Positions 1 through 64,000 of a stretch of 64,000 nucleotides of DNA are shown here, in pieces. The notes under the pieces are model-generated. The model saw nothing but the letters and a program-made list of their open reading frames with translations, made no database searches and had not been told where the DNA came from. Position 1 is the stretch's first letter. Every line of letters starts with the position of its first letter. This DNA comes from Maricaulis salignorans (GTDB lineage Bacteria > Pseudomonadota > Alphaproteobacteria > Caulobacterales > Maricaulaceae): positions 1 through 64,000 of the forward strand of contig NZ_FNHG01000017.1 in the NCBI RefSeq assembly GCF_900103475.1, read 5' to 3'. The position numbers were made by a program, and so were the translations under genes.

Positions 1-108
1 GGCCCGACACTCTTCCGAGCGAAGGATGTCCCGCCGAAGCCAGAGGCGCAGGCGGACACCCCGTTTCCCCGTACATCACCGGACTTGGCGCTCGCGCGCG
101 ACGCCGGC

Positions 109-528
109 CTATGCGCCGGCCAGATCGGGCAGGGCCTGGCTGATGCGGGCGACGGAGCTGATGACGCGGCGCCAGGCCAGTTCATCGACCGGTCTCTCCA
201 GGGCGCCGACCACATTAGAGAAGACGCGCGCGCGTTCCGACATGCCGGCTTCGCGTGAGAGCGCAATCACCGGCAATTGACGAAACCGCCGGTCTTCCTG
301 CATTCGCTCCAGCAGCCAGAGGCCGTCACGCGGTCCGGTCAATTGCCCCAGCAGGACGCAGGCCGGCCGCCGGCCGCCTGGTGCCATGGCCCAGCATTGC
401 ATCATCTCCCACGCCAGCTGGGTCGAGCGGGCGTGCTCAAGCTGGACATCGAGCGAAAACCGCTCGAACGCCGCCTTTATCTCGGCGGAGTCGGCTTCAT
501 GATCTTCAACCAGCAGGATGCGCTTCAT
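109..528 (-). CDS. Degenerate response-regulator receiver protein (pseudo-receiver)
   Basis: This is a single receiver (CheY-like) domain of 139 residues with no output domain, closest in style to Rcp1-type stand-alone receivers. The N-terminus MKRILLVEDHEADSAEIKAAF gives the first beta strand and the acidic pair Glu8-Asp9. The phosphoacceptor position reads ACVLLGQLTGPRDG, so the usual Asp is Gly61. The conserved Lys near the C-terminus is Arg112 (ALERPVD), and the switch Thr/Ser is Ser91. I therefore infer that it cannot be phosphorylated in the usual way and works by protein contact. I chose the start at 528 because the receiver fold begins there and a GGAG lies about 12 bases upstream; the longer frame upstream has no recognisable domain. 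No partner kinase is adjacent. Confidence 0.8.
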   Translation of the reverse strand: MKRILLVEDHEADSAEIKAAFERFSLDVQLEHARSTQLAWEMMQCWAMAPGGRRPACVLLGQLTGPRDGLWLLERMQEDRRFRQLPVIALSREAGMSERARVFSNVVGALERPVDELAWRRVISSVARISQALPDLAGA

Positions 529-830
529 TGCTCTTGCACTCCATCCGGCAGGCCCGGCGGGCCGTAACTCGTCAAGCGGCCCTTGCGGGCGGGGCTGTGG
601 GCAGGCCGTCACAAGGACGACCCTGCCGGTTGACCGGCGCATCAGGAATCCGCGCAACTGGCTCGGGCAGGACAGCAACATAAAACATCCTGACCTGCCC
701 ATGACCGCGATCACGGAGGGCGCAAAATATTCAATAGTTTCGGGCCCCTTTTTGGAGCCGGGGGGCGTGAGGTGCGCGGTTGAGCCGTGCGCGAACGCTT
801 CTTTTACCGGTCTTGCGCTAGGGTGCAGGC
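529..830. other. Intergenic region between divergent genes
   Basis: This 302-base gap separates the divergent receiver gene and the secreted-protein gene, so it should hold both promoters. An AT-rich patch (aaaatattcaatag, near 724-737) stands out in otherwise GC-rich sequence. I see no clear repeat, hairpin terminator or RNA gene. Confidence 0.4.
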
Positions 831-1307
831 ATGAAACATTCAACCGCACTTCCGATACGATCCGTGCTGACCCTCGGCCTGGCGCTTGGCCTGATGCTGG
901 CCCCAGGCGAGATGGCGCTTGCGAAAAGCGGTGGTGGCGGTGGTGGCGACGCGGCTCCGGCCGAGGACAGCCGGCATCGCAGCGTGACATCGTCAGACAA
1001 TTACCTGCCCCTGCCGCCCCTGATGGCGACGGTGCAGGCGAATTATCGCGCCCGCGGCAATCTACAGATTGAGGCGGGGCTCGAGGTGGAAGATTCCCGG
1101 CTTCGCCGCCAGGTGGAGCAGGCCATGCCGCGGCTGCGCAATGCCTATGTCACCGCGCTGAGCGTCTATACCGGCGTCAATTACCGCTATGGCGCCGTGC
1201 CCGATGCGGACCGGATCGCCCAGCTGCTGCAGGACGCCACCGACATGACGCTGGGCACGGATGGCGCCCGCGTTCTGATCGGCATGGTGATTGTCAATTC
1301 CGACTGA
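831..1307 (+). CDS. Conserved secreted protein with FliL-like C-terminal region
   Basis: This is a 158-residue protein of unknown function. Residues 1-31 form an export signal ending ALAKS, followed by a glycine run and a short flexible linker. The rest (about 65-158) has the pattern of the periplasmic part of FliL-like proteins: a short strand (LQIEAGLEVED), a helix with paired charged residues (LRRQVEQAMPRLRNAYVTAL) and a C-terminal strand (VLIGMVIVNSD). Similar proteins in Caulobacterales are usually labelled Tat or Sec signal proteins. No flagellar genes are nearby, so a flagellar role is not supported by context. It diverges from the receiver gene. Confidence 0.7.
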   Translation: MKHSTALPIRSVLTLGLALGLMLAPGEMALAKSGGGGGGDAAPAEDSRHRSVTSSDNYLPLPPLMATVQANYRARGNLQIEAGLEVEDSRLRRQVEQAMPRLRNAYVTALSVYTGVNYRYGAVPDADRIAQLLQDATDMTLGTDGARVLIGMVIVNSD

Positions 1308-1363
1308 GCCGCCCCAATCCTTGAGGGTCACGGCAAGCCCGAGATCAGGCCCTGGATCTGCAA

Positions 1364-1660
1364 TCACCCGGCAATCGAATCCATGAAACGCGCCAGTTCC
1401 AGATCGAGCGTCGTGACGCCGCCGGCGTCATGAGTGGTCAAGGTCACATCGACCCGGTTCCAGACATTGAACCATTCGGGATGGTGATTCATCACCTCGG
1501 CCCGGATCGCCACGCGGGCCATGAAGCCCCAGGCTTCATTGAAATCGGCAAAACGGTAGGATTTGTGGATCGCATCCTTGCCCTCGACCGGCGCCCAGCC
1601 TTCCAGCTGCGTTGCTGCGGCGGCGGCGCCTACACTCTGGCCCGTGGTCGGTGTCGTCAT
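1364..1660 (-). CDS. phhB: Pterin-4a-carbinolamine dehydratase
   Basis: This 98-residue protein matches 4a-hydroxytetrahydrobiopterin dehydratase (PCD/DCoH family). The enzyme removes water from the carbinolamine made by aromatic amino acid hydroxylases so that the pterin cofactor can be recycled. The family signature is clear: the histidine pair and tryptophan in [17 protein letters not shown], followed by [15 protein letters not shown]. Length is typical. No phenylalanine hydroxylase lies in this window, so its partner must be elsewhere, or it may have the molybdopterin-linked role proposed for some bacterial homologues. Confidence 0.93.
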
Positions 1661-1758
1661 TGCCTGGCTCCATCCATTGGCAGCGCAATCGCGCGTGAGG
1701 CGAAATTTAACTCTCTTGCGAGCATATTACCGGTCAAACCGATGCATGGAGCAAGGGC

Positions 1759-2031
1759 ATGACCCATTTTCTCGTATCCGAGGACAATCCCGACGGGCGC
1801 AAGCTCGAGGACATCCTGGTTGAGCTGCGCGCTGACATCCTCACCCGCTGCACCAAGATCTCCAGCGATTTGCGACCTGAAGCCCTGGAAGTAATGGCCA
1901 ATAACATGGCCATCCTGCAGCATGTCTCCGATGCAATCGAACTGGCCATGGACTCCACAGCCCTGCTCGACCGGGCCTTCGGACCGTCGCAGACGATGAA
2001 GGGTGGCCCGCCACGCATTGGCGAAGGCTGA
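1759..2031 (+). CDS. Hypothetical protein
   Basis: This is a 90-residue acidic, mostly helical protein with no signal peptide or membrane segment. I do not recognise a family. Helices are suggested around residues 15-40 (LEDILVELRADILTRCTKI) and 45-72, and the C-terminus is Gly/Pro rich (KGGPPRIGEG). The ATG at 1759 follows a GGAGCAAGG stretch that could serve as ribosome-binding site. Its stop codon touches the stop codon of the convergent bioB gene with no spacer, which supports both 3' ends. It could be a small alphaproteobacterial lineage protein. Confidence 0.6.
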   Translation: MTHFLVSEDNPDGRKLEDILVELRADILTRCTKISSDLRPEALEVMANNMAILQHVSDAIELAMDSTALLDRAFGPSQTMKGGPPRIGEG

Positions 2032-3024
2032 TTACTCCGCTGCCGGCAAGGTCGAGGCCTGCAAACCGAGCGCCTTGAACATCGCCATGTCATCATGCTG
2101 GTCCGGATTGGGCGTGGTCAGCAATTCCTCGCCGACAAAGATTGAATTGGCCCCGGCCAGGAAGCAGAGCGCGTGCAGTTCACGGCTCATCTCCTCACGC
2201 CCGGCCGACAGCCGCACGAAGGATTTCGGCATCATGATGCGGGCCGTCGCAATGGTCCGCACAAAATCGATCCCGTCGAGCGGCTTGCTGTCACCCAGCG
2301 GCGTGCCCGGCACGGCGACAAGATGGTTGATCGGCACGCTTTCCGGCTGCGGCGACATGATGGCGAGCTCGGTCAGCAGACCGATGCGCGCATCCTCGCT
2401 CTCGCCCATGCCGACAATGCCGCCGGTACAGACATGAATGCCCGCACCGCGCACCTGGGCCAGGGTGTCGAGCCTGTCCTGATAGGTCCGCGTCGAGATC
2501 ACCCGGCCATAATCTTCCGGCGCGGTATCGAGATTATGGTTGTAATAGTCCAGCCCGGCATCGCGAAGCTTCTCGGCCTGACCATCATCGAGCATGCCGA
2601 GCGTGACACAGGTCTCCATGCCCATCGCCTTGACGCCGGAAATCATGGCGCAAACCTTCTCCTCATCGCGCGGCTTCAGCGAGCGCCAGGCGGCGCCCAT
2701 GCAGAAGCGCGTCGCGCCGCCGGCCTTGGCGCGTTCGGCAGCGACCAGCACTTCGTCGAGCGGCATCAGTTTGGACGCGCTCAGACCCGTGTCGAAATGC
2801 GCCGACTGGCTGCAATAACCACAATCCTCGGCGCAACCGCCGGTCTTGATCGACAGAAGCTGGCTGGTCTGGACCTGGTTGGCGACATGGCACCGTCTGT
2901 GCACAGACTGGGCTGTGAAGACCAGGTCGTTAAACGGGGCGCGGTAGATTTCCGCAGCTTCAGCACGCGTCCAGTCGGAACGGGCTTGCAAGAGGCGGTC
3001 GATATCATTGAGTAATGTGGTCAT
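2032..3024 (-). CDS. bioB: Biotin synthase
   Basis: This radical SAM enzyme inserts sulfur into dethiobiotin to make biotin, the last step of the pathway. The 330-residue length is normal. The radical SAM cluster motif is Cys64-x3-Cys68-x2-Cys71 in [13 protein letters not shown]. The family features [19 protein letters not shown] and VRLSAGREE (with the Arg that ligates the second cluster) are all present. bioF, bioA and bioD are not adjacent, so the gene stands alone here. It diverges from the VanZ-like gene, and the two start codons overlap in CATG. I see no BirA-type or BioR-type operator I could defend. Confidence 0.96.
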
Positions 3025-3433
3025 GGATCATCAGTCCCGAAACAATTCCGGCGACCCTAGAAACAGTGGAGCCGCGCGTCCAGATGCGGGACTGCGCTGG
3101 GCCGGTCGTGTGCTGTTTGTGACCACCGGATTGCTGATCACGGATCTGGCGCTGCAACCCGGCCTGCCGACGCCGCCCGAGCTGTTTGGCCCTGACAAGA
3201 TTGAACATTTGCTGGCCTTCTTCGGGCTCACCGTCCTGGCGCGCATGGGGTGGCCGCGGCGGGTCTGGCTCACATCGATCTTTCTGCTGTCTTACGGTAT
3301 TGGCATCGAGCTGGTGCAGGGATCGACGATTTTCGGTCGCACCGCTTCGGCCGCGGATTTTGTCGCCGACCTGATCGGCATCAGTCTGGGCCTGGTTTTC
3401 GCCCACCTGATCACCCGCCACGCACCGCGCTGA
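3023..3433 (+). CDS. VanZ-like family membrane protein
   Basis: This small integral membrane protein of about 136 residues has the VanZ-like pattern: a cluster of hydrophobic helices with the conserved segment [17 protein letters not shown] near the middle and a later helix [22 protein letters not shown] followed by a final membrane segment. The conserved Asp-Lys-xx-His and Glu-xxQ residues are family hallmarks. Function is unknown; the VanZ name comes from low-level teicoplanin resistance in enterococci. I chose the ATG at 3023. A TTG at 3008 would add five residues but overlaps bioB further. Confidence 0.75.
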
Positions 3434-3450
3434 CATCCCGACATGAAAAA

Positions 3451-3470
3451 GGCCCCGCCGAAGCGGGGCC
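3451..3470 (-). terminator. Rho-independent terminator
   Basis: A perfect 8-bp stem (GGCCCCGC / GCGGGGCC) closes a CGAA tetraloop. On the minus strand it is followed by TTTTTC. It ends transcription from the alanine:cation symporter side and may also serve the convergent VanZ-like gene. Confidence 0.8.
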
Positions 3471-3493
3471 CTCTCACAGTCACAGGTCCAGGC

Positions 3494-4981
3494 CTATTCG
3501 GCGGAGGACGCAGCCTCGGCCTTGGCCGCTTCCAGCTTGGCGAAATACTCCTTGGTCATCTTGAAGACCAAGGGGGACAGGGCCAGCAGGGCCACCAGAT
3601 TTGGTGCTGCCATCAGTCCGGTCAGAGTATCCGTCGTCAGCCAGATAGTGTTCATCAGCTCGGTGATGTTATCGCCCGCATAGAGCAGCATGGTCGCAGC
3701 CATGATCATCGCGATCCACAACCAGCGGAATGGCGTGACGACTTTCTCGCCGAGCAGATACTCCGCACAACGCTCGCCATAATAGGACCAGCCCAGAATG
3801 GTCGTGAAGGCGAACAGGGCCAGCGCCGCAGCAACAAAGTGCTGCCCGAAGCCCGGCAGGGCCGAGGCAAAGGCATCACTGGTGATGCGGGCGCCGGTCT
3901 CGCAGATCTCCGGTGAACTGCCACCGAGGGCGAACAGGCCGGCATCGCATTCCGCCGGGATCACGCCCGAGGTCAGGATGGCCAGACCGGTGATCGTACA
4001 CACCATGATGGTATCGATGAAGGTGCCGAGCATGGCGATAATGCCCTGGTCGACCGGATCATTATTCTGTGCCGCCGCGTGAGCGATTGGCGCCGAACCC
4101 TGACCCGCTTCGTTGGAGAAGATACCGCGGGCAACGCCGCGCTGCATGGCCAGCATGATCAAGGCACCGGAGAAGCCGCCCGCTGCCGCGCCAAAGCCGA
4201 AAGCGTTGGAGAAGATACGGATGAAGGCTTCCGGAATGACGGTGTAATTGAGAGCGACAACGACGAGGCCGACAGCGATATAGGTGATGGCCATCGCCGG
4301 AACGATTTTCTCGGCAACACTGGCGATCCGCTTGATCCCGCCCAGGATCACCAGGCCGGCCAGCACAGCGATCACAGCGCCGGTGATCCAGTATTCAACG
4401 CCATAGGTGTCACCGATCGTGCGAACGACCTCAACGGTCTGGATCGCATTACCGGTTCCAAGACCCGCCATGACGCCGAACAGGGCGAACAGGCCGCCAA
4501 GCCAGACCCAGCTCTTGCCCATACCGTTCTTGATATAATACATCGGCCCGCCGACGCGGCGGCCATCGGCGTCCACTTCGCGGAATTTCACCGCCAGCAC
4601 GCCTTCGGAATATTTGGTGGCCATGCCGACCAGGGCCGTCATCCACATCCAGAACAGGGCGCCCGGCCCGCCAATGGCGATGGCCACGGCCACGCCGGCG
4701 ATATTGCCGGTGCCGATGGTCGATGACAGCGCGGTCATCAGGGCACCGAACGGGGTGACATCACCCTCACCTTCGGACTTGCGGCCCTTCATCAGCTCGC
4801 CAAAGGCGAAGCCGATCTTGCGCAGCGGCATGAAGCCCAGACCCACAGTCAGATAGATGCCGGTGCCCAGCAGCAGGATCAGCATGGGCGGACCCCACAC
4901 CATGCCATTTACGAAATCCACATACCCCGTGACGACATCAAGTGTCGTCGCTGCGTCAGCAGCCCCAGTCACATCTTGCAT
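3494..4981 (-). CDS. Alanine/glycine:cation symporter (AGCS family)
   Basis: This 495-residue inner-membrane transporter belongs to the sodium:alanine symporter family, which imports alanine or glycine with Na+. About 10-11 hydrophobic helices are visible. Family motifs include GTGIYLTVGLGF near the N-terminus, SSTIGTGNIAGVAVAI in the substrate/Na+ site region, and GIFSNEAGQGSAPIAHAAA in the middle. The C-terminus is a short charged helix (KLEAAKAEAASSAE). It appears monocistronic, with a strong terminator just downstream. The substrate could be another small amino acid; the sequence alone does not decide. Confidence 0.93.
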   Translation of the reverse strand: MQDVTGAADAATTLDVVTGYVDFVNGMVWGPPMLILLLGTGIYLTVGLGFMPLRKIGFAFGELMKGRKSEGEGDVTPFGALMTALSSTIGTGNIAGVAVAIAIGGPGALFWMWMTALVGMATKYSEGVLAVKFREVDADGRRVGGPMYYIKNGMGKSWVWLGGLFALFGVMAGLGTGNAIQTVEVVRTIGDTYGVEYWITGAVIAVLAGLVILGGIKRIASVAEKIVPAMAITYIAVGLVVVALNYTVIPEAFIRIFSNAFGFGAAAGGFSGALIMLAMQRGVARGIFSNEAGQGSAPIAHAAAQNNDPVDQGIIAMLGTFIDTIMVCTITGLAILTSGVIPAECDAGLFALGGSSPEICETGARITSDAFASALPGFGQHFVAAALALFAFTTILGWSYYGERCAEYLLGEKVVTPFRWLWIAMIMAATMLLYAGDNITELMNTIWLTTDTLTGLMAAPNLVALLALSPLVFKMTKEYFAKLEAAKAEAASSAE

Positions 4982-5069
4982 AATCTTCCCCGATTTCTGC
5001 TTTGCGGCACATTAGGCAGGAGTGGGACGGATTGGAACAGGTTTTGTGCGGCCACAGCGCAGGACCGGC

Positions 5070-5642
5070 CTATTGCGACGCTGCAGAGACAAGCTCGATT
5101 GCAAACACGCCCCAGAGCCAGTCATCATCAGGCATGTCGGCCAGCGCCGGATCGCTGCCCCGCGGCCAGACCAGCATGGCGGGGCCAAAACCGCCTATCC
5201 CCAGCGGTTGCCCGTCCATCCGCAGGGCGAGAATGACGTCATGCTGGAGCACGCGATCCAGCTCGATCTCGCGCTGATAGCCATCGAGCGCAGTCACGAT
5301 CAGCCTGTCCCCGCGCGGGTTCGCGATCGCGAGCACATCGCGCAGGAGGGGGCCGGAAAAGCGGCGGACCGGACCGCCAAGCGGGAAATCGGTTTCGATC
5401 AGATGTTGCTCGAGCGTGGTCAGGCTGGCCCAGTTGAACAGGCAGGCCGCGTCGAATTCCATGCCGAAGGCGCCAAACAGCGGTTCGGTCACCGGATCTA
5501 CCGGACCGCGGTCCACCGTACCGATCTCGCCATACACAGTGAGGATATCCCCACTGGCCTCATCGCTGCCGGGCGTCGGTGGCTGGCAGGCGGCGACGCC
5601 CAGCAACACGGCAGCCAAAATCAACATTCGGCGCATCGCCAA
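5070..5642 (-). CDS. Lipoprotein with a sulfite-oxidase-type (molybdopterin-binding-like) fold
   Basis: This 190-residue protein begins with a lipoprotein signal, LLGVAAC, with the lipid-modified cysteine at residue 19, so it should be membrane-anchored in the periplasm. The mature part resembles small proteins with the oxidoreductase molybdopterin-binding fold: FSGPLLRDVLAIANPRGD, then ALDGYQREIELDRVLQHD and VILALRMDGQPLGIGGFGPA. The cofactor-ligating cysteine of true sulfite oxidases is not evident, so it may not be an enzyme. A second in-frame ATG at 5636 is an equally good start. It stands alone between the symporter and the reductase gene. Confidence 0.65.
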   Translation of the reverse strand: MAMRRMLILAAVLLGVAACQPPTPGSDEASGDILTVYGEIGTVDRGPVDPVTEPLFGAFGMEFDAACLFNWASLTTLEQHLIETDFPLGGPVRRFSGPLLRDVLAIANPRGDRLIVTALDGYQREIELDRVLQHDVILALRMDGQPLGIGGFGPAMLVWPRGSDPALADMPDDDWLWGVFAIELVSAASQ

Positions 5643-5704
5643 CTCTCCATTCTGCGGTGAGACCGCAGTCTAGTCCGGCGTTCGCCCCGCGCAAGGCGTG
5701 GCGG

Positions 5705-6775
5705 CTAGCCCTTGTTCGGGATCAACCGCCCGGCATCAATCAATTGCTGGAACAGCTCGACCACCGACGCCGCCATCGGCCGATATTCGATCCCGAGCTC
5801 ACGCACGCTTCTGGAATTGTCGGCGTGGAAATCGATATCGACACTTTCTCTGACGCGTTTGCGGGTCAGGGCCGGATTGATGATCGGGCCGAACAGCCAG
5901 ACGACGAATTTCGGCATGCGCTTGTCCGCGATCCTGAACTGGTCGCCATAATGCGCCCGCAGCGCCGCGGCCATCTCGGGAAAGCCGGAATCATGGGCCG
6001 ACAGGATATAGCGCCCGCTCGCCTCCGGCGTGAAACCGGCCTTGATGTGGGCCGCCGCGACCTCGCGGACATCGACCATGCCGATGCGGAAATTGGGCAC
6101 CCCATTGGCCATGGCGCCGGTGCCGAACTGCATCATGATCGCATAGCTCTCGCCGCTGGTGTGCGGATTGATACCGGGTCCTAGAATGAAGGACGGGTTG
6201 ATCGCAATCAGGTCCCAGCGATCCTGGGCGCCGGCGATGGCCCAACCCTCTTTTTCTGCCAGAGTCTTGGAATAGGCATACGGCTCCTCGGTCAAGCTCG
6301 AGCTCGTATTCCACTCGGCCTCCGTCAGCATTTTTTCCGGCATGTGCCTGATATCGGCATTGGTGCTGTAGATCGCGGCGCAGCTCGATGTCATCACCAC
6401 GCGCCTGACCGTCGGCGTCGCATTGGCAGCATTGAGGACATTGCGCACACCATTGACGGCCGGGTCAACGAGTTCGGTTTGCGGATCCGTGACGTTGAGC
6501 GTGAAGGGCGAGGCGGTGTGGATCACCAGTTCACAGCCGGCCATTGGCGCCTCGAAAGAGGCTGCATCCATCAAGTCGGCCCTGAAATACCGGATCTGGC
6601 CTGGCGTGCCGGCGGCGACGGCATTGAGATATTTGAGCCCCTCGGCATTGTCGGGATTGCGCACGGTGGCGTGGACGGTATGGCCCGCCTCGAGCAATTG
6701 CCTGACGATGACGCCGGCGAGATAGCCGGTGGCGCCGGTGACCATGATCGGGGCCTGCGGATTGATCTGCGTCAT
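5705..6775 (-). CDS. NAD(P)-dependent epimerase/dehydratase, dihydroflavonol-reductase type
   Basis: This 356-residue extended short-chain dehydrogenase has the nucleotide-binding motif VTGATGYLAGVIVRQLLEAG near the N-terminus and the catalytic Tyr-xxx-Lys in EEPYAYSKTLAEKEGW, with the upstream serine strand VVMTSSCAAIY. Overall it resembles dihydroflavonol-4-reductase or cinnamoyl-CoA reductase homologues, which in bacteria reduce a range of aldehydes or ketones; the real substrate is unknown. I placed the start at 6775 (MTQINPQ) because it lies 4 bases after the stop of the tetR gene and just before the Rossmann strand. The upstream extension belongs to the tetR gene in another frame. It is probably controlled by that TetR protein. 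Confidence 0.88.
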   Translation of the reverse strand: MTQINPQAPIMVTGATGYLAGVIVRQLLEAGHTVHATVRNPDNAEGLKYLNAVAAGTPGQIRYFRADLMDAASFEAPMAGCELVIHTASPFTLNVTDPQTELVDPAVNGVRNVLNAANATPTVRRVVMTSSCAAIYSTNADIRHMPEKMLTEAEWNTSSSLTEEPYAYSKTLAEKEGWAIAGAQDRWDLIAINPSFILGPGINPHTSGESYAIMMQFGTGAMANGVPNFRIGMVDVREVAAAHIKAGFTPEASGRYILSAHDSGFPEMAAALRAHYGDQFRIADKRMPKFVVWLFGPIINPALTRKRVRESVDIDFHADNSRSVRELGIEYRPMAASVVELFQQLIDAGRLIPNKG

Positions 6776-6779
6776 GAGC

Positions 6780-7355
6780 TCAGTCTCCACTTGGGGTGAG
6801 GGCAATCCCGCGCCAGAAAATCCCGAAACTGGTGCGGGCAATATCGTCGGCGGGGGCAGCGGGATGGGCGAGCAGAAAGTCGATCGCGGCGCCGATCTGG
6901 GCTTCCGCGAGCGCCTTGAGCAGGGCCGGGTCAACCGGACGGATCACGCCGCCCGTCATCGCCTCGCCGATCAGTTCCAGCGTCGCTCCAAACATGTCGA
7001 TTCCGTGGGCCCGCGCACCGTCGCCAATCTCATCGGACAGTTTCAATTGCCCCAACAGCGCATAGCGATCCGGATGGGTCCGGGCCCAGTCGATCGCACC
7101 GGTCCAGTAACCCGCCAGCCGGTCATGAACTTTGCCCGATGGCGGTGCTGCAGCCTGCAAATGCGTCGCCCATGACTGTTTCAGGCTGAGATAGACCGCC
7201 TCGACCAGCGCCGCCTTGGACGGGAAATAATTGAACAATGTCCCATTGGCGACACCGGCCTCGCGAGCAATCAGGGCCGTCGGCGTGTCCCAGAAACCGC
7301 GCTCGTGAAACAGGCGGATAGCGGTCTCGATCAGCTTAGCGCGTTTGTCGATCAT
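6780..7355 (-). CDS. TetR family transcriptional regulator
   Basis: This 191-residue repressor has the TetR helix-turn-helix at residues 8-50: AIRLFHERGFWDTPTALIAREAGVANGTLFNYFPSK followed by the usual helix. The C-terminal two thirds form the ligand-binding, dimerising helical domain; the ligand cannot be read. It is the first gene of a two-gene unit with the reductase, and the two are separated by only 4 bases. A perfect palindrome 16 bases upstream of its start is a likely operator, so I infer autoregulation and control of the reductase. Confidence 0.92.
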   Translation of the reverse strand: MIDKRAKLIETAIRLFHERGFWDTPTALIAREAGVANGTLFNYFPSKAALVEAVYLSLKQSWATHLQAAAPPSGKVHDRLAGYWTGAIDWARTHPDRYALLGQLKLSDEIGDGARAHGIDMFGATLELIGEAMTGGVIRPVDPALLKALAEAQIGAAIDFLLAHPAAPADDIARTSFGIFWRGIALTPSGD

Positions 7356-7370
7356 GGGGCAAACTAGATC

Positions 7371-7388
7371 TGACTGACTAATCAGTCA
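7371..7388 (-). promoter_or_regulatory. Probable TetR operator (palindrome)
   Basis: TGACTGA-CTAA-TCAGTCA is a perfect 7-bp inverted repeat around a 4-base centre, 16 bases upstream of the tetR start codon. TetR-family repressors typically bind such sites over their own promoter. Binding by this protein is inference. Confidence 0.65.
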
Positions 7389-7554
7389 ACCCGACACCGT
7401 CTTCAGACAGGACCACGGGGCCGGGAGATTTCTTTGGGGTTACGGTCGAGGCATCCATCGAGCGGGCGGCCGCTCTGCAACGCGAGGAGACCGGGATCTG
7501 CCGGCAACCCGCAAAGCGCGTCCGGCGTGACGTCTCAAACAAGGATCAGGGAAA

Positions 7555-7631
<77 letters not shown>

Positions 7632-7693
7632 GCACTATTTGGCAGGCTTACCCGATGCGCTTGCCGGGCGCAATCTCGTAGCGCGGAGCGGAT

Positions 7694-8035
7694 TCAGTCG
7701 CCATCCCCGCCCGATCCGAGATCGCCGAAATGGTCGCTGGCATGATCGTCGCGGCGGCGGCCGGCGCTGTCATGCTGGCCGAGCCCCATCATGCCGATGC
7801 CGACACCGGAATCGACGCCGTCGACGCCGCGATTGCGGAAATAGAGTTTCGGGCCGGGCCGGGCGAGCCAGCGATAGGTCAGCAGCGCCATGATCGCACT
7901 GCCCAGAATCAGCACCAGGGCGAAGCCGGCACCGACCGCGCCCTGCGGGTGCATGAAAATGCCGAAAAACCAGGACAGGAAGACAAATAGCGGTGCCGCG
8001 ACCAGGAGCGCGAAAGCCTGCCGGACTACTTTCAT
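7694..8035 (-). CDS. Small membrane protein, unknown function
   Basis: This 113-residue protein has two strong membrane segments (about residues 6-27 and 34-56) followed by a short [16 protein letters not shown] stretch. The C-terminal tail is rich in Gly, Asp and His ([18 protein letters not shown]) and could bind metal or be disordered. I do not recognise a family. It sits between the tRNA gene and an ABC ATPase gene on the same strand but is separated from the latter by about 90 bases, so co-transcription is possible but not shown. Confidence 0.55.
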
Positions 8036-8124
8036 GATCGTCTATGCCTCCCTGTTCGGCGGACGCAGCGGCCCGTCCCGTACACTATCGGCGGGAAACA
8101 TGCCGAAAAAGCGGCGATGCCGGC

Positions 8125-9084
8125 CTAGGCGTCCTCGCGATTATAGGTCAGCGACAGGAAGACATCTTCCAGATCCGCTTCCTCGGTCCGCAAATCGGCG
8201 ATGCGGGCACCACTGGCGTGGAAGCGCTCGATCATCTCCGCGACGGAGACTTCGCCAAAGCGGTAGGAGATCGCCAGCGAACCATCGGGCCGGATTTCGG
8301 CATCAAGACCATCGAGCGAGGCGGGCACGGCCGGCAGCGCTTCGCCGGGCGTGATGACCAGCGTCTTGCGATCCATGCGCTTGAGCAGGGTTTCCTTGGG
8401 TTCGCAGGCGATCACCTTGCCATGATCGATAATGGCGATCTCGTCGCACAATTCCTGGGCTTCCTCGAGATAGTGCGTCGTCAACACGATGGTGGTGCCC
8501 CTGGCATGCAGCTCGCGCACGAAATCCCAGAGCTGGCGGCGCAATTCGATATCGACGCCGGCGGTCGGCTCGTCGAGCACCAGGACGGGCGGTGTGTGCA
8601 CCATCGCCTTGGCGACCAGGAGACGGCGTTTCATACCGCCGGACAATTGGCGCACATAGGCATCGCGCTTGTCGGTCAGGCCGAGCACTTCAAGCAGCTC
8701 GTCGGTGCGGCGTTCCTTTTTCGGCACGCCATAGAAACCGGCCATCAATTCCAGCGTCTCATAGGGCGTGAAAAACACGTCAGCGCTGATTTCCTGCGGC
8801 ACGACCCCGATGGCCGCGCGTGCGGCGCGGCTGTCCTGGTCGATATCAACGCCCCAGGTCCGCGCCGTACCGCTGGTCTTGTTGGTCAGGCCGGCAAAGA
8901 TATTGATGAAGGTGGATTTGCCGGCACCATTGGGTCCAAGCAGGCCAAAGAATGAGCCCCGCTTGACCTTGAGGTCGATTCCCCTGAGCGCTTCCTTGTC
9001 CGGAGCCTTGCCGCCTCCGCGATAGGTTTTGCGCAAATCGGTCGCTTCAAGCGCATATTCGGGCAGTTTTATTGTGTCGGACAT
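8125..9084 (-). CDS. ABC transporter ATP-binding protein (DrrA/CcmA type)
   Basis: This 319-residue ATPase carries the Walker A motif LLGPNGAGKSTFINIFAGL near residue 50, the ABC signature LSGGMKRRLLVAKAM, the Walker B/D-loop LVLDEPTAGVD and the switch histidine in VLTTHYLEEAQEL. The C-terminal extension of about 90 residues is typical of ATPases paired with ABC-2-type permeases (drug, polysaccharide or unknown exporters). No permease gene is adjacent: the upstream neighbour is a zinc-finger protein and the downstream one is a small two-helix protein. The membrane partner must be encoded elsewhere. The substrate is unknown. Confidence 0.92.
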   Translation of the reverse strand: MSDTIKLPEYALEATDLRKTYRGGGKAPDKEALRGIDLKVKRGSFFGLLGPNGAGKSTFINIFAGLTNKTSGTARTWGVDIDQDSRAARAAIGVVPQEISADVFFTPYETLELMAGFYGVPKKERRTDELLEVLGLTDKRDAYVRQLSGGMKRRLLVAKAMVHTPPVLVLDEPTAGVDIELRRQLWDFVRELHARGTTIVLTTHYLEEAQELCDEIAIIDHGKVIACEPKETLLKRMDRKTLVITPGEALPAVPASLDGLDAEIRPDGSLAISYRFGEVSVAEMIERFHASGARIADLRTEEADLEDVFLSLTYNREDA

Positions 9085-9162
9085 GTCGCCTCGGAATTGA
9101 CGGCCAGCGGGGGAAGGCCATAACTAGGCATCCTCCTATCCCCTGTCCATGAGGGCTAACGC

Positions 9163-9360
9163 ATGGCCGACGCCGCAAACACGATTCCACCGTCCGAATT
9201 CATCACGATCACCGGCCACCGCATCGCCTGCGATGGCGGCGGCGGCGCGCTGGGACATCCACGGGTTTTCCTGGAAATGGGCCAGGATGATTTCGTCGAA
9301 TGCCCCTATTGCGACCGGCGTTTCGTCAAGGCAGGGTCGGCGCAAGACCCGAAAGCCTGA
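9163..9360 (+). CDS. Small zinc-finger protein (CHCC type)
   Basis: This is a 65-residue protein of the CHCC zinc-finger family, related to the NDUFS6/13-kDa subunit of respiratory complex I. The metal ligands are visible as Cys23, His32 (GALGHPRVFL), Cys47 and Cys50 (ECPYCDRRFV). In alphaproteobacteria these stand-alone proteins are widespread and thought to bind zinc; some are complex I associated. The gene stands alone, divergent from the ABC ATPase gene, and precedes the transporter gene by 48 bases. Confidence 0.85.
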   Translation: MADAANTIPPSEFITITGHRIACDGGGGALGHPRVFLEMGQDDFVECPYCDRRFVKAGSAQDPKA

Positions 9361-9408
9361 TCATTTGCGGCCGCAGGGCTGAGACCTGACCGTCTGGGGA
9401 GGCGCTGC

Positions 9409-10944
9409 ATGTCCATGATGTCGAGCCAGAGAATCGGTCTGATCACCGGGATCGCCCTCGCCATCGGCCTGCAATTCATTCCCCTGCCCGACGGGCTCAG
9501 CCGCGAAGCCTGGCTGCTCGCCTCGCTCGGCCTGCTGATGGCCAGCTGGTGGGCGACCGAGGCGATACCCATTGCCGCCACGGCGCTGATCCCGATCGCC
9601 ATTTTCCCCCTGCTCGGCATCACCACGACCGGCGGCGCCACCGCACCCTATGCCAGCCCGATTGTCATGCTGTTGCTGGGCGGTTTCATCGTCGCCCTGT
9701 CGATCGAAAAATGGAATCTCCACACCCGCATCGCGCTCAATATCGTCGCCAAATTCGGTGGCCATCCGGCAGCCCTGATCGGCGGCTTCATGCTCGCCTC
9801 GGCCCTGCTGTCGATGTGGATCTCCAATACCGCCACCACGCTGATGATGATCCCGATTGCCCTGCGCGTGGCGCAGGAGGTCGAGCGCGAGGGCGTCAGC
9901 TCGAAATACTTTGCTCCGGCGCTGGCGCTCGGCGTGGCTTATGCGGCCTCGATTGGCGGTATGGGCACGCCGGTCGGCACGCCGACCAATCTCATCGCCA
10001 TCGGCTATCTGCGCAATGAATTCGGCCATTCGCTCGATTTCGCGACCTGGATGGGCATGGGCCTGCCGGCCGTGCTGCTGATGATCCCGGTCGGCTGGTT
10101 CGTGCTGACGCGCCTGGCTTTCAATCTCAAGGGCGCGCGCGAAAGCGATGCCGCTGAAGACATGGTGCAGCGCGAACTGACCGGCCTCGGCAGGATGACG
10201 ATCCCGGAAATCCGCGTCGCCACCCTGTTTGGCACCGTCGCCCTGTTATGGATGGGCCGCTCCCTGCCGGCCGAACTTCTGACCTGGACACCCTTCTTTT
10301 CCGGCGAGGGCTGGAACTGGGGCTGGAACCCGCTGCTCGCCGGGCTCACCGACAGGCTGGGCATTCCGGTCGCGGTCCAGATGACGGATACCCAGATCGC
10401 CGTCATGGGCGCCCTGGCCACTTTCCTGATCCCGGCCGGCGCCAAGGGTGAGGCGCGCGGCGAAGCCCTGATGAATTGGGACGGACTCGCCCGCCTGCCC
10501 TGGAATGTCGTCATTCTGTTTGGCGGCGGCCTCTCGCTGGCGGCAGCGCTGTCATCGACCGGTCTGGCAGACTGGCTCGGCGGCCAGCTCTCCTTCGTCT
10601 CCGACTGGCCGATCCCGCTGCTCATCCTGGTGATGGTCGCCACGGTCGTCTTCCTGACCGAGCTGACCTCGAATGTCGCGACCACGACCGCCTTCCTGCC
10701 CGTACTCGGCGTGCTCGCGATAAGCGCCGGCGTGCCCCCGGAACAGCTCGTCCTGCCGGTCGCGATTGCCGCCTCGACTGCCTTCATGCTCCCGGTCGCA
10801 ACAGCACCCAACGCCATCGTCTACGCCTCCGGCGCCGTCACCCAGGGCCAGATGATCAAGGCCGGCTTCCGGCTCAACATCGCGGCCATCCTGATCATCA
10901 CGGCGATCGGGATTGTGGCGGGGCAGTTGGGGTTCGGGGGTTAG
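9409..10944 (+). CDS. SLC13/DASS family anion:sodium symporter
   Basis: This 511-residue inner-membrane protein belongs to the divalent anion:Na+ symporter (DASS/SLC13) family, which imports dicarboxylates, citrate or sulfate. About 11-12 helices are present. The two Ser-Asn-Thr type substrate/Na+ loops are seen as ISNTATTLMMIPIAL near residue 145 and ELTSNVATTTAFLPVLG near residue 425. The conserved GGMGTPVGTPTNLIAIGYL lies between them. The presence of both SNT-like motifs suggests a carboxylate transporter such as a succinate/malate carrier, but the substrate is not decided. Its stop codon lies 3 bases from the stop of the convergent parE-like gene. Confidence 0.92.
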   Translation: MSMMSSQRIGLITGIALAIGLQFIPLPDGLSREAWLLASLGLLMASWWATEAIPIAATALIPIAIFPLLGITTTGGATAPYASPIVMLLLGGFIVALSIEKWNLHTRIALNIVAKFGGHPAALIGGFMLASALLSMWISNTATTLMMIPIALRVAQEVEREGVSSKYFAPALALGVAYAASIGGMGTPVGTPTNLIAIGYLRNEFGHSLDFATWMGMGLPAVLLMIPVGWFVLTRLAFNLKGARESDAAEDMVQRELTGLGRMTIPEIRVATLFGTVALLWMGRSLPAELLTWTPFFSGEGWNWGWNPLLAGLTDRLGIPVAVQMTDTQIAVMGALATFLIPAGAKGEARGEALMNWDGLARLPWNVVILFGGGLSLAAALSSTGLADWLGGQLSFVSDWPIPLLILVMVATVVFLTELTSNVATTTAFLPVLGVLAISAGVPPEQLVLPVAIAASTAFMLPVATAPNAIVYASGAVTQGQMIKAGFRLNIAAILIITAIGIVAGQLGFGG

Positions 10945-10947
10945 GAG

Positions 10948-11232
10948 TCAATCGGCTTCAGGGAAGAGGCGATTGCCCTGCAGAATGCGTTCGATGCGCA
11001 TGACACCATCGGCGATACGATAGAAAATCAGGTATTGGCCATGCGGCTGGCCGCGCAACCCCTCGCCCAGTTCGGGCCGGAGGGGAGCCGCTTCCGGGAA
11101 GGCCGATAGTCGGGCGCAAGCGCTCCGAAGCTCTGCGATAAAACTCATCGCTCTCAGCGGATTGTCGAGCGCGACATAGTCGCCGATTTCCTCGAGGTCC
11201 GCCACGGCCCTATCCGAGAAGACCAGTTTCAC
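10948..11232 (-). CDS. parE: ParE/RelE-type toxin
   Basis: This 94-residue protein belongs to the ParE/RelE toxin superfamily. The start KLVFSDRAVADLEEIGDYVA, the middle FPEAAPLRPELGEGLRG and the end YLIFYRIADGVMRIERILQGNR follow the family pattern (short strand, two helices, then a curved sheet). The C-terminus agrees better with ParE (gyrase poison) than with mRNA-cutting RelE, but that is inference. It overlaps the antitoxin gene by 4 bases (ATGA), the usual antitoxin-first arrangement. Confidence 0.88.
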   Translation of the reverse strand: MKLVFSDRAVADLEEIGDYVALDNPLRAMSFIAELRSACARLSAFPEAAPLRPELGEGLRGQPHGQYLIFYRIADGVMRIERILQGNRLFPEAD

Positions 11233-11498
11233 AGCAAACCCTGATCCTTGGCCATCTGCTCATACTTGGCCGTGAGCCGTTCAAACACCTCCTCGACAGG
11301 TATCCCCGGCCCACTCTCTGACCCCAGCCGCACCGCCTCGCGCAATTCCTCCAGCTCGGAGAGAAATTTCGCCTCTCTTTCCTCGACCATGCGCAACCCG
11401 TCGCGCAGGATTTCGCTCTTGGAATTATAGCGGCCGGATTTGACCAGCTCGGCCATCAGAGCTTCAAAACGCGGACCGAGAGAATAGCTGCTGGGCAT
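11229..11498 (-). CDS. parD: ParD-type antitoxin
   Basis: This 89-residue antitoxin has a ribbon-helix-helix DNA-binding domain (residues 5-45: SLGPRFEALMAELVKSGRYN then SKSEILRDGLRMVEE) and a helical, acidic tail that should wrap the toxin. I placed the start at 11498 because the ribbon strand begins directly after it; the longer frame runs into the polA promoter. It is translated just before parE with a 4-base overlap. A perfect palindrome 25 bases upstream is the probable autoregulatory operator. Confidence 0.88.
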   Translation of the reverse strand: MPSSYSLGPRFEALMAELVKSGRYNSKSEILRDGLRMVEEREAKFLSELEELREAVRLGSESGPGIPVEEVFERLTAKYEQMAKDQGLL

Positions 11499-11523
11499 GG
11501 CGGGGCACTCCTGCTGATCGGGA

Positions 11524-11538
11524 TGATAATTATTATCA
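11524..11538 (-). promoter_or_regulatory. Probable ParD operator (palindrome)
   Basis: TGATAATTATTATCA is a perfect 15-base palindrome (7-bp arms around a central T) in otherwise GC-rich sequence, 25 bases upstream of the antitoxin start. Its AT-rich core could also overlap a -10 element. Autoregulation by the antitoxin-toxin complex is known for the family; binding here is inferred. Confidence 0.65.
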
Positions 11539-11654
11539 CAAATCGCCCACTCCCGGAATGGCCGCGTGGATGGCATGACCCGCCGCAACTCCCCCATGAC
11601 CTGCGCCGCGCTCCGCGCTAGTCTGCGCCAAATCGAAATCCCGAGGATTCTCCC

Positions 11655-14441
11655 ATGGCCGTTCAAAGACCTGTCGATGCCTCCAGCCATGTCTATCTGA
11701 TCGACGGATCGGGCTATATTTTCCGCGCCTATCATGCGCTGCCGCCACTGACCCGCTCCGACGGAACGCCGGTCGGGGCGGTGCAGGGTTTCTGCAACAT
11801 GCTGTGGAAACTGCTCGAAGACATCAATCACGGCGAGAAACCGACCCATCTGGCAGTGATTTTCGACCATTCCGGCAAGACCTTCCGCAATGACCTCTAT
11901 CCGCTCTACAAGGCCCACCGCCCGCCGGCACCGGAGGATCTGGTGCCGCAATTCGCCCTGATCCGCGAAGCGACGCGCGCCTTCGGCACGCCTTCAGTCG
12001 AAGTCGAGAATTTCGAGGCCGACGATCTGATCGCCACCTATGCCCGCCAGGCCGAGGCCAAGGGCGCGCGCGTCTCGATTATCTCCTCGGACAAGGATCT
12101 GATGCAGCTGGTCTCCGACCGCATCACCCTGTTCGACACGATGAAAAACAAACGCATCGATGCCGACGGTGTGTTCGAGAAATTCGGCGTCGGGCCCGAG
12201 CGGGTGATCGATGTCCAGGCCCTGGCCGGCGACAGCGCCGATAATGTGCCCGGCGTGCCCGGCATCGGCGTCAAGACGGCGGCGCTATTGATCAATGAAT
12301 ATGGCGATCTCGACACGCTGCTGGAGCGCGCCGGCGAGATCAAGCAGAATGCCCGCCGCGAGAAACTCATCGCCCATGCCGATGATGCGCGTATGTCGCG
12401 CCAGCTGGTGACGCTCGATTGCGACAGCCCGCTCAATGCCCAGCTCGATGAATTCGGCATCACCGATCCCGACGCCGAGCCGCTGGTCGCCTTCCTGAAA
12501 AAGATGGAATTCCGCACCTTTACCCGCAAGGTGGAAGAAACGCTGGGCGGGCCTGCCGCCGACGAGACCGGTTCGGCGACCGCCCCGATTGACCGTTCGC
12601 AATATGAGTGCGTCACCACCATGGCGCAGCTCCAGGACTGGATCGAGCGCTCCTATACCGCCGGCGTCATCGCCGTTGACACCGAGACCGATGCCCTCTC
12701 CTCCAATGCCGCCGGTCTGGTCGGCATCTCCATGGCGACGGCGCCCGGCAAGGCCTGCTATATCCCGCTCGCCCATATCGATCCGGCGGCGACCGGCGAT
12801 ATGTTCGACACCGGCAAGGCACCGGAGCAATTGCCCATGGAGGCGGCGCTCGCGGCGCTCAAACCGCTGTTTGAGTCCCCCGCGGTCCTCAAGATCGGCC
12901 AGAATTTCAAATATGATCTCGGCGTGCTGACCCGCTATGGCATCGATGTCGCGCCGATCGACGACACCATGCTGATCTCCTATGTGATGGATGCCGGCCT
13001 GCACGGCCATGGCATGGACGCGCTCGCCGAAATGCATCTCGGCCACACCTGCGTCCCCTTCAAGGAGGTGTGCGGCTCGGGCAAGAACCAGATCAGCTTC
13101 GACAAGGTACCGCTCGACAAGGCGACGGAATACGCCGCCGAAGACGCCGATGTGACCCTGCGCCTGTGGGAGATCCTCAAACCCGCCATGGTCGCCAAGA
13201 AGAAATCCACCGTCTACGAAACCCTGGAACGCCCCATGCCGGCCGTGCTGTCGGCGATGGAAAATTGCGGCATCAAGGTCGATCCTGACCAGCTCAAACG
13301 CCTGTCCTCGGAATTCGCCCAGAAAATGGCCGGTGCCGAGGCCGCGGCCCATGAGGCGGCCGGGCGCAATTTCAATGTCGCCAGCCCCAAGCAATTGGGC
13401 GAGATCCTGTTTGACGAGATGGGCCTGCCCGGTGGCAAAAAAACCAAGACCGGTGCCTGGTCGACCGATGCCGCCATGCTCGACGATCTCGCCGCCGAGG
13501 GCCATGCCCTTCCGGTGGCGCTGCTGGAATACCGGCAATTCGCCAAGCTGAAATCGACCTATGCCGACGCCCTCTTCGCCGCGATCAATCCCAAGACCGG
13601 CCGCGTCCACACCTCCTTCTCGCTGGCGGCGACGACGACGGGCCGTCTCTCCTCCAACGAGCCCAATCTGCAGAATATCCCGATACGCACCGAGGAAGGC
13701 CGCCGCATCCGCGAGGTCTTCATCGCCGAGCCGGGCAATGTCCTGGTCGCGGCCGATTATTCCCAGATCGAGTTGCGCCTGCTGGCCGAGATCGCCAATG
13801 TCGACACGCTGAAAGACGCCTTCCGCCACGGCGCCGATATCCACGCCATGACGGCCTCGGAAGTGTTTGGCGTGGCCGTAGAGGGCATGGATCCGATGGT
13901 GCGGCGCAAGGCCAAGGCGATCAATTTCGGCGTCATCTACGGCATTTCCGCCTTCGGCCTCGCCAAGCAGATCGATGTTTCACGTGAAGAGGCCAAGAAT
14001 TTCATCAATGCCTATTTCGAGAAATTCCCCGGCATCATGGCCTATATGGACAAGATGAAGGATGAGGTGAAAGCCAGGGGCTATGTCGAGACCATTTTCG
14101 GCCGCCGCTGCCACTTCCCCGGCATTGCCGAGAAGAACCCGAATATGCGCCAGTTCGCCGAACGCCAGGCCATCAACGCCCCGCTACAGGGCGCCGCCGC
14201 CGACATCATCCGCCGCGCCATGATCCGCATGCCCGACGCCATCCAGCGCGCCAAACTCGACGCCCGCATGCTGCTCCAGGTCCACGACGAACTCATCTTC
14301 GAAGTGCCCGAAGGTCAGGCTGAGGACATGATTGCTTTGTCCAAGAAGGTGATGAGCGAGGCCTGCCGGCCGGCGCTGGAGCTCAGCGTGCCGCTGGATG
14401 TGGATGCCAATGCGGGGAAGACCTGGGGCGAGGCGCACTGA
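11655..14441 (+). CDS. polA: DNA polymerase I
   Basis: This 928-residue enzyme fills gaps and removes RNA primers. All three domains are present. The N-terminal 5'-3' exonuclease has YLIDGSGYIFRAYHAL, NFEADDLIATYA and DSADNVPGVPGIGVKTA. The 3'-5' proofreading domain starts near residue 335 with an intact VIAVDTETDAL metal motif and continues to YAAEDADVTLRLWE. The polymerase domain has TGRLSSNEPNLQNIP, VAADYSQIELRLLAEI, the O-helix RRKAKAINFGVIYG and the palm LQVHDELIFEVPE. Proofreading is therefore probably active. It is divergent from the parDE pair and appears monocistronic. Confidence 0.97.
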   Translation: MAVQRPVDASSHVYLIDGSGYIFRAYHALPPLTRSDGTPVGAVQGFCNMLWKLLEDINHGEKPTHLAVIFDHSGKTFRNDLYPLYKAHRPPAPEDLVPQFALIREATRAFGTPSVEVENFEADDLIATYARQAEAKGARVSIISSDKDLMQLVSDRITLFDTMKNKRIDADGVFEKFGVGPERVIDVQALAGDSADNVPGVPGIGVKTAALLINEYGDLDTLLERAGEIKQNARREKLIAHADDARMSRQLVTLDCDSPLNAQLDEFGITDPDAEPLVAFLKKMEFRTFTRKVEETLGGPAADETGSATAPIDRSQYECVTTMAQLQDWIERSYTAGVIAVDTETDALSSNAAGLVGISMATAPGKACYIPLAHIDPAATGDMFDTGKAPEQLPMEAALAALKPLFESPAVLKIGQNFKYDLGVLTRYGIDVAPIDDTMLISYVMDAGLHGHGMDALAEMHLGHTCVPFKEVCGSGKNQISFDKVPLDKATEYAAEDADVTLRLWEILKPAMVAKKKSTVYETLERPMPAVLSAMENCGIKVDPDQLKRLSSEFAQKMAGAEAAAHEAAGRNFNVASPKQLGEILFDEMGLPGGKKTKTGAWSTDAAMLDDLAAEGHALPVALLEYRQFAKLKSTYADALFAAINPKTGRVHTSFSLAATTTGRLSSNEPNLQNIPIRTEEGRRIREVFIAEPGNVLVAADYSQIELRLLAEIANVDTLKDAFRHGADIHAMTASEVFGVAVEGMDPMVRRKAKAINFGVIYGISAFGLAKQIDVSREEAKNFINAYFEKFPGIMAYMDKMKDEVKARGYVETIFGRRCHFPGIAEKNPNMRQFAERQAINAPLQGAAADIIRRAMIRMPDAIQRAKLDARMLLQVHDELIFEVPEGQAEDMIALSKKVMSEACRPALELSVPLDVDANAGKTWGEAH

Positions 14442-14468
14442 ATACCTGAACCCATAAATTACATACGG

Positions 14469-14669
14469 TTGTCATCCCTGACGGGTGCCCCGCGCATGCG
14501 GGGCGCAGATCAGGGACCCAGACGCCTGACGTTGATCGCTTCAAGTATACGGCGCGACACAATCTCCCCGCCCCGGCGACACACACAGAGCCCGGCCTCA
14601 GAAACCTGAGCGTCTGGGTCCCCGATCTGCGCCCCCGACCAAGTCGGGGGCATCCGTCGGGGATGACAA
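14469..14669. repeat. 201-bp inverted-repeat element, copy 1
   Basis: The element begins TTGTCATCCC and ends GGGATGACAA, so its tips are inverted repeats. Inside are long partly complementary arms: the left contains GCAGATCAGGGACCCAGACGC and the right GCGTCTGGGTCCCCGATCTGC. The left arm has a hairpin CCCCGC-GCAT-GCGGGG (14488-14503) and the right arm has CCCCCGAC-CAA-GTCGGGGG. A second copy of exactly the same length lies at 15040-15240. It resembles REP/BIME or MITE-type non-coding elements. Confidence 0.85.
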
Positions 14670-14681
14670 CGGGTGGTGAAT

Positions 14682-15020
14682 TTACCAGTTACGGAGGTGC
14701 AGCGGCGCGAGACCGGCCGGCTCGGTCCCACCGATACTGGCAAACAGATCGATCCAGTCCGGGTTCTCACGTTCGATCATCGTCGTCTTCCAGTCACGCC
14801 GCCAGCGCTTGATGCGTTTTTCCCGCGTGATCGCCACGTTGATATCCTCATGGGCTTCCCACCAGACAAGCCGTTCCACCCGGTATTTTTTGGTGAAACC
14901 GGGCACCTGAGCCGTTTTGTGTTCGAACACTTGCCGCACCAGATTATTCGTGACGCCACAATAGAGCGTGCCATGCCGACCCGAGGCGAGCAGATAGACG
15001 AAGTAGAGTATATTACAATT
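14682..15020 (-). pseudogene. GIY-YIG endonuclease-like frame lacking a normal start codon
   Basis: This minus-strand frame encodes a small GIY-YIG nuclease-like protein (UPF0213 style). Visible parts are YFVYLLASGRHGTLYCGVTN (the GIY and YIG strands as VYL and YCG), LVRQVFEHK with the catalytic-type Arg, GFTKKYRVERLVWWE with the Glu, and REKRIKRWRRDWK near the end. An in-frame TAA (15021-15023) precedes it and no ATG, GTG or TTG occurs before the domain begins. The first GTG, at 14939, would remove the GIY and YIG strands. The position where a Met is expected reads ATA. It is either a start-lost pseudogene or uses a non-standard start. It fits exactly between two copies of an inverted-repeat element. 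Confidence 0.7.
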
Positions 15021-15039
15021 TTAGCGGGAATAGCAATTT

Positions 15040-15240
15040 TTGTCATCCCTGACGAATACCCCGCGAATGCGGGGTGCAGATCAGGGACCCAGACGCCCGA
15101 CATTGATCGCTTGAAGCACAAGGCCCGACACAATCTCGCCGACCCAGCGGCAAGCGCGGCGGCCCGCGTGAGAAACCTGAGCGTCTGGGTCCCCGATCTG
15201 CGCCCCCGATCAAGTCGGGGGCATCCGTCGGGGATGACAA
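15040..15240. repeat. 201-bp inverted-repeat element, copy 2
   Basis: This element has the same length, the same ends (TTGTCATCCC / GGGATGACAA) and the same orientation as the copy at 14469-14669. The outer roughly 55-65 bases on each side are nearly identical, while the middle is diverged. Its left hairpin is CCCCGC-GAAT-GCGGGG. The next pair outward is A-T here and G-C in copy 1, a compensatory change that keeps the stem. Confidence 0.85.
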
Positions 15241-15354
15241 GGGTATGGTCTTATAGGCGGGGGAGGACCCGGGACGCCGCCCGAAACCTTCCCGCTATCG
15301 CACTACCACTCCCGGGCCTAAACCGCCCCGATCATCAGCGCGGGGAGACGCAGC

Positions 15355-16200
15355 ATGAGCACCGACAGCACAGAGCGCCGTAAGGCCTGGACCACGATTG
15401 CGATTTTCCTTGTCATCGTCACCGGGCTGAGCGCCGTCTTCCACTACGCCATCGTCAATCTCAACCCGACCAGCCTCTATGTCGGCCCCCTGATGTGGTG
15501 TCCGGCGCTGGCGGCGTTTGCGACGCTGGCGATCCGCGGGCGCAAGTTGTCCTCGCTGCCATGGCGATGGGGCAAGTGGCGCTTCAATCTGGGCGCCTTC
15601 GCAACGCCCATTCTCTATGTCGCGATCGCCTACGGGCTGATCTGGGGCCTCGGGCTGGGTGGCTTTCCCGATCCGGAAACCCTCGCCGAATGGGCCGGCG
15701 AGACGGGGCTGGAGGTCTCAACGCCGGTGCTGATCGCGGTGATGGTGGTGTTGATCGGCACGATTGGCTGTATCCGCGCGGCGAGCACGATTATCGGCGA
15801 GGAAATTGGCTGGCGCGGCTTTTTCGTCTGGGAATTGCGCAAGGTGATGCCGTTCGGCGCCGTCGCCCTGTTCAGCGGCGTCATCTGGGCCTTCTGGCAC
15901 TGGCCGATCGTGGTGTTTTACGGCGGCGGCGAGGCCTGGCTGCAAATGTCGGCCTTCACCGTGATGATTTGCTCAATGTCGGTGATGATGACCTATTTCA
16001 CCTTCAAATCGGGCAGCCTGTGGCCGGCCGTCTGCTTCCACGCCGCCCACAATGTCTATTTCGACAAATTGTTCAATCCGCTCACCAGCGATGCCGGCAA
16101 TACGGCGCTCTGGGCCGGCGAATACGGGTTGATGATGCCGGCGGTGACGCTGGTTCTGGCCGTGATTTTCTGGCGCAAGGCGAAAGCGGAGGGACTATAG
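15355..16200 (+). CDS. CPBP family intramembrane glutamic protease
   Basis: This 281-residue membrane protein belongs to the CAAX prenyl protease 2/bacteriocin-processing (CPBP, Abi) family. Its three active-site motifs are present: the Glu-Glu pair at residues 149-150 in GEEIGWRGFFVWE, FWHWPIVV near residue 180, and FHAAHNVYFDK near residue 225. About eight hydrophobic helices are predicted. Bacterial CPBP proteins may process peptides or act in stress and bacteriocin immunity; the substrate here is unknown. It stands alone just downstream of the twin repeat structure. Confidence 0.9.
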   Translation: MSTDSTERRKAWTTIAIFLVIVTGLSAVFHYAIVNLNPTSLYVGPLMWCPALAAFATLAIRGRKLSSLPWRWGKWRFNLGAFATPILYVAIAYGLIWGLGLGGFPDPETLAEWAGETGLEVSTPVLIAVMVVLIGTIGCIRAASTIIGEEIGWRGFFVWELRKVMPFGAVALFSGVIWAFWHWPIVVFYGGGEAWLQMSAFTVMICSMSVMMTYFTFKSGSLWPAVCFHAAHNVYFDKLFNPLTSDAGNTALWAGEYGLMMPAVTLVLAVIFWRKAKAEGL

Positions 16201-16301
16201 CCAACCCGCACGCCCTGAATGGCAGACCTGTGGCAGGCTGACGCCGGGCCAGTGGCAGGCGGACAGCCAGCCAGCGCGACGGCCCGCGAAATCCGATCCG
16301 A

Positions 16302-18710
<2,409 letters not shown>

Positions 18711-18763
18711 CTACCGCACACGGAGTCCTCTGGCCATACGCGCGCGCACGCGTGAGTCTTCTG

Positions 18764-19387
18764 TCAGCGCAGCAGAAGCACGACCGCGATTGCCAGCATC
18801 ACGCTGCCGGTCAGAATGTCGGCACCACGCCGCACAGCCGGGGTTTTCAGCCAGTCGCGGGCCTTGTGGGCGGCGCCAATATAGGCCCCGGCGGTTGGGA
18901 CAGCGAGTGCCAGCATAATCAACAGCATAAGGGCGTAAACCGGGGGCGTGATCGCCTCCAGCGGGATGAAGGCGGGCACCAGGGTGAGGTAGAAAATGAT
19001 CGGCTTCGGATTGGACAATGGCATCGCCAGACCGGCCAGATAGGTTCCGGCCCATCCGCGCCTTGAGCCTGCGGCAAAGACCGGTTTGGGCCGCGCCCCG
19101 GTCCAGGCGCTCCAATAGGCGCTTCCTGCCATCCACAACAGATAGCCGGCGCCGACCAGCTTGGCCGCCAGCCACACCGCCTCGAGTTGTTGCGCGACCG
19201 CAGAAAGCCCCGTGACCGCCAGCGTGAACCAGAAGATATCGCCGGTCAGAATGCCCGCCCCGTACATCGCCGCATACCAGGGCCCGGCATCGAGCGTGCG
19301 CGCAATCATGGCGGCTATGCCGGGTCCCGGCGTCACGAACAGGATCAGCAAGGCGCCGGCGAACAGGAGAAGGTTTTCAACACTCAT
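18764..19387 (-). CDS. LysE family amino-acid exporter
   Basis: This 207-residue inner-membrane protein belongs to the LysE/RhtB family of amino acid exporters. Six helices are visible. The conserved N-terminal segment FVTPGPGIAAMIARTL and the central GLAMPLSNPKPIIFYLTLVPAF are typical. The exported substrate (homoserine, threonine, leucine or others) cannot be read. I chose the start at 19387 (MSVENLLLFAGALL), 10 bases after the recF stop; the longer frame would run into recF. It sits between recF and gyrB, which are often direct neighbours, so it may be co-transcribed with them. Confidence 0.88.
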   Translation of the reverse strand: MSVENLLLFAGALLILFVTPGPGIAAMIARTLDAGPWYAAMYGAGILTGDIFWFTLAVTGLSAVAQQLEAVWLAAKLVGAGYLLWMAGSAYWSAWTGARPKPVFAAGSRRGWAGTYLAGLAMPLSNPKPIIFYLTLVPAFIPLEAITPPVYALMLLIMLALAVPTAGAYIGAAHKARDWLKTPAVRRGADILTGSVMLAIAVVLLLR

Positions 19388-19397
19388 GCCTGGGGCC

Positions 19398-20585
19398 TCA
19401 ATTGCCGGTCCGGGCCGGTTGCGCAATCTGCCCGTTATCGACCTTGAGATATTGTGCCTCTGACCCAAACGGCTCGAACAGGACCCGCTCAACGCCCGTC
19501 AGCCAGGCCTGGGAACCGGTCGCAAGGATTTCGCGTGCCAGACCCTCACGCCGGGCGGCGTCGAGATGGGCGCAGGCCTCATCGAACAGGAGGAGGGGCG
19601 CGATCGAGCTCCGGACGGCGAGCACCCGGGCCTGGGCCAGTGCCAGGGTGAGGATCAGGGCCTTTTGTTCACCGGTCGAGCAATCGCCGGCGGGCTGGTC
19701 CTTGTCGCGATGCCGGGTCGCCAGCTCGGTTCGATGCGGGCCGCGCGTCAGGGTGCGGCCGACAGCGCCGTCGCGGCCACGCCCCTCTCTCAGGGCGCGC
19801 GCAAACCGGTCCTCTGCCTCGGCTGCCGCCACGCCGGAGGCGAGATCGGCCTCGACCGCACCATCGAGAGCGAGGTCGGCCTGTGGGAAGGCGCCCTCGG
19901 GCCGGGCATCGATTTCTGCCTGCAAGCGGATCAGTGCCTCCAGCCGCGCCGCCGCGACCGCAACGCCATGGCCAGCCATCTCCGTCTCCAGCGCATCAAT
20001 CCAGACCGGATCGGCGCCTCCGTCATCAAGCAGGCGCTGGCGTCGCATGCGGGTCTTTTCATACGCCGTGGCCGCCTCCGCATGAGCCGGGTCGGCGGCA
20101 TAGACGAGCCGATCGAAGAATTTGAGACGGTCAGCGCGCGGACCGGCAAACAGCCGGTCCTGGGCCGGGGTCAGCCAGATCATCGGGATCAGCCGGGAGA
20201 GTTCCACCTGCTGGGCGGGATCGCCATCAATACGGGTTTCACGCCGGCCGCCACTGCGCGCACCGACCCCGAGTTTGAAGCGGCCCTGGATGTTCTCGAT
20301 TTCCGCGAATACGGCCCAGGCTTGCGCCGACACACCCTCCTGCTTGCGCGCAACCCCGTCAGCCCCGGCGGATCGCAGGCCACGGCCCGGTGCGAGGAAG
20401 GACAGCGCCTCCAGCAGATTGGTCTTGCCCGATCCATTCTCGCCAAACAGCGCCACAGGCCGGGCATCGATTTCAAGGTCAAGGTCGTGATAACCGCGAA
20501 AATCAGTCAGCCGCAAACGACGAACCGCCGCCGGGGCGACCGGCGGCGGTGAGTCTGTTTGTTCTGTATCGGCAGGCTTGCTCAC
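19398..20585 (-). CDS. recF: DNA replication and repair protein RecF
   Basis: This 395-residue SMC-like ATPase binds single-strand gaps and helps load RecA through RecOR. Walker A is FGENGSGKTNLLEALS near residue 50, the ABC-type signature is CSTGEQKALILTLALAQA, and Walker B is LLLFDEACAHLD. The N-terminus has a Pro-rich lead (DSPPPVAPAAV) before the first strand RLRLTDFRGY. The start is a GTG whose codon overlaps the dnaN stop (GTGA), so the two are translationally coupled. A lysE-type gene follows after 10 bases. Confidence 0.95.
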   Translation of the reverse strand: MSKPADTEQTDSPPPVAPAAVRRLRLTDFRGYHDLDLEIDARPVALFGENGSGKTNLLEALSFLAPGRGLRSAGADGVARKQEGVSAQAWAVFAEIENIQGRFKLGVGARSGGRRETRIDGDPAQQVELSRLIPMIWLTPAQDRLFAGPRADRLKFFDRLVYAADPAHAEAATAYEKTRMRRQRLLDDGGADPVWIDALETEMAGHGVAVAAARLEALIRLQAEIDARPEGAFPQADLALDGAVEADLASGVAAAEAEDRFARALREGRGRDGAVGRTLTRGPHRTELATRHRDKDQPAGDCSTGEQKALILTLALAQARVLAVRSSIAPLLLFDEACAHLDAARREGLAREILATGSQAWLTGVERVLFEPFGSEAQYLKVDNGQIAQPARTGN

Positions 20586-21700
20586 ACCCGCAGCGGCATC
20601 AACACGTAAAGCGCATCCGGATCGCCGCTATCGGTGACGAGCGCGGGCGATGCAGCGTCAGCAAAGTGGAATTGCGCCTGGTCACCCTCGATCTGCGAAG
20701 CGACATCCAGCATGTAGCGGGCGTTGAAACCGATCGCGAAGCCTTCATCGCTATAGGAAACGGCGAGCTCTTCCTCGGCCTGCCCGCTTTCCGGATTATT
20801 GACCGCCAATACCAGCGTGTCCTCGCCGAGCGAAAGCTTGACCGAACGCGACTTCTCCATCGAAATGGTCGCCACACGATCAACCGCTTCAGCGAAGCGC
20901 TTGTTCTCGACGGACATCATGCGCGTATTTCCACGCGGGATGACCCGCTCGTAATCGGGGAAAGCCCCGTCGATCAGCTTCGAGGTCAGTACAGCACGGC
21001 CGAGACGGAAGCGGATCTTGCCCTCAGACACCGAAATTTCGACATCGTCGCTGGCGTCTTCCAGCAGGCGCCGGATTTCCTGCACGGTCTTGCGCGGCAC
21101 GATCACACCCGGCATGCCGGCGGCGCCATCGGGCAGGTCAACCTCTGCCAGCGCCAGCCTGACCCCGTCAGTCGCCACGGCACGCAGTGTCTTGCGTCCA
21201 TCCTGCTCGGAAGCATGGAAATGGATACCGTTGAGATAATACCGCGTCTCCTCGGTCGAAATCGCGAAACGGGTCTTGTCGATCAGCCGTGCCAACGCGG
21301 CAGCAGGCAGCGAGAAACTATGCTCGAGATCCTCGGTCGGCATGACCGGGAAATCCCCCGGCGGCAGGGAGGGCAGCGAGAAGTTCGACCGCCCGGCCTT
21401 GAGGACCAGGCGTGGATCTTCACCCGTCATCTCCAAAGTGACGTCAGCGCCGTCAGGCAGTTTGCGCGTAATATCGTAAAGGGTGTGGGCCGGTGCCGTG
21501 ACCATGCCTTCGCCATCACAGCGCGCCTCAGTGGTCTCAAGGATCTCGATATCGAGGTCGGTGGCCGCGAAACTCGCACCATTGGGACCCGCCGAAATCA
21601 GCACATTCGAGAGGATGGGAATCGTGTTGCGCTTCTCAACCACGGCCTGCACATGGCCCAGGGCCTTGAGGAGCGTAGCGCGCTCGATCGTCAGCTTCAT
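20582..21700 (-). CDS. dnaN: DNA polymerase III beta subunit (sliding clamp)
   Basis: This 372-residue clamp encircles DNA and gives the replicase its processivity. It shows the three repeated clamp domains: the first starts MKLTIERATLLKALGHVQAV, the second covers ALARLIDKTRFAISTEETRYY, and the third ends YVLMPLRV, the typical C-terminal clamp-loader and Pol binding pocket region (MPLRV). Its length is normal. It lies between dnaA and recF on the same strand. A 145-base gap to dnaA probably holds its promoter, and the GTGA overlap couples it to recF. Confidence 0.97.
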   Translation of the reverse strand: MKLTIERATLLKALGHVQAVVEKRNTIPILSNVLISAGPNGASFAATDLDIEILETTEARCDGEGMVTAPAHTLYDITRKLPDGADVTLEMTGEDPRLVLKAGRSNFSLPSLPPGDFPVMPTEDLEHSFSLPAAALARLIDKTRFAISTEETRYYLNGIHFHASEQDGRKTLRAVATDGVRLALAEVDLPDGAAGMPGVIVPRKTVQEIRRLLEDASDDVEISVSEGKIRFRLGRAVLTSKLIDGAFPDYERVIPRGNTRMMSVENKRFAEAVDRVATISMEKSRSVKLSLGEDTLVLAVNNPESGQAEEELAVSYSDEGFAIGFNARYMLDVASQIEGDQAQFHFADAASPALVTDSGDPDALYVLMPLRV

Positions 21701-21845
21701 ATCTCGCGTTCCGCTTTGACGTCTTCATGAGTCGGTGGCGCGCTGGCAAATCAGCCGACACCGGAAAGGGTGGGTAAAAGAGGATACATGAAAAAACACA
21801 ACCGCAAGACAATTATCCAGCGGGGAGCGCTTTTTCCAGCGAAAA
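21701..21845 (-). promoter_or_regulatory. dnaA-dnaN intergenic region (probable dnaN promoter)
   Basis: This 145-base gap lies upstream of dnaN. It contains an AT-rich block (catgaaaaaacacaaccgca) and, at 21813-21821, TTATCCAGC, which matches seven of nine bases of the DnaA box TTATCCACA. One weak box does not make an origin. Otherwise I see no terminator or repeat. Confidence 0.4.
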
Positions 21846-23273
21846 TCAGCCCCGCAACTCCCGGGTCAGGCAATCAACGTCCTGCCCGATTGGGTCCCCG
21901 GACTCGATCATGGCAATGATCTTGTTGACCGCATGAATGACAGTCGAGTGATCCCGACCGCCGAAACGGCGCCCGATATCCGGCAAGGAGCGCGTGGTCA
22001 GCACCTTCGCCAGATACATCGCAACATGGCGCGGACGAACCACGCTCTGAGTGCGGCGCTTGGAACAGATATCCGTCGTGGTGACACCGAAATGGGTCGC
22101 AACAGCTTTCTGGATCTCATCGACCGTCAAGCGCTTCTCGGCGCTCAGCGACAAGTCACGCAGGGCCGTCGAAACCGCCTCCATCGTCACCGGCAGACCC
22201 AGCAGCGCCGTACGGCAAATGACGTTGTTGAGCACGCCTTCCAGCTCACGCGGGCCGGTGGTGATACGGGCCGCCAGGAAGTCGCGCACCGGCTCGGACA
22301 CGTTAAGCACCGGATAGTGGCACTTCGCCTGGGCGATCTTGCAGTCGAGAATCTGGCGCCGCAGGTCCAGGTCCGGCTTGCTCAACGGGCAGGCCAGGCC
22401 GCCGGTCAGCAAGGAGCGCAGACGATCATCGGCAATGGCCAGTTCGGCAGGCGGTCGGTGCGAGGCCAGCACGACCTGCTTGTTCTCAGCGATCAGCGCC
22501 GCAATCGTATTGAGGAATTCGTCCTCGGTCTTCGGCTTGCCGGCAATGAAGTGGACATCATCGATCAGCAGAAAATCGACGCCGCGGACCGTCTCCTTGA
22601 ACGTGATGGTGTCCCGCGCGCGCATCGCCGTCACAAAACCGGACAGGAATTCCTCTGCCGTGAGATACAGCGCCTTGCGGGGCCTGGATGTTTTGGAGAC
22701 GGCGCTGGCGACGGCATGCATGAGATGTGTCTTGCCGACACCGTAATCGCCGTAAAAGAAAACAGGATTGAAAGGCGGCGTCGCGGCCGAAACAATGCTC
22801 CGCGCAGCGGCAGCCGCAACTTCATTTGCAGGCCCGACGCGGAATGAATCGAAACTGAAACGCGGCTCGATCGCATCATCCTGGCGCGGCGTCGAGACCG
22901 GCGACGATCCGCTCACCGCTTGTGGCGCCGGAATCTCGCGCACTACGTCCGATTGTGGTTCAGCCTGACCCTCGGCGAGGACGATCAGGTCGCGATGCAT
23001 GGAATCCAGCTCCGTCCAAATCGCCCGAATTCGCGCGCCGACATGATCTTCGATCCAGTCGCGATTGAAGGTGCTGGGCGCCAGGACAATGATCGCCCCG
23101 GCATCAGACATGCGGACACGCAGACGGGCAATTTCCTGGGAGTAAAGCGCGTCGCCAAGCTCGGTCCGCAGGCGAGCACGGACAGCACGCCAGATAGCCG
23201 CGATATCGGTCGCACCTTGCGCCTCGAATGCCGCTGCCTTGGTATCTGAAACTGCCAATTTCTTATATGCCAT
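21846..23273 (-). CDS. dnaA: Chromosomal replication initiator DnaA
   Basis: This 475-residue AAA+ ATPase opens the replication origin. Domain I is the N-terminal helical part (IWRAVRARLRTELGDALYSQ), followed by a variable linker. Domain III has Walker A GDYGVGKTHLMHAVA near residue 175, Walker B FLLIDDVHFIAGK and the arginine-finger region. Domain IV ends with the DNA-binding signature IGRRFGGRDHSTVIHAVNKI. I chose the ATG at 23273 (MAYKKLAVS) because the upstream extension (residues of no conserved character) overlaps the promoter region. dnaN lies 145 bases downstream and rpsT lies upstream across an AT-richer gap. Confidence 0.95.
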   Translation of the reverse strand: MAYKKLAVSDTKAAAFEAQGATDIAAIWRAVRARLRTELGDALYSQEIARLRVRMSDAGAIIVLAPSTFNRDWIEDHVGARIRAIWTELDSMHRDLIVLAEGQAEPQSDVVREIPAPQAVSGSSPVSTPRQDDAIEPRFSFDSFRVGPANEVAAAAARSIVSAATPPFNPVFFYGDYGVGKTHLMHAVASAVSKTSRPRKALYLTAEEFLSGFVTAMRARDTITFKETVRGVDFLLIDDVHFIAGKPKTEDEFLNTIAALIAENKQVVLASHRPPAELAIADDRLRSLLTGGLACPLSKPDLDLRRQILDCKIAQAKCHYPVLNVSEPVRDFLAARITTGPRELEGVLNNVICRTALLGLPVTMEAVSTALRDLSLSAEKRLTVDEIQKAVATHFGVTTTDICSKRRTQSVVRPRHVAMYLAKVLTTRSLPDIGRRFGGRDHSTVIHAVNKIIAMIESGDPIGQDVDCLTRELRG

Positions 23274-23697
23274 CGTCCGCCACACTTGTGATCTGCTCCA
23301 CTTCGAGGTGAGAGCTAGGTGTTTGTTATTATGGCACATTCGCACGCATTCAACACGCCGCTATGCCGCGTTGAAATCGGAATATTTTCCGCATCGGAAT
23401 GATCGCCCTCAGAGCCTCAAAGGTTACCGCTTCCATAAAGACGGTCAACATGATTCAACGCCCGGATTTCGACATTCTTCGCTTGACAAGGGAAATCCGT
23501 GATCGGGTCGAAGCTTGGCAAATGAGATAAAATTTTTCGTCTGCAGCTGGTTCAAATTCACCACAAAAATCCCCCCGAAACACGGCTTCGCTTCGCATGA
23601 ATATCGCTGCTTAAACAGCTCCGTATCAGGAATAATATATGAGCAGCCGGCCGCAGGTGGCCCGGCCGGGCCAGACTCGGATCGCTGCACACCGGGC
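23274..23697 (-). promoter_or_regulatory. dnaA upstream region
   Basis: This 424-base AT-richer gap lies between dnaA and the rpsT terminator and must hold the dnaA promoter. Two GANTC sites (CcrM methylation sites in alphaproteobacteria) are seen, at 23452 and 23674. In Caulobacter, methylation of such a site upstream of dnaA affects its expression. I found no perfect DnaA box and no CtrA pair (TTAA-N7-TTAA), so I do not call an origin here. AT-rich runs (aaaattttt near 23528) are noted. Confidence 0.5.
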
Positions 23698-23702
23698 AAA
23701 AA

Positions 23703-23734
23703 AATACGCCCGGGACGCGAGTCCCGGGCGTATT
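23703..23734 (-). terminator. Rho-independent terminator of rpsT
   Basis: A perfect 14-bp stem (AATACGCCCGGGAC / GTCCCGGGCGTATT) closes a GCGA loop. On the minus strand it runs straight into a T tract (complement of the A run at 23698-23704). It lies 26 bases downstream of the rpsT stop. Confidence 0.9.
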
Positions 23735-23759
23735 CAAATCATTCAGCCTTGAAGCGTGA

Positions 23760-24026
23760 TCAGGCAGCCATCGCCTTGATGCGAGCCGACAGACGCGAGA
23801 CTTTGCGCGAGCTGGTGTTCTTGTGGAACACGCCCTTGCGAACTGCGCGCATCATTTCTGATTCCGCAGTCACCAGCGCGGCTCTCGCCACAGCCTGATC
23901 GCCGGCCGCAATCGCGGTCTCGACTTTTTTGACATAGGTCCGGACGCGCGAGCGACGAGCCTTGTTGACGGCAGTGCGGCGCGCGATCTTGCGGACCATC
24001 TTCTTGGCCGAGCTTGTATTGGCCAT
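23760..24026 (-). CDS. rpsT: 30S ribosomal protein S20
   Basis: This 88-residue very basic protein is S20, a primary binder of the 5' domain of 16S rRNA. The sequence shows [20 protein letters not shown] at the start and the helix-rich body ([18 protein letters not shown]) typical of the family. I chose the start at 24026 (MANTSSAKK), the family's normal N-terminus, rather than the upstream ATG. Its position beside dnaA is common in Caulobacter-type genomes. A strong terminator follows it. An AGAGGTTAG-type ribosome-binding stretch precedes the start. Confidence 0.96.
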
Positions 24027-24134
24027 GGGTTCTAACCTCTTCATGCGACCGGGACGAGAGCCCGATTAAATCCGTGAGCGGCGGCGTATAGGCCCTAGAA
24101 GCCGGGGCGTCAACTGCCCCTGCCGCCAGTTTGA

Positions 24135-24911
24135 CTAACGATGCTTGAAATGCGCAGCGCGCTTCTCGGCAAAGGCAGACATGCCTTCGCTTTGATCTTC
24201 CAGCGCGAACTGCGACTGGAAGACGCGGCGTTCGAAGCGGACGCCTTCCGTCAAGCCGATCTCATAGGCGCGATTGACGGATTCTTTCGTCATCATCGCC
24301 ACTGGCAGAGACTTGACGGCAATTGCTTCAGCAGCTTCCATCGCCACATCCAGCAAGTCTTCTGCAGGCACCACCCGCGACACCAGGCCCGAGCGTTCTG
24401 CCTCTTCGGCATCCATCATCCGGCCGGTCAGACACATATCCATAGCCTTGGCCTTGCCGACTGCACGTGGCAGGCGTTGCGTGCCGCCAGCGCCGGGCAT
24501 GACACCGAGATTGATTTCGGGCTGTCCAAACTTGGCCGTCTGCGATGCGATGATGAAATCGCACATCATGGCAATTTCACATCCACCGCCAAGCGCATAA
24601 CCGGAAACTGCCGCGATGATCGGCTTGCGGAAGCGGGCAACCGCCTCCCAGGTCTCGGCGAAGGGGTCCTGCATGTAGAGGCTAACGAAATCGCGCGCCT
24701 GCAATTCCTTGATGTCGGCGCCGGCCGCGAAGGCCTTCTTCGATCCGGTCAACACAACGCACCCAATTCCACCATCCTTCTCGAAGGCGGTGAGAACCGT
24801 TGCCAGTTCCGTCGTCAACTCATCGCAAAGCGCGTTGAGGGCTTCAGGACGCGAGAAGGTGATTACCCCCACGCGTCCCTCGGTCTTTACCTGAATTGTC
24901 TTGTAGGCCAT
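24135..24911 (-). CDS. echA: Enoyl-CoA hydratase
   Basis: This 258-residue crotonase-family enzyme hydrates 2-trans-enoyl-CoA in fatty acid beta-oxidation. Both catalytic glutamates are present, in [15 protein letters not shown] and [20 protein letters not shown], with the oxyanion-hole segment [14 protein letters not shown]. The C-terminus [20 protein letters not shown] matches mitochondrial short-chain hydratases closely. It is on the same strand as rpsT and separated from it by about 108 bases. No other beta-oxidation gene is adjacent. Confidence 0.94.
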
Positions 24912-25029
24912 CTCGGCGCTCCGTATGCCTGCGCGGTTACTCCACGCTGAAAAACCGCGCCGCTATAGCGCAGACCGGGCTGGCGGTCGACACCAGCAAC
25001 AGTCCGCGACTCAGGCGCCAAGGGTCAAG

Positions 25030-25971
25030 CTATTGCCGTTCAACGGTAATGCCGGATTCCCGCAAAAGCTCCACGACGCCGTTTTCACCACTGAGATGGG
25101 CGGCACCCACGGCAATGAAGACGGTCCCCTCGCCATCGAGCAAAGTCAGGATTTGCGGTATCCAGTCCTGATTGCGCCGAACGATCAGCGCCTCATACAT
25201 CTCGGGCGTCTCCTCGCGCATGTCCGCATTCACGATACGCTCAATGGCCTCGACATCACCTGCCGCCCAGGCGCGGACCATCTCGTCGAGCATGGCCGGT
25301 GTGCGTTCCATTTCGCGCAAGCCTTCGGCGAAACCGCGCACCTGGACCTCGTCCGGCAAGTCGGCAAGCACTCGGATCTGCTGTTCGGCGGTCTCGAAAT
25401 AGCCGACTTCGGTATCGCTGCCGGCAATGGCGGCGAGCAAGGCCTTCTCGACCCCGGCCTCGGGGTCGAGCCCCAGCGTCTGCATCTGCGCAACAGAGAG
25501 GACAATCTGAGCCAGCCACGGGCGCATCGGCTCCAGCATTTGCGGCGTGGCCCCGACCGTAGGGGCGACATTGGCGAGCAAGGCCACGGCCTCTGCGTCC
25601 AGGATCGAGGACAGGGTTACGCCTTGCGGATTGAGGCCAAGCTGGACGACCAGCGCCTGCAGCCGGGCCTGCGCGGCGTCGCTTTGAACATCCGCTTCAA
25701 GATACAGGGAATCGGCGCTGGCGAGGCGGGCGCGCAACTCATCGGTCTGCCAATCCAGGCTGGGTGGAAGAAGGTGGAAGGTGCCAAACAGATAAATCTC
25801 CGAGTCCGCATCGGCCAAGCGCCACATCGCCGGTGAGGCCTCGAGGCCGGAATAGTCGACCGATTGCGCCTGGGCCGCGGCGACAATGCCAGAGAAGGCC
25901 AGGCCCGCGGCGACAAACATCGCCCCACAGGCCGATGTCAGGCGGTGAAGAAACTGGATAGGACGATGCAT
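25030..25971 (-). CDS. TraB/GumN family secreted protein
   Basis: This 313-residue protein has a signal peptide (hydrophobic residues 13-33, ending AAAQAQS) followed by a TraB/GumN (Tiki-like) domain. The domain is marked by WRLADADSEIYLFGTFHLLP near the N-terminus of the mature part, with the GxxH-type metal site, and by the C-terminal DGEGTVFIAVGAAHLSGENG with a second His. Tiki relatives are metalloproteases, so a periplasmic peptidase is possible, but bacterial function is unproven. I placed the start at 25971 because the signal peptide begins there; the longer frame overlaps mutM. Confidence 0.85.
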   Translation of the reverse strand: MHRPIQFLHRLTSACGAMFVAAGLAFSGIVAAAQAQSVDYSGLEASPAMWRLADADSEIYLFGTFHLLPPSLDWQTDELRARLASADSLYLEADVQSDAAQARLQALVVQLGLNPQGVTLSSILDAEAVALLANVAPTVGATPQMLEPMRPWLAQIVLSVAQMQTLGLDPEAGVEKALLAAIAGSDTEVGYFETAEQQIRVLADLPDEVQVRGFAEGLREMERTPAMLDEMVRAWAAGDVEAIERIVNADMREETPEMYEALIVRRNQDWIPQILTLLDGEGTVFIAVGAAHLSGENGVVELLRESGITVERQ

Positions 25972-26074
25972 GTGGCAGAGCTCCGGGTCAGGTTTGAGTT
26001 GTTTTGACGATATTAGCCAGTTCTGCCGAAATTGCGGCAAGAAATGAGTGGTGCCGCGGCCGCACCTCCCGGGG

Positions 26075-26938
26075 CTAGCGCTGACAGGCCGGACAATAGA
26101 ATGTTGATCGGCCAGCCTGGACAATCCGCCTGATCTCGCCCGCACATTGCGGAGTCGGGCACGCGGCCCCCTCGCGTCCATAGGCGCTGAAGCGGTGCTG
26201 AAAATACCCCAGCGCACCGTCCGCACCGGCGAAGTCTTTCAGCGTTGATCCTCCGGCAGCAATCGCTTCCTCGATCACATTCCGCACCGCATGGGCCAGA
26301 CGTTCGGCCCGCACGCCCGGAATGTTGCGCGCCTCCCTGAGCGGGCTGATGCCGGATCGGTGCAAAGCCTCGCAGACATAGATATTTCCCAGCCCGGCGA
26401 CGACGCGCTGATCAAGCAGGGCCGACTTGATCGGCGTGCGTTTGCCGGCCAGTGCCTCGCCGAGAGCAGCGCCCGAGAAGGCGTTCGAGTTGGGCTCGGG
26501 CCCGAGACCGGCGAGATTGGGCTGCTCATCCTCGCTGGCGGTCGCAAACAACAGCATGAAACCAAACCGCCTCGGATCATTGTAGCGCACTGTCACCCCA
26601 CCCTCGATCTCGAAGACGGCGTGATCATGTTTCGGATTGGCCGGCGCAGCGTGGACGAAATCCCCGGGCTGCCGGCTGGCGGCGTCGGCTTCGATCGAGA
26701 AGCGGCCCGACATGCCCAGATGAACCAGCAAGGTCTCGTCGCCCGACAGGCGAAGCAGGAGATATTTTGCGCGACGGTCAATGCGCTCAACCCGGCGCCC
26801 GCCCAGGCGCTCAGCCATGCGTTCGGGAAACGGAAAGCGCAGATTGGCGCGATTGAGTTGCACCCGTTCGATGAGGCGGCCCTGCATCGCCGGAATCAAG
26901 CCGGTCCGGACCGTTTCCACTTCAGGCAGTTCAGGCAC
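26075..26938 (-). CDS. mutM: Formamidopyrimidine-DNA glycosylase
   Basis: This 287-residue base-excision repair enzyme removes 8-oxoguanine and formamidopyrimidines and nicks the strand. The catalytic N-terminal Pro and Glu (MPELPEVETVRTGL), the conserved Lys (RRAKYLLLRL), the H2TH helices (SALLDQRVVAGLGNIYVCEA) and the zinc finger (ACPTPQCAGEIRRIV then STFYCPACQR) are all present. Length is normal. It diverges from ubiE, a common arrangement in alphaproteobacteria. Confidence 0.96.
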   Translation of the reverse strand: MPELPEVETVRTGLIPAMQGRLIERVQLNRANLRFPFPERMAERLGGRRVERIDRRAKYLLLRLSGDETLLVHLGMSGRFSIEADAASRQPGDFVHAAPANPKHDHAVFEIEGGVTVRYNDPRRFGFMLLFATASEDEQPNLAGLGPEPNSNAFSGAALGEALAGKRTPIKSALLDQRVVAGLGNIYVCEALHRSGISPLREARNIPGVRAERLAHAVRNVIEEAIAAGGSTLKDFAGADGALGYFQHRFSAYGREGAACPTPQCAGEIRRIVQAGRSTFYCPACQR

Positions 26939-27170
26939 TGGCGCTCCAGTTCAAGTCGCCGCCGGGGACTGTGCTGCATAGCAAGACCGACACGGTTGAT
27001 GTAAATTGACGCCGCCGGATCAAACTCGAAACTGGTGCGCCTTGTTATACTCGGCCACAGCCCCGCCGCAGGGGCAAGGCCGCCATCATGCGGCACACAG
27101 GCACGGCCTGCGGCATCACGGACCGCCGAGGCCGCTTTGCCTCGCGGCCCGCTTCACTTATTGTCTGCTC
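26939..27170. promoter_or_regulatory. mutM-ubiE divergent promoter region
   Basis: This 232-base gap between divergent genes should hold both promoters. A TTGTTATACT stretch (27043-27052) resembles an extended -10 for the plus strand; I cannot pair it with a convincing -35. No repeat or terminator is seen. Confidence 0.35.
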
Positions 27171-27965
27171 ATGAGCAATTCTCCCGATACTGCGGCTCCA
27201 GCCGAAACCGTTCCCTTCGGCTTTGAAGACGTCGACCGCACTCAGAAGGCGGGCCTCGTGCGCAATGTCTTCGACCGCTCGGCACGCCGCTATGATCTGA
27301 TGAATGACCTGATGTCGCTGGGCGTGCACCGCGCCTGGAAGGACATGGTGATGACCCGCGCCAACCCGCAGCCCGGCGAGCGGTTGCTGGATGTGGCCGG
27401 CGGCACTGGCGATCTGGCGCGCAGCTTCCTGACCAAGGCGGACCGGGCCGGAAAGCGGCGCGCGGACCCGCGCCGCGCCGAGGCGATCGTGCTGGACATC
27501 AACGAGCAAATGTTGCGAGCCGGCATCAAGCGCGGCGTCGAGCCCAGCCATACGGGCCGGATTGAATGGGTGACCGGCAATGCCGAATGCCTGCCGCTGA
27601 CGGACCACAGTTTCGATTGCGTCACAATCTCGACCGGAATCCGCAATGTCACCGACCGTGCAGCGGCGCTGAAGGATATGCGACGCGTTCTGAAGCCGGG
27701 CGGCCGCTTTTTGTGCCTGGAATTCTCGCGCCCGACCAGCCGCGCCTGGGAAAATCTCTATGACGCCTGGTCATTCAATGTGATGCCCGAACTCGGCGAG
27801 CATGTCGCCAAGGACCGCGCCAGCTATCAATACCTCGTTGAATCCATCCGACGTTTCCCGGACCAGGAAAGCTTCGCCACGGAATTGCGAACCGCCGGTT
27901 TCAGCCAGGTCAGTTACACGAATTTTTCGGGCGGAATCGCTGCGCTACACACGGGCTGGGCCTGA
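27171..27965 (+). CDS. ubiE: Ubiquinone/menaquinone biosynthesis C-methyltransferase
   Basis: This 264-residue SAM-dependent enzyme adds a methyl to the quinone ring in ubiquinone (and menaquinone) synthesis. Family motifs are [36 protein letters not shown] (SAM site), [10 protein letters not shown] and [16 protein letters not shown], ending with [16 protein letters not shown] and [14 protein letters not shown] chose the ATG at 27171 because the upstream frame has no conserved residues. ubiB follows on the same strand after an oppositely oriented gene of unknown function. Confidence 0.95.
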
Positions 27966-27976
27966 TCACCCCACGC

Positions 27977-28378
27977 TCAGCGCGCCGCCCGGCTCGCGAG
28001 TATCCAGGCCTGGGCCTCGGCAATACTGTCGAACAGTTTCAGCCCCGCGGGGTAATCGCCATCGCCGAGTCCGATCCAGTATTTGATAAGGGGCAGCTTG
28101 ATCGGGTCCGCACAAACCTGGGCGCTCAACGTCGGCTTGCCCCCATAGGCAGCACTCAGGACCTCGCCCAAGGCCACCTTGCCGCGCTGCACGGCCTCGA
28201 CGTCCAGATCGCCCAGCAAGCCATCACTATAGTCAATGATGCGGTCCCACGCAGGCGACCACTCAGGAAACGAGACTGATGTCTTCAGCAAGGCCACCGC
28301 CTCGTCGATAAGCAGAGGCCCGCGAAAGCGCGTCAAAACCCATTTATTCTCGTGGTCGAACTCGATTGTGTGGCGCAT
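27977..28378 (-). CDS. Hypothetical protein, possible STAS/SpoIIAA-like fold
   Basis: This is a 133-residue cytosolic protein. Alternating strands and helices (WVLTRFRGPLLIDEAVALLK, then WDRIIDYSDGLLGDLDVEAV, then LSAQVCADPIKLPLIKYW) look like the SpoIIAA/STAS-like proteins found scattered in alphaproteobacteria, but I cannot assign it firmly. I used the ATG at 28378 because the fold begins there; the upstream extension has no clear structure. It lies opposite to and between ubiE and ubiB. Confidence 0.6.
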   Translation of the reverse strand: MRHTIEFDHENKWVLTRFRGPLLIDEAVALLKTSVSFPEWSPAWDRIIDYSDGLLGDLDVEAVQRGKVALGEVLSAAYGGKPTLSAQVCADPIKLPLIKYWIGLGDGDYPAGLKLFDSIAEAQAWILASRAAR

Positions 28379-28506
28379 CTCAAGCCTAAACTCCTGCCTG
28401 AGTCTAACCTCTGGTTGGCCGGGCGCAAGCTGGCTGCACTCCCGTCCACGCCGCGACTCCACGCCGCCCTCGCCAAGCGCGGCGTCGCCCTCTAAACAGC
28501 TCAAAT

Positions 28507-30045
28507 ATGTTCGCGACCCTTGCCTCCTTCGCGCGATTGCTGCGCGCCCTGCTCACCCTGGTGCGCCACGACGCCATTCTGCCCGTCGAATACCAGGCGC
28601 TGTACCCGGCGCCGGCGCGGCTGGCCGGTCGGCTGGCGCGGCTGTTTGCCCGGCGGGATGCGGCCGATAATCCGGGCGAGCGGCTGGCCCGCGCGCTGGA
28701 AACGCTCGGCCCCTCCTATGTCAAGTTCGGCCAGATCCTCGCCACACGCGGCGATGTGATCGGCGAGCGCTTCGCGCGCGGCCTGTCGCGGCTGCAGGAC
28801 CGGATGCCGCCCTTCGACGATGCCGAAGCCCGCGCCATCCTCGCGGCCGAGCTTGGCGCGCCAGTCGAGACCCTGTTCAAAACTTTCGGACCACCGATCG
28901 CCGCCGCGTCCATTGCCCAGGTTCACCGAGCCACAACGCAAGATGATGTCGAAGTGGCTGTCAAAGTCCTGCGGCCCGATATCGAGCTGCGCATCGCCCG
29001 CGATATCCGCACACTCTCGCTGGGCGCCGCGCTCGCGGAAAAACTGGCACCGGCCAGCCGCCGCCTGGAGCCCCGCAAATTTGTTGCCACGATTGCCCGC
29101 TCTCTGAGCTTCGAAACCGATTTGCGGCTTGAGGCCGCAGCCGCATCGGAATTGTCCGAGGCTGCCATGTCAGTCGAGCATTATCGCATCCCCGAGGTCG
29201 AGTGGACCTTGTCGTCAAAACGTATTCTGACCACACACTGGGTCACGGGCGCGCCGCTCAGTGACCCGGCCCGGGTGGAGACGCTTGGCCTGGACAAGGC
29301 GGCACTGGCCACGACCCTCACGCGCGCCTTTCTCGGCACGGCCCTCGATCGCGGCGTGTTTCATGCCGACATGCATGCCGGAAACCTGTTCGCGTCGGCC
29401 AATGGCGATCTCTGGGCCGTTGACTTCGGCATTATGGGCCGGATTGGCCGGCCGGAACGCCGTTTTCTGGCGCTCATCCTGCACGGCTTTCTGACGCGCG
29501 ATTACATGGCCGCAGCGCGGGCGCATTTCGCCGCCGGATACGTCCCGGACGAGCATGCCGTAGCGGACTTCGCCAGTGCACTTCGAGCGGTAGGCGAGCC
29601 GATTTTCGGCAAGCGCGCCGACGAAGTGCCGATGTCGCGCGTCCTGATGCAGTTATTCGAGATCACCGACTTGTTCGACATGCGCCTGCGGCCCGAACTG
29701 GTGATGCTGCAAAAGACCATGGTCCAGTGTGAAGGCGTCGCACGCGGCCTCGATCCGCAACACAATATGTGGGCCGCAGCGACACCGGTGGTCGAAGCGT
29801 GGATGAAGCGCGAACTGGGGCCGGAAGGCCGGATCCGCGATATTGGCGAGGATCTGGAGCGCCTGTACGGCGCCCTGCGCGTCCTGCCCGATACAATCGA
29901 GGACTGGACCGAAATCGCCGCGCGGCTGAAGTCAGGCGAACTCGCCCTGTGCACGGCTCCCGCGCCACGGCCCTGGGCAATCCGACTCGCCTGGCTGGGC
30001 GCCGCGGCCCTGGCCGGCGCTGCTGTCATGTGGGCAATTCTGTAA
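28507..30045 (+). CDS. ubiB: ABC1/AarF family kinase-like protein UbiB
   Basis: This 512-residue atypical kinase-like ATPase is needed for ubiquinone synthesis. It has the KxGQ motif (YVKFGQILATRGDVIGE), the Ala-rich loop (AAASIAQVHRA) where normal kinases have a Gly loop, VAVKVLRPDI, FHADMHAGNLFA and the metal site AVDFGIMGRIGRPERR. The C-terminus ends in a membrane anchor (LAWLGAAALAGAAVMWAIL). Its nearness to ubiE is standard. Its biochemical role (ATPase that helps extract lipid intermediates) is known from the family, not shown here. Confidence 0.95.
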   Translation: MFATLASFARLLRALLTLVRHDAILPVEYQALYPAPARLAGRLARLFARRDAADNPGERLARALETLGPSYVKFGQILATRGDVIGERFARGLSRLQDRMPPFDDAEARAILAAELGAPVETLFKTFGPPIAAASIAQVHRATTQDDVEVAVKVLRPDIELRIARDIRTLSLGAALAEKLAPASRRLEPRKFVATIARSLSFETDLRLEAAAASELSEAAMSVEHYRIPEVEWTLSSKRILTTHWVTGAPLSDPARVETLGLDKAALATTLTRAFLGTALDRGVFHADMHAGNLFASANGDLWAVDFGIMGRIGRPERRFLALILHGFLTRDYMAAARAHFAAGYVPDEHAVADFASALRAVGEPIFGKRADEVPMSRVLMQLFEITDLFDMRLRPELVMLQKTMVQCEGVARGLDPQHNMWAAATPVVEAWMKRELGPEGRIRDIGEDLERLYGALRVLPDTIEDWTEIAARLKSGELALCTAPAPRPWAIRLAWLGAAALAGAAVMWAIL

Positions 30046-30099
30046 AATCCGAAGCCTCTGTGACACGCTCCGGTAATACTCTTGTGCTTTAGTGTGGGC

Positions 30100-30657
30100 A
30101 TGACACTGAACACAAGCCCCACCCCCGAGCATCTCGAGCTTCAACGCGAATTTTTCCGTATCGACGCGGCGACTGTCGCGCGCGTGCAGCGGCTGAAGCC
30201 GCGCATCATGGGCTATGCGGCCGAGACGCTTGAAACCCTGTTTGATCACCTCACCTCCAATCCCGAGGTCGGAGATTATTTCGAGATTTCCGACAATACG
30301 CGCTATCTGCGCGATGGCATGCTGGCCCATTGCGAACTCGTCTTCTCGGCACGCTTTGACGCCAAGTATTACGACGCCGTCGATCAGATGGGCCTGCGTC
30401 ACAGCAAGCTCGACTACCCATCGCACGCCTATTCCTCGGCCTATGCCAATCTGATGACCGGCATCATGCGCCTCGGCCTGGAAGCCGACCGCAAGCTTGA
30501 CGCCGAGGATTTGTCCGCGATCACGCGCATCTCGATCTATGACATGGAATTGACCATCGCCGCCTTCTTCCGGCACCAGCTGGACAAACAGGCTGCGCTC
30601 TATGCCGACACGGAAAAAGTCCGCGAAATGATGACTGAGCGCCGCCTCGCCAGCTGA
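30100..30657 (+). CDS. Protoglobin/globin-coupled-sensor-type heme domain protein
   Basis: This 185-residue protein is a single sensor-globin (protoglobin) domain without an output domain. The family pattern is visible: FFRIDAATVARVQRLKP at the start, SNPEVGDYF and a proximal histidine at about residue 101 in GLRHSKLDYPSHAYSSAY. Such proteins bind heme and respond to oxygen, NO or CO; a lone globin domain could act by protein contact or scavenge gas. I used the ATG at 30100. It sits between ubiB and coaC on the same strand. Ligand and partner are unknown. Confidence 0.8.
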   Translation: MTLNTSPTPEHLELQREFFRIDAATVARVQRLKPRIMGYAAETLETLFDHLTSNPEVGDYFEISDNTRYLRDGMLAHCELVFSARFDAKYYDAVDQMGLRHSKLDYPSHAYSSAYANLMTGIMRLGLEADRKLDAEDLSAITRISIYDMELTIAAFFRHQLDKQAALYADTEKVREMMTERRLAS

Positions 30658-30761
30658 GACCGGGCACCGGCGTCCCGCCTTAAGGCTACGAGCCGAGAAG
30701 GGGCTTGGGATTCCGCGCGCAAACCGCTAGTTAGTCCCGGTATCGACCTGGGAGCACACTC

Positions 30762-31304
30762 GTGTCCGACAAGCGGATCCTCTTGATCATTGGTGGCGGG
30801 ATCGCCGCCTATAAAAGCCTGCTGCTGATCCGCGAATTGCAGCGTCGCGGCATTGGCTCACGCTGTATCCTGACCTCTGCCGGCGCTGAATTCGTCACCC
30901 CGCTCAGTGTCTCGGCGCTGTCGGGCGAACGCGTTTTCAGCCAGCTGTTCGATCTCACCGACGAGTCCGACATGGGCCATATCGAACTCTCGCGCTCGGC
31001 CGATCTCGTCGTCGTCGCCCCCGCCACCGCCGACCTGATGGCCAAGGCGGCCCAGGGCCTGGCCAATGATCTCGCCTCGACCACGCTGCTGGCGACCGAC
31101 AAGCCGGTCCTGATGGCGCCGGCCATGAATGTGCGCATGTGGGAGCACAAGGCGACCCGGCGCAATCTGGCGACACTCCGCAGCGACGGCATCCACTTTG
31201 TCGGTCCCGATGAGGGCGAGATGGCCTGCGGTGAATTCGGCCCCGGCCGCATGGCCGAACCGGTCGCGATTGCCGATGCCGTCGAGGGCCTGCTGCATGG
31301 CTGA
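30762..31304 (+). CDS. coaC: Phosphopantothenoylcysteine decarboxylase (separate CoaC)
   Basis: This 180-residue FMN flavoprotein decarboxylates phosphopantothenoylcysteine to phosphopantetheine in CoA synthesis. Key residues are present: the His in MGHIELSRSADLVVVAPATA, the PAMN motif in LMAPAMNVRMW and the Cys of the substrate clamp in MACGEFGPGRMAEP. The start is GTG at 30762, preceded by GGGAG. In most bacteria this domain is fused to CoaB; here it stops and the ligase gene starts 8 bases before that stop in another frame, so the two halves are separate proteins. Confidence 0.93.
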   Translation: MSDKRILLIIGGGIAAYKSLLLIRELQRRGIGSRCILTSAGAEFVTPLSVSALSGERVFSQLFDLTDESDMGHIELSRSADLVVVAPATADLMAKAAQGLANDLASTTLLATDKPVLMAPAMNVRMWEHKATRRNLATLRSDGIHFVGPDEGEMACGEFGPGRMAEPVAIADAVEGLLHG

Positions 31305-31944
31305 GCCGCTCGCCGGACGGCATGTGCTGATCACCGCCGGCCCGACCCGCGAACCGATTGATCCGGTCCGCTATATCTCCAACCATTCCTCCGGCCAGCA
31401 GGGCTATGCCATCGCCGCGGCGTGCGCCGCACTCGGCGCGCGCGTGACGCTTGTCTCCGGCCCGACAGCCCTGCCGGACCCCGACGGCATGACCGTGGTG
31501 CGGGTTGAGACCGCGCTCGACATGCTTGCCGCCGTCGAGGCAGCCATGCCGGCCGATGTTTTCATCGCCGTCGCCGCCGTCGCCGACTGGCGTCCCGCCG
31601 CCCCCTCCGACACCAAGATCAAGGCCGACAAGTCGAGCTTTGCCACCCTGCCCCTGATCGAAAATCCGGACATTCTCAAGACCATCAGCCATCTCGTCAG
31701 CGGACGCCCCGGCCTGGTGGTCGGCTTTGCCGCCGAGACCCATGATGTCGAGGCCCTCGCTACCGCCAAGCGCGTCCGCAAGGGCTGTGACTGGATCGTC
31801 GCCAATGATGTCTCGGGCGATGTGATGGGCGGCGCCGAGAATGCTGTCACCCTGGTCACGGAGGCGGGAAGCGAGCACTGGCCGCGCGCGCCCAAGGGCG
31901 AGATCGCGGCCCGGCTGGCATCCCGCATCGCCGAAGCCCTCTAG
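31297..31944 (+). CDS. coaB: Phosphopantothenate-cysteine ligase (separate CoaB)
   Basis: This 215-residue enzyme joins cysteine to phosphopantothenate. It shows the family segments VLITAGPTREPIDPVRYISN, SSGQQGYAIAAACAALGA, VAAVADWRPA with the Lys-rich DTKIKADKSS, and GFAAETHD followed by DWIVANDVSG. It begins 8 bases inside the end of coaC in a different frame, so coupled translation is likely. The usual fused CoaBC enzyme is therefore split into two polypeptides. Sequencing error producing an apparent frameshift is an alternative explanation, but each half has a plausible start or stop. Confidence 0.92.
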   Translation: MAEPLAGRHVLITAGPTREPIDPVRYISNHSSGQQGYAIAAACAALGARVTLVSGPTALPDPDGMTVVRVETALDMLAAVEAAMPADVFIAVAAVADWRPAAPSDTKIKADKSSFATLPLIENPDILKTISHLVSGRPGLVVGFAAETHDVEALATAKRVRKGCDWIVANDVSGDVMGGAENAVTLVTEAGSEHWPRAPKGEIAARLASRIAEAL

Positions 31945-32034
31945 TTTTCCCCAACCAGCCTGCCGCGCGCACTGGCCAGCCAGGCGCTGCCGGGCTTCAA
32001 TCACCCCTTCTGCCACTGCGCCGGACCCGAGCCG

Positions 32035-32490
32035 ATGAAAACCATCCACGTCCAGATCAAACCGCTGCCGCATTATGAGGGCCTGGCCCTGCCCGCCTAT
32101 GAGACGCCGCAATCGGCCGGCATGGATCTGCGCGCCGCCATCCCGGCCGATGAACCCATCATCATCCCCCATGGCGAATGGCGCCTGGTGCCGGTCGGGA
32201 TCGCCATTGCCCTGCCGGATGGTTTCGAGGCCCAGGTGCGCCCCCGCTCCGGCCTGGCGGCCAAAAAGGGGATTTCCTGCGTCAATTCTCCCGGCACGGT
32301 CGATGCCGATTATCGCGGCGAGATCCGGGTCAATCTGATCAATCACGGCAAGGAAGACTTCGTGATCAATCGCGGCGACCGTATCGCGCAAATGGTGATC
32401 GCCCCGGTGATGCAGGCGCTGTGGCTGGTGACCGACGAGCTGAGCGAAACCCAGCGCGGCACGGGCGGTTTCGGTTCCACCGGCGTGTGA
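32035..32490 (+). CDS. dut: dUTP diphosphatase
   Basis: This 151-residue trimeric dUTPase converts dUTP to dUMP, keeping uracil out of DNA and feeding thymidylate synthesis. All five conserved motifs are seen: [45 protein letters not shown] and the C-terminal Gly-rich arm [10 protein letters not shown]. It follows coaB on the same strand, a neighbour pair widely conserved in bacteria. A gap of about 90 bases separates it from coaB. Confidence 0.97.
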
Positions 32491-32573
32491 TCGAGAAAGC
32501 GTGATCGCAGCGCGCGGTGACACATGCGTCCCGGGCACCTACATAGCCACCAGCTTCCATTGAGGATTTCCCC

Positions 32574-33524
<951 letters not shown>

Positions 33525-34919
33525 CCCATCACGCTCAGCGGCACCGGGTCACAAAAACTCTTCACGTCAAAGATCCGCGCATCGCAGATGATATCGCCCG
33601 GGGTGAGCGGTCGCGATAATTCCAGACCCTCGAGCGTGCGGGCGCGTGACAGCGCCACATAGGCCTGGCCATGCGCGAAGAGGCGGCGGGCGAGGTCGAG
33701 ATAGACCTTGTCGAGGGTGAGGCCCTGGGCCTTGTGGATGGTCATCGCCCAGGCCAGACGCAGCGGGTATTGCGTGAAGGCGCCGGCGGTGGTCTTGGTC
33801 AGGGCGCGCGTCGCCTCGTCGAAGGCATAGGCATTGCGCTCCCATTTGGCTGGCTCGATCGACCAGACATTCTCGCCGATACGCACGCGCACGGCCTTCT
33901 CGTCAAAGCCGTCGACCTCGGCCAGCGTGCCATTGACCCAGCGTCCCTGCGGATCATTGCGTGTCATCATCACGCGAGCGCCGATCTTGAGCACAAGCGG
34001 CTCCTCGGCCGGGAAGAGGCGCTGGTCGAACTGGCCCTCGACCTTGGCGTTGAAGGCATGCGGCGTGGTCGGCAGGCCCTCGAGGCGGGCATTGTTGATG
34101 CGAAAGGCGGTCTCATTGGTCGCCGTCAGCACGACATGGCTCAGGCTCGCCTCCAGCCCGGAGCGGCCGGTGACGCGCTCATTGAGCCGTTCGGCCTCGT
34201 CGGCCCTCACATCGCCTTCGCGGACCACATTGAGCAGATGGATGAAATCCTCATCGGTCTGGCGGAACACCTCTTCCAGTTCGACCAGCGCGAAACCGGC
34301 CTCGCGGAAGCATTGCGGATTGAAGAAGAAGGGCCCGCCATGGGTGTTTTCGAGATATTCCGCCTCACCGCCCTGCACCACTGGCGGCAATTGCGCCAGA
34401 TCGCCGACAATCACCATCTGCACGCCGCCGAAGGGTTCATTGCACTCGCGATTGAGCCGCAGGGACTGGTCGATCGCCCACATCATGTCGGAGCGCACCA
34501 TGGAGATTTCGTCGATCACCAGCGTCTCCAGAGCCTTGACGACGCGGCTATGGCGCACCTTGCGGATATCGCGGCCGGTAATCACGCGCGGCGGCAGATG
34601 GAAGAAGCTGTGGATCGTCTGCCCGCCAGCCTGCATCGCGGCGACGCCGGTCGGCGCCAGCACAGCGGCCTTATTGCCCGCCTGACGCAGCAGCTCGCGC
34701 ATCAAAGTCGTCTTGCCAGTACCGGCGCGGCCGGTGAGGAAGATGTTCGGCTTGTCGCGCCGCAGCCAGCCCAGCAGGTTGATCTGGGTTTCGGACAGAG
34801 TCGGTTCGGCACGGGTGGTGAGCGTGTTGTCAGACATGACAGCAAACTGCGTCTGTTCGCCGCTCAAGCCAACCGGATTGCACTTGATTGACGGCAGCTT
34901 CTCGGCCACCTGTGCAGGC

Positions 34920-35666
34920 ATGAGCCCTTCAATCGATATCGAGCGCTTCGCGCGCCACATCGTCCTGCGCGAGATTGGCGGCCCCGGCCAGCAGGCGCTG
35001 GGCCGCGCCCGGGTGGTGATTGTCGGCGCCGGCGGGCTCGGCGCTCCGGCGAGCCTCTATCTGGCGGCCGCCGGAGTCGGCCAGATCACCCTGATCGATC
35101 CGGACACGGTCAGCCTCGACAATCTGCAGCGGCAAATCCTGTTTCGCACTGATGATGTCGGCCAATCCAAGGTCGAGACCGGGGCCGCGGCACTGCAAGC
35201 ACTCAATCCAGGCACGCGGGTCCGGCCAATCCAGACCTCGCTCGAGTCCGATAATGCGGCCGAGCTTCTGGCCGGCGCCGATCTGGTGCTCGATGGCTGC
35301 GATAATTTCGAGACCCGTTTCGCCGTCAATGCCGCCAGCCGGGCGCTGGGCATCCCGCTGATCTCGGGCGCACTGGGGCGATGGGACGGCCAGGTCTCGA
35401 TGTTCAATGCCGGCCCGGATGCGCCCTGCTATCGCTGCTGGGTGCCGGAAATCCCGCCCGATGCAGAGACCTGCGCCCGCGTCGGCGTGGTCGGTGCCTT
35501 GCCCGGCCTGATCGGTTCGATGATGGCACTGGAAGCGGTCAAGCATATCTGCGGAGCGGGCGAGACCCTCGATGGCCGCATCCTGCTGTTCGACGGGCTG
35601 GCGATGGAGAGCCGGACCGTGAGACTCAAGCGCGACCCCGATTGTCCTGGATGTCGCGCCAGCTGA
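34920..35666 (+). CDS. ThiF/MoeB/HesA family adenylyltransferase
   Basis: This 248-residue E1-like enzyme adenylates the C-terminus of a small sulfur-carrier protein (ThiS or MoaD type) for thiamine or molybdopterin synthesis. It has the nucleotide loop VVIVGAGGLGAPASLYLAAAG, the DLDxV-type LIDPDTVSLDNLQRQILF and catalytic VLDGCDNFETRFAVN. The zinc cysteines are CYRC and the C-terminal CPGC. No sulfurtransferase or rhodanese domain is attached. MoeB is the likelier assignment, but no moaD or thiS is near, so I leave the symbol empty. Confidence 0.88.
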   Translation: MSPSIDIERFARHIVLREIGGPGQQALGRARVVIVGAGGLGAPASLYLAAAGVGQITLIDPDTVSLDNLQRQILFRTDDVGQSKVETGAAALQALNPGTRVRPIQTSLESDNAAELLAGADLVLDGCDNFETRFAVNAASRALGIPLISGALGRWDGQVSMFNAGPDAPCYRCWVPEIPPDAETCARVGVVGALPGLIGSMMALEAVKHICGAGETLDGRILLFDGLAMESRTVRLKRDPDCPGCRAS

Positions 35667-35669
35667 GCG

Positions 35670-35876
35670 TCAGGGCCGCGCAGTCAGGAGCAGGCCGATA
35701 CCGATCGCCACCCCCGGGGCGAGGCCAAACAGAAGGCCCAGCCAGGCGTTTCCTGTACTCAGTGCGATAATCAGCCAAAGCAGCAGGCCGGCGCCCAGGC
35801 CTGCGGCCAGACCCAGAAATTTGCGGGGCTCGGGCAAGCGGGGCAAGGAGTGGTTTTTGTCAGACAGGTTCATCAA
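35670..35876 (-). CDS. Small two-helix membrane protein
   Basis: This 68-residue protein has two hydrophobic segments (about residues 20-40 and 43-63) after a charged N-terminus (LSDKNHSLPRLPEPRKF). The second segment is very Gly/Leu rich (LLFGLAPGVAIGIGLLL). I recognise no family. It is 3 bases from the convergent ThiF-type gene, and the clean two-helix pattern supports it being real. Confidence 0.6.
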   Translation of the reverse strand: MMNLSDKNHSLPRLPEPRKFLGLAAGLGAGLLLWLIIALSTGNAWLGLLFGLAPGVAIGIGLLLTARP

Positions 35877-35964
35877 CCCAATATGGGGAGCCTGACCACA
35901 CGAGAAGCTGGGGACAGGTTTAAATCTTCGTCAGAAACCTGGCCTCGCTCACCCTCACATCGCT

Positions 35965-36885
35965 TTATTCGTAGGAAACAGCATGACCGGTCGCGTCATT
36001 ATAGAGCGTCTGCACCATGCGGTCGGTGGTGATGAAACCCCAATTCCACTCGTCGTGGAAATCAGCGAGGGGCGCCGCAGCGCGGACAGCCTCCAGATCG
36101 GCGCCACCCTCGACGAGTGTGCGAACACGGAAGGCCGCTTCACGCAGCATATCGAGGGCCGCTGCCAGCTCAATACGGGTCGAGAGCGGTCCGTGGCCCG
36201 GGATGATCCGGGTCTCGTCACCGGCGATTTCCAGCCCGCGCTCCATCGCGGCGATATAGCCATCGACCGACCCGCCGGCCGCAAGATCGATGAAGGGGAA
36301 GATTCCGGAGAAGAAGGTGTCGCCCATATGCAGGACATTGGCCTCGCGGAAATACACCATCGCATCGCCATCGGTGTGGGCCGCAGGAATGTGGACCGCT
36401 TCAACCGTCTGGCCATTCATGTGGAAGGTCAGGTCCTGACCAAAGGTGAGGATGGGCAATGTGCCCGGCGCCTGGGTCCACTCATCCTCGGCCGCGTCGA
36501 GGCGGGCGCGGATATTATGGTGCGCCGCGATGGTGGTGCCCTGCTGGGCAAAATGGGCATTGCCGCCGGTATGATCGCCATGCCAGTGGGTATTGACGAT
36601 GAAGCGGGGGGCATCCCCGCCTGAAATCTCGACCACGGCCCCCTCGATCAGATCGCCAGTATTGGGCAATTGGTCATCGACCATGACGACACCATCGGGG
36701 CCGTTCAGGACAGCCAGGTTTCCGGCCATGCCGGTCGACAACATGTAGAGACCGTCGCCAAGCGCGGTCGAGTCGACGGCGATTTCCGCCGGCTCGTCCT
36801 GGGCCTGGGCCGGACTGGTCAGCACGGGCAGTGAATTGGCGGCCAGCAGGGCCGCGGCGGTCGAAATAGCCAAACGAAAGCGCAT
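35965..36885 (-). CDS. Secreted MBL-fold metallo-hydrolase
   Basis: This 306-residue protein has a signal peptide (residues 1-28, ending SPAQAQD) and a metallo-beta-lactamase fold. The zinc motif HxHxDH is seen in IVNTHWHGDHTGGNAHF near residue 100; a third His follows in AAHTDGDAMVYF and another in IIPGHGPLS. This pattern is shared by many periplasmic hydrolases, including quinoprotein-relay SoxH-like and B3-like proteins. A beta-lactamase role is possible but not supported. The gene stands alone. Confidence 0.88.
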   Translation of the reverse strand: MRFRLAISTAAALLAANSLPVLTSPAQAQDEPAEIAVDSTALGDGLYMLSTGMAGNLAVLNGPDGVVMVDDQLPNTGDLIEGAVVEISGGDAPRFIVNTHWHGDHTGGNAHFAQQGTTIAAHHNIRARLDAAEDEWTQAPGTLPILTFGQDLTFHMNGQTVEAVHIPAAHTDGDAMVYFREANVLHMGDTFFSGIFPFIDLAAGGSVDGYIAAMERGLEIAGDETRIIPGHGPLSTRIELAAALDMLREAAFRVRTLVEGGADLEAVRAAAPLADFHDEWNWGFITTDRMVQTLYNDATGHAVSYE

Positions 36886-37053
36886 GATTTTCCCCTCGCG
36901 ATAACAGCCGGCCTGACGGTCCGGCGCTTCGGCACAGGATATAGGGTGTGTTTCGCCGATTACACCCTCACCGGCGATATCATCGCCTCGCTCGCGGAAA
37001 ATTTACCCGGTCTTCACCCGGCCGGGCACAGGGATAGGAGTCAGGAGTCTTCC

Positions 37054-37614
37054 ATGCGCCCTATCGCCGCCCTGCTCATCCTCGCTTGCCTGACTGCGCC
37101 GGCCCCGGCGCAGCAGGACGACCAGCCGACGCCGTCCGGCCAGGCCGTGCCGCGCTTCGTGAGCCTCAAATTTGATGTCGCCAACGGCCGGTCGGGGCCA
37201 AGCCGGGCTCATCCCGTCGCCTGGCGCTATGTTCGCGCCGGCCTGCCAATGGAAGTCGTGGCTGAAACGCCCGATTGGCGCCGCGTCCGCGACCCCGGCG
37301 GCGAACTGACCTGGATGCACCGATCCATCCTGTCCGGCCGTCGAACCGTTGTCACCATTGATGAAACGCCCCTGCGCGCCCGCGCCGATGAAGACGCATC
37401 CGCCGAGGCTATTGCCGAGACCGGCGTGGTCCTCACGCTTGAGCGTTGCCGAACCGGCTGGTGCCGGGTTGAAGGACAGGGATATCGCGGCTGGGCAAGG
37501 GCGGAGGCGCTCTGGGGTGTGTATGCCAATGAGCGCGGCGGCCAACCGGAAGCCGAAAATGACGGCAGCCCCGCCTTGAGCGGTCCCCCGGCGCGTGATA
37601 CCGCTCTGCGCTGA
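37054..37614 (+). CDS. Secreted SH3-domain protein
   Basis: This 186-residue protein has a signal peptide (MRPIAALLILACLTAPAPAQ) followed by bacterial SH3-like (SH3_4/DUF1058) sequence: RFVSLKFDVANGRSGPSRAH, YVRAGLPMEVVAETPDWRRV and WMHRSILSGRRTV, then a second partial copy ending GWCRVEGQGYRGWARAEALWG. Such domains bind peptidoglycan or periplasmic proteins. I chose the ATG at 37054, preceded by CAGGAG. It diverges from the metallo-hydrolase gene. Confidence 0.87.
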   Translation: MRPIAALLILACLTAPAPAQQDDQPTPSGQAVPRFVSLKFDVANGRSGPSRAHPVAWRYVRAGLPMEVVAETPDWRRVRDPGGELTWMHRSILSGRRTVVTIDETPLRARADEDASAEAIAETGVVLTLERCRTGWCRVEGQGYRGWARAEALWGVYANERGGQPEAENDGSPALSGPPARDTALR

Positions 37615-37707
37615 TCCTCCCGGTTTTCACGCAAGACCGGGTCCCCATTCCCAGCCCGGCGAGGGGTAGCGTGTGCTGCCCGCCCCGAGGCGCAGCCGAT
37701 CGGTTAC

Positions 37708-38232
37708 ATGACTGAACGCCAAAGCTCTTTTAGCTACGAAGATCTGATCGCCGCCGGAGATGGTGGCATGTGGGGTCCCGACCGGTCACGGCTGCCCGCC
37801 CCGCCCATGCTGATGATGGACCGGATCACCCATATCGATGATGATACGGGCGATCATGGCAAGGGCTATATTGTCGCCGAACTCGACATCAATCCGGACC
37901 TCTGGTTTTTCGCCTGCCACTTCAAGGGCGACCCGGTGATGCCAGGCTGCCTCGGCCTCGATGCGATGTGGCAGCTGGTCGGTTTCTTCCTGTGCTGGAA
38001 AGGCAATCCCGGCAAGGGCCGGGCGCTTGGCGTTGGCGAGGTCAAATTCACCGGCGAAATCACACCGGAAACCAAAAAAGTCCGTTATGTCATCCACCTG
38101 AAACGGGTGATTCAGCGCAGGCTCATCATGGCCATTGGTGATGGCCACGTCGAAGCCGACGGCAAGATCATCTATACGGCCAAAGACCTGCGTGTGGGCC
38201 TGTTCCAGCCTGCCGAAACTCAAGAAGACTGA
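37708..38232 (+). CDS. fabA: 3-hydroxydecanoyl-ACP dehydratase/isomerase
   Basis: This 174-residue enzyme dehydrates 3-hydroxydecanoyl-ACP and isomerises trans-2-decenoyl-ACP to the cis-3 form, opening the anaerobic unsaturated fatty acid pathway. The catalytic His71 is in [17 protein letters not shown] and the Asp partner in [13 protein letters not shown]. Length is normal. It is the first gene of a fabA-fabB-fabI unit: fabB starts 14 bases after its stop. Confidence 0.97.
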
Positions 38233-38246
38233 TCCAGGAGTTCGCG

Positions 38247-39461
38247 ATGCGCCGTGTTGTTGTCACCGGTCTCGGCATAATTTCTCCCATCGGGAATAAT
38301 GCCGCCGACGTCACCCAATCCCTGCAAGAAGGCAAAAGTGGCATCCGCCACATGGAGAGCTTCGCGCAGTATAATTTCCGCTGCCAGGTTGGCGGCAAGC
38401 CGACGGTCGATCCGGCCGAACATGTCGACAAGCGGATTTACCGCTTCATGTCGGAAGGTGCCGGCTGGAATTACATGGCGATGGCGCAGGCAATCGCCGA
38501 TGCGGGTCTGCCTGAATCGGATATTTCCAACACCCGCACCGGGATCATCATGGGTTCCGGCGGCCCCTCGGCCGGCACGATTGTCGCCGCCGCCGACATC
38601 ACGCGCGAAAAGGGTCCGAAACGCATCGGGCCGTTCGCCGTGCCCAAGGCGATGAGCTCCACCGCTTCGGCGACGCTGGCAACACCGTTCAAGATTCTCG
38701 GCGTGAACTATTCGATCACCTCCGCCTGCACGACCTCGCTGCATTGCATCGGCGCGGCCACCGAGCAGATCCAGTGGGGCAAGCAGGACGTGATGTTCGC
38801 CGGCGGTTGCGAGGAGATCCATTGGGCCCTCTCCAACCTGTTCGACGCCATGGGCGCGATGTCGACCAAATATAATGATACGCCGGAACTCGCCTCGCGC
38901 GCCTTCGACAAGGACCGTGATGGCTTTGTCGGCGGTGCCGGCGCTGGCGTTGTCGTGCTGGAAGAATATGAGCGCGCCAAGAAACGCGGCGCGACGATTT
39001 ATGCAGAAGTCACCGGCTATGGTGCCACCTCGGACGGCTTCGACATGGTTGCGCCATCCGGCGAAGGCGCGGTGCGCTCGATGAAACTGGCGATGGAAAC
39101 CGTCAACAAGCCGATCGACTATCTCAACCCGCATGCCACGGCGACGCCGGTGGGCGACATCAAGGAGATGGGCGCGGTCAAGGAAGTGTTTGGCGATAAT
39201 GCGCCGATGATTTCCGGCACGAAATCCATGACGGGCCACTCGCTCGGCGCGGCCGGCGTGCATGAAGCCATCTATACGCTGCTGATGATGAAGCACGGTT
39301 TCGTCGCTCCCTCGATCAATATTTTCGAGATGGACCCCGAAATCGCGGCACTCAACCTGCCCATCATCACCGAAACGCGCGATGCCGATATCCAGACCGC
39401 CATGTCGAACAGCTTCGGCTTTGGCGGCACCAATGGCACGGTCGTATTCCAGAAAGTCTGA
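38247..39461 (+). CDS. fabB: 3-oxoacyl-ACP synthase I
   Basis: This 404-residue condensing enzyme elongates cis-3-decenoyl-ACP and is the partner of FabA in unsaturated fatty acid synthesis. The active-site nucleophile Cys161 is in SACTTSLHC; the catalytic histidines are His296 ([11 protein letters not shown]) and His331 ([12 protein letters not shown]), with Lys326. The start [17 protein letters not shown] is normal. It lies between fabA and fabI, so the operon controls the unsaturated branch plus the final enoyl reduction. Confidence 0.97.
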
Positions 39462-39496
39462 TCCCACATTACCTGTGATCGCAGGCGAGGAGATAC

Positions 39497-40318
39497 ATGA
39501 TGAGTGAGAACCAATTCCCCACCGGGACTCTGATGAAGGGCAAGCGGGGCCTGATCATGGGCGTCGCCAACAAGAATTCGATCGCCTGGGGCATCGCCCA
39601 GCAACTCGCCGCCCAGGGCGCTGAAATTGCCTTCTCCTATCAGGGGCAGGAACTGGAACGCCGCGTGCGTCCGCTGGTCGAAAGCCTTGGCGGCGAACCT
39701 TTCATGGTCGCTGCCGACGTCACCGACGAAGCCTCGATGGATGCCTGTTTCAAGGCGCTCGAGGACAAGTGGGGCACGATCGATTTCCTGGTCCATGCCA
39801 TTGCCTTTGCCGGCAAGGACGAGCTGGTCGGCTCCTTCACCGAGAACACCACCCGCGAGGGCTGGCGCCGGGCGATGGAAATCTCCGCCTTCTCCTTTGT
39901 CGATGCAGGCAAGCGCGCCTCGCACATTATGCCCAATGGCGGCGCCATGGTGACGCTGACCTATCTCGGCTCGGAACGTGTCGTGCCGTCCTATAATGTC
40001 ATGGGCGTCGCCAAGGCGGCCCTGGAAGCCTCGATGCGCTATATGGCGCGCGATCTCGGCCCTGCGGGCATCCGCGTCAATGCGCTCTCGGCCGGACCGA
40101 TGCGCACCCTCGCCATGGCCGGGATTTCCGGCGGCAAGGCGCTGATGCGCACCGGCCGCGAATGGTCGATGATGAAGGAAGACACCAGGATGGAAGGCGT
40201 CGCCGGCGCCGCCCTCTATCTGCTCAGCGATCTCGGCCTGTCCTGCACCGCCGAAACACTCCACGTCGATGCCGGCTTCCACGCTGTGGGCGTGCCGAGC
40301 ATGGAAGGGGATGACTAA
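39497..40318 (+). CDS. fabI: Enoyl-ACP reductase (NADH), FabI
   Basis: This 273-residue short-chain dehydrogenase reduces enoyl-ACP, the last step of each fatty acid elongation cycle, and is the triclosan target. Motifs are GLIMGVANKNSIAWGIAQQL (atypical nucleotide loop of FabI), HAIAFAGKDELVG, the catalytic Tyr-x6-Lys (SYNVMGVAKAAL) and GPMRTLAMAGI. Two ATG codons in a row make the start 39497 or 39500, preceded by GCGAGGAG. Its stop codon overlaps the next gene's ATG (TAATG), an unusual tie to a restriction endonuclease gene. Confidence 0.96.
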   Translation: MMSENQFPTGTLMKGKRGLIMGVANKNSIAWGIAQQLAAQGAEIAFSYQGQELERRVRPLVESLGGEPFMVAADVTDEASMDACFKALEDKWGTIDFLVHAIAFAGKDELVGSFTENTTREGWRRAMEISAFSFVDAGKRASHIMPNGGAMVTLTYLGSERVVPSYNVMGVAKAALEASMRYMARDLGPAGIRVNALSAGPMRTLAMAGISGGKALMRTGREWSMMKEDTRMEGVAGAALYLLSDLGLSCTAETLHVDAGFHAVGVPSMEGDD

Positions 40319-41094
40319 TGCTCGATAGGCTCCGCGAGATTGGATTCGATGTCGGGTGCTATCACCACGCCGACGCCCTCCTGAGCGGCGCCTTTCCCGG
40401 TGCAATGGAAGAAATTGAAGACACACTCGCGGCCTTTAAGCTTCCGATGTCGTCGCTCATCGGAAGTGGCGGTGGCGAGTCCGAGGGCACGCAGCGGCTG
40501 CGACGTGAGCTCAGCGGGCGCGGCTGGGTTAAGCGGACGATACAGGTCGAGAAGACAGTTGTTACGTTCGAAGGCACCGCAGGAAAGAAAAGCTACACGG
40601 AGCTGGGTCGAGCGACGGTAGCGTCACTTTCGCACGAAATTGACCACGTAAAGAGCTTTGAGGCAGGAACTATCTTACTCGAGATTGAATGGAACAATAA
40701 GGATCCGTTTTTTGATCGAGATCTGGAGAACTTCAAGCGCCTTCATGCTGACGGGGCAGCGAATATAGGGATACTCATTACTCGCGGCCAATCATTTGAG
40801 GACAATATTACGGCGTTCGTGAAGCGCTACGCTGAGAATCATGAACTCAATTCTCTCGATGCCCTGACGGCCCACGGATTGGAACCAACGCGGCGGCAAC
40901 AGAACGATATCGATCGAGCTGTCGTCCGAGCTGGTGGCTTTGCTGCCGGTTGGGCCGCCGCATTTGTTTCAGACAAATATGCCAGCTCAACAACGAATTG
41001 GGCGAAGCTTGAAGATAGAATGCGGCGCGGGGTGGGTAATCCCTGCCCATTGGTCGCGATTGGAATCCCAAGCAGCGTCATTGTCGAGGACTAG
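40318..41094 (+). CDS. Type II restriction endonuclease, BglII/BstYI-like family
   Basis: This 258-residue protein resembles the BglII/BstYI family of type II restriction enzymes, which cut at AGATCT or related sites. The core is HEIDHVKSFEAGTILLEIEW followed by NNKDPFFDRDLENFKRL, giving a PD-(D/E)xK-type site with Asp109, Glu122 and Glu124, and then GILITRGQSFED. The true cut site cannot be read. Its ATG shares a base with the fabI stop (TAATG), so it may be translated with the fab operon. The base composition is clearly more AT-rich than its neighbours, and it converges with a methyltransferase gene with no spacer: the signs of an acquired restriction-modification cassette. Confidence 0.82.
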   Translation: MLDRLREIGFDVGCYHHADALLSGAFPGAMEEIEDTLAAFKLPMSSLIGSGGGESEGTQRLRRELSGRGWVKRTIQVEKTVVTFEGTAGKKSYTELGRATVASLSHEIDHVKSFEAGTILLEIEWNNKDPFFDRDLENFKRLHADGAANIGILITRGQSFEDNITAFVKRYAENHELNSLDALTAHGLEPTRRQQNDIDRAVVRAGGFAAGWAAAFVSDKYASSTTNWAKLEDRMRRGVGNPCPLVAIGIPSSVIVED

Positions 41095-41724
41095 TTACTC
41101 TGCCGCATCTGCCCGGGAATTGTAGGCATAGGTATTCCAAGTCGGCTCATAGGCCTCGGTGGCCTCATTACCCCAACAAGTCCAGTTGGGTCTCGTGCCT
41201 CGAGAAAACATCTCCAAATAAGGCCCCCGACTGCAAGATTCAATCAAAGGGTATTGCTCATCTGGCTTTCGAGAGTGTTCGCGCTTCCGAGTCGCAATGA
41301 AATTCACCTGGCTGCGGCCAGGAGCAAGCGTTCGGGCATTTTTTCCCCGAATTCCAAACAGCAAAAGCTCGGTCACATTTCTAAAATAGAACCCCACACC
41401 GCGGCCATCAGGGCCACCATCTTTGCGGATTTTCTCCCAAACAATATTAGATTTATATTCAAAGCCCCACTCCTTCATCACCCGAAGGCCATCGGGCAAC
41501 AACGCATTAGGTACCCAAAGGTACAAATGAGCAGGATCCGCCGCAACTTCAGAAACGGGCATCGCGCAAATATCATCCAGGTGCATCGTCGAATAGCGTG
41601 CAAGGCGCTTATGCTCAGGAGCAATTTTGCCCGTTCGGTTTGCGAACTGCCATGGCGGGTCGGCCAAGATCGTTCCGAACTTCTGCCCGTTGAGCGGTTT
41701 CAGTATGTTTGTGTTCGCGTCCAT
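41095..41724 (-). CDS. MT-A70 family DNA N6-adenine methyltransferase
   Basis: This 209-residue methyltransferase has the catalytic DPPW motif at residues 22-25 (ILADPPWQFANRTGK), SAM-fold strands (LYLWVPNALLPDGLRVMKEW) and the end motif YLEMFSRGTRPNWTCWGNE. The MT-A70 family makes N6-methyladenine; members such as M.MunI protect DNA from a partner endonuclease. It lies tail to tail with the BglII-like gene, with their stop codons adjacent, so I infer that it protects the same site. The region is AT-richer than the chromosome. It has its own upstream region (41725-41880), so it is not driven by the fab operon. Confidence 0.9.
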   Translation of the reverse strand: MDANTNILKPLNGQKFGTILADPPWQFANRTGKIAPEHKRLARYSTMHLDDICAMPVSEVAADPAHLYLWVPNALLPDGLRVMKEWGFEYKSNIVWEKIRKDGGPDGRGVGFYFRNVTELLLFGIRGKNARTLAPGRSQVNFIATRKREHSRKPDEQYPLIESCSRGPYLEMFSRGTRPNWTCWGNEATEAYEPTWNTYAYNSRADAAE

Positions 41725-41886
41725 GGCGTCATTAGATCTCGTTTTGTTCTGTTTGGCTAGCGCTATTTCCCTAATGATGAATCACGATTCGTTCCATAAC
41801 TCTCACCTTGTTGTCGGATATGCGCTTTCTATGGCTGTAGACAGTCTCCTTCGAAGCGCTCCAACCCAGTAACCCGCAGCAAAAAA
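41725..41886 (-). promoter_or_regulatory. Upstream region of the methyltransferase gene
   Basis: This AT-rich stretch runs from the methyltransferase start to the S9 peptidase terminator and should hold the methyltransferase promoter. An AGATCT (the BglII site) occurs at 41734-41739, 10 bases upstream of the start codon. AGATCT is not rare elsewhere in the window, so this is only suggestive of site-dependent control. Confidence 0.4.
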
Positions 41887-41910
41887 CCCCACCAGATCAC
41901 TCTGGTGGGG
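41887..41910 (-). terminator. Rho-independent terminator of the S9 peptidase gene
   Basis: A perfect 10-bp stem (CCCCACCAGA / TCTGGTGGGG) with a TCAC loop is followed on the minus strand by TTTTTT. It lies 30 bases downstream of the peptidase stop and marks the right edge of the restriction-modification cassette. Confidence 0.88.
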
Positions 41911-41939
41911 CTTCTCATTTAGTTCGGGTGAGGGAATCT

Positions 41940-44399
41940 TCACTCCATCGGATCGCTCTCATCCTCCGCGTCATCCTCGCCGCGCGGATCCTCAACCGGC
42001 TTCACCCAGCGGTCGAGCCAGTCAATGCTCTCGGCGAGGACGTGGAGCACGCTCTCACGGCCTCGATAGCCATGGCTTTCATAGGGCAGCATGACCAGGC
42101 GCGCCGTGCCGCCATTACCCTTGACCGCGGCAAACATACGCTCGGACTGGATCGGGAATGTCCCGGAATTATTGTCGAGCGCGCCATGGATCATCAGAAG
42201 GGGCTCATTGATGTCATCAGCATGCATGAAGGGGCTGAGCTCGAAATAGACCTCCGGAGCGGCCCAGAAGGTGCGCCGCTCGGACTGGAAGCCAAACGGC
42301 GTCAGGGTCCGGTTATAGGCGCCGGAGCGGGCAATACCGGCGCGGAAGCGGTCACTGGCCGCCAGCAGATGCGCCGTCATGAAGGCGCCATAGCTGTGAC
42401 CGGCAATGGCGACGCGTTCACCATCGCCAAAGCCGAGCGCGACGGTTTCATCAATGGCGGCATCGGCGGACATGACCAATTGCTCGATGAAGGTGTCATT
42501 GACGGTCTCGGGATCATCCCCGATCACCGGCATGGTGGCATTCTCGAGCAGAGCATAGCCCTGGGTGACGAGGAAGCGCGGGCTGGTGCCTGAAATCCGG
42601 GTGAACTCCCAGGGCGAGCCGCGCACCTGTCCCGCCGTGGCGGCATCGTTGTATTCACGCGGATAGGCCCAGACCAGAACCGGCAGGCTGTCACCCTCCA
42701 CGTAATCGGCCGGCAGGTAGAGCGTCGCCGAAAGCGAGACACCATCGGCCCGTTCATAGGTGATCATCCGGCGTGAAATCGCATTGAGTTGCGGGTGTGG
42801 GCTGACGAATTGCGTCAGGGCCACTTCGCCATCGCCGGAATGCAGGTAGAGATTGGCCGGCGTGACCGGATCCTCGCGTGAGGTCAGGAATGAGGAGGCG
42901 TTCGGTGCGACCAGGCTGATGACGCGTTCATAGACCTCACCGCTATTGCGCCAGATTTCTTCGGCCTCAAATGTTTCGAAACTGACGCGGCGCAGGAAGG
43001 GCCGATTGCCCTCGGGCGTCGCCCCGTCACCGGCGAAATACATGAACCCATCCTCTACGCCGATCACGCTCTGGCCGTACTGATTGCGTACGGTGAGCGG
43101 GTCACCGGGATCGGCATAGCTGTCCTGGTTATTGCGTTCCTCGACCAGGCGGGGTTCGGTATCGGGATTGGCGAAATCCACCAGCCAGCGACGGATCTCC
43201 CGCGTGTCGCGATCATACTCAACCGCAAAGCCGGTTTCGCCGATATTGGTGAACTGGGTTCCGAAATACCGATCTTCGGTGCGCAGAATTTCCCGCGGCT
43301 CACCATCGAATGGGGCTTCCAGGGCCCAGACGCTGTCGCGCTGATCGATCTCCACGCGTGGATCGCCACCATCGAGCGCTTCGGTCCAGACCAGGCGGGC
43401 CGGATGCGAGGCCTGCCAGCCAATATTGCGGCGACCGGTGATCACGCCGCCAATGGGCACGGAATCAGCGATGGGTTGCTGGGCGATTTCGGCGACGACG
43501 CGGCCCCGCAAATCAAGCACCTGGCTCTGATCGGCGAGGCGATACCAGGGCTGCAGGAATGAGAAGGGCCGGCGGATCGATTCGGCGAGGATATATTCGC
43601 CGCCGGGGGCCGGGCTGGCGCTGTAATAGAGGCCCGGCTCACCGACCCGGCGCTGATTGCGGCCGTCAGCACCGATCAGGACGAGCTGGCTGCTTGCCAA
43701 CCAGGCGAAGAGATCCGCATCATCGCTATCGCGCAGCAGATCCTGATAGGTCCGCACAGGGGATTCCTGTCCACTGGCCTCCTGGATAACCGGCCCGTCG
43801 GGCACACGTGAACGCACAGGCCGTGGACCGCGCTGCGGTGAAACCAGGCTGACCAGCAGGGTTTCGCCATCAGGCATCCAGCTCAACGGCGAAAAGACCG
43901 CATTGACGCCGGATCCGATGATCTGACGCGCCCGCGCCCGGGCGACATCAACAACCCAGACACTCAGTTGGTCACCACGGGTAACAACCATGGCGATCTT
44001 CGACCCGTCATGGGACCAGCTGACATTTGAAATCCCGACATTCTCGGGCAGGACCACAGGCCTTTCCTCGCCCGTTGCGATATCCAGCAGGCTCAAGCCC
44101 ACGACACTCCGCGGTCCGTGACGGCCATTGGTTTCAGCGTCGAGCCGCAACCCGGCCAGCCGCTCCATCGGCCGGGCCAGTTCGGAAACCGGGGGCAGGC
44201 TCTCGCGCTGCAACAGGGCAATCGTGTCGCGCGCCGGAGAGGCCGAGGTCCAGGGGGTGGGCTGGGCGTCGACGATGTCGACAATTTCCTGCGGCGGCAG
44301 CCGGTAGGGTTCCTGGGCCTGGGCGATAGCGCCCAGCCCTGCCAACACCACAGCCGCCGCGCAGGCGCCCGTCTTCCACCACTCCTGGATTGCCGTCAT
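41940..44399 (-). CDS. Secreted S9 (prolyl oligopeptidase) family peptidase
   Basis: This 819-residue serine peptidase has a signal peptide (hydrophobic residues 11-28, ending AIAQAQE), a beta-propeller N-terminal part with repeated WD-like blades (for example VSWSHDGSKIAMVV), and a C-terminal alpha/beta-hydrolase domain. The triad is readable: Ser669 in IAGHSYGAFMTAH, Asp742 in HGALDNNSGTFP and His776 in PYESHGYRGRES. The family includes acylaminoacyl peptidases and dipeptidyl peptidases; exact specificity is not decided. It is monocistronic with a strong terminator. Confidence 0.93.
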   Translation of the reverse strand: MTAIQEWWKTGACAAAVVLAGLGAIAQAQEPYRLPPQEIVDIVDAQPTPWTSASPARDTIALLQRESLPPVSELARPMERLAGLRLDAETNGRHGPRSVVGLSLLDIATGEERPVVLPENVGISNVSWSHDGSKIAMVVTRGDQLSVWVVDVARARARQIIGSGVNAVFSPLSWMPDGETLLVSLVSPQRGPRPVRSRVPDGPVIQEASGQESPVRTYQDLLRDSDDADLFAWLASSQLVLIGADGRNQRRVGEPGLYYSASPAPGGEYILAESIRRPFSFLQPWYRLADQSQVLDLRGRVVAEIAQQPIADSVPIGGVITGRRNIGWQASHPARLVWTEALDGGDPRVEIDQRDSVWALEAPFDGEPREILRTEDRYFGTQFTNIGETGFAVEYDRDTREIRRWLVDFANPDTEPRLVEERNNQDSYADPGDPLTVRNQYGQSVIGVEDGFMYFAGDGATPEGNRPFLRRVSFETFEAEEIWRNSGEVYERVISLVAPNASSFLTSREDPVTPANLYLHSGDGEVALTQFVSPHPQLNAISRRMITYERADGVSLSATLYLPADYVEGDSLPVLVWAYPREYNDAATAGQVRGSPWEFTRISGTSPRFLVTQGYALLENATMPVIGDDPETVNDTFIEQLVMSADAAIDETVALGFGDGERVAIAGHSYGAFMTAHLLAASDRFRAGIARSGAYNRTLTPFGFQSERRTFWAAPEVYFELSPFMHADDINEPLLMIHGALDNNSGTFPIQSERMFAAVKGNGGTARLVMLPYESHGYRGRESVLHVLAESIDWLDRWVKPVEDPRGEDDAEDESDPME

Positions 44400-44507
44400 T
44401 GATCACTTCCCTCCGCTCCCGGGGCGCGAATGCGTCCGTAGATTCTTCCCGTCAACCTAGTTGAGATGAAGGTCTGCGAGTCTGACATTTTGGTAAGGTG
44501 GCGCCAA

Positions 44508-45725
44508 CTAGATCGTGGAACTCACGGCGCGACCGCTCTTGGACGATCCCCTCCATTTCAGACCCATGACGGGCCTCAGCAAGGGTACGCGCTTCACCAC
44601 TTCATAGCCCAGCACACACCCGAACACGGTCATTGCGACAAGCAGGCCAAACTCGGTCCACACATCCAGTCCCATCCCGCTGAGCCAGAATCCGCCGACC
44701 ACAGTGATCGTCTGGTGCAGGATGTAATAGGGGAAAACGGCTTCGCTGAGATAGCGCCGGGCGGCATTGTCATGATTGAGGAAACGGCGGGCGAGGCCCA
44801 GCAGCGTCAGGATAATCGCCCAGGCATAGATGATGCGATCAATACGCGCGGTCCAGACAAGTGGCAGATTGTCTTCAATCGCCGGCCAGGTGGAATAGGC
44901 CGTGTAGAGAAAGGCAAAGGAGGCCAGCGTCAGGGCGCCGACCCAGGGCAGGGCGCGGTCGACTGCCCGCCACAGGGTCCCATTCTTGGCGAACATATAG
45001 CCGTAGAGCAGGATCGTCAGGCTGCCGGCATGATTGGCCCAGTCGCTGGTCAGGTCATGCGTGGTGGGAAACTGCATCGTCAGCGTAAAGCGGATCAGCA
45101 GGAAGGGCAGAACCGGCAGCGCCACCATCAGCAGAGGTCCGACAAGCGGCCGCGCGAACAGGGCGCCCAGCGCCGCGAGGGCCCGGCTGTCGGCGATGGC
45201 ACGCAGGGCAGGCACGAGCGGGGCCAGAAGCATGCAATAAACGAACAGATAGACGACATACCAAAGGTGATTCCAGGTCGGCGTATGCTCCGACCAGGGT
45301 CCGTCCCACTCGAAGGCATAGCTCTGATAGAAGGTCCAGAAATCCGGCCCGATTTCACCGCCGCGTTGCAGCTCGACCCATAATTGGGGCGGCACGATCA
45401 CATACATGCCGAAAACGATAACCGGGAAGAGGCGGAAAAACCGGTCGCGGGCGAAACGACCGGCGCCAAGCTTGTCGGACAGGAAGCGGATCGCAACGCC
45501 TGAAATGAAGAAGAGCATGGGCAGGCGCCAGGGGCTGGACAGCCACATCAGCGGCTCCATCGCACCATTCATATGCCCGCTCTTGGCGTGCCAGTCCTCC
45601 GTGTTGAAGAACATGCCAATATGATAAAAAATCAACAGTCCGAAGACGATGATCCTGAGCCAGTCGAGATCATAGCGACGGGTGTTGGTGGCTGTCTCGG
45701 ACGGGGTGGCGGCTGGGTGTGACAT
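44508..45725 (-). CDS. Acyltransferase family membrane protein (OpgC-like)
   Basis: This 405-residue integral membrane protein belongs to the acyltransferase-3 superfamily, nearest in style to OpgC/MdoC-type glucan modification proteins. The family's N-terminal RYDLDWLRIIVFGLLIFYHI with the conserved His, and PMLFFISGVAIRFL followed by RDRFFRLFPVIVFG, are present; about ten helices follow. It would transfer an acyl group (often succinyl or acetyl) to a surface carbohydrate; the target is unknown. It is separated by about 180 bases from the divergent LytTR regulator gene. Confidence 0.88.
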   Translation of the reverse strand: MSHPAATPSETATNTRRYDLDWLRIIVFGLLIFYHIGMFFNTEDWHAKSGHMNGAMEPLMWLSSPWRLPMLFFISGVAIRFLSDKLGAGRFARDRFFRLFPVIVFGMYVIVPPQLWVELQRGGEIGPDFWTFYQSYAFEWDGPWSEHTPTWNHLWYVVYLFVYCMLLAPLVPALRAIADSRALAALGALFARPLVGPLLMVALPVLPFLLIRFTLTMQFPTTHDLTSDWANHAGSLTILLYGYMFAKNGTLWRAVDRALPWVGALTLASFAFLYTAYSTWPAIEDNLPLVWTARIDRIIYAWAIILTLLGLARRFLNHDNAARRYLSEAVFPYYILHQTITVVGGFWLSGMGLDVWTEFGLLVAMTVFGCVLGYEVVKRVPLLRPVMGLKWRGSSKSGRAVSSTI

Positions 45726-45906
45726 GCGGGATCTCCAATAACATTGCCCCCATCCATCACATCACCAGCCAGGACCGCCAGCCCGCCGGGATCATGACCG
45801 GCTCGACGGGACCAAATACTGGCGTGCGGGGACGGGCGGCGGAAATCCGGGGCGAAACGCGCAGTGCCCGGCTTGCCACAGCGCCCGTCAATGGCATGAT
45901 CGCGCG

Positions 45907-46758
45907 ATGACCACGCTGGACTTTCAGAACGAGCAAGCGGCCGAGCGGCGCGCAGGGCTCCATGCCCTGCTCGCCTATAGCGTCATGACGCTCGCATTCT
46001 GGGCCGTCAACGCGACCTCGATCATCATGGAGGCCGCCCGCGAGGGCGTGGCCTTCAATGCGTGGGAGGCCTGGTTTATCGAGGGCACGAGCGCAGCCTA
46101 TCTCCTGATCCTGTGCTGGACAGCGGTGCGCCCGCTGGAGCGCCGCTTTCCCGTTGGTGCCACTCGCTGGACCCGGTGGTTGCCGGCCCATATCGGCGGT
46201 CTCCTGGTGTTCTCAGCGCTTCATGTCGGGGCCATGGGCCTCACACGCGAGGCGCTCTTCCCCATCCTGTTCAATCATAGCTACCAATTCTTCGAAGACC
46301 CGCTCTGGCAGACCTTCATCTATGAACTGCGCAAGGATGCGCTGAGCTATGCCTCGGTCGTGCTGATCCTGACGGGCTTCCGAACCATTCAATGGCACCG
46401 GCTTGAGGCCGCCGCCGCGCGGACCGAGGCGCGCACCCATCATCGGGTCAATCTCAAATGCGGCGGCCGGGTCATGCATCTCGCCGCGTCGGAATTCAGC
46501 TCCGCCAAGGCGGCCGGCAATTATGTCGAGGCCCGCTTTGGCGAGCGCGAATACCTCGCGCGCATGACGCTGAGCGAGCTGGACAATCTGCTGCGCGATG
46601 CGGCGGTGGATGCCGTGCGCGTGCACCGTTCCTGGCTGGTCAATCGCGACATGATCACCGAGACCGTGCCGACCGGCGAAGGCGATGTCACCCTCACCTT
46701 GAGCAATGGCGAGACTATCCCCGGCAGCCGCCGTTATCGCGACCGGCTGGCGGCATAG
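45907..46758 (+). CDS. Membrane-bound LytTR-family transcriptional regulator
   Basis: This 283-residue protein has about four membrane helices (near residues 20-40, 57-75, 92-112 and 140-158) followed by a LytTR DNA-binding domain at about 180-280: HRVNLKCGGRVMHLAASEFS, AGNYVEARFGEREYLARMTL, the RVHRSWLVNRDMI motif and ETIPGSRRYRDRL. The same layout occurs in many alphaproteobacterial one-component regulators that sense a membrane signal. It diverges from the acyltransferase gene, so the two may be functionally linked, but that is inference. Confidence 0.9.
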   Translation: MTTLDFQNEQAAERRAGLHALLAYSVMTLAFWAVNATSIIMEAAREGVAFNAWEAWFIEGTSAAYLLILCWTAVRPLERRFPVGATRWTRWLPAHIGGLLVFSALHVGAMGLTREALFPILFNHSYQFFEDPLWQTFIYELRKDALSYASVVLILTGFRTIQWHRLEAAAARTEARTHHRVNLKCGGRVMHLAASEFSSAKAAGNYVEARFGEREYLARMTLSELDNLLRDAAVDAVRVHRSWLVNRDMITETVPTGEGDVTLTLSNGETIPGSRRYRDRLAA

Positions 46759-46763
46759 AAAAA

Positions 46764-46785
46764 CCCGCCGGATTGCTCCGGCGGG
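46764..46785 (-). terminator. Bidirectional terminator between the LytTR gene and pnp
   Basis: A perfect 9-bp stem (CCCGCCGGA / TCCGGCGGG) with a TTGC loop lies between the convergent LytTR and pnp genes. On the minus strand it is followed by TTTTTC, so it chiefly ends the pnp transcript. Confidence 0.82.
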
Positions 46786-46824
46786 ATCTTCATTCAGCAC
46801 TTGATCGTCATGAATGCGAGTGGC

Positions 46825-48954
46825 TTACGCCTGCTCGGCATCCTTGGCGATGTCGAGGCCGGTTTCCTGGTCGACGACTTTCATCGACAGGCGAACCTTG
46901 CCACGATCGTCAAAGCCCAGGAGCTTGACGTAGACTTCATCGCCTTCCTTCAGCAGGTCGGACGGATGGTTCACACGCTCGGCACGAAGCTGAGACACGT
47001 GGACCAGGCCGTCTTTCGGGCCGAAGAAGTTCACGAAGGCACCGAAATCCATGACCTTGACGACTTTGCCCTTATAGATCTTGCCTTCTTCAGGCTCGGC
47101 GGTGAGGCCGATGATCCAGTCGAGCGCAGCCTTGATCGAAGCCGCATCCGAAGACGAGACCTTGATCACGCCTTCATCATTGACGTCGACCTTGGCGCCG
47201 GTTTTTTCGACGATCTCACGGATCACCTTGCCGCCGGTTCCGATAACGTCACGGATCTTGTCGGTCGGAATGGTGATGGTTTCGATGCGCGGCGCAAATT
47301 CGCCGAGCTCGGACCGCGAGGTGTCGAGTGCCTTGGCCATTTCGTCGAGAATGTGCAGACGGCCACCCTTCGCCTGGGCGAGGGCTGTGTGCATGATCTT
47401 CTCGTCGATACCGGCGATCTTGATGTCCATCTGAAGCGAAGTGATGCCTTCAGACGTACCGGCAACCTTGAAGTCCATGTCACCGAGGTGATCTTCATCA
47501 CCCAGGATGTCGGACAGCACGGCAATGCCTTCTGGATCCTTGATCAGGCCCATGGCGATACCCGAAACCGGGCGCGTCAGCGGCACGCCGGCATCCATCA
47601 TGGCCAGGGATGCACCGCAAACGGTCGCCATGGAGGACGAACCATTGGACTCGGTGATCTCGGACACGAGACGGATCGTGTAAGGGAAATCGACATGTGA
47701 TGGCAAAACCGCACGAACAGCGCGCCAGGCAAGCTTGCCATGACCGATTTCGCGACGGCCTGGAGCCAGGCGGAAAGAGGTTTCACCGACCGAGTAAGGC
47801 GGGAAATTATAATGGAGCATGAAGCGCTCCTTATAGGTTCCTGTCAGATCGTCGACGAATTGCTCGTCTTCGCCGGTGCCGAGTGTGGCAACGACGAGAG
47901 CCTGGGTTTCACCGCGGGTGAACACGGCCGAACCATGGGTGCGGGGCAGAACGCCGGCCTCGGACACAATCGGACGAACCGTGTCGAGGGCGCGGCCATC
48001 GATACGCTTGCCGGTCTTGATGATGCCGCCACGCACGATGGAGGCTTCAACGGCCTTCATCACGTCCTTGAGCACCGTGCCGGGCAGACCGTCAGGGTTT
48101 TCTTCGGAACGGGCCAGAGCTGAGACAGCTTTTGCCTTGGCAACGCCAACGGCCGCATAACGCGCGGTCTTGTCGACATTGGTGTAGGCGGCAGCCAGTT
48201 CGTCGCCAATCAGGTCACGAACCTGGGTTTCAACGGCGGAATGATCTTCCGGCTCGTAATCCCAAGGTTCTTTGGCGGCTTTTTCAGCCAGACGGATGAT
48301 CGCATCGATCACCGGCTGGAAAGCAGCATGGCCGGCCATGACAGCGCCAAGCATGACTTCCTCGGAAAGCTCCTTGGCTTCCGATTCAACCATCATGACG
48401 GCATCGCCGGTGCCCGCGACGACAAGGTCGAGCGCGCTGTCGACCATGTCATAGACAGGCGGATTGATGACGTATTCGCCATCAAAATAACCAACGCGAG
48501 CCGCGCCGATCGGACCCATGAAAGGCAGACCCGACAGGACCAGGGCGGCGGAAGCGCCGATCAGGCCGACAATGTCAGGATCGTTTTCCATGTCGTGCGA
48601 GAGCACGGTCAGCATCACCTGGACTTCGTTCTTGAAGCCTTTGGGGAAGAGCGGACGGATCGGACGGTCGATGAGGCGCGAGGTCAGCGTCTCTTTTTCC
48701 GATGGACGGCCTTCACGCTTGAAGAACCCACCCGGGATCTTGCCGGCGGCAAAGGTTTTTTCCTGGTAATTGACCGTGAGAGGGAAGAAGTCGGCCCCTT
48801 CCTTGACGGTCTTGACGCCAACGGCGGTGGCGAGAACAGTCGTCTCGCCATAGGTCACCATGACCGAACCGTTGGCTTGGCGGGCTACGCGCCCTGTTTC
48901 AAAAGTAAGAGGGCGGCCCTCCCACTCGATCGTTTCTTTTTGAATATCGAACAT
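46825..48954 (-). CDS. pnp: Polyribonucleotide nucleotidyltransferase (PNPase)
   Basis: This 709-residue phosphorolytic 3'-5' exoribonuclease degrades mRNA and joins the degradosome. Two RNase PH-like domains are present: the first starts [20 protein letters not shown] and contains [20 protein letters not shown]; the second contains [15 protein letters not shown] and [15 protein letters not shown]. The C-terminal KH segment is [20 protein letters not shown] and the S1 domain starts [20 protein letters not shown]. It follows rpsO by 29 bases in the classic order. Confidence 0.97.
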
Positions 48955-48983
48955 ATCGTCTTTCGTACGGATGCGGTCGCGGA

Positions 48984-49253
48984 TCAGCGGCGCAGGCCAA
49001 GCTTCTCGATGATTGCCCGATAGCGGGCATCGTCTTTATTCTTCACGTAATCGAGAAGACGGCGGCGCTGGGAGACCATTTTCAGAAGGCCGCGACGCGA
49101 GTGGTTGTCCTTCTTATGGGTCTTGAAATGCTCTGTGAGGTTGGCGATCCGCTCAGTCAGGATGGCCACCTGGACCTCCGGTGAGCCGGTATCGGCAGTA
49201 CCACGGGAATGCTCTGTGATGAGCGCGGCTTTGCGCTCTTGCGTAATCGACAT
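48984..49253 (-). CDS. rpsO: 30S ribosomal protein S15
   Basis: This 89-residue protein is S15, which binds the central domain of 16S rRNA early in 30S assembly. The family sequence is clear: [16 protein letters not shown]-type text (here [20 protein letters not shown]), [20 protein letters not shown] and the end [12 protein letters not shown]. It starts 9 bases after the truB stop and is followed by pnp. In E. coli this gene autoregulates its mRNA; I see no defended pseudoknot here. Confidence 0.97.
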
Positions 49254-49262
49254 CGGGTTCTC

Positions 49263-50237
49263 CTAAACTCTGTCGACCCCTGTGAGGGGCAAGTTGAATA
49301 CACGCACGGGCTGAAACCTTCCGGCCCGCGCCTCGCCGAGCGCCACTGCTTGCCCGTCCAGGGTCGCCAGAGCCATGAAAGAACAATCCTTGCCCGCTAT
49401 CATGAGGGGGCGCCGAAGGGCTTTCAGCTCTTGCGCTTGACGCGGGAGCAGGACGATCGACCGTCCTAGCTTCAGGTTTGATGCCTCCTCGCCGGTGATG
49501 GCCAGCGCCGGGATGTCGTCCAGCGCGGTCTGTACCGGGAGCAGAGCTTCCGAAGCGGCGCCCTTATGAGCCATTTCTCGCAATCCGTCCAGCGTTGTGG
49601 ATTCTGCCTCTACGAAGCCCCCGACAACCAGCCGTCGCAGGGCCACGACATGGCCCTCCGAGCCGAGGGCATGAGCGATGTCGCGCGCCATGGCACGGAC
49701 ATAGGAACCCTTGCCGCAACGCATTTCGAACACGGCATGATCGGCATCGGGACAATCGACCAGTTCAAGCGCATCGATCCGGATGGCACGCGCTTCAAGC
49801 TCGACCTCTTCACCGTCGCGGGCGAGGTCATAGGCGCGCTCGCCATTGACCCGGATGGCCGAATAGATGGGTGGAATCTGCTGGATCTCACCGGTGAAGT
49901 CCGGCAGGACCGCTTCAATAGCGCTGCGCTGCGGCCGCACCTCGGAGGTCGCGATCACCGCGCCCTCGGCGTCGAGCGTATCGGTGCGCTCGCCCCATTT
50001 GACCGTGAACCGGTAGACCTTGGCGCCTTCCATGGTGAAGGGGACCGTCTTGGTCGCCTCCCCCAGTGCGATGGGGAGAATGCCGGTCGCGAGCGGATCA
50101 AGCGTACCGGCATGCCCGGCCTTGTTGGCATCAAATATGCGGCGAACCGCCGAGACGGCCTGGGTCGAGGTCATGTCGAAGGGCTTGTCGAGGATCACCC
50201 AGCCATGGATGTCCTGACCCTTGTTCTTGCGAGCCAT
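49263..50237 (-). CDS. truB: tRNA pseudouridine-55 synthase
   Basis: This 324-residue enzyme makes pseudouridine 55 in the T-loop of tRNAs. The catalytic Asp lies in [20 protein letters not shown], followed by [19 protein letters not shown]. The family segment [23 protein letters not shown] and the C-terminal domain ([17 protein letters not shown]) are present. It lies between rbfA and rpsO on the same strand, in the standard order. Confidence 0.95.
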
Positions 50238-50313
50238 GTCTGTGCCTCAATTTCGATCGAAAGGACGGCGGCGTGAAACCTCACGCCCCCCGATACCATC
50301 AGTGCGTGACGGC

Positions 50314-50733
50314 TTATTCCTGGCTATCGCCATCATCGTCAGCCTTGAGGTCGCGCTGTACCTGCGGTCGCGCCAGGAGCTGGTCGACATGGCTGGCGGT
50401 CTCATAGCTGTTATCGGCATGGAAATGCAGTTCCGGGGTGAATTTCAACTCGATCTCACGCCCCAGACGCCCGCGCAGGAAGCTGGCTCCCCGGTTGAGC
50501 GCCTTGGCCAGAGCGGCCGGTTCGCCCGGCCCGAGCGGCGCGACATAGACTTTCGCAACCCGCAGATCGGAGCTCATGCGCACTTCGCTGACCGTGATCA
50601 GGGCCTTTTCAAGCGCCGGGTCGCGCAGATCGCCGCGCGCCAGCAGGGTCACCAGCGCATGCCGGATAATTTCGCCCGCGCGGAGTTGCCGCTGCGTGGC
50701 TGTCTTCGGTTCGCGGGTTGGTCTACGGGCCAT
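50314..50733 (-). CDS. rbfA: Ribosome-binding factor A
   Basis: This 139-residue KH-like protein helps mature the 5' end of 16S rRNA and is important at low temperature. Visible parts are QLRAGEIIRHALVTLLARGD, ALITVSEVRMSSDLRVAKVY, then LKFTPELHFHADNSYETAS with a C-terminal acidic tail (DDDGDSQE). It is the first gene of the truB-rpsO-pnp segment, about 75 bases from truB. In many bacteria it directly follows infB; here a plus-strand gene intervenes. Confidence 0.93.
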   Translation of the reverse strand: MARRPTREPKTATQRQLRAGEIIRHALVTLLARGDLRDPALEKALITVSEVRMSSDLRVAKVYVAPLGPGEPAALAKALNRGASFLRGRLGREIELKFTPELHFHADNSYETASHVDQLLARPQVQRDLKADDDGDSQE

Positions 50734-51041
50734 AACACCTCTCCGAGGTCGGCGGCACAGACGTCAAATCGCTGCACCGGCAAGGCGCGCGGGTGTACGC
50801 CGGTTGTGCAGGGGATGCAAGAGCCTGCGATTGAAGCAGGGAAAGGGCTTGGCTTACAGCGCGTTTAGGAAGCACGCGCGATTGTGACCGCCGCGCGCAG
50901 CCTCCGATCTTGCAATCACAGCCCTGCGCGCCGCAAAGAGGACTATCCGGGATTTAGCGACGACCGACCTCGCCACCTGCCAGGCGCTGCCGACGTCCTT
51001 TGGCTGTCTGGATCAGCAACGCTTCAAAGCGGGAGAGAAGA
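50734..51041. promoter_or_regulatory. rbfA promoter region and NTF2-like gene leader
   Basis: This 308-base gap lies between divergent rbfA and the NTF2-like gene, so both promoters should be here. The plus-strand gene has a GGGAGAGAAG ribosome-binding stretch just before its ATG. No terminator, repeat or RNA gene is seen. Because rbfA is cut off from infB by this region, it probably has its own promoter. Confidence 0.45.
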
Positions 51042-51536
51042 ATGAACCATACCCTGGCGGCCCTGGCCGCGATCATGACCCTGTCGACCGGTGCCCTGGC
51101 GCAGGAGATTGCCGACGCTGAAACCACCGCCCGCGCCTATATGGCGCACTACTCGGCCGTGGATTTCGATGCGATGGAATCCTACATGGCCGAGGATTTC
51201 GTGTTCGACGATTCCACGGCGCTCGGCGACGGCGTTGGCCCCGACGGCCTGCATCACGAGGGCCGCGAATCCAGCTTGGCCATGTTGCGGGACTTCGCCC
51301 AAACCTATCAGCCGATCGAGCTTGGCTTCGTCTGGGACACCGTTTTCCAGAGCAATGACCGTGTCGTCTTCATGGGTGAGGTCAATGCCCTCTACCCGAC
51401 CGAGACCGAGGGCCAGACCTTCCGCTGGCGCGCGCCGCAGGTCACCGTCATCACGGTGCGGGACGGCCGCATCACCCATCATCAGGACTTCGCCAATTAC
51501 GCCACGCCGGACCAGAGCCTCGTCATCGGCCAATAG
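51042..51536 (+). CDS. Secreted SnoaL/NTF2-like protein
   Basis: This 164-residue protein has a signal peptide (MNHTLAALAAIMTLSTGALAQ) and an NTF2-like cone fold of the SnoaL or DUF4440 kind: ARAYMAHYSAVDFDAMESYM, AEDFVFDDSTALGDG, GRESSLAMLRDFAQTYQPIE and the final strands VTVITVRDGRITHHQDFANY. Function is unknown; such proteins may bind small lipids. I chose the ATG at 51042 after GGGAGAGAAG. It lies on the plus strand inside an otherwise minus-strand translation operon and has a shared terminator. Confidence 0.85.
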   Translation: MNHTLAALAAIMTLSTGALAQEIADAETTARAYMAHYSAVDFDAMESYMAEDFVFDDSTALGDGVGPDGLHHEGRESSLAMLRDFAQTYQPIELGFVWDTVFQSNDRVVFMGEVNALYPTETEGQTFRWRAPQVTVITVRDGRITHHQDFANYATPDQSLVIGQ

Positions 51537-51559
51537 GGCTGACACGAGCCACGACACAA

Positions 51560-51589
51560 AAAAGGGCGGCTCGATGGAGCCGCCCTTTT
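51560..51589. terminator. Bidirectional terminator between NTF2-like gene and infB
   Basis: A 13-bp stem (AAAAGGGCGGCTC / GAGCCGCCCTTTT) closes a GATG loop. It has A-rich flank on the left and T-rich on the right, so it can work for both the plus-strand NTF2-like gene and minus-strand infB. It separates infB from rbfA transcription. Confidence 0.88.
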
Positions 51590-51614
51590 CATATTCCGGA
51601 TCAGAAAGTTCGGA

Positions 51615-54224
51615 CTAGCCATTGCTCTCAAGCTTGCGAGGCACTTCGATGATCTCGAAGCACTCGATCTTGTCGCCCTTCTGGATCTCCTGATACTCGA
51701 TGAAGCCCATACCGCACTCGGTGCCGGCTTTCACTTCCTTCACTTCTTCCTTGAAGCGTTTCAGGGTCGACAGATGGCCCTCGTGCACGACCGTGTCGTT
51801 GCGCAACAGGCGCACACCACAGCCGCGCTTGACGACGCCTTCGGTCACACGGCAACCGGCAGCCTTGCCGAAGCGGGTGATGTTGAAGACTTCCAGGATG
51901 TCGGCGTAACCAATGAAGTTTTCGCGCTTCTCCGGAGCCAGCATGCCTTCCATCGTATTGCGCACATCATCGATGACATCATAGATCACCGAGTAATAGC
52001 GGATTTCGACTTTCTCACGCTCGGCAAGGTCGCGGGCCTGTTTATTGGCGCGGACATTGAAGGCGAAGATCGGCGAGCCCGAAGACTTGGCCAGCAGGAC
52101 ATCGCCCTCATTCACGCCGCCTGCGGCAGCGAGCACGATTTTCGCCTGGACCTCGTCATTCCCGAGACGCTCAAGCGATTGCTTGATGGCCTCGGCGGAG
52201 CCTTGCACATCTGCCTTGATCAGCAGCGGCATTTCCTTGGTCTGGTTTTCCTGCAGGCGCGCCATCATCTGCTCGAGCGATGTGCCCAGGCCGACATTCT
52301 GGCCGCCACCGGCGGAACGGGTCTTGCGCTGGCGGTACATCGCGATTTCGCGAGCCCGGCCTTCATTCTCGACCACGGCAAAGACTTCGCCCGGATCCGG
52401 AGCGCCATCGAGACCGAGGACTTCAACGGGAACCGACGGGCCGGCTTCAGCCAGGGTCTGGCCACGCTCATTGGTCAGGGCGCGGACACGGCCCCACTGA
52501 CCGCCAGCGACCAGGAGGTCGCCACGCTTCAGCGTACCGCGGCGAACCAGAACCGTCGCGACGGAGCCGCGGCCCTTGTCGATCTTGCTCTCGATCACAA
52601 CACCTTCGGCATCGCGGTCCGGATTGGCTTTCAGATCCTGCAATTCGGCCTGAAGCAGAATGGCGTCGGTCAGGTCATCAAGGCCGGTCCGCTTTTTCGC
52701 GGAGATATTGACGGACTGGACGTCACCGGACATGGCCTCAACGACAATGTCGTGCTGCAGCAGGTCAGTGATGACTTTTTGCGGGTCGGCTTCGTGCTTG
52801 TCGATCTTGTTGACGGCGACGATGATCGGTGTGCCGGCCGCCTTGGCGAATTTGATCGCCTCGATGGTTTGCGGCTTCACGGAATCATCGGCAGCCACCA
52901 CAAGGATGACGATATCGGTGGCTTCGGCACCGCGCGAACGCATGGCCGAGAACGCCGCGTGGCCAGGCGTGTCGAGGAAGGTGATCTTGTCACCCGACTT
53001 CAACTGCACCTGATAGGCGCCGATATGCTGGGTAATACCGCCAGCTTCACCGGAGACAACATCGGTCGAACGCAGGGCATCGAGCAGCGAGGTCTTGCCG
53101 TGATCGACATGACCCATGATCGCCACGACGGGTGCGCGCTTGACCTTGCTCTCTTCCGGATCATCGCTGGCAATAAAGCCGGTCTCGACATCGGATTCAG
53201 AGACGCGTTTCACCGTGTGACCGAAGTCTTCAACGATCAGTTCCGCATCATCGGCCTCGAGCACGTCATCCATGCGGACCATCTGGCCCTGCTTCATCAG
53301 GTATTTGATGACATCCATGGACCGCTCGGCCATCCGGTTGGCCAGATCGGCAACCGTGATCGATTCCGGAATGATGACTTCGCGGGAAATCTTCTCGCGC
53401 GCCGTCGTACCGTCGCTGCGGCGTTGTTTCTCACGTTCGCGGGCGCGGCGGACCGAAGCCAGCGAGCGTTGACGCTCTTCATCGCCCTCGAGAATATTCT
53501 GGATCGTCAGCTTGCCACGGCGACGGCTGTCCGCCTTGGCGCGCGCAGGCGTTTGTTGCTGCCCCGGCTTGACCGGACCGGCACTGACTGGCGGACCCTT
53601 GCGCTTGATACGGCCACCCATGGCGTCGAGCGTCGCGGCTGGATCGGGAAGATCGGCCCCGTCCATCGGGCGCTGCGGGCGCTTTTCGGCGGCGGGTTTG
53701 CGGCGCACTTCGCCATCACCCTTTTTCGGGCCGTCATCGGCATCACGCGACGCATCGGCTTCAGCGAGACGGCGAGCCTCGGCTTCGGCTTCAGCAGCGC
53801 GTTGTGCCTCCTCGGCCTCACGGGCTTCGCGGGCTTTCAGATCATCAAGATTCTGGCGTTCGGCATCGGCACGGGCCGAGCGTTCTGCCTCTTCCTGTTT
53901 GCGCTTCGCGTCGCGTTCGGCAGATTCGGCACGGGCGCGGGCAATCGCCCGCTGACGCGATACGAGTTCTTCCTCGGACAATCCCAGCTGACGGGCTTTC
54001 GCGGCAAGCGCGGACTCACCCTTGCTGGCGCCGGCGCCACCAGGACCTCTCCCGCCGGCCGGACCGGAGTCCTTGCCAGGGGTCACCACACGTTTGCGCT
54101 TCTTCTCAACCACCACGGCTTTCGAACGTCCGCGCGCAAAACTTTGCTGCACGGTGCCCGCACCGGGTCGTTTCAGAGAGAGCGGCCGGCGGCCGGAGGA
54201 ATTATTGTCGTCTGCGTCGCTCAT
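51615..54224 (-). CDS. infB: Translation initiation factor IF-2
   Basis: This 869-residue GTPase delivers initiator tRNA to the 30S subunit. The first about 350 residues are charged and low in complexity, with a long coiled stretch ([20 protein letters not shown]) and the IF2 N-terminal fold ([20 protein letters not shown]). The G domain starts near residue 375 with [15 protein letters not shown] and contains [12 protein letters not shown] and NKIDK. The C-terminal domains end [20 protein letters not shown] and [20 protein letters not shown]. It follows the ylxR-type gene by about 160 bases. Confidence 0.97.
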
Positions 54225-54383
54225 GCGAGCCTTCCAAGTTCGGCTATCGTTTGACGGGCTTTTCCGGTAGCCGAGTGCCGGAAATCCGCGCTGTTCATAC
54301 CTGATCCGGCCTGAAGGCTCGCTAACCTAGCGACCTCCACCCCGTATTCAACCGCTGTTGCGGCACGCGCCGCAGCTTCCGGT

Positions 54384-54992
54384 TCAGGAAGCCGGCGGCC
54401 GGAAGCCCTGGAGCTTCCCCATTGTCACCCCGAAAGCCCGCACCTGCGAACCACCGGTAAGCACTCCATGCACGACCGAGCCGCGTCCCAGCGCCTCGCC
54501 CAATTGCTCGGCGGTAAAACCACCGGCAACCGGAATATCGCCCCAGGCGGCCTGGGTCAGACGGTCGAGCTTGGTACGCCCGTCCTCGGCCCCGTCAATC
54601 GCCTCGATCCGCCAGGCCGGTCGTCCGGCCTTCAGAGCGATACGCGCCGCGTCAAATCCGAGCGCCACCTCGCCGGCCCGCCGCGCCAGGCCGAGAAGGC
54701 TCAGCGCGCGTGCCGTCAATTGCGCCTCGATCATATCGGCCAGCCCGTCGGGCACCTTGACCGCTCGACCGGCGGACCGGTTGAACAAGCCCTTGCGGGC
54801 TGCGGTCTCGACTGCCGTGCGATCAGCACTGACCCATATGCCTCGGCCGGGCAATTTGGCGGCGATGTCAGGGAAGACTTCGTCTCCCGGGCCAATCACG
54901 AGACGGATGAGCTCCGCCTCGTCCTTGACCTCTCCGGAAGCGATGCAACGCTTCTCCCGGATCGCCTGTGTCGCCGCCTTCGGATTACTCAG
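54384..54992 (-). CDS. YlxR (DUF448) and L7Ae-like fusion RNA-binding protein
   Basis: This protein of about 202 residues joins a YlxR/DUF448 RNA-binding domain (EKRCIASGEVKDEAELIRLV, then KLPGRGIWVSADRTAVE) to a C-terminal L7Ae/L30e-like domain (ALSLLGLARRAGEVALGF). This fusion is known in alphaproteobacteria between nusA and infB. The start is uncertain: no ATG, GTG or TTG occurs between the nusA stop and the domain. A CTG at 54992, overlapping the nusA end and preceded by GAGGAGG, is my best guess. Longer starts would lie inside nusA. Confidence 0.8.
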   Translation of the reverse strand: MSNPKAATQAIREKRCIASGEVKDEAELIRLVIGPGDEVFPDIAAKLPGRGIWVSADRTAVETAARKGLFNRSAGRAVKVPDGLADMIEAQLTARALSLLGLARRAGEVALGFDAARIALKAGRPAWRIEAIDGAEDGRTKLDRLTQAAWGDIPVAGGFTAEQLGEALGRGSVVHGVLTGGSQVRAFGVTMGKLQGFRPPAS

Positions 54993-56703
54993 CCTTCTGT
55001 TCCTCCTCGTCGGCGTCAGCTGCGTCAAGGTCGAGGCCCAATGCTGCGGCCTCGGCTTCCAGCTCCGCCAGATCCATATTCTCAACGTCGAAGACATGGG
55101 CGTCAGGATCTTCATCCTCGACTTCCTCGACTTCGCGCACCGGCAGGTCCTCCTCGGAGATCCAGCCTGCAACAACGCGGGCGCGCATGATCAGCATTTC
55201 GGCATCATCGGCGGAGAGCTCGAAACTCTCCAGCACGCCAGGCTGACGCACGCGTTCGCCATTGACGCTTTCAAACCAGCCGCGCAGATCGTCGGTCACG
55301 AGACCGGCCAGATCCTCGACTGTCTTGACGTCGTTTTCGCCGAGCGCGACGGCCATGGGCAGATCAATACCCTCGACCTCAAGCAGGGCGTCCTCGACAC
55401 CGAGTTCCTTGCGCTTGGCATCCTGTTCGCCGGCGAGACGCTCGAGATAATCACGGGCACGCGCCTGGATCTCTTCAGCCGTATCGTCGTCAAAGCCTTC
55501 AATGGCAGCAATTTCGCCAAGACCGACATAGGCGATCTCCGACACGTCGGTGAAGCCTTCGGTCGCCAGCAGCTGGGCGATAACCTCGTCGACGTCCAGC
55601 GCACCGGTAAACAGGGCGGTCCGTTCGGCGAATTCGCGCTGGCGGCGTTCGGATTCTTCTGCCTCGGTGAGGATGTCGATCGACCAGCCGGTCAGCTGCG
55701 AGGCGAGGCGCACATTCTGGCCGCGACGGCCAATGGCGAGCGAAAGCTGCTCGTCAGGCACAACGACTTCGATGCGGCGGTCTTCCTCATCGAGGACGAC
55801 CTTGGACACTTCGGCCGGCTGCAGCGCGTTGACGATAAAGGTCGCCGGATCATCGGACCAGGGGATGATATCGATCTTCTCGCCGGCCAGCTCAGAAACC
55901 ACGGCCTGGACGCGCGAACCGCGCATACCGACACAGGCACCGACCGGGTCGATCGAGGCGTCATTGGAGATGACGGCGATCTTGGCCCGGCTGCCGGGAT
56001 CGCGGGCAACGGCCGAGATCTCGATAATGCCTTCATAGACTTCCGGCACTTCCTGCGCGAACAGGGCAGCCATGAAGTCCGGATGCGCGCGCGACAGGAA
56101 GATCTGCGGTCCGCGGATTTCCTCGCGCACGTCATAGATATAGGCCCGCACGCGCTCATTGGTCTGCAGGTTTTCGCGCGGGATGCCGTCGGCGCGGCGG
56201 ATAATGCCCTCGGCGCGGCCGAGATCCATGATCACATTGCCATATTCAACACGCTTGACGATGCCATTGATGATCTCGCCGACACGGTCCTTGTATTCCT
56301 CGAACTGACGCGCCCGCTCGGCTTCACGCACTTTCTGCGTGATGACCTGTTTGGCGGTCTGCGAGGCGACACGGCCGAATTCGATCGGAGGCAGCTCATC
56401 AGAAAAGACGGTGCCGATTTCGGCGGTCTTGTCGATCTTGCGGGCCTCAACGAGGGAAATTTCCTGGCTGTCATTCTCGACTTCTTCGGCGACCGTCATG
56501 CAACGGGTCAGCGACAATTCGCCGGTCTTCGGGTCAATCTTGGCCCGGATGTCGTTTTCGGCGCCATAGCGAGACTTGGCTGCCTTTTGAATCGCTTCTT
56601 CAATCGCCTCGATCACGATCGATTCGCTGATCGACTTTTCGGCCGCTACGGCACGCGCGATCTGCAGCAATTCAAGCCTGTTGGCGCTGACACCAATGCT
56701 CAT
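54985..56703 (-). CDS. nusA: Transcription termination/antitermination factor NusA
   Basis: This 572-residue protein binds RNA polymerase and nascent RNA to control pausing and termination. The N-terminal domain ([20 protein letters not shown]), S1 domain ([20 protein letters not shown]), two KH domains ([20 protein letters not shown] and [20 protein letters not shown]) and two helical C-terminal repeats plus an acidic tail ([13 protein letters not shown]) are visible. It follows rimP, whose stop is 31 bases upstream of its start. Confidence 0.96.
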
Positions 56704-56734
56704 CGGAAGTTCCCCGTTACGATGGACTGCGACA

Positions 56735-57268
56735 TCATTCGTCTCCTTCGGTCGTCGCGGGCGCCTCGGCGCGCGCTTTCAAATTCGCCTCGATCAAGGC
56801 GTCCGTCAAAACCAGCTTGGCATCGGTGATCCAGTCAAACGGGATCAGCGTGGTGTCCTCTTCGCCATCCGCGTCGAGCAGGACATTTTCCCCTTCGACA
56901 CCGGCGAGAATACCTCTGAAACGCTTGCGGCCATCAGCCAGGCGGTCCAGCTCGATCTTGGCCTCATTGCCCTCCCAGCGCGCGAAATGCGGCAGCGTGG
57001 TCAAGGGCCGGTCGATACCCGGCGATGATACCTCAAGATCGAATTCTCCGGAAATCGGATCCTCGGTCTCCAGGGCACCGGAAATGCCGCGCGAGAGGCG
57101 CGCGCAATCTTCGACGTCAATGGCATTATCGGGGCGATCAGCCATGATTTGCAGGCGGGCGCGCTTTCCGGACAGGACACGTACGCGGACAATCTCCAGC
57201 CCGAGCTCGGCTGCAACCGGCTCGGCCAGATTCAGAATGCGGATATCCTGTGGTGTCTTCGTCTTCAA
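56735..57268 (-). CDS. rimP: Ribosome maturation factor RimP
   Basis: This protein of about 177 residues helps assemble the 30S subunit. Family segments are NLAEPVAAELGLEIVRVRVL, the RLQIMADRPDNAIDVEDCAR region, GALETEDPISGEFDLEVSSP and GIDRPLTTLPHFARWEG. The start is a TTG at 57268 (LKTKTPQD), with GGAG 8 bases upstream. The upstream ATG at 57334 would place a rho-independent terminator inside the coding region, so I reject it. It opens the rimP-nusA-ylxR-infB operon. Confidence 0.9.
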   Translation of the reverse strand: MKTKTPQDIRILNLAEPVAAELGLEIVRVRVLSGKRARLQIMADRPDNAIDVEDCARLSRGISGALETEDPISGEFDLEVSSPGIDRPLTTLPHFARWEGNEAKIELDRLADGRKRFRGILAGVEGENVLLDADGEEDTTLIPFDWITDAKLVLTDALIEANLKARAEAPATTEGDE

Positions 57269-57297
57269 GCCGGCGGCTCCGTCTTCAGTAACAAAAA

Positions 57298-57323
57298 GAG
57301 CGGCCGCCGTTAGGCGACCGCTC
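57298..57323 (-). terminator. Rho-independent terminator of trmB
   Basis: On the minus strand an 11-bp stem (GAGCGGTCGCC / GGCGGCCGCTC, one G-U pair) closes a TAAC loop and is followed by TTTTT. It lies between trmB and rimP and ends the miaB-to-trmB transcript. Confidence 0.86.
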
Positions 57324-57362
57324 GATAGCATCATCCAATGCGATCGAACTTGTGTATGGGCG

Positions 57363-58088
57363 CTATATAGCCGCCTTGGGGCCGCTTGGCAAGGGAGCGC
57401 CCGAGCGGCAAATGAAATCCATGAAGACCGGCGCGCAATCGCCGAGATTCTTGGTCTCATAGCGCGTGCGGACATGATCAGCCGGCGGCAGGCGCCAGTC
57501 CCCGGCGCTGTTGGCGGTCCATTCGAAGCGATCATCGCCGGCAAATTCCACCATCACATGATCGGCATAGGACTTCACATCGGTGGCAATGCGCAATTGC
57601 CCGCCCGGCTTGAGAATGCGGGCGAAATCATCGCGCGATGATTGTTGGATGAAACGACGCTTGGCGTGGCGCTTCTTGTGCCATGGATCAGGGAAAAGCA
57701 GGAAGATGCGATCGAAAACCCCGTCGGCGAAACGCGGCAGCACATCGCGCGCATCACCGCGGTGCAGGCGGACATTCTGCAGACCGCCATCATCAACCCC
57801 GGCCAGGGTCTTGGCGACACCATTGAGGAAGGGCTCGATCCCGATATAGAGATTTTGCGGATGTGCCGCGGCCTGGGCCACAAGATGCTCACCGCTGCCA
57901 AAGCCGATCTCGAGAATATGCGCTGCCTTGCCTGCGGCCAGACCGGCAGGATCAATCACCCCGTCCGGTGGCAGATCGATCGTCGGCAGGAAATCATCGA
58001 CAAGCGCCTGCTGGCGCGCCGAGAGCGGCTTGCCCTTGGCGCGTCCAAACAGCCGGAAGTCCCCGGAAGCGTTGAGTTGGTCAGTCAT
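57363..58088 (-). CDS. trmB: tRNA (guanine-N7)-methyltransferase
   Basis: This 241-residue SAM enzyme makes N7-methylguanosine at position 46 of tRNA. Motifs are [34 protein letters not shown], and [18 protein letters not shown] with the catalytic-type Asp, then [17 protein letters not shown]. The C-terminus has the T-K/R-rich TRYETKNLG segment. I chose the ATG at 58088 (MTDQLNAS). It follows the HTH regulator gene by 43 bases and ends at a terminator. Confidence 0.95.
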
Positions 58089-58131
58089 GCGCACGACATA
58101 GCGAATTGTTTCGCCGCCTGCACGCGCAACG

Positions 58132-58554
58132 TCAGTGCGCGGACTCGTCCTGCTCGGCGGCCAGGGTGCGCACAAGTTCAAGCACGCGCCGGCGGACCTT
58201 CGCATCGCTGATCCTTGAAAAGGCTTCGGCGAGCGACACACCATCAGAACTCTGGATGAAATTATAGACAACCGGGGTCTGGTCACCTTCAGCCATGCCG
58301 GAAACGACGGGCTTGTCCGCCAGGTCTTCAAAGAAGAACTGAACCGGGACTTCAAGCACCCGGGAAAGCCGGTAAAGCCGGCTCGCACCAACGCGGTTGG
58401 CACCGCGCTCGTATTTCTGGACCTGCTGGAAGGTCACACCCAGCTCATCGCCGAGTTTTTCCTGACTCATTTTCATCAGCTGGCGGCGTAGTCGAATTCT
58501 TGACCCCACATGCATATCAACCGGATTGGGAATGCGGGGGTTTACCTTCTGCAT
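58132..58554 (-). CDS. HTH (XRE family) regulator, PraR-like
   Basis: This 140-residue regulator has a Cro/C1-type helix-turn-helix near residues 15-70: [40 protein letters not shown] and [20 protein letters not shown]. Close homologues of this layout in alphaproteobacteria include PraR of rhizobia. The C-terminal helix ([18 protein letters not shown]) could be for oligomers. I chose the ATG at 58554 because GAGG lies 7 bases upstream. Its place between lnt and trmB suggests co-transcription. Targets are unknown. Confidence 0.87.
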
Positions 58555-58633
58555 GAATTTACCTCTTTTGCGGGCCAGACGCCCGTGGATCGCAGACAAT
58601 AACTAGCATGAGCTGGGCCGCGCGGCATCATCA

Positions 58634-60250
58634 CTATCTGTTCAGCGTCGGAATTTTTAAATATCTCCCTACCACTTTACGTCGCTGTAGAATGATGCCT
58701 GCAATCACGAGGCCGCTGATAATCCAGAACAACCAGTCGCCCCAGAAGGCATAAAGCGGGGCGCCAATCGGACGCGGCAAATCGACATCATGGGCACCGT
58801 CACTGCCGGGCAGAATCGCCACCGGCATACGTCCGAACGCATCAATCACACCGGAAACGCCCCTCGATGCAGAGCGGATCATCGGCAGACCCGTCTCGAT
58901 CGAGCGATAGCGCGCCTGATTGACATGTTGGCGCGGCCCACTGGTTTCGCCGAACCAGGCATCATTCGACAGATTGAACAGCCAGGCGGGCCGCGGCGCG
59001 CCAGCGCGCACGAAACCGGGGAAAATCCCCTCATAGCAAATCAGCGGCATGACCGGCGGCGCGCCCGGCAGGTCCATCACGAAGGGCCCGGCGCCGGGCG
59101 TGTATTGCAGGCGCGCAAACTCGGCAAAGCCGATCGCCGACAACAGGCCGGAGAAGGGAATGCTTTCGCCAAATGGTGCCAGCAAGACCTTGTCGTAAAG
59201 CCCGACAATGCGCGGCGTGCCGCTGTGATAGCGCAAGACCGCCAGGGAATTGTAATAAGTCTCGTCTTCCTGCCCCACGACCCGCCGGCTGATGCCGGCC
59301 ATCAAGACTTGGTCATCGGCAAAGATTTCGCCAATCAGGCTCAGGGTCGCCCCGTCTTCGAGCATGTAGATCGGCAAGGCGCCCTCGGGCCACAGGACGT
59401 GCGTGACTTCGTCGAGTCCCGGCGATGCGGTCAGGTCGAGATACCGGTCCCGGGCCAGCAAGGCGCCGTTCGCGCTCCACTTTTCGCCCTGGGTGAGCGC
59501 GGATTGCACGATCCGGAAGCGCACACCCGGCTCCAGGCCAGGCTCTGGCTGTTGCAGACGCAGGGCGCCGAAGGTGAACATGATCAACAGGATCGCGATA
59601 CCGCCCATGGCCGGCATCGTCCGCTTCAGATTGAAGACCGGGCCGACCGCCACCGCCGGCGATACTAGCGTCAGAATCGTGAGCAGGGTCAAGCCATAGA
59701 CGCCAAACCATGATGCGGTCTGGCTGATCGCCCCTCCGGCCGGCCAGGCATAGGCGGGAAGGTTCCACGGCAAACCACCAAACATGTGCCCGCGCAGCCA
59801 TTCAAACACGGCGATACAAACCGCAAACACCAGCACCCGCCATTCCGAGCGCTGCGCCAACAGGGCATAGGCGACCATGGCACCGCCCCAGAAGGCGGCG
59901 AGCAATGCCGCCAGCGCCGGCACGGCGAAGGGTATCAGGGGTATGTATTCCGGCCCGCGATTGATGAAGGCATAGGCGAGCCAGAACATGCCCGCCAGAA
60001 AATAGCCAAACCCGAACAGGAAGCCGCGAAGGAAGGCCGCGCGCAGCGGTTTGGGACGCCGGCGCGCGCCATCAACGGTCCACAACAACAGCGCCAGGGT
60101 GGCAATCAGGATCGGCCAGGCAAAGACCGGCGCCATCGCCAGGGCGGACAAGGCCCCACCGGTAAACAGGAGCAAGGCCAGTCGCCATCCGCTGGCGGCG
60201 GCGATCCGCGTACGCAATCGCCCGGGCGAGTACCAGGCATGGCGGGTCAA
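58634..60250 (-). CDS. lnt: Apolipoprotein N-acyltransferase
   Basis: This 538-residue inner-membrane enzyme adds the third acyl chain to lipoproteins. The N-terminal half has about six to seven membrane helices. The C-terminal nitrilase-like domain holds the triad: Glu in LWPEGALPIYM, Lys in LYDKVLLAPFGESIPF and Cys in PLICYEGIFPGFVR. The C-terminus ends in one more helix (FWIISGLVIAGIILQRRK). It overlaps corC by 4 bases, a common pair in proteobacteria. Confidence 0.95.
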   Translation of the reverse strand: MTRHAWYSPGRLRTRIAAASGWRLALLLFTGGALSALAMAPVFAWPILIATLALLLWTVDGARRRPKPLRAAFLRGFLFGFGYFLAGMFWLAYAFINRGPEYIPLIPFAVPALAALLAAFWGGAMVAYALLAQRSEWRVLVFAVCIAVFEWLRGHMFGGLPWNLPAYAWPAGGAISQTASWFGVYGLTLLTILTLVSPAVAVGPVFNLKRTMPAMGGIAILLIMFTFGALRLQQPEPGLEPGVRFRIVQSALTQGEKWSANGALLARDRYLDLTASPGLDEVTHVLWPEGALPIYMLEDGATLSLIGEIFADDQVLMAGISRRVVGQEDETYYNSLAVLRYHSGTPRIVGLYDKVLLAPFGESIPFSGLLSAIGFAEFARLQYTPGAGPFVMDLPGAPPVMPLICYEGIFPGFVRAGAPRPAWLFNLSNDAWFGETSGPRQHVNQARYRSIETGLPMIRSASRGVSGVIDAFGRMPVAILPGSDGAHDVDLPRPIGAPLYAFWGDWLFWIISGLVIAGIILQRRKVVGRYLKIPTLNR

Positions 60251-61146
60251 GACGGGTCGACCCCCTCATCCGCGGCAGCGGTGGCATGGGTCCAGTGCGT
60301 CGCCCTGACGCGCATCCGCTTGATACGGCGCGGGTCAGCCTCCAGCACCTCGAATTCATAGCCCTTGGGGTGCCGGATCACCTCGCCGCGCTCGGGAACC
60401 CGGCCGGTCAGGGTGAAGACGAGACCGCCGAGGCTGTCAACATCCTCATCCTCGTCGGGACCGGCGATTTCCTCGCCAACGACTTCTTCAAAAGCGTCGA
60501 TCTCGGCACGGGCCTCGACATCCCAGACACCCGGTCCGCGGGCGCGGATCGCCGGGGCATCCTCGTCATCATGTTCGTCTTCGATATCACCGACGATCGG
60601 TTCGATCAGATCTTCAAACGTCACCAGGCCATCGGTTCCGCCATATTCATCGACGACCAGGGCCAAGTGCATACGGCGCCCCTGCATGCGGCGCAAAAGA
60701 TCAGTGGCGCGCATCGAGGGCGGGGCGAACAGCAAGGGCCGCGTGATCGCCGGCAAGACCTGCAGGTCGGCCCAGCCCGCCTCGCGTACGCCCGCTTCAT
60801 TGGGCGCGAGATGAACGATCAGATCCTTGATATGCACAACGCCGATCGGGTCATCGAGGGTTTCCCGATAGACCGGCAGCCGCGAATGGGCAGCCTTGGC
60901 AAAGGCATGCGCCAGCTCACCGAGCGGCGTTGAAACCTCGACGCCGACAATATCAGCGCGCGGAACCATGACATCGATGACGCGCAAATTCTCGAGCGCA
61001 TCGGGATCAATCGCAAAAGCGGCTGGCGATGCCGGTTTGACGGGCGCAGCCGGGGGCGCCGATTCCTTGATATCATCCGGTCCACCAAAAATACGCCCGA
61101 ACCAGGACCGGGTATCTGTTTCGGAACTATCGTCCGCACTACTCAT
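60247..61146 (-). CDS. corC: CBS-pair/CorC_HlyC domain protein
   Basis: This 299-residue protein has two CBS domains (LENLRVIDVMVPRADIVGVE and LVVDEYGGTDGLVTFEDLIE) and the C-terminal CorC_HlyC transporter-associated domain (EFEVLEADPRRIKRMRVRA). It has no membrane domain, unlike HlyC-type proteins. CorC is linked to Mg2+/Co2+ efflux in Salmonella, though the role is uncertain. I chose the ATG at 61146; it overlaps ybeY by 8 bases and lnt by 4. Confidence 0.92.
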   Translation of the reverse strand: MSSADDSSETDTRSWFGRIFGGPDDIKESAPPAAPVKPASPAAFAIDPDALENLRVIDVMVPRADIVGVEVSTPLGELAHAFAKAAHSRLPVYRETLDDPIGVVHIKDLIVHLAPNEAGVREAGWADLQVLPAITRPLLFAPPSMRATDLLRRMQGRRMHLALVVDEYGGTDGLVTFEDLIEPIVGDIEDEHDDEDAPAIRARGPGVWDVEARAEIDAFEEVVGEEIAGPDEDEDVDSLGGLVFTLTGRVPERGEVIRHPKGYEFEVLEADPRRIKRMRVRATHWTHATAAADEGVDPS

Positions 61147-61621
61147 CGGCTTCTGTCCCGCCGCCTGTTGTCTCGAGATAGGGGTCGGCAACCCCGAGCC
61201 GGGCCAATGCCCGGCGCTCTATCGATTCCATAACCAGGGCCTCGTCATCTTCGAGGTGATCATAACCCTGAAGGTGCAGGAATCCATGCACGATCAAATG
61301 ACGCAGGTGATCGGCCAGGCGAAGCGAGCGCTCGCGCGCCTCGCTGATGACCACGCCGGACGCCAGCGCGATATCGCCCAGATGGTTGGCGGTATGCTCG
61401 GATGCCGGAAAGGAGAGCACATTCGTCGGCCCCGACTTCTGGCGAAAACGGGTATTGAGGTCGGCCATGGCCGCGTCATCGGTCAGCAAAACGGCGATCA
61501 CGCCGGGCAGGGCGTCACTGATTTCCGCGCCGGCGGCGGCAATGGCCTGTTCGACCAGCCGGGTCTTGCCCTCGATGGCGTCCCAGGCCTCGTCTTCAAC
61601 GATGACATCAACAGCATTCAT
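61139..61621 (-). CDS. ybeY: Endoribonuclease YbeY
   Basis: This 160-residue metal-dependent endoribonuclease matures 16S rRNA and helps 70S quality control. The zinc triad HGFLHLQGYDH is present, with the upstream LNTRFRQKSGPTNVLSFP segment. It overlaps corC and phoH, in the standard phoH-ybeY-corC order. Its start overlaps the phoH stop by 4 bases. Confidence 0.96.
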   Translation of the reverse strand: MNAVDVIVEDEAWDAIEGKTRLVEQAIAAAGAEISDALPGVIAVLLTDDAAMADLNTRFRQKSGPTNVLSFPASEHTANHLGDIALASGVVISEARERSLRLADHLRHLIVHGFLHLQGYDHLEDDEALVMESIERRALARLGVADPYLETTGGGTEADE

Positions 61622-62649
61622 GACGTCCGGGCTCCGCCCCGCTTGTTCAGATCATCTTCATAGGCCGCGACAATGCGGGCCACGAGATCATGGCGTACGA
61701 CATCGGCGCGGGTAAAGCGGATCGCCGCGACACCCTTGGTCTCGGCCAGGATTTCAAGCGCATGCGGCAGGCCGGACGGATCGCGCGGCAACAGGTCACA
61801 CTGGCTTGGGTCACCGGTGACCGCCATGCGTGAGCCCTCTCCGAGCCGGGTCAGCACCATCTGCATCTGGGCCCGTGAGGTATTCTGGGCCTCGTCGACG
61901 ATGACAAAGGCGCGATTGAGCGTGCGTCCGCGCATGAAGGCGATCGGCGCCACCTCGATACGGCCATCGGCGCGCATGCGTTCCAGCTCGGCGCGCCCCA
62001 GCGTATCGGCCAGCGCGTCCCAGACCGGCAGGAGATAGGGGTCGACCTTCTCATTGAGATCACCAGGCAGAAAACCAAGCTTCTCGCCGGCCTCGACAGC
62101 CGGGCGGGTGATGATGAGTTTCTCGAACTTGCGCTGGACCAGCATGGAGGCGCCATAGGCGACCGCCAGCAGGGTTTTGCCGGTACCGGCCGGGCCGACA
62201 CCGAAGATCAGGTCATAGGCTTTTTCATTCTTCAGCGCGCGAACATAGGCACGCTGGCCCTCGGTGCGGGCGATCAGGCTGGCGCCGCGCGGCACGCGGA
62301 TGACGCCGTCATCGGGCTGGGTCGGAAGATCGCCGCCATCAAGCATGCGCAAGGCAGCGCGTACCGTCGCCTCGTCGCAGGTCAGACCATGCGCGAGGCT
62401 GGCATAAAGGCCCTTGAGGACGCGCTTGGCATCATCACGCGCCTGCGGGTCGCCGGCCGCGATCACGATCTGGCCGCCACCGGGCGCACTCAAGCGAACG
62501 CCAAGCTCTTCCTCGATCAGGATCAGGAAGCGGTCGCCCGCGCCCACCATGGCGCGCAGGCGCTCAACATCGTCGAAGTGCAGACCTTCGGAGACTTCCC
62601 GGCGCGGTTTGGCAGAGCGTGTCTTCGATGGAGGCTTGACCGGGCTCAC
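61618..62649 (-). CDS. phoH: PhoH-like ATPase
   Basis: This 343-residue PhoH/PhoL-type ATPase has Walker [19 protein letters not shown] and Walker [20 protein letters not shown], plus the conserved RGRTLNRAF and [12 protein letters not shown]. The N-terminus has a short KH-like region. Its role in RNA metabolism is inferred from its constant link to ybeY. Coupled overlaps of 4 bases join it to ybeY and miaB. Confidence 0.95.
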
Positions 62650-64000
62650 GCGACGTCTCGCTCCGCGCCCACCAGCCGGCCCGACAATGAATTGCGCGAC
62701 GCGGCCTCGATCTCGACCTGGCCGATGCGTCCGATCAGTTCGGCCGGACCGTCGACATGCACCGATTGCAGATAGGGGCTGCGGCCATGCAATTGCCCCG
62801 GAAGCCGGCCCGCCTTCTCGAACAGCACCGGCAGGGTGCGGCCGATCTGAGAGCGGTTGAAATCCGTCTGCTGTTCGTCGAGCAGGGCCTGCAGGGCGTG
62901 CAGACGCGTCGTCTTCACGTCCTCATCGATCTGGTTCGGCATTGCCGCACCGGGCGTGCCCGGACGGCGCGAATACTTGAACGAGAAGGCGCTGGCATAG
63001 CCGATTTCGCGGACGCAACGCATCGTATCCTCGAAGTCGGCATCGGTTTCGCCCGGGAAACCGACAATGAAATCACCGGAGATCGCGATATCGGGCCGCA
63101 CCTCGCGCATGCGCGCTATCAGTTCGGCATATTCGGCATAGGTGTGCTGGCGATTCATCGCCTTGAGAATCTTGTCCGACCCGCTCTGAATCGGCAGGTG
63201 CAGATAAGGCATGATCTTGAATTCATCGCGATGGGCGGCAATCAGCGCCTCATCCATATCGCGCGGATGACTGGTCAGATAGCGCACGCGCTCAATCCCG
63301 CCGATCAGGGCAATATGGCGCAGCAGCTGGCCCAGCCCCCAGGGGCCGTCGGCCTCACGTCCCGCGGGCGGGGCGCCATGATAGGCGTTCACATTCTGGC
63401 CCAGCAGGGTGATCTCGCGCACGCCCTTGGCGGCGAGGCGGCGGATCTCGTCGACCAGCTGGTCAACCGGCCGCGACCATTCAGCGCCGCGCGTATAGGG
63501 CACGACGCAGAAGGTGCAGAATTTGTCGCAACCTTCCTGCACAGTCACGAAGGCCGAATAGCCCTCGACATGCCGCTCGGTCGGCAATTGGTCGAACTTG
63601 TCCTCGACCTCGAATTCCGTGTCGAGCGCTTCGCCGCGAGCCCGGTGGGCGCGGGCAATCAGCTCGGGAAGCTTGTGATAGCTTTGCGGTCCGACCACGA
63701 GATCGACCGTCGGCGCCCGGCGCATGATCTCGGCACCCTCGGCCTGGGCGACACAGCCGGCCACCGCGATCGTCATGCCGCCATGATCGGCCTTGGCGTC
63801 CTTGAAGGGGCGCAGGCGACCGAGATCGGAATACAGCTTCTCCGCCGCCTTCTCGCGAATATGGCAGGTATTGATGATGACGAGATCGGAGCCCTCGGCC
63901 TCCTCGGACGTCTCATAGCCAAGCGGCGTCAGAACGTCCTTCATCCTTTCGGAATCATAGACATTCATCTGGCAACCATAGGTCTTGATATAAAGACGTT
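62646..64000 (-). CDS. miaB: tRNA-2-methylthio-N6-dimethylallyladenosine synthase (5' end cut off)
   Basis: This radical SAM methylthiotransferase adds a methylthio group to i6A37 of tRNA. The gene reads through the window edge: the frame continues as [10 protein letters not shown] before the ATG at 63968, the normal MiaB N-terminus including its first cluster Cys, so the start lies beyond position 64000. Inside are [16 protein letters not shown], the radical SAM motif [15 protein letters not shown], and the C-terminal TRAM domain. It opens the miaB-phoH-ybeY-corC-lnt operon in this window. Confidence 0.95.

What the first reader, a model, noticed from the sequence alone, without database searches (positions are those of the whole stretch)
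14469..15240. Twin 201-bp inverted-repeat elements enclosing a start-less GIY-YIG nuclease frame
Two copies of identical length with TTGTCATCCC/GGGATGACAA tips, same orientation, leave a space that is filled almost exactly by a GIY-YIG nuclease frame. Their ends are conserved, the centres are diverged, and one hairpin pair changed G-C to A-T together, which suggests selection for structure. This looks like a non-coding element family that might be mobilised or processed by a GIY-YIG enzyme, a parallel to REP elements with RAYT transposases. I state this as a hypothesis.
Basis: partly seen in the sequence, partly recalled or inferred. Interest (0 to 1): 0.75.

Follow-up and report, generated by a model that had tools for sequence, protein, structure and literature searches.

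The report
DNA hairpin repeats partnered with nucleases
A widespread family of short palindromic DNA repeats, whose spreading enzyme has been unknown, is found again and again wrapped around one particular small DNA-cutting enzyme gene (a GIY-YIG nuclease), which makes that enzyme the best candidate for the missing mover of these repeats; the copy in this window is a decayed example.

Summary
In detail: two 201-bp inverted-repeat elements (14469-14669, 15040-15240; 87% identical) enclose a start-less GIY-YIG frame on the minus strand. Each arm is an enlarged, TGTC-tagged relative of the 'CGTC' REPs of Di Nocera 2013, which reportedly "apparently lack a dedicated transposase". A covariance model of simple CGTC REPs picks out exactly the four arms in this 64-kb window.

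The proposed link holds far beyond this genome. In 80 loci of the same family, canonical CGTC REPs occur at about 2 per kb in the 250 bp on either side of the gene, against 0.02 per kb elsewhere. In 89 genomes across the phylum, 48 loci carry them. RAYT and ParE control genes have none. REP type follows the nuclease tree, not the host, and cognate REPs are more numerous in genomes holding the matching nuclease. Whole REP-nuclease-REP units appear as insertions between sufB and sufC.

The window's copy is probably dead: no ATG, and the catalytic Arg is Gln. I infer that REP-GIY-YIG-REP is a minimal mobile unit working like REP/RAYT with an unrelated nuclease. Partnership is well supported; cleavage and transposition are untested. 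I found no paper making the link (preprints not searched).

The parts
14469..14669 (.). Element A: 201-bp inverted-repeat (REP dimer), TTGTCATCCC...GGGATGACAA
   Evidence: arms match REP model R1 at 14470-14520(+) and 14615-14668(-), E 1.6e-4 and 5.6e-5
15040..15240 (.). Element B: second 201-bp copy, same orientation, 87% identical to A
   Evidence: arms at 15041-15091(+) and 15186-15239(-)
14470..14520 (+). Left arm of A: TGTC tag, 7-bp outer stem enclosing a 7-bp inner hairpin, CCCA tail
   Evidence: covariation on both stems, R1 match
14615..14668 (-). Right arm of A: the same design with a CCCCCGAC/GTCGGGGG inner hairpin
15041..15091 (+). Left arm of B; its tip supplies the -35 box of the nuclease gene on the other strand
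15186..15239 (-). Right arm of B
14682..15014 (-). GIY-YIG nuclease frame (P0001, 110 aa plus stop), start codon lost; frame opens after an in-frame TAA at 15021-15023
14931..14933 (-). Codon of Gln28, where 167 of 169 homologues have the catalytic Arg: this copy is predicted to be inactive
15018..15046 (-). Promoter-like pair: -35 ATGACA (15041-15046, in the tip of element B), 17-bp spacer, -10 TAAAAT (15018-15023)
   Evidence: in relatives ATGACA-17-TATAAT

Best explanation
The two elements are dimers of an enlarged CGTC/TGTC-type REP hairpin, and the frame between them is a decayed copy of the nuclease that is the dedicated partner of this class of repeat. Shown here: across the Proteobacteria, small single-domain GIY-YIG genes are framed by such REPs, most often with the tags facing outwards; REP type follows nuclease clade; the whole unit occurs as an insertion absent from close relatives. 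Inferred: the unit REP-(GIY-YIG)-REP is a minimal mobile element (about 360 bp in its simplest form). The enzyme recognises the REP hairpin, as a cruciform or as a single-stranded hairpin during replication, nicks or cuts next to the GTC tag, and lets the unit, and in trans the far more numerous REP dimers without a gene, be copied or moved to new sites with the help of host repair. In the window's genus the REP tip also provides the -35 box of the nuclease gene with a 17-bp spacer, so binding to its own REP would repress its own gene. In this window the enzyme is probably dead (no ATG, catalytic Arg to Gln), so the dispersed elements here are likely relics.
For: Association: detector 'tag + perfect stem of 7 or more + loop 3-6 + CCA tail' gives 2.38/kb upstream and 1.96/kb downstream (250 bp) against 0.020/kb beyond 1 kb, 80 loci; 39 of 80 loci against 0.62 expected by random placement, maximum 4 in 2000. 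The same detector, unchanged, on 89 loci from 89 genomes across the phylum: 48 loci, 1.7 and 2.7/kb against about 0.06/kb. Controls in the same genomes: RAYT-type Y1_Tnp 0 of 18, ParE 0 of 28. Co-evolution: REP loop class needs 13 changes on the nuclease tree against 30.2 shuffled; within one genus different nuclease clades carry different REPs, and one REP class recurs across host families. Dosage: CTTGA-type REPs number 5-28 in six genomes with the cognate nuclease, 0-9 in twelve without (p = 0.0012); more REPs in genomes with a GIY-YIG (median 18 against 4, p = 1e-4). Mobility of the unit: A. lipoferum carries dimer-gene-dimer between sufB and sufC; three relatives at 95-96% identity have a short gap and no REP in the surrounding 50 kb; Shinella PSBB067 has an independent unit with another REP type in the same interval. 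At the window's polA site relatives have one dimer and no gene. Minimal 360-bp units. Catalytic residues conserved in 166-168 of 169 homologues, window copy excepted.
Against: No cleavage, binding or transposition has been tested. No target-site duplication or exact insertion boundary could be defined. About half of the GIY-YIG loci (82 of 169) lack a canonical REP within 300 bp; some have non-canonical hairpins, but 11 show nothing recognisable. Some genomes carry REPs with no nuclease, and this genome has 42 matches to the simple REP model with no intact nuclease of this subfamily. REP dimers have a fixed spacing but unrelated spacers, so they are not simple recent deletion derivatives of the unit.
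Confidence: 0.75

Rival explanations
1. REP-targeted homing: the nuclease gene is a free-standing homing-type gene that cuts resident REPs and is copied into them by repair, so the REPs are its landing sites and spread independently of it.
For: At the window's polA site relatives G067, G062, G066 and G078 have a single dimer without a gene, the empty site expected; GIY-YIG nucleases include homing enzymes (PMC1564403); the empty site in S. meliloti is itself a short REP-like palindrome.
Against: In A. lipoferum the unit brought REPs on both sides into an interval where three close relatives have none, in a 50-kb stretch without other REPs. REP copy number rises with the cognate nuclease.
Confidence: 0.25
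2. Hitch-hiking in neutral DNA: REPs accumulate around any small dispensable gene, because insertions there do no harm.
For: REPs are known to be intergenic (PMC3733652); GIY-YIG genes look dispensable and decay.
Against: ParE and RAYT genes, also small and accessory, have 0 of 28 and 0 of 18 in the same genomes; only 1 of 30 DUF559 loci has a CGTC REP nearby, but these have their own palindrome; REP type tracks nuclease clade.
Confidence: 0.04
3. Regulatory role only: the REPs are promoter or terminator parts of the nuclease gene, kept for expression and not for mobility.
For: The element tip forms a -35 box with 17-bp spacing to TATAAT in most loci of the window's clade; REPs often sit downstream of genes (PMC3733652).
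Against: It does not explain REPs on both sides in symmetric, tags-outward order, their many dispersed copies, or polymorphic insertion of the whole unit.
Confidence: 0.08

Closest known systems
REP / RAYT (REPtrons, REPINs; Bertels 2011 PMC3116915, Nunvar 2010 PMC2817692, Di Nocera 2013 PMC3733652)
   Same: Single or few enzyme genes per genome framed by the palindromes, many gene-less dimers dispersed elsewhere, enzyme clade and palindrome type linked.
   Different: Enzyme is a GIY-YIG nuclease, not an HUH tyrosine transposase; tag is CGTC/TGTC/CCTC, not GTAG. RAYT-type genes in the same genomes are not flanked by these REPs, as Di Nocera reported for CGTC REPs.
CGTC-tagged REPs (Di Nocera et al. 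2013, PMC3733652), including neisserial dRS3 and rickettsial RPE-4/RPE-6
   Same: TGTC tag (a listed variant), stem, CCA tail, dimers; simple CGTC REPs flank about half of the nuclease loci found here, and dRS3-type repeats flank the gene in N. gonorrhoeae.
   Different: Window arms have a second hairpin in place of the 4-5 nt loop. The 2013 paper reports no dedicated enzyme.
UPF0213 / YhbQ-type GIY-YIG proteins and SLX1
   Same: Nearest solved structures by sequence: 1zg2 (E 4.5e-8), 1ywl (5.6e-5), then UvrC and SLX1 weakly.
   Different: No palindromic partner is known to me for these; the YhbQ-like gene and UvrC-like gene of the own genome have no REPs nearby.
MITEs and their parent insertion sequences
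   Same: Short inverted-repeat elements without a gene, plus a rarer unit of the same ends with a gene.
   Different: No transposase, no target-site duplication found; ends are hairpins with an unpaired tag.

Membership tests
CGTC-tagged REPs | Terminal tag CGTC, or TGTC/CCTC variant | tested here: met
   TGTC at all four arm tips
CGTC-tagged REPs | Unpaired CCA tail | tested here: met
   CCCA after the outer stem in all four arms
CGTC-tagged REPs | 8-9 bp stem with a 4-5 nt loop | tested here: not met
   Outer stem of 7 bp encloses a second hairpin; the arms are therefore called an enlarged relative and not a canonical member. Model R1, built from simple REPs, still finds all four arms and nothing else significant in 64 kb. 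Canonical stems and loops are met at many other nuclease loci.
CGTC-tagged REPs | Dispersed, multicopy, mostly as symmetric dimers | tested here: met
   About 12 elements in the own genome
REP/RAYT system | HUH (Y1) tyrosine transposase between the REPs | tested here: not met
   Protein is GIY-YIG; Y1 genes in these genomes lack flanking REPs
REP/RAYT system | Enzyme gene flanked by the repeat | tested here: met
GIY-YIG superfamily | Pfam PF01541 above cut-off | tested here: met
   44.4 bits against 22.6
GIY-YIG superfamily (active enzyme) | Catalytic Tyr, Arg, Glu, Asn | tested here: not met
   Window copy has Gln for Arg28 and no start codon; 167 of 169 homologues keep Arg
MITE | Target-site duplication | tested here: inconclusive
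   Empty sites exist but junctions could not be placed to the base
Mobile unit | Presence/absence at one site between close relatives | tested here: met
   A. lipoferum against A. ramasamyi, A. oryzae, B510
Nuclease acts on the REP | Binding or cleavage of the hairpin | not testable with these tools
   needs protein and DNA

The most novel reading that the evidence does not exclude
A previously unrecognised class of minimal mobile element: a 340-370 bp (or larger, dimer-flanked) unit that encodes only a roughly 95-residue GIY-YIG nuclease between two REP hairpins, and that has generated and maintained the CGTC super-family of REPs, dRS3 included, by trans-mobilisation, without any classical transposase. 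A second nuclease family, DUF559, may do the same with another palindrome, which would make nuclease-driven REPs a general principle.
Probability: 0.5. Interest if true: 0.93.

Novelty: new variant of a known kind. Interest (0 to 1): 0.83.

Why it matters
CGTC-type REPs are widespread small repeats, most of them in Alphaproteobacteria and also in Neisseria and Rickettsia; the paper that defined them left the enzyme as an open question (PMC3733652). A specific, testable enzyme family is now named, with clade-matched substrates, empty sites and a defined dead copy. If the enzyme moves REPs, it would be one of the smallest self-encoded mobile units known, based on a hydrolytic nuclease and not on a transposase, and it would show that REP-type mobility has arisen more than once with unrelated enzymes.

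Tried and rejected
Rfam: only sub-threshold plant/animal microRNA matches to the long hairpin, chance. NCBIfam, PADLOC, PHROGs: no convincing family. A looser hairpin detector (one mismatch, no tag) has an 18% background and was not used for the claim. Search for target-site duplications in Azospirillum, Shinella and Sinorhizobium: insertions clear, junctions not exact. Idea that dimers are deletion derivatives of the unit: spacers are unrelated, not supported in simple form. Structure prediction was not run: the family assignment was already clear by sequence.

Full report
What is in the window. Two 201-bp palindromic elements lie in the same orientation between polA and a CPBP-protease-like gene, at 14469-14669 and 15040-15240. 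They are 87% identical, with the arms conserved and the centre diverged. Each arm has the order TTGTC, a 7-bp outer stem, a 7-bp inner hairpin, the closing outer stem, and CCCA. Across 27 arms from this genome and its genus 99.2% of cells are paired and 45 cells carry changes on both sides, against a mean of 13.9 in shuffles; sliding one strand by 1-3 columns drops pairing to 28-55%. About a dozen such elements are dispersed in the 3.1-Mb genome.

The frame between them. The minus-strand frame 14682-15014 is a GIY-YIG domain. In the closest relatives the gene starts with ATG after ...GGGATGACAG-(17)-TATAATTGCATGT. The window copy has lost the ATG and the small dyad around the -10 box, and has Gln where 167 of 169 homologues have the catalytic Arg (that this position, the eighth after Tyr-x-Gly, is the catalytic Arg of UvrC and I-TevI is own knowledge). 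It is therefore most likely a dead copy. One relative (L048) also lacks an ATG at the expected place. In most loci of this clade the tip of the upstream element reads ATGACA exactly 17 bp before TATAAT or a near match.

Is the neighbourhood meaningful? I collected 80 loci of homologues from 137 genomes of the same family with 8 kb on each side. The eight-letter tip motif occurs at 3.2 per kb within 250 bp on either side and at about 0.17 per kb elsewhere. Reading the flanks showed that many loci carry simpler hairpins that fit a published description: CGTC-tagged REPs, with CGTC/TGTC/CCTC tag, 8-9 bp stem, 4-5 nt loop, CCA tail, mostly as dimers, for which the authors report that they 'apparently lack a dedicated transposase' (PMC3733652). 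A detector written from that description gives 2.38 and 1.96 per kb next to the gene and 0.020 per kb farther away. Thirty-nine of 80 loci have one within 300 bp; random placement in the same loci gives 0.62. Genes for RAYT-type Y1 transposases (18 loci) and ParE toxins (28 loci) from the same genomes have none. The detector was then applied unchanged to 89 loci from 89 genomes spread over the phylum: 48 are positive, 30 of them on both sides. Stem and loop lengths, which the detector does not fix, come out mostly at 8/4, 7/4, 9/5 and 8/5, close to the published values.

Named examples. N. gonorrhoeae has the gene among dRS3-type repeats; A. lipoferum, S. meliloti, Rhizobium sp. CIAT894 and Photobacterium show CGTC REPs next to it; Planktothrix has a different TGTC-tipped repeat on both sides; Novosphingobium pNL2 shows no canonical REP but an imperfect one.

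Are the window's arms related to these REPs? A covariance model of 42 simple REPs finds all four arms with a loop insertion, at E 5.6e-5 to 1.6e-4, and nothing else significant in 64 kb. Because the loop length is a defining feature and is not met, I call them enlarged relatives and not canonical members.

Co-evolution. On the nuclease tree the REP loop class needs 13 changes, shuffled labels 30.2. In genus g18 three nuclease clades carry three loop classes; in g15 two clades carry two. Thus REP type follows the enzyme and not the host. In g18, copies of the CTTGA-type REP number 5, 6, 11, 24, 27 and 28 in the six genomes with the cognate nuclease (70% identity or more) and 0 to 9 in the twelve others (p = 0.0012), and in these six the REPs sit directly around that gene. 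Over the family, genomes with a GIY-YIG have more REPs.

Does it move? In A. lipoferum 4B a REP dimer, the gene and another REP dimer lie between sufB and sufC; A. ramasamyi, A. oryzae and Azospirillum sp. B510, 95-96% identical there, have a short gap and no REP, and the 50-kb surroundings of all four contain no other canonical REP. Shinella PSBB067 has an unrelated unit with one REP of another class on each side in the same interval. In Sinorhizobium sp. C101 against S. meliloti (95% identity) another unit is present against a site that holds only a short fused palindrome. At the window's own site relatives have one dimer and no gene. The simplest units are about 360 bp, TCGTC-REP, some 20 bp, gene, some 20 bp, inverted REP, GACGA. 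Exact junctions and target duplications could not be fixed.

Interpretation. What is shown is a tight, two-sided, clade-specific and phylum-wide partnership, and insertion of the whole unit. What is inferred is the enzymology: recognition and cutting of the hairpin by the GIY-YIG enzyme, trans-mobilisation of gene-less dimers, and self-repression through the REP-borne -35 box. It works like REP/RAYT but is not a member, since the enzyme is not an HUH transposase and the tag is not GTAG. The nearest solved proteins are UPF0213 members, then UvrC and SLX1, a structure-specific nuclease family, which fits hairpin or cruciform substrates.

Novelty. Searches of the open library found no paper linking GIY-YIG enzymes with REPs; in the GIY-YIG survey of 2006 and the REP survey of 2025 the terms searched for show no such link. 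Preprints and most subscription papers could not be searched, so priority is not certain.

A second system may exist: DUF559 nuclease genes in the same genomes are flanked by another palindrome (CCTCTCCC...GGGAGAGG with CCCCTCA/TGAGGGG ends) at 2.33 against 0.067 per kb. This was found at the end and only partly followed.

Noticed in passing
L330:1036-1446 and L358-L387 (DUF559 loci of the window's family): DUF559 (Vsr-like nuclease) genes are flanked by a different palindrome (CCTCTCCC...GGGAGAGG, ends CCCCTCA/TGAGGGG): 17 of 25 loci, 2.33/kb near against 0.067/kb far. Possibly a second nuclease-repeat partnership.
   Followed up: partly
L318, L329, L330: The sufB-sufC interval holds three different small nuclease genes with their own palindromes in A. 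lipoferum, Shinella and S. parapaucimobilis: a recurrent landing place inside an operon.
   Followed up: partly
L322:2241-2990 (Planktothrix plasmid): A cyanobacterial GIY-YIG gene between MmeI and drmA is flanked by TGTCATTCTGAGTGAAACGAAGAATCTC...AGGATGACA repeats: the pairing may extend beyond Proteobacteria with another repeat.
   Followed up: no
L317 (N. gonorrhoeae): GIY-YIG gene embedded in dRS3-type repeats; it is unannotated in that record.
   Followed up: partly
L338:1060-1096: The empty site in S. meliloti is CCTCACCCCTGTG-AGAGA-CACGGGAATGAGG, i.e. the outer halves of two REPs fused; a similar 58-bp fused palindrome is at G000:C25:141943-142000. It could be an excision footprint.
   Followed up: no
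L342-L351: REP dimers of one class keep a fixed spacing of 57-61 bp although their spacers are unrelated, as if the distance, not the sequence, is under selection.
   Followed up: no
window genome G000: 42 matches to the simple CGTC REP model although no intact nuclease of this subfamily is present: relics, or mobilised by something else.
   Followed up: no
window 10948-11400: RelE/ParE-type toxin gene with a ParD-like partner on the minus strand, upstream of polA.
   Followed up: no
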